Shown piece by piece: positions 1 to 20,587 of a DNA stretch of 20,587 bases (position 1 is its first letter; each line of letters begins with the position of its first letter). The DNA comes from a virus. The notes beneath the pieces are model-generated. The model was given only the letters and a program-made list of their open reading frames with translations. It searched no databases and was not told where the DNA came from. The translations under genes were made by a program, and so were the position numbers. Location of the stretch: positions 1 to 20,587 of IMG/VR virus record IMGVR_UViG_3300035564_000048. The stretch is one strand, 5' to 3'.

Positions 1-594
1 ATGGAGTGGCCTGACTGGGCAACGTCGGCAGATTGGTACGAGGGTCCAGATACATTTGTTTTTTCCCGGAATTGCAACATCGGAATACGTCGGGCTGATT
101 CGGATGACGTGGTGCTTCTGAATGATGACGCCATTCTCAAGACCCCCCGCGGACTCTCAATCCTCGCCACGCAGGCCCACGCGCACCCGGAGTACGGCGC
201 GATCTGCCCCGGCTTCGACTGGTGCGGAACGCCGAATCTTGTCAACCAGGGGCGCGCGGAACTAACCGAAGAGAAGACTATGCTGGTGTTCGCCTGCGTG
301 TTCATCCCGCGCGCCACGATAGACCGCGTGGGCTTTCTCGACGAGCGATTCGGCGTCAACGCGGGCGGACCAGGCCGGCGCGGCTACGGCTGCGACGATG
401 ACGACTATTCGAAGCGGATCCGTGATGCTGGCCTGAAGCTCGGCGTCTACGATCCGGTGATGGTGCACCACACGAAGGAGCACACGGGGCTGCGGTCCAC
501 GTTCCGCGACGATCCAGAGCACTCGTGGGACGTGAAGGCTCACGAAGAGTTATTCCGCCAGAAGCACGGCGTACACCCGAGGTTGCAGAAATGA
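1..594 (+). CDS. Glycosyltransferase family 2-like protein, 5' partial
   Basis: C-terminal part of a GT-A fold glycosyltransferase, which would transfer a sugar from a nucleotide-sugar donor. Visible features: an FSRNCNIGI segment (residues 21-29) typical of the stretch before the metal site, LLNDDA at 39-44 in the position of the DxD motif, and a late acidic GYGCDDDD stretch followed by an R..AG.K..VYDP..VHH pattern, as in the GxxEDxD...RaG...y.P...v.H end of family-2 enzymes. The first GT-A strand and its nucleotide-binding DxS region, usually some 50-60 residues, are missing, so the ATG at base 1 is probably internal and the gene begins upstream of the window. The stop overlaps the next start. 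Substrate unknown. The fold call is fairly secure; the function (virion, DNA or host-surface glycosylation) is not. Confidence 0.7.
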   Translation: MEWPDWATSADWYEGPDTFVFSRNCNIGIRRADSDDVVLLNDDAILKTPRGLSILATQAHAHPEYGAICPGFDWCGTPNLVNQGRAELTEEKTMLVFACVFIPRATIDRVGFLDERFGVNAGGPGRRGYGCDDDDYSKRIRDAGLKLGVYDPVMVHHTKEHTGLRSTFRDDPEHSWDVKAHEELFRQKHGVHPRLQK

Positions 595-833
595 TGTGGA
601 AAAGGCATAAGCGCCTGCGCCGCCAAATCAGCGCGGGCACGCGCGCACTCCGCGAGCGCAAGTTGAAGCGCGTCGAGGCATACGACAAGCGGCTGCAAGA
701 GCGGATAAAGGGCGTGGCGTACACAGTGGAGGGGCTCCGCGAGGCGCTGCGAAACTTCCGAAACGTCACCGGGCGGCAGGTACGTGTCGGCGTGGCGAGT
801 AGAGCGGGGATCAACTGGAGGGCAGGAAAATAA
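591..833 (+). CDS. Small basic hypothetical protein
   Basis: An 80-residue protein, very rich in Arg and Lys, starting with tandem Met codons (591 or 594) that overlap the stop of the glycosyltransferase gene as ATGATG. Residues 1-60 look helical, with charged repeats such as RALRERKLKRVEAYDKRL, and the tail is glycine- and arginine-containing. No domain recognised. The high charge would fit nucleic-acid or acidic-partner binding, but that is inference. It sits in an unbroken overlapping gene run and ends in TAATG shared with the next gene, which supports it being real. Confidence 0.55.
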   Translation: MMWKRHKRLRRQISAGTRALRERKLKRVEAYDKRLQERIKGVAYTVEGLREALRNFRNVTGRQVRVGVASRAGINWRAGK

Positions 834-1441
834 TGCCAGTCATACCCCAACCCGTTTGGAACATCGAAGCACTCATCGGCCCCGATCTTCCGATTCCCGG
901 ATGGTTCGCCAAAGAGAACCGAATCGAATTGGGAAAGCTGATCGTGGAGCACGATATAAAGTCCGTCGTCGAGGTCGGCTCATTCCTCGGACTCAGTGCC
1001 GTCTGGTTCGCTCAGCGCGTTGAGCAAGTCCACTGCGTTGACACGTGGATTGAGACGGCGACTTATGAGAGCGACAACAACCTCGTGGGCACGCTGCGCA
1101 AGTGGGATCTGCCGCGCGATTTCTTCCCGCTCTTCCGCGACAACGTGATGCGGTCTGGTGTCTGGCACAAGATTCACCCGATCAAGGGAGATAGCCGCTT
1201 CGTGTCGGAGGAGGTGCCATACGCTGATCTGGTTTACCTGGACGGGGGACACAGATACGAACAGGTCAAGGATGACATCCAGATCTATCGCGACAAGGCG
1301 CGTGTCATCTTGGCGGGAGACGACTACGTGAAGAGGGACGACATAGACGGCTCTCCGTGCTTCGGCGTGATAGAGGCAGTGACGGAGCTTCTGCCGGACC
1401 ATCGGCACGTGGGGCCGTTCTGGTATTGGGTGAGGCCATGA
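833..1441 (+). CDS. Class I SAM-dependent methyltransferase
   Basis: A 202-residue Rossmann-fold methyltransferase, close to the usual size of the Methyltransf_24 type. SAM-binding motif I is at residues 45-54 (VVEVGSFLGL). An acidic residue ends strand 2 at D70 (VHCVDTW). The motif LDGGH at 136-140, followed by Y..V..D, matches the strand-4 DGxHxYxxVxxD signature of this group. The start is supported by GGAGGG some 13 bases upstream and by the TAATG overlap with the previous stop. Methyltransferases of this type beside glycosyltransferases usually modify sugars or small molecules; here the substrate is unknown. It is separate from the DNA cytosine methyltransferase further right. Confidence 0.8.
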   Translation: MPVIPQPVWNIEALIGPDLPIPGWFAKENRIELGKLIVEHDIKSVVEVGSFLGLSAVWFAQRVEQVHCVDTWIETATYESDNNLVGTLRKWDLPRDFFPLFRDNVMRSGVWHKIHPIKGDSRFVSEEVPYADLVYLDGGHRYEQVKDDIQIYRDKARVILAGDDYVKRDDIDGSPCFGVIEAVTELLPDHRHVGPFWYWVRP

Positions 1442-1851
1442 AGACACTTCACCCGCTTGATGCTGGCCTGATGGAGATCGGCGCTCCTGTTAGCGGCCTG
1501 CAATTTCCTCCTGACGGATGGCGCGTCATTCAGGAATGGGGAAATGGATACGCTTTGGGGCACGTGAATGGTCTTCGGGTGATGGTAGACGTCGGGCTGA
1601 AGGATGATAATCGCTGGTGGCTGCACGTATCTTTCTCGCGCAAAGCATGGACTCCGAGCCACGACGATACCTGCCAAGTGAAACGTGACTTCATTGGCGA
1701 CCGATACGCTTACATCGTTCATCCTCCAGCCGAGAAGTATGTCAATATCCATCAGCACTGCCTGCATTTGTGGGCGCTGGTGAGTGCGGATCAAGGGCGC
1801 GTTCTGCCAGAGTTCAGCGATTTTCTCGAAGGAATCGGACGGTCTATATGA
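1438..1851 (+). CDS. DUF7694-like phage protein
   Basis: A 137-residue protein. The second half has the pattern WLHVSFSR...P..DDT..VKRDFIGD.YAYIVHPP..KYVNIH..CLHLW (residues about 61-116), which I recognise as that of a family seen in many phages and prophages and named only as a domain of unknown function (DUF7694). No catalytic function is known to me. It starts at ATG 1438, overlapping the methyltransferase stop (ATGA), and ends overlapping the next glycosyltransferase start, so it is likely translated by coupling. Family assignment is by memory of the motif and was not searched. Confidence 0.65.
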   Translation: MKTLHPLDAGLMEIGAPVSGLQFPPDGWRVIQEWGNGYALGHVNGLRVMVDVGLKDDNRWWLHVSFSRKAWTPSHDDTCQVKRDFIGDRYAYIVHPPAEKYVNIHQHCLHLWALVSADQGRVLPEFSDFLEGIGRSI

Positions 1852-2600
1852 AAATCCAAGCCTATCTCGCCTGCTACAACGAGGCCGATATTCTCCCCCA
1901 CGTGCTGCGCCATCTCCGCGAGCAGGGCGTCAGCGTGCGTGTCCTGGACGGGTCTTCGAGCGACGGGTCCTACGCTATCGCACTTCGAGAAGCCGATTCG
2001 GTAGAGAGTTTCCCGCCGCAATATTCTCCCGTTCAATGTTGCACCGACATCCTGCACCGCGTCGAGGAGTTGGCCGCCGAGTCCGATGCATCGTGGGTAC
2101 TTTATACGGACTGCGACGAATGGCGCCGTTCACCAGTCGAGGGCGAGACTCTGGCGCAAGGCATCGCACGAGTGGACGCGGCCGGATTCAACGCGATCGA
2201 CTTCGAGGTTTTCCAGTTCTACCCGACTTCGGGCGGCTGGACGCCAGCGGCCAACCCCGAGACGTACTTTCACTACTACAACCAGACGGACTGCATCAGC
2301 CGCATCCCGAATCGCAAGCTGTGGAAGAACACAGGGCGCGTGACTCTCGCGGACGGCGGCCACGGCGTCACGTTCCGCGGCATCCGAGTGTGCCCCGAGA
2401 AGTTTGTCATGAAGCACTACCCGTTCCGCACTCCGGCACAGGCCCGCGCGAAGATTGAGACCCGCCTGGCGCGGCGCTGCAAAGAGGAGCATGATCGCGG
2501 GTGGGGCGTCCACTACGACCAGTACCCGCCTGACTTCAGCTACTGTTGGGACGCGACGAAACTGCTGCGGTGGGAAGATACGAGGAGCCCGAGACCATGA
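1848..2600 (+). CDS. Glycosyltransferase family 2-like protein
   Basis: A complete 250-residue GT-A enzyme. The N terminus MKIQAYLACYNEADILP gives strand 1 with the nucleotide-binding YNE (10-12). LDGSSSDGS at 33-41 is the expected second segment, and TDCDEW at 87-92 provides the D.DE metal/donor motif. Later residues (NRKLWKN near 158, then HGV and KHYPFRT) resemble the C-terminal part of the Glyco_tranf_2_4 group. An upstream extension in frame exists, but ATG 1848 overlaps the previous stop (ATGA) and begins exactly at the conserved strand, so it is preferred. Together with the partial enzyme at 1-594 it forms a two-glycosyltransferase cluster. Acceptor unknown. Confidence 0.8.
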   Translation: MKIQAYLACYNEADILPHVLRHLREQGVSVRVLDGSSSDGSYAIALREADSVESFPPQYSPVQCCTDILHRVEELAAESDASWVLYTDCDEWRRSPVEGETLAQGIARVDAAGFNAIDFEVFQFYPTSGGWTPAANPETYFHYYNQTDCISRIPNRKLWKNTGRVTLADGGHGVTFRGIRVCPEKFVMKHYPFRTPAQARAKIETRLARRCKEEHDRGWGVHYDQYPPDFSYCWDATKLLRWEDTRSPRP

Positions 2601-2989
2601 CGAAAGCAGAGTTTGACCTCTTTACGAAAGAAGTGGATGCGAAACTAGGAAATCCCGCGATGACTTGTGAGGGTCCCGAACCTCACGATTTTCGCAGAAT
2701 GAAAGAGCGCGGCGTCCGCTTCGTGCATAGTGGCTTATTCGTGCACGTGCCTACGGGAGCAAAAATATTCACCGAGTCCGGAACTGTCCTAAATGGCATT
2801 CCCTGTGAGGACTGGGCACCGGACGGAAAAGTAAAGTGCAAGATAGTCGTTGCCGACGACGCGGCAGCCGAGGAAATCATGCAAATCGTCCGCGCGGCCG
2901 GATTTGAGCCGCGCTATGACCCGCCGACAAGTCCCGGTTACTACGGGACGGTTTTCTTTGACGCTACAGTGGAGGGAGCGAGGCCATGA
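2597..2989 (+). CDS. Hypothetical phage protein
   Basis: A 130-residue protein with no family I recognise. The start at 2597 is supported by GAGGAG about 12 bases upstream and by the ATGA overlap with the glycosyltransferase stop. The middle (VRFVHSGLFVHVPTGAKIF) is probably beta-rich. The second half reads like a small alpha/beta fold: KIVVADDAAAEEIMQIVRAAGF then a Pro/Tyr-rich loop and YGTVFFDATV. Ends overlapping the next gene. Function unknown. Confidence 0.65.
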   Translation: MTKAEFDLFTKEVDAKLGNPAMTCEGPEPHDFRRMKERGVRFVHSGLFVHVPTGAKIFTESGTVLNGIPCEDWAPDGKVKCKIVVADDAAAEEIMQIVRAAGFEPRYDPPTSPGYYGTVFFDATVEGARP

Positions 2990-3417
2990 AGGTAACCCCA
3001 TTTCAGATCATCGATCCGACTCGATACGTAAACTGTCCATGCTGTGGTAAGGGGAACCACGCTGTCAGTCATCTCGAAATCGGATGCCGAACCAGATGGG
3101 TGTGCCACCAAGAGGAATGCCGACAGCATTTCTCTCTGCACGTCATCTCTGCCGACGAGATCGAGCTGACGCCACGCGACGAATTTAGCAAGCTCTGTCG
3201 GGTTACTCTGCGATCCACCAGACCCGTGACTATTGTGGTGGAGGGAATCCATCACGAGGACGAGGACGATTCCCATCGGTACTACTACAACGAGGGCACG
3301 TGCCCGACGAATTATCTCGGAGTGCTGAAGGTGTTTGACGATGAAGGCGACGACGACCCCCATGGAATATTTGAATTCGTTAAATGCGATCCTTGGGTAG
3401 TAGAATCAAAGCCATGA
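2986..3417 (+). CDS. Zinc-ribbon hypothetical protein
   Basis: A 143-residue protein. The N-terminal third holds a probable zinc ribbon: C17-P-C-C20 and C40-x4-C45, with H25, H29 and H48 nearby. The remainder is acidic, with clusters EDEDD (about 87-91) and DDEGDDD (about 117-123), and has no domain I know. A clear GGAGGGAGCGAGG tract precedes ATG 2986, which also overlaps the previous stop. It is the last gene before the portal, whose start overlaps its stop. The C-terminal acidity and metal site suggest a binding rather than enzymatic role, which is inference. Confidence 0.65.
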   Translation: MKVTPFQIIDPTRYVNCPCCGKGNHAVSHLEIGCRTRWVCHQEECRQHFSLHVISADEIELTPRDEFSKLCRVTLRSTRPVTIVVEGIHHEDEDDSHRYYYNEGTCPTNYLGVLKVFDDEGDDDPHGIFEFVKCDPWVVESKP

Positions 3418-5378
3418 AGCAACTCATCCGCCGATGGCTGCAGCCCGCGCCCGCGCCAAGCGCTGTTCTGTCTGGCGCACTCTCCGAACACAACAGCAGC
3501 ATCGACCGGGAGCGCCGTCTCCGCGAAGAGAACCGTTTCTTAACCAACGCGCTAGCAACGCGCGAGACCGAGGAACAGCGGAAGGCCCGTCAAGGCTGCG
3601 AATTCATTGCGGAGATGATCGAGGCGCAGGCGATGTGCGGCTCCGGCCCGTGGGCGCCCGGCGACCCGGAGGCGCTGGCCCATGCCAGCAAGCCACTCCG
3701 TGAGGCACTTCGACTGAGCGAGGCTGGCCCGGTGGACAACATCGGCGTGTACGGCATGTACGAGCTGATGCTGCAGAACATCGGCTGGCAGCAGGAGATC
3801 AACTACTTCCAGCTGGAATTTACGCGATGGGGCATCCAGCAGATTATTCTTATCTGCCGCCTGTACTACCTGAAGAACCCAATCCCGCGGCGGCTGGTGG
3901 ACGTCTGCGCTCAATACGTCTTCGCCCGCGGCGTCGAGGTGTCCACCCCAGACAAAGACGCAAACCAGGTCTGGAAAGATTTCCTCTCGCGCAATCAGAA
4001 GGTTTTGGGGCAGGTGGCGCTGACGGACCTCGAGAAGACGAAGGACCGGGACGGCAACCTATTCTTTGCATTCTTCACGGACCAGGCGACGGGTGATACC
4101 GATATCCGGCTGATCGACGCTACCGAGATCCAGGATATCTGGTGCGACCCCGAGGACGCCGATAAGCCGCAATACTATCGCCGCGAGTGGATCCAGAAGG
4201 TGCACGACCCGGCGAGTGGGACCGGCCGCACCGAGCCCAAAAAAGCATGGTACCCGGCGATCAACTACGACCCTGCCGAGAAGCCCGCGACGATCAGCGG
4301 CTATCCGGTCATGTGGGATTCGCCCGTCTACCATCGCAAGGTGGGCACGGTAGGCAAGTGGCTGTTCGGCTGCCCGCGCATTTACCCCATGCTGGATTGG
4401 GCGAAAGAATCGCGGCGGTTCCTCGAGGCTTGCGCGTCGGTTCGCCAGAGCTTGAGCCAGTTCGCCTTTGACGTCAGCACTAAGGGCGGCCAGCAGGCGA
4501 TTGAGGGTGTCAAGCAGCAGATGCAGACGACCCTTGGGCCTGGGATGCCGGGATGGGACACGAACCCGCCAGCGGTCGCGGGCGCTTCGTTTATTCACGG
4601 CAGCGGAACCACGATTGACGCTTTCAAGGTTCAGGGCGCCACGTTCTCACCGGAGGACGTGCGGCGATACCTGTTGATGTGCTGCATGGTCAAGGGTATG
4701 CCCGAAACATTCCTCGGAGACGTGAGCACGGGCAATCTCGCGACGGCTACCAGCTTGGATAGGCCGACAGAAACCGTGTTCCTGAGTCTCCAGGAGGAGT
4801 GGCGCGAAGACTTGAGCGTTATTGCCACCTACGTGCTGACGCGCAGCCTACGGGCGCCGAGCGGCAAACTGCGGGAGGCGTGGCAGTCGCGCGGGCTGGA
4901 GGTGGGCGCTATCAAGATACTGGAGGCAGTGCGCAAGATCGGCCCCGACGGACGACTGCACTACGTCACCGAACGCGCTCCGGTCGCGAAGTCAAACAAG
5001 CTCGAAATCGAGGTGGACTTCCCGAGCATCCGCGAAGGTGATGCCGTGGCAGAGGCCAACGCCATTGTGGAGTCCATGACGCTCGGCAACAAGGGCGGCA
5101 TCGTCGCCGGCATCGACGAGAAAGAGGGCGTCAAGTTGCTCTTCAAAAATCGTGGCGTGCAGAACGGCGACGAGATCGCAGAGCAGATGTACCCCGACTA
5201 CGACCCGGACAGGAGCAAGATTGTCGAGCCTCCACCGATCGGCAAACTGAAGGCGCCGGGCGGCATCCAACCGTCGCCGGAGAATGCACAGGCCGTGCTG
5301 GACGCCAACGCGGAAGGCCCGGTCAAAGAGGCTTTCGCGCGTCTGGCCGAGGCCGTCGGAAGGATCTTAGGCGAATGA
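3414..5378 (+). CDS. Phage portal protein
   Basis: A 654-residue portal, the dodecameric ring at the head vertex through which DNA is packaged and to which the connector attaches. Evidence: an initial charged helical region, then RRLVDVCAQYVFARGVEV, a VWKDF...N wing-like segment, DRDGNLFFAFFTD followed by DIRLIDATEIQDIW (the typical portal sequence of strand pairs), the QSLSQFAFDV helix, and FSPEDVRRYLLMCCMVKGMPETFLGDVSTGNLATA, which matches the late portal helix and loop before the C-terminal domain. ATG 3414 overlaps the previous stop and is preferred over an upstream Met at 3384. No terminase lies between it and the left edge, so the packaging genes are presumably further left. The length fits large portals. 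Confidence 0.85.
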   Translation: MKQLIRRWLQPAPAPSAVLSGALSEHNSSIDRERRLREENRFLTNALATRETEEQRKARQGCEFIAEMIEAQAMCGSGPWAPGDPEALAHASKPLREALRLSEAGPVDNIGVYGMYELMLQNIGWQQEINYFQLEFTRWGIQQIILICRLYYLKNPIPRRLVDVCAQYVFARGVEVSTPDKDANQVWKDFLSRNQKVLGQVALTDLEKTKDRDGNLFFAFFTDQATGDTDIRLIDATEIQDIWCDPEDADKPQYYRREWIQKVHDPASGTGRTEPKKAWYPAINYDPAEKPATISGYPVMWDSPVYHRKVGTVGKWLFGCPRIYPMLDWAKESRRFLEACASVRQSLSQFAFDVSTKGGQQAIEGVKQQMQTTLGPGMPGWDTNPPAVAGASFIHGSGTTIDAFKVQGATFSPEDVRRYLLMCCMVKGMPETFLGDVSTGNLATATSLDRPTETVFLSLQEEWREDLSVIATYVLTRSLRAPSGKLREAWQSRGLEVGAIKILEAVRKIGPDGRLHYVTERAPVAKSNKLEIEVDFPSIREGDAVAEANAIVESMTLGNKGGIVAGIDEKEGVKLLFKNRGVQNGDEIAEQMYPDYDPDRSKIVEPPPIGKLKAPGGIQPSPENAQAVLDANAEGPVKEAFARLAEAVGRILGE

Positions 5379-5821
5379 ACCTTACCCCCGTTGAATCGTC
5401 GCACGTCGCGGCAATCGGCTATTTGGACGATGAACGCGTGCTGCTGGTGCGGTACCACGATGGACATCTCTACGCCTGGCTGGATGTCTCGGCAGCGCAG
5501 TTCGCCTCGCTGATGGCCGCGCCGAGCAAGGGGAAGGCGCTGCACGCGATGCGCGGAACTTCGATTTTGATCTCACGAAAGGAGGACGCCAACCAGATAG
5601 ACAACTCCGGAGCGGGGACCGTCGCACACGTCAAAAGCGGTCCCCTTAACACGCTGGATGAGGACGCGGGAAAGTGCTGCGCTAAGACTATGAAGACCTT
5701 TCCTCCGGGTGATGACATAGTTGCGTTCACGTGCGTGCAGTGTGGCCTTGAGTTCCGTCCGGAGATGGTTGGACCCGTGCGGCACTGGCGCATCGTTCCG
5801 CAAGTGGTGATTCTGCGATGA
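5375..5821 (+). CDS. KTSC-domain protein with C-terminal zinc-finger-like region
   Basis: A 148-residue two-part protein. Residues about 5-60 match the KTSC domain (VESSHVAAIGYLDDERVLLV, DGHLYAWLDVSAAQF, then SKGKALHAMRG), a small fold found in phage proteins and at the end of some lysyl-tRNA synthetases. Residues about 100-130 carry CC and, about 20 residues on, CVQC, a possible zinc-binding site, followed by an aromatic/hydrophobic tail. The linker (about 70-95) has no clear domain. The ATGA overlap with the portal and with the MuF-like gene puts it in the head operon, but its role there is unknown. Confidence 0.65.
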   Translation: MNLTPVESSHVAAIGYLDDERVLLVRYHDGHLYAWLDVSAAQFASLMAAPSKGKALHAMRGTSILISRKEDANQIDNSGAGTVAHVKSGPLNTLDEDAGKCCAKTMKTFPPGDDIVAFTCVQCGLEFRPEMVGPVRHWRIVPQVVILR

Positions 5822-6666
5822 GGAAAGCGCTGACAGTCGGTAGCCTGATCGAAGCGATCGACCGTCTCGTTGTCATCCTGGAAGCCCCGCGCAAGGGCCT
5901 GAAGCATCCCAAGCACACGAAGCACGTTGCTCCGGCCCGTCGGCGCGTCGAGACGATCCTCCGCGGCTACTGGGCACGGCAAGAGGCGGCGATCCTCCGC
6001 GAAATCACGCCGAAGATTGCACACTTGCTGGCCAGCTTCCCGCGCATCCAGGAGGCCACGTCAACCGTAGGAAACCGCTTCGCCGCGAACCTCCTGCCGT
6101 CCAGCCTTCACCCGCTGCGATTCCCGGTGACCCCGGAAGAGGCGCGCGACTACGACAGCGCCATGACCGACGCGATCATGGGCGCGGCTAAGGTGATGGC
6201 TAAAGACCTGGCGGCCGGCGAGATCATCGCTACCGACTTTGCAGCACGCTACCTGCGAGACAACAGCCTCACGCGGCTAACGGGTAACTTCGCGGAGACG
6301 AGCGTCCAGCGGCTGCGCGACAGCGTTGCGAAAGCCTGGGACGCAGGCGGCAGTCAGACGCAGGTGATCGACGCGATCAAGAGCACGTTCGCAGACTTCA
6401 GCGATGCGCGGGCGAAGTTGGTGGCGAATACCGAGATCTCTGACGCCTACAACACGGCGCGGTTTTCGGTGGCGAAAGAGGCAGGGCTCGATGAGAAGTC
6501 CTGGGAGACCGAGAGCGGCGACCCGTGCCAGATCTGCCTTGATAACGAGGCACAAGGCTACATCGACATCGAAGAGGACTTTGACAGCGGAGACGATGCC
6601 CCGACGGCGCACCCGAACTGCCTTTGCACACTGAATTTCCGCAAGTCGAGTGGCGCAGAAGGGTAG
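5818..6666 (+). CDS. MuF-like (SPP1 gp7 family) head morphogenesis protein
   Basis: A 282-residue minor head protein expected inside the capsid and bound to the portal. The C-terminal region has the family signature: ARAKLVANTEISDAYNTAR, then W.TE.GDPCQIC...NE.QG.I, an F.SGD.AP..HPNC.C stretch and a final short strand. The paired cysteines and histidine (CQIC, HPNCLC) are the usual metal-site residues of the domain. The N-terminal two thirds is predicted helical. Its position directly downstream of the portal is the classic order. No toxin domain is fused at the C terminus, as occurs in some MuF proteins. The start overlaps the previous stop. Confidence 0.85.
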   Translation: MRKALTVGSLIEAIDRLVVILEAPRKGLKHPKHTKHVAPARRRVETILRGYWARQEAAILREITPKIAHLLASFPRIQEATSTVGNRFAANLLPSSLHPLRFPVTPEEARDYDSAMTDAIMGAAKVMAKDLAAGEIIATDFAARYLRDNSLTRLTGNFAETSVQRLRDSVAKAWDAGGSQTQVIDAIKSTFADFSDARAKLVANTEISDAYNTARFSVAKEAGLDEKSWETESGDPCQICLDNEAQGYIDIEEDFDSGDDAPTAHPNCLCTLNFRKSSGAEG

Positions 6667-6724
6667 TAGAATGAAAAGACCGGGCAGCACTCGTAATGCC
6701 GACCGGCCAGAACACCGCGACTTG

Positions 6725-6731
6725 AAAGGAG
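6725..6731 (+). promoter_or_regulatory. Ribosome binding site fixing the C5-methyltransferase start
   Basis: AAAGGAG lies 5 bases before ATG 6737. The reading frame is also open upstream, with ATGs at 6650 and 6671, but neither has as good a site, and conserved sequence begins only after 6737. This selects the start at 6737. Confidence 0.6.
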
Positions 6732-6736
6732 TCTCG

Positions 6737-7708
6737 ATGCCCACTTACGATTTTACCGATACTCGCCCGCTTTGCATAGACCTCTTCTGCGGCCTCGGGG
6801 GATGGAGCGAGGGATTCATTGCGGAAGGGTGGCGCGTCGTCGGCTTCGACAACGAACGGCACCAGTACGGCGACCAGCGCTATCCCGGACAGCTTGTCCT
6901 TCAGGACGTGCTCACCATACACGGGTCGCAATTCCGTAACGCCGATTGCATCGTGGCCTCACCTCCCTGTCAGAAATACTCCTGGATGGCGATGCCTTGG
7001 AGCCTTGCGAAACGTGAGGTTAGATGGCAGGAATGGGAGCGCGACTCGCCATTTGGTGACCGGCTGGAACCGCTGAACGCGCTGTTTAATGCGTGCTTCC
7101 GTATTCAGCGGGAGGCGTCAGAAGCGGCTGGCCGTCACATTCCGATGGTGGTAGAGAACGTCAAAGGGGCGCAGAAGTGGGTAGGGCGGGCAAACTGGCA
7201 CCACGGGAGTTTCTATCTGTGGGGAGATGTGCCAGCAATTATGCCGCATACGTTGAAACTGCGGAAAGTGCCGGGATTCAACTTTCACCAGCATGAGAAC
7301 GGCGGGGCGGGTGGGTCGTTTCAATCGGCGGCGGTCGCCGGCATCAAGGGGTCTGTGGGGATCGCAAGCGGGGACGCGCCAGAGGGCACGGGGAACTCGT
7401 CTTGGTTCTTCGGGGAGCGTGCGGACCCTCGGGACGTTCGCAAGCAGTCTGATGGCTCCTGGCTTCTGGCAGACGGGACGAAAGTGGGCGGCAGCGGCGC
7501 GGCATGGTTTGATGCGGGACCAGCGGCGTTATCTTCCCGCAGTTCCGCTCGCAAGGCAGCAAGCGCCATGATAGCCAAGATACCCGGTGAACTATCGCGC
7601 TACATTGCACGATACTATCGGCCTCAGATCGTACCGGCGATGAATCCAGCGTCCGCGAATGCTGCCCTGATCTCCGGCCGCTTCGAGTCCAGAGAACCGC
7701 GAATATAG
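6737..7708 (+). CDS. DNA (cytosine-5-)-methyltransferase, phage type
   Basis: A 323-residue enzyme that would methylate cytosine at carbon 5 in phage DNA, commonly as protection from host restriction. Motif I is CIDLFCGLGGWSEGF (13-27), with D38 of FDNE as the second SAM contact. Motif IV is ASPPCQKYS (74-82) with catalytic Cys78. Motif VI is VVENV (138-142). The region WVGRANW..GSFYLWGDVPA is typical of a phage branch of the family. A canonical QRR motif VIII and the GNAVP motif X are not apparent; the end has only IPGELSRYIARYY. The target-recognition part is short and Gly/Ser-rich. Specificity unknown. The last 85 bases overlap the opposite-strand gene ending at 7624. A longer form from 6650 or 6671 is possible. 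Confidence 0.8.
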   Translation: MPTYDFTDTRPLCIDLFCGLGGWSEGFIAEGWRVVGFDNERHQYGDQRYPGQLVLQDVLTIHGSQFRNADCIVASPPCQKYSWMAMPWSLAKREVRWQEWERDSPFGDRLEPLNALFNACFRIQREASEAAGRHIPMVVENVKGAQKWVGRANWHHGSFYLWGDVPAIMPHTLKLRKVPGFNFHQHENGGAGGSFQSAAVAGIKGSVGIASGDAPEGTGNSSWFFGERADPRDVRKQSDGSWLLADGTKVGGSGAAWFDAGPAALSSRSSARKAASAMIAKIPGELSRYIARYYRPQIVPAMNPASANAALISGRFESREPRI

Positions 7709-8034
7709 CCGAATCCCGCGAAACCATTCCCCTCGCTGTAGACGAACGGACCAGCCCACTTTCCCGCGGCTCCACGCTGCCGGATGCCGTACTCCACATA
7801 GGCAGCGTAATCCTCCGAATAGGTGACGTATCCGGTAACCGCCTGGCCCTTCCACTCAACGGTCTGTGAGCCGGAAGACTTCAGTTTTCCGCTGCGCACG
7901 GGTACCTGAATCTGCGACTCCTGGAATACGGCATCGGTCGCCGCAGTGACAGCCGTGATGAGCTTCGGCACGATCATGGCTTCAAAGCGACTCCAATCAC
8001 CAGCGCGAAAGTCGGACGTGGCGCGAATGTTCAT
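7624..8034 (-). CDS. HK97 gp10-like tail completion/morphogenesis protein
   Basis: A 136-residue minus-strand protein. VPVRSGKLKSSGS (44-56), then GYVTYSEDYAAYVEYGIRQRGA (68-89) and a GF.YIRGSLDS...EIR end, are the pattern of the HK97 gp10 family, which joins the tail to the head-tail connector. ATG 8034 overlaps the stop of an upstream 53-aa gene (ATGA). A longer in-frame reading from 8199 would add a hydrophobic stretch that is better explained as the shifted frame of that 53-aa gene. It is odd that this structural gene faces opposite to all other morphogenesis genes and lies before the capsid rather than between head-closure and tail-terminator genes. It overlaps the methyltransferase 3' end by 85 bases. 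Confidence 0.75.
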   Translation of the reverse strand: MNIRATSDFRAGDWSRFEAMIVPKLITAVTAATDAVFQESQIQVPVRSGKLKSSGSQTVEWKGQAVTGYVTYSEDYAAYVEYGIRQRGAAGKWAGPFVYSEGNGFAGFGYIRGSLDSKRPEIRAAFADAGFIAGTI

Positions 8035-8192
8035 ACCCGGAGCATGGGCCAAAGCACAGACAGCGACCAAAAAAACAGGCCGCCACAGACGAACGTTGGA
8101 TAGTAGGGTTGAGGTGCTGTCCACCAGCGCGACCACGTACCGAGGCCGAACAGGACGACAGCGATAATCAGAAATACAGCAGGTAATCCCAT
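8031..8192 (-). CDS. Small two-helix membrane protein
   Basis: A 53-residue gene. Two hydrophobic segments, about residues 4-20 (AVFLIIAVVLFGLGTW) and 34-50 (FVCGGLFFWSLSVLW), are separated by a short loop SRWWTAPQPYYPT, giving a predicted hairpin in the inner membrane. Its TGA overlaps the ATG of the gp10-like gene as ATGA, the coupling used across this phage, which strongly suggests a real gene. Size and two helices are compatible with a small holin-like or other phage membrane protein, but no endolysin is adjacent, so function is open. No strong Shine-Dalgarno is seen; the ORF ending at 8202 lies 9 bases upstream. Confidence 0.6.
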   Translation of the reverse strand: MGLPAVFLIIAVVLFGLGTWSRWWTAPQPYYPTFVCGGLFFWSLSVLWPMLRV

Positions 8193-8201
8193 GAGCCAAG
8201 T

Positions 8202-8384
8202 CTACACCCGAGGAAACTCGGTGCGGCTGGTGACAGGGAACCGGATGGTGTGCTGAGCGTCGGCAACAAGGGGAACTGATGGCTGTTTCGGCAATAGCGG
8301 GGCTGGAGGTTTAGGAAATCCCTCGGAAGGAGCGCCGCCTTCAGAGCACGCGCTCCCCGCGATTCCGAGGTTCGGTTCAACCAT
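8202..8384 (-). CDS. Possible proline-rich small protein
   Basis: A 60-residue minus-strand ORF, rich in proline in the middle (FPKPPAPLLPKQPSVPL), ending 9 bases before the 53-aa membrane gene and so possibly first in a three-gene minus operon. No clear Shine-Dalgarno before ATG 8384; a weak CACAAT lies 6 bases upstream of it. The frame stays open upstream to a stop at 8475-8477 and reads EPPQIGACAPPAQ without a standard start codon, so the true beginning is uncertain. No family recognised. Proline-rich short phage proteins include outer-membrane spanin subunits, but no signal sequence is evident here. It may not be a real gene. Confidence 0.35.
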   Translation of the reverse strand: MVEPNLGIAGSACSEGGAPSEGFPKPPAPLLPKQPSVPLVADAQHTIRFPVTSRTEFPRV

Positions 8385-8452
8385 GCTGATATTGTGCCAT
8401 GATTGAGCCGGAGGTGCACATGCCCCAATCTGCGGCGGCTCCTGTCTGAAGT

Positions 8453-8481
8453 TTGACCCGAAACGAGAATTGACCTACAAT
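8453..8481 (+). promoter_or_regulatory. Sigma-70-type promoter, predicted leaderless
   Basis: TTGACC at 8453-8458, a spacer of exactly 17 bases, and TACAAT at 8476-8481. The ATG of the next gene is at 8488, 6 bases after the -10 box, so transcription would be expected to start at or next to the A of the ATG. No Shine-Dalgarno is present. A second TTGACC occurs at 8470-8475. No transcription data were available. Confidence 0.6.
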
Positions 8482-8483
8482 TC
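8467..8483. repeat. Operator-like inverted repeat over the -10 box
   Basis: GAATTG, 5 bases, then CAATTC: a perfect 6-base inverted repeat that covers the TACAAT -10 element. This placement is typical of a repressor-binding site. No candidate repressor gene is visible in the window. Confidence 0.45.
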
Positions 8484-8487
8484 GGCC

Positions 8488-8772
8488 ATGACGATTCAGA
8501 CGATTGCCGACATCACGCCTAACGGGGCGGCCGTTCCGCTGAGCACTAATCCCGATCTATTCGCCACGTGGATCACGCTGACGGCTACCGGCTCGTCGAT
8601 CCGCTACGGCGATGTGAATGTGGGCGCGGCTCGCGGCGCGTTGCTTCAGACCGGCGTTCCGTACACCATCCCAGCGCCCGGCACGCACGATCAGGCGAGA
8701 TTGTACCTAAAGTCGGTGCTCGTCTATGGCGCGGGCGGTTCCGACAAGGTGAGCATTACCTACGGCAACTGA
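8488..8772 (+). CDS. Small conserved-type phage structural protein
   Basis: A 94-residue protein, probably all beta. It has the pattern SSIRYGDVNVGAARGALLQ, a central Pro/Gly turn region, LYLKSVLVYG, and the end DKVSITYGN. I have the impression that short phage proteins ending in a G.DKVSI.YGN-like strand occur in capsid regions, but I cannot name the family. It may be a virion accessory or decoration protein. It starts immediately after a near-consensus promoter without a Shine-Dalgarno, unlike neighbouring genes. A longer in-frame start at 8470 would lie inside the promoter and is unlikely. Its 3' end overlaps the converging zinc-finger gene by 13 bases. Confidence 0.65.
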   Translation: MTIQTIADITPNGAAVPLSTNPDLFATWITLTATGSSIRYGDVNVGAARGALLQTGVPYTIPAPGTHDQARLYLKSVLVYGAGGSDKVSITYGN

Positions 8773-9107
8773 GGCTTGGTCTTGTCCGCGTCTTCCGGCA
8801 GGACTTCCGGCCCCGGCAGTTGCTCCAACATGAACGCCACCTCAGCACCGTTGAAAATCCGATTCCCCCATGCTTTGAAGTGCGCGGCGGCCCCGTCGCG
8901 AAAGCCCTTGATTCCCCGGATGATTCCCCGGCGCTCATCGCGCCAAGACTGCCCGTCGCGATACTCTCGCTGGTAGGCGTTCCGGCACTCTTTACACCAG
9001 GGGTTCGCGTCCGATTCACCCCCGGAGCGCGGGCGCTCTTGACACTTCGTGCAGAGCTTCGCCGGCTGATCGGTAGTCTTTTTCTCGCTCACTACGGCTG
9101 TTGCCAT
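8760..9107 (-). CDS. Zinc-finger protein, HNH/endonuclease VII-like metal site
   Basis: A 115-residue minus-strand protein. Residues 19-41 hold a four-cysteine site, C19-x2-C22 and C38-x2-C41, followed by RNAYQREYR. This CxxC...CKxCrxxYxReYr layout is seen at the start of phage zinc-binding proteins and recombination endonuclease VII/HNH-type nucleases. The conserved catalytic His/Asn part of such nucleases is not evident in the remainder (RRGIIRGIKGFRDGAAAHFKAWG), so nuclease activity is not claimed; it could be a DNA- or RNA-binding regulator. It is a single divergent gene, an accessory insertion between plus-strand head genes. Confidence 0.6.
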   Translation of the reverse strand: MATAVVSEKKTTDQPAKLCTKCQERPRSGGESDANPWCKECRNAYQREYRDGQSWRDERRGIIRGIKGFRDGAAAHFKAWGNRIFNGAEVAFMLEQLPGPEVLPEDADKTKPQLP

Positions 9108-9113
9108 GTGAAC

Positions 9114-9119
9114 ATTTTA
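9114..9119 (-). promoter_or_regulatory. Candidate -10 box for the minus-strand zinc-finger gene
   Basis: On the minus strand TAAAAT (9119 to 9114) is followed by 6 bases (GTTCAC) and the ATG at 9107. TG directly precedes the hexamer. No convincing -35 is present and no Shine-Dalgarno is seen. The spacing predicts a leaderless transcript, as at 8488. Confidence 0.35.
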
Positions 9120-9140
9120 CATACATTCTGTTTCGGATGG

Positions 9141-9170
9141 TTGTTGAGATACACGTAACCCGCCTACTAT
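9141..9170 (+). promoter_or_regulatory. Candidate leaderless promoter for the scaffold/protease gene
   Basis: TACTAT at 9165-9170 is followed by 6 bases (CAGGCC) and GTG 9177. Possible -35 elements are TTGTTG (9141-9146, spacer 18) or TTGAGA (9144-9149, spacer 15); both are imperfect. No Shine-Dalgarno precedes the GTG and an in-frame TAA at 9156-9158 rules out an earlier start. Confidence 0.4.
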
Positions 9171-9176
9171 CAGGCC

Positions 9177-10850
9177 GTGAGCACATTCCTACGTGGCGGA
9201 TTCCTAGCGCTGGCAATCAAGCTGCAGGAGGCCGCAGATTCGGGCGATTCTCTCTCTGCTAACGACATCCGAAGGCGCCTCATGGACGCTATCAACGACG
9301 CGCACCAGGGAACCGGGAACTACGCCTACTACATCGACCACTTCGGAGATGCCGAGTCCGGCGACGTGATTTTCTCGTGCAATGGCGATATGTGCCGATG
9401 CCCGTACGAGATCAGCGACACCACGGGCGCATCGAAGTGCACCATCAACATGGACGCCTGCGAGGATGTCATGCCGCGGACGATCTACGAGCCGGAGGTC
9501 GATGAAGACGACCACATGGCGGCGATGGCCGAGGCGATCAAGGCGAAGCACTACGGTGACAAGACGCCACTCTACGAGCGGTTCGTCAGCAAGAAAGAGC
9601 GTGATTCGGCATCGTCAAAGGACTTCGCGGGAAAAGGGAAATCGTTTCCGATTCTGAAGGCTGCCGACGTTGCGGCGGCGGCGAAAGCGCTAGGGCCCGC
9701 GGGCTCCGGCAACTACTCCACCGACGTCATCAAGCGCAACATTATCCGCATCGCCAAGGCCAAGGGCTTCACTTCTGAATTGCCGAAAGCATGGCAGAAC
9801 GACACATCGGAAACGGCATCCGCGAAAGAGTCCATGCACTTGGTGGAATCGGCGGCCACTTGCGAAAACATCGTGCTTCGCGAAGCCAAGGCCGACTACG
9901 AAATAAAACTCATCGCGCCCGGCAAGGGATCAAGCGCATTCTATCCAGCTGAGGTTTTGCGGCGCGACGGTCCGAACGTGTTCAAGAGTGGCACGCACGT
10001 TTATCTGAACCATCAGACCGCGGCGGAAGAGGCCGCGAGGCCCGAAGGCGACGTCAAGAATCTGGCAGGCGTGCTGACGACCACGGCGCGATACGAAGAG
10101 TCCCACGCGAAAGGCCCGGGCCTCTACGCGAGGATGAAGGTATTCGCAGACCACGCGCAGATGGTCGAAGAGAAAGCGGCGCACGTCGGTATGAGTATCA
10201 GAGCTTCAGGCGTGGCCGAGGCCAGCCGGAAACAGGACGGACTCCCGGTCCTGAAGGAACTGACCAGCGCCGAGAGCGTCGATGTTGTGACGCGGGCCGG
10301 CGCGGGCGGAATGATTTTGACCGAGGCGGCGCGCGGCGCTGTCAATCTGGAAAAGGAGGCATCGCAGATGCCGATGGACGAAAACGAGTTGAAACTCCTG
10401 CGGGAAAGCGTTGCTGCGGTCTCCGCAACCAACGCCGCCTTGCTGGAAAAGGAGTTGCGCCGCGAAGCGATTGCACACGGTGCGGCCACTTACCGGGATC
10501 TCAACATCCCCAACCAGGCCAAAGAATACCTGATAACCAAGGTGCTCGAGCGCGGCCTGCCGAAGAAAGACGGCGCGCTGGACACGGCGAAACTAACCGA
10601 GTCGCTGAACGCCGAGGCGCGGGAATTCGGCGCGGCGATCGGTCTTCAGCAGCGCGTGACTGGCATGGGTGCCAGCGGTGGAACACAGCTCACCGAGGCA
10701 CAGCGCGCGGACTTCGAGAAGCAGCAGAAGGAAACGCAGCAGGCCACGGAGAAGCAGTACACCGAGGCGTGGGCGGATCTCTTCACTTCGGGCAGCCCGG
10801 CTGAAAAGGTCAAACTGGCCGAAGTCGCGATTCGCGGGAGGGCAAACTAA
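9177..10850 (+). CDS. Prohead protease fused to scaffold regions
   Basis: A 557-residue protein that would chaperone capsid assembly and then cleave head proteins. Residues 1-115 are of unknown type, with a Cys-rich patch (CNGDMCRC near 68-75). Residues about 136-208 resemble the DUF6582-type segment (FVSKKER, FAGKGKSFPIL, IAKAKGF, P.AWQ). Residues about 240-385 are the serine protease: FYPAEVLRRDGP, HVYLNHQTAAEEAARPEGD with probable catalytic H279, GPGLYARMKVFADHA, VGMSIRASG with probable nucleophile S340, and ESVDVVTRAGAGG. Residues 395-557 are helical and charged, as in scaffold tails. The GTG start is the first possible one after an in-frame stop. Ends in TAATG with the next gene. Confidence 0.8.
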   Translation: MSTFLRGGFLALAIKLQEAADSGDSLSANDIRRRLMDAINDAHQGTGNYAYYIDHFGDAESGDVIFSCNGDMCRCPYEISDTTGASKCTINMDACEDVMPRTIYEPEVDEDDHMAAMAEAIKAKHYGDKTPLYERFVSKKERDSASSKDFAGKGKSFPILKAADVAAAAKALGPAGSGNYSTDVIKRNIIRIAKAKGFTSELPKAWQNDTSETASAKESMHLVESAATCENIVLREAKADYEIKLIAPGKGSSAFYPAEVLRRDGPNVFKSGTHVYLNHQTAAEEAARPEGDVKNLAGVLTTTARYEESHAKGPGLYARMKVFADHAQMVEEKAAHVGMSIRASGVAEASRKQDGLPVLKELTSAESVDVVTRAGAGGMILTEAARGAVNLEKEASQMPMDENELKLLRESVAAVSATNAALLEKELRREAIAHGAATYRDLNIPNQAKEYLITKVLERGLPKKDGALDTAKLTESLNAEAREFGAAIGLQQRVTGMGASGGTQLTEAQRADFEKQQKETQQATEKQYTEAWADLFTSGSPAEKVKLAEVAIRGRAN

Positions 10851-11257
10851 TGAAGAACCAGCGATACATGGGCACTCCGACAGGGCCGCGCTTCGTGCTC
10901 TGTCCGACCACGGTACTCGCGGGTGACCTAGTGCTCGTCGGCAAAGATCCCGCCTGCGCTCTGAATAACTATCAGAGCAACAGCGGCGGCGCGACGTTCT
11001 ACTTCGGTGGAACTTTCGATGGCACCGTTCACGGCTCCAGCACACACAGCCCGTTCACGCCGGCCGCAATCAAGCCTGGCGATCCGCTGTATGCGACTGG
11101 CACGCTCGACAGCGCCACGAACGTCACCACGGGTTTGACGATCACGGGCGACAGCAGCGATACCCGCTTCGGCTCTCTGGATGAGAGCTATTCGAGCGGC
11201 GTAGGATCTGGCGCAACGGACACCGCGGCGCCCATCAGATTGGGAGGTGGCAACTAA
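10850..11257 (+). CDS. Decoration/cement-like protein (DUF2190-like)
   Basis: A 135-residue, Gly/Ser/Thr-rich beta protein between the protease and major capsid genes, the usual place for capsid-stabilising decoration proteins. GDLVLVGKDPACALNNY, the KPGDPLYATGTLDSATNVTTG stretch and the end FGSLDESYSSGVGSGATDTAAPIRL resemble the layout of the DUF2190 capsid cement family (GD.V.V, G..vY.d...., fG.a...GaG.t..v.V.L). GGGAGGG precedes ATG 10850, which overlaps the previous stop as TAATG. The role is inferred from position and pattern; sequence resemblance is moderate. Confidence 0.65.
   Translation: MKNQRYMGTPTGPRFVLCPTTVLAGDLVLVGKDPACALNNYQSNSGGATFYFGGTFDGTVHGSSTHSPFTPAAIKPGDPLYATGTLDSATNVTTGLTITGDSSDTRFGSLDESYSSGVGSGATDTAAPIRLGGGN
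11242..11250 (+). promoter_or_regulatory. Strong Shine-Dalgarno of the major capsid gene
   Basis: GGGAGGTGG lies 7 bases before ATG 11258 and is among the best matches to the anti-Shine-Dalgarno in the window, in keeping with the high output needed for the capsid protein. Confidence 0.6.
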
Positions 11258-12697
11258 ATGTTTCCACAAATGGGAGTTGAGAACTACGACGCTCTGGGCC
11301 ACTTCGGAGCGCACAGCTTTGGCGAGTCTTCGTCTCTCGCGGGCGGTGAGCGGTTTGTGGGCGGCGACGGGTCGCACGCGGACGCCTTCATGGACACTGG
11401 CAAGCTGCGCGATGCGGCAGCCGGGTTCACTCAGATTCGCCGCAACGCAGACCTTCGGCAGCAACGGCGCATCCGTGAGGCTGGCCGACTGTATGCCGAC
11501 GTGCTCATGGGACGCGCCGATCCGATCCTCATTAAAGAGGCGATGAATCCGCGCAACGAGTTCGTGTTGCGGCATCTCTGGGAGCAGTACCCCGGGCTCA
11601 AGCCGGACCTCGGCGGGCGCAACTTCAGCCTCCGTGAAACGATGGCGGTGACTGACTACCAGTCGCTGTACATCGACGTCCTGGACAGGCTGTATTATTC
11701 GACCTTCCAGGCGTACCCGATCAACAACAAGCAACTCGTGAAGGTTCACACGCTGCGCGACTTCCGCATTGTCAAGCGATACTTGCTCGACGGTCTGGTT
11801 ACGCCGTACACCTCCAGCGACCCGGGCGCGCCGCCTCCGCAGTTCGCCATGTTGGGACCGGCGCCTCAGAACGGCGCGATTCCCTCGACTCCGGCGACCA
11901 GCACGGCGGCCATCACGTACTCGCCTCTGCTGTATCAGGCGATGGCGTCGATCAACTGGGCAGCGTTTGTTGGCGACGACCTCGGCATCTTCAAGGACGT
12001 GCCAAACAGATTGGCGACCAAAGCGGCGCGCGGCATTGCGAAGTTCATCACCGAGCAGTACGTCGATGTGAACGGCCCGAACACCACCAACGGTCTGTTC
12101 CAGTCCGGCTACCATAACCAGATTCTGCAGAGCAACGGCGCGTCCTCGGACAACCCGCCTCTCAGCATCCAGGGAATTGCCGACGGCTACAACATTCTGG
12201 CCGGCCAACTCGACAGCACCGGCGACCCGATCATGATGGACGGGCCTGCCATGCTCGTCTACGGTCCTTCGAATTACTCGACCGCCATGAACCTGAAGAA
12301 CCAGTTGGAAAACTGGACGACTCAACAGGGCGGCGTCCCGGGTACCGCGCAGCCGGGCCAAATGCTCCGCGTCACCAACTGGGCCACGCAGAACCTGACG
12401 CTGGTTTACGACCCGTACCTGCCTCTGGTAGCGACCTCGGCCAAGAATAGCTGGCTGATGTTTGTGAATCCGAACGGGCAGAACCGGCCGGCAATCGAAG
12501 TCGGATTCCTGCAAGGCTTCGAAGATCCGCAGTTGTTCACCGAAGTTCCGACCACGCAGCGGATGGGCGGCAGCCCTGACCCGATGATGGGGAACTTCTA
12601 TAACAACAACTCCAATATTAAAGTGCTCGGAGTAATGGGCGCTTCACCGATTGATGGCCGTTCCGTCGTCGGATCGACCGGCACGGGGCACGCTTAA
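11258..12697 (+). CDS. Major capsid protein
   Basis: A 479-residue protein placed directly after protease and decoration genes, the standard position for an HK97-fold major capsid protein. Evidence is mainly context, length and composition: a Gly-rich and charged N terminus (1-90), a central region with LLYQAMASINWAAFVGDDLGIFKDVPNRLATKAARGIAKFITEQ, a glycine-rich loop, then VYGPSNYSTAMNLKNQLENW (P-domain-like helix region), LTLVYDPYLP...WLMFVNP, and RPAIEVGFLQGFEDPQLF near the C terminus, as in Mu gpT-like and related capsids. A strong Shine-Dalgarno precedes it and a hairpin follows it. A long opposite-strand ORF (12514 to 10928) is a shadow. Confidence 0.8.
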   Translation: MFPQMGVENYDALGHFGAHSFGESSSLAGGERFVGGDGSHADAFMDTGKLRDAAAGFTQIRRNADLRQQRRIREAGRLYADVLMGRADPILIKEAMNPRNEFVLRHLWEQYPGLKPDLGGRNFSLRETMAVTDYQSLYIDVLDRLYYSTFQAYPINNKQLVKVHTLRDFRIVKRYLLDGLVTPYTSSDPGAPPPQFAMLGPAPQNGAIPSTPATSTAAITYSPLLYQAMASINWAAFVGDDLGIFKDVPNRLATKAARGIAKFITEQYVDVNGPNTTNGLFQSGYHNQILQSNGASSDNPPLSIQGIADGYNILAGQLDSTGDPIMMDGPAMLVYGPSNYSTAMNLKNQLENWTTQQGGVPGTAQPGQMLRVTNWATQNLTLVYDPYLPLVATSAKNSWLMFVNPNGQNRPAIEVGFLQGFEDPQLFTEVPTTQRMGGSPDPMMGNFYNNNSNIKVLGVMGASPIDGRSVVGSTGTGHA

Positions 12698-12720
12698 ACC
12701 GCTCTACGGGGGTAGGCTGA

Positions 12721-12758
12721 GGCCGTCGCGTCGTCTTCGGGGCGGCGTGGCGGCCTTT
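12721..12758 (+). terminator. Strong GC hairpin after the capsid gene
   Basis: Bases 12721-12735 pair with 12741-12755 over 15 consecutive positions (11 G-C and 4 G-U pairs) around a TTCGG loop. Only three T residues follow (12756-12758), so it is a poor intrinsic terminator; it may act as a partial terminator or as a 3' barrier that stabilises capsid mRNA. It sits in the 78-base gap between the capsid and connector genes. Confidence 0.55.
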
Positions 12759-12775
12759 GACGTTTCAGGGGAAAA

Positions 12776-13237
12776 ATGAGCTTCACGTACAATTTCGCAA
12801 CGGCTCCGGCGATCAGCTATGTCCGGCTCCTCATTCCTGACACCGACCAAGCCAACCCGATCTTTTCGGACGAAGAGATCACGGCGTTCATGTACATAAA
12901 CCAGGCTACCTGGCAGTCGTCGATGTATTTCTCAGCCTTCGCCGGATCTCTGCTGCTGCCGTCGAACCCTTCCAACTATCTGCGCGCGGCCGCGCTGGCT
13001 CTGCGGTCTCTCGCCGGGAATGCTTCGCGCCTGGCGGGAATCATTCAACTCCTGGATGTGAAGTTGAGCAACGCCGCAGCGGTCAAGGCGCTGCATGACA
13101 CGGCGGATTCCTACCTGAAAATGGACGACGAGAGCGGTGCCATCGCGATTGCCGAGCAGGTAAACACGGTCTGGGCTTGGCGCGATCGCTGGATTGCGCA
13201 GTTTCAAAGAATGTCTGGAGGTGGCCCAATTGTCTGA
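12776..13237 (+). CDS. Head-tail connector (adaptor) protein
   Basis: A 153-residue, mostly helical protein. The N terminus VRLLIPDTDQANPIFSDEEITAFM is the hallmark of phage head-tail connector/adaptor proteins of the HK97 gp6 type (VR.LIgDtd...P.fsDeeI). Then follow helices with YLRAAALALRSLAGNAS and a C-terminal amphipathic segment. It would form the ring under the portal. AGGGG lies 7 bases before ATG 12776. It is the first gene after the capsid hairpin, as expected for this module. Confidence 0.75.
   Translation: MSFTYNFATAPAISYVRLLIPDTDQANPIFSDEEITAFMYINQATWQSSMYFSAFAGSLLLPSNPSNYLRAAALALRSLAGNASRLAGIIQLLDVKLSNAAAVKALHDTADSYLKMDDESGAIAIAEQVNTVWAWRDRWIAQFQRMSGGGPIV
13217..13221 (+). promoter_or_regulatory. 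Shine-Dalgarno supporting a TTG start
   Basis: GGAGG is 8 bases before TTG 13230, within the end of the connector gene. The alternative start in frame, ATG 13245, has only the shifted sequence CTGACG before it. This decides in favour of the TTG. Confidence 0.5.
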
Positions 13238-13469
13238 CGCCGTTATGATAGCCATTATCGCTGCTGTTCCTGCCGGCCTCGCGGCGGTCGGAGCGATATT
13301 TGGGATCAAGAACCACAATGCAGTGCAGGAGATCAAGATCAGCGTAGACGGGAGGATGGACCAGCTTCTAGCCGCGATGAATGCACAGGGCAGACAGGAG
13401 CAGAGGGAAGAGACGCGGACAGATACAAAAATCGATCCGCCGCAATTGAAGTGCAAGTACCCAGTATGA
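13230..13469 (+). CDS. Small single-pass membrane protein
   Basis: A 79-residue protein beginning at TTG (or ATG 13245). Residues about 5-24 form one membrane helix (AVMIAIIAAVPAGLAAVGAI), followed by a soluble charged region with VQEIKISVDGRMDQLLAAMNAQ (short coiled coil) and a Lys/Arg/Glu tail. The layout is like small phage inner-membrane proteins with an N-out helix and a cytoplasmic coil, some of which are holin-associated, but function is unknown. It overlaps the connector stop and is overlapped by the next start (ATGA), so it is firmly embedded in the structural operon. Confidence 0.6.
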   Translation: MSDAVMIAIIAAVPAGLAAVGAIFGIKNHNAVQEIKISVDGRMDQLLAAMNAQGRQEQREETRTDTKIDPPQLKCKYPV

Positions 13470-13891
13470 ATCAGAATTTCATCGCTAACGCGGTGTCGAG
13501 AGTGATGGCGCAAGCCGTCTCGACGGGGCTCTTTGTGAGTCTGGCGACGTTCCAGCGACCCTCTGGTACCTTCGACGCTGGCGGGGCACCTGACGGGCTC
13601 TACGCCAACGTGCCGGGCCTGACATCTATCCCCTGCATGAAGGCCAGCCCCGGAGATAGCGTTCGTGCCAGCGAGGCCCGCACAGAGCAGAACGTGACTG
13701 ACCTGGGACCGTGGCACATTCTCCTGAACGGCCTGTATCCCGAGGTGGAGAGCGGATGGCGAGGCGAAGACGCCAATTCTACCGGACCCTGGCGCGTGGT
13801 CGTAGACGGAGTGGATTACGACATTCGCGGAGTGGAGCGCGACTCGCAGAGCAAGATGACGCGATTGGAAGCTTTCTTGGTGACGATCTAA
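13466..13891 (+). CDS. Head-closure / head-tail joining protein
   Basis: A 141-residue protein. Position between connector and tail-terminator genes plus the features fit a head-closure (stopper) protein: an N-terminal helical part with RVMAQAVSTGLFVSLATFQRPSGTFD, a middle loop with a conserved-looking GLTSIPCMKA, and a beta-rich end GPWRVVVDGVDYDIRGVERDSQSKMTRLEAFLVTI, in which the WRVVVDGV-Y-I-GVE-DSQ-TRL pattern is typical of head-tail joining proteins. ATG 13466 overlaps the previous stop and its own stop overlaps the next start (TAATG). The family call is by pattern and position. Confidence 0.65.
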   Translation: MNQNFIANAVSRVMAQAVSTGLFVSLATFQRPSGTFDAGGAPDGLYANVPGLTSIPCMKASPGDSVRASEARTEQNVTDLGPWHILLNGLYPEVESGWRGEDANSTGPWRVVVDGVDYDIRGVERDSQSKMTRLEAFLVTI

Positions 13892-14355
13892 TGCCGATTA
13901 CCGTACTGTCGTGCGAGGCCAAAATGCGGATGCTTGCGGCGTCTGATGCCAGCCTGCAAGCGTTCTTCGGCACGCCTCCGGCAGTCTTCCGCTGGTTCGA
14001 CCGGCAACTCCCGCCCGGCTACATCGACAAGGGAACCTGTATGCGCGTGCGGCGCGTCTCGACGCAAAGTCAGTACGTGCAGGAGGGACCGATTGCCATG
14101 GAGATGATTCGTTTTCAGTTCGATGCCATCGATTTCTCTCCCGAGACCGCCCGTGCGGCGGCGCGTGCACTTGAAGATTGGTTCGGAACGGTGGACTTCA
14201 TGAGCGATGCTCAGTTCACCTCACCGTCGACGACGCCGAATCAGTTTCCAAACTTTCAGATCAATCAGCGCTCGTCGATTGAGCAACCGTTGACGGGCGC
14301 GGTTTATTACGTGGAGTCCCAAGACTTCCGGGTCTTCAATAACAGCAATTTTTAG
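13891..14355 (+). CDS. Tail terminator protein
   Basis: A 154-residue protein, within the usual length range. It follows the head-closure gene and precedes the tail tube gene, the standard place for the ring protein that caps the tail tube. The segment AMEMIRFQFDAIDFSPETARAAARALEDWF matches the central strand and helix of tail-terminator proteins (strand with VQF-like pattern, then a helix with R..A..L). The C-terminal part ends with a strand GAVYYVESQDFRVFNNSN. Start by TAATG overlap with the previous stop. Confidence 0.65.
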   Translation: MPITVLSCEAKMRMLAASDASLQAFFGTPPAVFRWFDRQLPPGYIDKGTCMRVRRVSTQSQYVQEGPIAMEMIRFQFDAIDFSPETARAAARALEDWFGTVDFMSDAQFTSPSTTPNQFPNFQINQRSSIEQPLTGAVYYVESQDFRVFNNSNF

Positions 14356-14370
14356 CAGCAAACAGAAGCA

Positions 14371-14377
14371 AAAGGAG
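14371..14377 (+). promoter_or_regulatory. Ribosome binding site of the tail tube gene
   Basis: AAAGGAG in a purine-rich stretch of the 33-base gap, 11 bases before ATG 14389. This is one of few structural starts not overlapping the previous gene, and it has its own good site, fitting high expression of the tail tube protein. Confidence 0.55.
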
Positions 14378-14388
14378 AAAACAGAAAC

Positions 14389-14820
14389 ATGCCGACTCTC
14401 TCAGTACCCGCGATCGCATCGCAGAACACCCTCTTGTACCTCGGAACCGACGTTTCGCCGTCGGTCTTTTCCGCCAATGTCGGACGACTTGGCGACATCA
14501 CCATCACCAACGAAACTACGACCGTGGATGTGACCAATCAGGAAAGCGGAGCCCGGCGCAAACTTGCCACAGTTATTGGCAACGGCCCGCTGACGGCAAA
14601 CCTTTTCTGGGAACCGACAAGCGTGCAGGATGAAGCGCTCCTGGCGCTGAAGAACCAAGTTCCTCCCGTGCTGCGCTCCTGGAAGATCGTTTGGCCTGAC
14701 GGGCAGGCGTGGCTCTTCGCGGCGTACTTGACGAAGTTTTCTCCGTCCAGCAAGATTGCCGACGCATTGCGCGCGGCATTCGAACTGACCATTGACGGTG
14801 AAATCCTGGTGGTGGGCTAA
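14389..14820 (+). CDS. Major tail tube protein
   Basis: A 143-residue beta-rich protein directly before the chaperone pair and tape measure, the conserved position for the tube subunit. Visible features: the N-terminal region (LLYLGTDVSPSVFS), GDITITNETTTVDVTNQESGARR (the loop and strand typical of lambda gpV/TP901-1-type tube proteins), KLATVIGNGPLTANLFWEP, and the end AALRAAFELTIDGEILVV with the usual F-L-I-G final strand pair. Its own strong ribosome site and size agree. The stop overlaps the next start (TAATG). Confidence 0.8.
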   Translation: MPTLSVPAIASQNTLLYLGTDVSPSVFSANVGRLGDITITNETTTVDVTNQESGARRKLATVIGNGPLTANLFWEPTSVQDEALLALKNQVPPVLRSWKIVWPDGQAWLFAAYLTKFSPSSKIADALRAAFELTIDGEILVVG

Positions 14821-15191
14821 TGTTGGCGATTGACTACCCGACTATCGAAGTCGGCGGGCGTCAACTCACCGTCCGATACACCCTGGCGGCGCAAATCCTC
14901 ATGGTTCGCCGCGGCATGGACCCGTCGCAACTCGGCGTATTGCTCGGCCCCGGCCTGAAGCGTGCCGAAAACCTCGTGCAGCTTTTCGCCTGCATGGTGG
15001 CCGAGAACTTTATCCCCGATGGGATGCAATTCTCGCTCGACGGTGCTCCCTCCGCTGACTACTGGGCTACGCAGATAGAACCGGGGCAACTCGGGGAAAT
15101 TGACCGCGTATGCGCCGTTGCGATGGGAAAAGTAACGGAGGCATTGCGGAGCAAACTGGCGGTAGTGCCTCCGGTGGAGCAAGCCAGCTAG
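14820..15191 (+). CDS. Tail assembly chaperone, short form
   Basis: A 123-residue protein equivalent in position and size to lambda gpG-type chaperones, which bind and order the tape measure protein during tail assembly. It opens with a beta strand pair (YPTIEVGGRQLTVRYTLAAQ) and is then helical (GPGLKRAENLVQLFACMVAENF). The sequence overlaps a second, -1 frame ORF that continues to 15490. The short form is made when ribosomes do not shift at 15125-15131. The call rests on position before the tape measure and on the overlap, as chaperone sequences are poorly conserved. Confidence 0.75.
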   Translation: MLAIDYPTIEVGGRQLTVRYTLAAQILMVRRGMDPSQLGVLLGPGLKRAENLVQLFACMVAENFIPDGMQFSLDGAPSADYWATQIEPGQLGEIDRVCAVAMGKVTEALRSKLAVVPPVEQAS

Positions 15192-15490
15192 ACGAGCAAT
15201 ACTGGCTGGATCTGGAAGCGTTCGGCGTTTCTCCGTGCGGACTCGCGATGGATCAGCGGTCGTTCTGGCTGCTGACCAATCGCGAGTTTGCCGCGTTGAA
15301 GCGCCGCTTCAATCTGGCCCACGTGATCAAGGATTCCGACTCACCCGCCATATCTGCGCCGGCCGATTGGGCCAAAGACCGCGAGACGATCTCGCCCGGT
15401 CTACTACTGAAAAAGTGGGACCTGTCCGAATCCCAAGCCATTGACGCGCTATGGCTGCGCACGGGCCACAAAATAGGGAGACCAAACTGA
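14820..15490 (+). CDS. Tail assembly chaperone, frameshifted long form
   Basis: Predicted 223-residue fusion, lambda gpGT-like: the first 104 residues of the short chaperone, then a -1 shift on GGGAAAA at 15125-15131, so that translation continues from 15131 as SNGGIAEQTGGSASGGASQ and then an acidic/aromatic part (YWLDLEAFGVSPCGLAMDQR) to a stop at 15488-15490. The second frame is open from 15110 and has no suitable start codon near its conserved part with a ribosome site, which argues for frameshifting rather than separate initiation. In lambda and many siphoviruses the extension recruits the tail tube protein while the shared part binds the tape measure. The long form's stop overlaps the tape measure start (TGATG). 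Confidence 0.7.
15125..15173 (+). other. Programmed -1 frameshift site with stimulatory stem-loop
   Basis: Heptamer G GGA AAA (15125-15131) is in the X XXY YYZ register of the chaperone frame (codons ATG GGA AAA). Four bases later CGGAGGCA (15136-15143) pairs perfectly with TGCCTCCG (15166-15173). A smaller TTGC/GCAA stem (15144-15147 with 15151-15154) can form within the loop. Both ORFs overlap at 15110-15191. Confidence 0.75.
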
Positions 15491-18400
15491 TGGCTGACAA
15501 CGAGTCTTTGCCTGGAATCAGTATTCCGATCGTAGCGGATTACTCCGCGCTCCAATCCCAGTTTGCCGAAGCGCAGAGCGCGGCACAGCAGGCGGGAACC
15601 AACATTGCCGGCGCGTTCACGGGCGCGGCTGCCGGCGTGACCACATTCGAGCAGGCCGTCGAGCAGGCGGTTGCCAGTGGGAAGACTCTATCCGAGGCCA
15701 TTGCAGGAGCATCAACGTATCTCTCGCAGGCGGGCTCGGCGGCGCAGCAATCGGCCGGCGAAGTCTCGGCGCTCAGCAACACGATGGATCCGCTCTCGGC
15801 CGGCGCGAAGTCCGCGGCGGAATCCACGGCTGGATTGGCGGCGTCCGAAGTGGCCGCCGGGCAGGCGGCGACCGAATCGGCGCACGAAACGGCCAGTCTG
15901 CGAGAGCAGTTTCTTGCGCTCGGGGAAGCTCTGGCAGTCACGGCGGCGCTGAAAGAATTCGGAGAAAGGGCACTCGACGTTGCGGCGGAACAGCAAAACC
16001 TGATTATCTCCCTGACCGCGTTGACCGGCAGCGCCGAGGCCGCGCAAGTCCAACTGGAGGAAATCAACAAGTTTGCATTCTCTAACGCGCTCGGAATCGA
16101 CGCCGTAGAGACCGCAACTCAGAAGCTAATCGCGTTCGGATTCAACGCCGAACAAGCGGGGAAGCTACTGCAGGCGGCGGCAGACTCGGCGGCGGCGACT
16201 GGAAACAGTTTCGATGCAGTCGCAACCAAGATCTCGAATATCGCACTGAGCGGAAACGCGGGAGCGCGGCAACTGGTTGCGCTCGGCATCTCGGCGGATG
16301 ACCTGGCGAAGAAAATGGGCGTTGCCTCCGACGAGGTGACGAAGGCATTCAAGGCCCTGGATCAATCGCAGCGCGTCGAGGTGCTGACGGCGGCGCTCGA
16401 CAAGTTCGGCGGCGTGGCTGGCTCCGTGGCGCAAGGGATGAGTGGCCAGTGGCAGAACCTCGAGAACGATCTGCATAACGTATTCGAGCAGATTGGCGGG
16501 GAACTTCTGCCCGTCGTCACCAGCCTGATTGGGCTCCTGCGAGACGATGTAATTCCGTTCGTCAAGGGCGCATCCGAGGCGTTTGCGGAGCTGCCGGCAC
16601 CCGTCAAGGAATTCGCCATCGGCGCGGGGCTCGTGGTTGCGGCTCTGGCACCGCTGGCCGTCGGTCTCGCCGGCCTCTCGCTGGCAATGACCGGCCTGCA
16701 AACCATCGTGCCGATTGTGACCGGCCTAATGGAATCGTTCGGCCTGGCTTCGGTCACCACGGCGGCAGAGGAAGAGATCGCGGCGGCGGCGACTACCAAA
16801 CTAGGCGGCGCGGCATCCACGGCAGCGGTGGAGTTGGAGGGCGCAGAAGTCGCGGCGGCTGGCTTTGGCGGCGCTCTGAGCCTCACCCTTGCCGTCGGAG
16901 TGGCGGCGGCAGCGATATCCCTGATCGATCTCAAGGCGCGGCTGGATGGCGCTCATGCCGCGCTGGACGGCATTTCCCAAAGCAACTGGAATGATTGGCT
17001 GAAGCGGGCGACGGACGGGCTCAAGACTGCCAGTATCTCGACGGCAGACCTCGAGGCGGCAGCGGCGAAACTGAAGACCGGCCTGGAACTCGGGGCGATC
17101 TCAGCCACGCAGTACGCGGCGGCGATGGACGCTATCACGGCAGCCGAGAAGCGCGTCGAAGCTGAGAACCTTGCGGACTCGGTGGCGAAGTGGACCTCCG
17201 GCCTCACTGTCCTGAAGGACACCAGCACGAAGGCAGCAGACGGTCTCTCTCTGCTGAAGCAGGCGATGGATGACGCCGCGGCGGCACAGGCGCGCGTGGC
17301 CGTCGAGTACCAGGCGGGCGCGAAAACTGCGGGCGATCTGATCTCAGCGAATAACGCACTGGCCGCGGCGCAGAAGTCCTACAATGACGCGCTGGCAGCC
17401 ACGAAGCCAAACGAATACCTGGACGGATTGAAGCGGCTTGCCAGTCAGGAGGAAATCAACGCGGCGTCTGAGGATGTTCTGGCGAGCAAAATGACGCTGT
17501 TGCAACGGGCGGCGCTACTCGCCGGACAGCAACTGTTTGACTTGAACGAACAGGCTAAACTCCTCAATCTACAAGTCGATGCCGGAACCGCTAAGGAATC
17601 CGACTATATCGCGAAACTTGGGGAAGTAGCGTCCGCTGCAACTAATTATAAGACGGCGGCAGAAGCACTCAACGCCGAGAAGTTGAAGGGCGAACAGGCG
17701 ACCGCGAATCTCACCGATGCCGAACGGAACTTTGGGATCGAGATGCTTGTCGCCAACAAGACCGTTGACGACCAGGGGAACGCGATCAAAGAGACGACGC
17801 GCGCCGTCGGTGACTTCGGCGTGGAGCTTATTACCACCACGATCCCGACCGAGCAGAATATGGCGGGCGTGATCGACTTCACGAACACGGCCATCAATCG
17901 GCAGATCGAAGCATTTCGCGCGGCCGATACCGAGGTCGGTTCGCTTTCCGCAGATATCAAATCCCTGACGGAAGATTTTCTTGGTCTCGGAGATGCGCAA
18001 AGCAACAGCGCGTCGATGAAACTCAAGGCCCCGGCTGGCTACGTGATCCAGTCGCATTATGTCGGTGAAAGTCTGGTGATCGACTACGCACCGACGCCGG
18101 CCACGCAGTTGAAGCTATCCGAGGATGCGGCGCGGCAGCAGGCAGACCAGCAGAGCAACCCGCGCGGCGCCACAGACCCGGTATCGCTGGCAAAGCAGAC
18201 TTTGGCTGAGGCACAGGCGATACTTCCGCTCATCCAGCAGGCATTCCAGGCGGGGAACGCGGGCATCAAGGCGTCCGACGTCCAGAGCGCTCAGCAGGCG
18301 GTTGCGTCGGCACAGTCGGCACTCGACAAGTTGACGGGCGCGGCGACTACGGCTGTCCAATCTTCGGGCGGCGGATCGGCCACGCGCACGGTCTCTACGA

Positions 18401-19125
18401 CGGTGGTTTCCGGACCCACGGACACCGCGGCCAGCGGCGGCAGCTATCCCGGCGTGGTGATCCACCAGGCACCCGGCGAAGTGCTGTTGGTCTCCCAGAC
18501 TGCCGGCAACTACTATCAGGCGGTCTCCAGCGCTTCCGGTGGCGGAGACACTGCGGGGCTTGCGGCGGCAACTGCGGCAGATGCGGCAAGCGTGACAGCG
18601 ATGGCGGTTTCCCAGGCGTCCGACACGATCAAGCTGGTAGTCGGAGACCTTCGCAGCCTGACGGACGTTATTGGAGCCATATCCAATTCCATCGGAGTCA
18701 ACGTAAATGCTTCGAAGAACGTCACCGGGCCAGTTTCGAGCATCGGCGGATCCAGTGCAGCGGCTGCCGCAGCGGCCGGCGTTAACGTGCCCGGATCGCG
18801 GAATGTGACCGGAGCGCTCACCAATGTGACCGGCGACCAGAAGCCATACGTTCAGCCGGCGACCAGCGGGCCAGACCTACAGAGCGTCGTCGGGGGAAGC
18901 TACATCGCGTACCCGGGCGGCGTCAGCGGGTACGGGAACTATCAACCTCCGACTGCGCCGATTGGACCGACCGGACAGCAGAACGGCGGCGTGCAGACCT
19001 TCCATGTGGATTTTTCGGGCGCGAACTTCTCGGGCGCGAATCCCGACGCGATCAAGGCGGCAATTATGCGCGTGCTGCCCGATGCATTGGTGAGAGTGAC
19101 AAGAGACGCAGGAGCGAGGTACTAA
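15490..19125 (+). CDS. Tape measure protein
   Basis: A 1211-residue protein that sets tail length and lies in the tail lumen. The sequence is dominated by Ala, Gln, Glu and Ser helices (residues 1-340), then two hydrophobic segments, about 387-429 (FAIGAGLVVAALAPLAVGLA region) and about 467-487 (GALSLTLAVGVAAAAIS), as in many siphovirus tape measures, followed by more helices to about 780. A flexible Gly/Ser/Pro/Thr-rich part (about 890-1170) contains a degenerate repeat. It ends with VDFSGANFSGANP.AIKAAI, a typical tape measure end. Start ATG 15490 overlaps the chaperone stop and AGGGAG precedes it. No lysozyme or peptidase domain was recognised. Confidence 0.85.
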   Translation: MADNESLPGISIPIVADYSALQSQFAEAQSAAQQAGTNIAGAFTGAAAGVTTFEQAVEQAVASGKTLSEAIAGASTYLSQAGSAAQQSAGEVSALSNTMDPLSAGAKSAAESTAGLAASEVAAGQAATESAHETASLREQFLALGEALAVTAALKEFGERALDVAAEQQNLIISLTALTGSAEAAQVQLEEINKFAFSNALGIDAVETATQKLIAFGFNAEQAGKLLQAAADSAAATGNSFDAVATKISNIALSGNAGARQLVALGISADDLAKKMGVASDEVTKAFKALDQSQRVEVLTAALDKFGGVAGSVAQGMSGQWQNLENDLHNVFEQIGGELLPVVTSLIGLLRDDVIPFVKGASEAFAELPAPVKEFAIGAGLVVAALAPLAVGLAGLSLAMTGLQTIVPIVTGLMESFGLASVTTAAEEEIAAAATTKLGGAASTAAVELEGAEVAAAGFGGALSLTLAVGVAAAAISLIDLKARLDGAHAALDGISQSNWNDWLKRATDGLKTASISTADLEAAAAKLKTGLELGAISATQYAAAMDAITAAEKRVEAENLADSVAKWTSGLTVLKDTSTKAADGLSLLKQAMDDAAAAQARVAVEYQAGAKTAGDLISANNALAAAQKSYNDALAATKPNEYLDGLKRLASQEEINAASEDVLASKMTLLQRAALLAGQQLFDLNEQAKLLNLQVDAGTAKESDYIAKLGEVASAATNYKTAAEALNAEKLKGEQATANLTDAERNFGIEMLVANKTVDDQGNAIKETTRAVGDFGVELITTTIPTEQNMAGVIDFTNTAINRQIEAFRAADTEVGSLSADIKSLTEDFLGLGDAQSNSASMKLKAPAGYVIQSHYVGESLVIDYAPTPATQLKLSEDAARQQADQQSNPRGATDPVSLAKQTLAEAQAILPLIQQAFQAGNAGIKASDVQSAQQAVASAQSALDKLTGAATTAVQSSGGGSATRTVSTTVVSGPTDTAASGGSYPGVVIHQAPGEVLLVSQTAGNYYQAVSSASGGGDTAGLAAATAADAASVTAMAVSQASDTIKLVVGDLRSLTDVIGAISNSIGVNVNASKNVTGPVSSIGGSSAAAAAAAGVNVPGSRNVTGALTNVTGDQKPYVQPATSGPDLQSVVGGSYIAYPGGVSGYGNYQPPTAPIGPTGQQNGGVQTFHVDFSGANFSGANPDAIKAAIMRVLPDALVRVTRDAGARY
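18694..18813 (+). repeat. Degenerate internal repeat in the tape measure gene
   Basis: The tape measure encodes GVNVNASKNVTG (18694-18729) and again GVNVPGSRNVTG (18778-18813), linked by a Ser/Ala-rich stretch. The two copies differ at the DNA level, so it is a protein-level duplication in the low-complexity C-terminal part. Confidence 0.5.
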
Positions 19126-19128
19126 AAT

Positions 19129-19275
19129 ATGGAACCATCAAAACCGGGACAAAAAGACGAACGCATTGTGAGATTGGAGGATTGCTTGCGCGTGATCATT
19201 AGGACATCTTGCGAATCCAATATTCGTAACGAGGCGCTGATGGCACTTGCAGGAGATCCAAGAAAAAGGGACTAG
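19129..19275 (+). CDS. Small hypothetical protein between tape measure and hub genes
   Basis: A 48-residue ORF starting at ATG 19129, with GGAGCGAGG about 9 bases upstream, and ending in TAG at 19273-19275, 4 bases before the next start. The sequence is charged at the N terminus (MEPSKPGQKDERIVRLED) and contains two Cys. Helical by eye; no family recognised. Its tight fit in the gap with a good ribosome site makes a real gene likely. Confidence 0.5.
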   Translation: MEPSKPGQKDERIVRLEDCLRVIIRTSCESNIRNEALMALAGDPRKRD

Positions 19276-19279
19276 CTTT

Positions 19280-20587
19280 ATGAGCGGATTCAAGCCGACC
19301 GTCTTAGCCGATTCGCTGGAGTTGTATATCGGGACGCCTGGAACCGGACGCGCCACAGCCAGCAGCACAACGCTGGACACGGTGGTGTTTACGCAGTTGC
19401 CCGGCCAGCCCGCGGCGTCGGTCTTCACGCCGGCCGACGTGGGAATGCCTATCGCGATCATCGGCGGCGGCCCGGTCAATCCGCTCATGCCCGCGCCGTG
19501 GTTCGTACAGGGATCTCTCTTCCACACGACAGTTGCGGCCTATGTCAGCCCTTCGGAAGTCACGCTCACCGCCGCGCCGGATACTTCGATTTTCAACACC
19601 GGATTCTGCACGGTCATCATGTACCGCCGATGCCTGATGCAGATGGACCAGTTTCAATTCCAGTCGTCGATTGCGCCTGGGAGCGCGAGTACTTTGGATT
19701 TCACAGTGCTCGCGGTCAACAACCCGTACATCGACCGATTCACGACCATCGCCAACGGGCAGCCGGTTTATTTCCGCTCCACCGATTCCGCCGTGGGGGA
19801 CATCTTCGGCGGCTTCATTGACACGCGCGACGTCGAGAATCTCGTCGGTACCGCACTGACGCCGTACTCCTGGACGTGCCACTGTGCGGCATGGGCCCGG
19901 CTGGCCTATCGGCGCGCGGTGCCTCCGGCACTCGGCCAGATCTTCACGGGCGCGGCGCAAGACGTGTTCACGAAGTGCGTTCTGTTTTTCCTGAAAGATG
20001 ACGGCGTGGCGGCCGACGCCTCGGCCTCAACTGTCGTCACCGTCGGCGCCCCGGTGGGAACCTACGTCAACAAACTCCTGGATGACGTGGTGCAAGCGCT
20101 CAGCACGCCGACGGCGCAATGGTACTGGGATACCGACGCCTGGCGCACGTTCCGACTGCGGCAGCGCTCGGCGGTCGCGGCCCCGTGGAACGTGGCAAAT
20201 GGATCCGATCTATTCGCGGGCGCGGCTCCGGTCCAATTGCAGGACAGCACCTCGCACGATAAAAAGGCCAATTCGATTTACGCCGTCGGGACGAATGTTT
20301 TGTTCGACGGCCTGAACGCAACTTTCATCGGCAACGGCCAAGACAAGAGTTTCAACTGCCCCGTGCCGATCTTCAAGGTCCCGGCGATCACTCTCAACGG
20401 CGGCGCGCAGACGGTCGGAATCCTCGGAGTCGATGTAGGTTTCGACTGGTACTGGAATTCCGGGAGCACCACGGTTACCCAGGACACGGCAGACGCGGTG
20501 CTCACGCCATCAGATACGCTGCTGGTGAGCTACACCACGGCCGCGCCCGGCGTGGCGCAGTATTTCGACGTGGGCAGCTTGCAGACC
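19280..20587 (+). CDS. Distal tail / baseplate hub-like protein, 3' partial
   Basis: An ORF starting at ATG 19280 and open to the window edge (436 codons visible). It follows the tape measure, where distal tail and hub genes lie. The N-terminal 120 residues are beta- and Gly/Pro-rich (LELYIGTPGTGRA, VFTQLPGQP). A later part, YVNKLLDDVVQALSTPTAQWYWDTDAWRTFRLRQRS (about 263-298), resembles the hub-type segment in phage tail proteins where N..LD.L....g..W.iD.d..l.F..R occurs. SHDKKANSIYAVGTNV follows, as in domains after this part. It is likely the tail tip/hub component that joins tube to fibres. The end is missing, so enzymatic domains cannot be excluded. Confidence 0.6.
   Translation, partial: MSGFKPTVLADSLELYIGTPGTGRATASSTTLDTVVFTQLPGQPAASVFTPADVGMPIAIIGGGPVNPLMPAPWFVQGSLFHTTVAAYVSPSEVTLTAAPDTSIFNTGFCTVIMYRRCLMQMDQFQFQSSIAPGSASTLDFTVLAVNNPYIDRFTTIANGQPVYFRSTDSAVGDIFGGFIDTRDVENLVGTALTPYSWTCHCAAWARLAYRRAVPPALGQIFTGAAQDVFTKCVLFFLKDDGVAADASASTVVTVGAPVGTYVNKLLDDVVQALSTPTAQWYWDTDAWRTFRLRQRSAVAAPWNVANGSDLFAGAAPVQLQDSTSHDKKANSIYAVGTNVLFDGLNATFIGNGQDKSFNCPVPIFKVPAITLNGGAQTVGILGVDVGFDWYWNSGSTTVTQDTADAVLTPSDTLLVSYTTAAPGVAQYFDVGSLQT

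Follow-up and report, generated by a model that had tools for sequence, protein, structure and literature searches.

A conserved leaderless-type promoter, predicted from sequence, at a small head-module gene of phages that probably infect Acidobacteria

The cI gene of phage lambda, when transcribed from PRM, gives a leaderless phage mRNA, and its product is a repressor with defined operators. Leaderless SigA promoters have also been predicted in the cluster O mycobacteriophages—PL1, PR2 and PL2 of Corndog (PMC4351075). In bacteria, leaderless genes carry a TA-like signal, a -10 region adjacent to the open reading frame, and they have been reported in Acidobacteria and Deinococcus-Thermus (PMC3160421; PMC12340547); they occur in all three of the acidobacterial genomes surveyed, at a mean of 13.3% (Zheng et al., PMC3160421). 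Predicted leaderless phage promoters are already known, then, from Corndog; what is new here is a well-conserved case in another group. Our literature search found no promoter work on phages that probably infect Acidobacteria.

The locus lies in a 20,587-nt stretch of viral DNA, referred to below as the window, from a soil phage whose host is probably an acidobacterium, an assignment for which one 3.9-kb MAG contig is the only basis. On the plus strand, the -35 hexamer TTGACC (8453–8458, five of six matching the consensus) is separated by 17 nt from the -10 hexamer TACAAT (8476–8481); six nucleotides, TCGGCC, come next, and then the ATG (8488–8490) of a gene for 94 aa (8488–8772, plus strand), which we call simply the small gene. 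No Shine-Dalgarno sequence precedes this ATG in the window. The original prediction described exactly this arrangement, and every element of it is present. A promoter of such quality is not unusual by itself—the window holds six if start codons are ignored, versus 4.6 expected from shuffles—but a promoter with a start codon beside it is: the one site of at least 10/12 that ends 5–9 nt before an ATG or GTG compares with 0.055 expected, and with 0.005 expected if an ATG must follow at 6–7 nt (200 dinucleotide shuffles in each case). An in-frame TTG at 8470, upstream of the ATG, could in principle serve as the translation start; the alignment of the relatives' small proteins begins at the ATG at 8488, not at this TTG. 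Small-gene starts frequently read ATGCAA/ATGCAG or ATGAC, in the window (8488–8496) and in its relatives.

As judged from sequence, the small gene very probably possesses a conserved, leaderless-type promoter for the primary sigma factor, and constitutes an independent transcription unit in the head module. The promoter would be of the sigma-70/SigA type and, because its -10 box lies only some 6 nt before the ATG, transcription would begin at the start codon or within 1–2 nt of it, which would make the mRNA leaderless. The unit would stand between two minus-strand genes, and promoters of the same kind would drive the HNH gene on the minus strand and, beyond it, the protease run. Where transcription starts, leaderless translation, the timing of expression and the absence of a repressor are matters that we infer.

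Relatives were gathered through the portal protein, an alignment of which led to 72 viral contigs, to the 3.9-kb contig (from an Acidobacteriia MAG) and to a more distant contig from a Chloroflexi MAG. Used as a lone query sequence, the small protein retrieved no relatives from IMG/VR or from annotated phages, and the family surfaced only once this collection existed: iterated profile searches of the relatives placed it at 45 loci, and the HNH gene at 52. Small-protein identity among relatives is mostly 20–60%, and the gene is patchily present between them.

In these relatives we counted TANNNT boxes 4–9 nt before the start, using non-redundant upstream regions and taking expectations from neighbouring bins. 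The small gene has such a box in 24 of 35 (about 1.7 expected), at exactly 6 nt in 16 of them; the HNH gene has one in 30 of 42 (3.4 expected), and the protease gene in 23 of 41, mostly at 8–9 nt (2.7 expected). In-operon head genes—decoration, MCP, MuF and gene 5375—have none in 115 starts. The box of the small gene is tied to genomic position. Among non-redundant copies at the head-module island, 24 of 29 have a TANNNT that ends 5–9 nt before the start, most commonly 6, and where a minus-strand gp10-like gene lies upstream all 14 of 14 do; the six copies outside the island, where some members lie beyond the MCP, towards the tail side, have none. Start choice may account for some of the five island copies (of 29) that lack the box.

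When aligned, the promoters match at TA..AT and at the ATG, and the remaining sequence diverges; the spacing thus appears, in the sequences compared, to have been conserved while protein and flanking DNA changed. Most relatives have a weak -35 element or none: for HNH and gp10-like genes the matches do not surpass shuffled sequence, and for the small gene they do so by a small margin only. SD-like words are found in 5 of 35 small-gene family members. The portal genes of many relatives likewise start right after a -10 box, and in all relatives together TANNNT offsets of 6–9 occur at 131 among 1066 first starts, versus about 26 expected. That the small gene is leaderless, as had been predicted, gains support from a layout that has persisted among proteins mostly 20–60% identical; that it is a separate expression unit is supported by the same conservation and by its position between two minus-strand genes.

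The gene order is gp10-like (minus), small gene (plus), HNH (minus), protease (plus), another gene, and then the major capsid protein. The minus-strand gene at 7624–8034 we label HK97 gp10-like, tentatively and not from a database match; its homologues lie on the plus strand in other relatives, and it has a -10 box at 4–9 nt in 8 of 18 cases when on the minus strand, versus 2 of 25 when on the plus. It is on the minus strand in the window and in about two dozen relatives (L013–L015, L017–L023, L027, L028, L030 and L063 included); the remaining relatives have it on the plus. Convergent with the small gene is an HNH/endonuclease VII-like gene (8760–9107, minus strand) that has a leaderless-type -10 of its own, TAAAAT (9114–9119, minus strand), 6 nt before its ATG at 9107. 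The head maturation protease gene (9177–10850, plus strand; phrog_15531), which heads the downstream plus-strand run, begins with a GTG at 9177, 6 nt after the -10 box TACTAT (9165–9170, plus strand). In three adjoining units of the window, then, exactly 6 nt separate the -10 box from the start; the original prediction recognized the layout at the small gene and missed it at the two next.

Upstream of the small-gene promoter is a hairpin (8321–8370, plus strand; -26 kcal/mol, z -2.3), and at the matching site the near relatives L020, L021, L022, L028 and L063 have strong hairpins with a U-run; a bulged shape is common to the window and L022. Hairpins were scored by a folding scan; a perfect-stem terminator scan misses long, bulged ones. 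Enrichment across the family is not clear (8 of 35 small-gene upstreams vs 18 of 150 random stretches in the folding scan), and Rfam gave no match at gathering thresholds. By eye, L028 has an apparent tRNA-like 3' end directly upstream of the small-gene promoter (about 15570–15630).

The small protein itself is predicted to be all-beta and not a repressor. Its structural model is confident (mean pLDDT 89), and the fold matches are weak—jelly-roll, cupin-like and uncharacterised phage proteins, the best with a Z of 7.7, below the level of trust—and family searches in Pfam, PHROGs and PDB sequences gave no match. It may play an accessory role in the virion. Five relatives (L031, L038, L042, L050 and L065) have a signal-peptide-like N-terminus (LFLAGLSAQ, for example) that the window copy lacks.

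An inverted repeat, GAATTG-ACCTA-CAATTC, does lie over the -10 box (8467–8483), as the original prediction had it, and was thought to make the gene repressible. Alone, the palindrome is not special and lies within chance: the window has 62 inverted repeats with six-base arms and spacers of 0–12 versus 92.5 expected, and the chance of finding a six-base-arm repeat over any given 40 bp of it is about 11%. What speaks for a true operator, through which a repressor of the phage would shut off the small gene, is that the 1.18 Mb of DNA from relatives contains just two copies of the exact 12-base palindrome, each of them over a leaderless-type -10—the second, GAATTG-N5-CAATTC again, over that of the HNH gene in L054 (4449–4465)—and that arm-6 repeats cover the -10 in 8 of 30 HNH promoters. 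Against this, the window copy alone among 24 promoter-bearing small genes has an arm-6 palindrome and the other 23 lack it, so that close relatives that retain the gene have kept the promoter and not the palindrome; no family has more dyad symmetry than its local shuffles (z*sqrt n 0.55, 0.44, -0.98 and -1.55); the arms overlap the -10 itself on the right and a weakly conserved, A/T-rich stretch on the left; and no repressor gene was identified in the window. The palindrome is single-copy in the 20.6-kb contig, which may be incomplete. We regard an operator here as unlikely, and the promoter as probably not regulated through the palindrome.

Expression from a prophage was also envisaged as possible. 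The window is only a fragment of its own genome. Of 26 related records, four carry a tyrosine integrase, and serine recombinase was absent from all those searched, so prophage expression has little support; nor, given a small all-beta protein, does a role like that of cI from PRM. A moron gene expressed in lysogeny would agree with the patchy presence between relatives, with the gene's own promoter and, in some cases, with a terminator-like hairpin upstream; yet the scarcity of integrases, the finding of the portal in just one of 299 host-class genomes (the MAG with the 3.9-kb contig; no other matched), the family members located past the MCP, towards the tail side, and a predicted beta protein that better resembles a virion accessory make this a doubtful interpretation. 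Least probable of all, to the point of being hard to credit, is ordinary, leadered expression from a promoter farther upstream, with TACAAT close to the ATG by accident. Chance promoter-like sites do occur, as the shuffles attest, but the gene upstream is on the minus strand, a terminator-like hairpin stands just before the small gene in five near relatives, the -10 spacing is kept while its surroundings diverge, and a Shine-Dalgarno is lacking.

A self-contained leaderless promoter remains our preferred reading, and the layout suits an acidobacterial host, which uses it for its own genes: in the putative host MAG (448 kb), TANNNT offsets of 5–9 occur at 33 of 312 crude starts versus 10.8 expected. 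We offer, tentatively, the broader idea that such promoters serve as self-contained starts for strand-alternating head-module genes in this phage group. Because a -10 abutting the ATG would suffice for each gene, with neither a leader nor a ribosome site required, genes could be inserted or inverted, as the gp10-like gene on either strand suggests. The outcome, for phages that probably infect Acidobacteria, is a set of predicted leaderless promoters that is both conserved and open to test, and that hints at the way in which single genes on alternating strands come to be expressed inside a late structural block. Gene callers would do well to check -10 boxes at such starts, and not Shine-Dalgarno sites alone.

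With lambda cI, the precedent that the original prediction named, the small gene shares a leaderless phage mRNA, predicted in this case; it differs in lying in the head module, in its predicted product, a small beta protein, and in having no supported operator. The resemblance to Corndog is closer: there, too, +1 is predicted to coincide with the start codon's first base, one leaderless pair is divergent, and PL2 drives a leftward gene located in the structural operon. The phage group and host phylum are different, however; the predictions there cover five close genomes whereas dozens of divergent relatives are followed here, and the 17-bp palindrome of cluster O lies mostly away from promoters. 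The bacterial TA-like signal belongs to host genes, and the phage site in the window has, in addition, a good -35. Common to the two are a TANNNT whose first T stands about 12 bp before the start and, as in the leaderless genes of D. radiodurans, a weak need for a -35.
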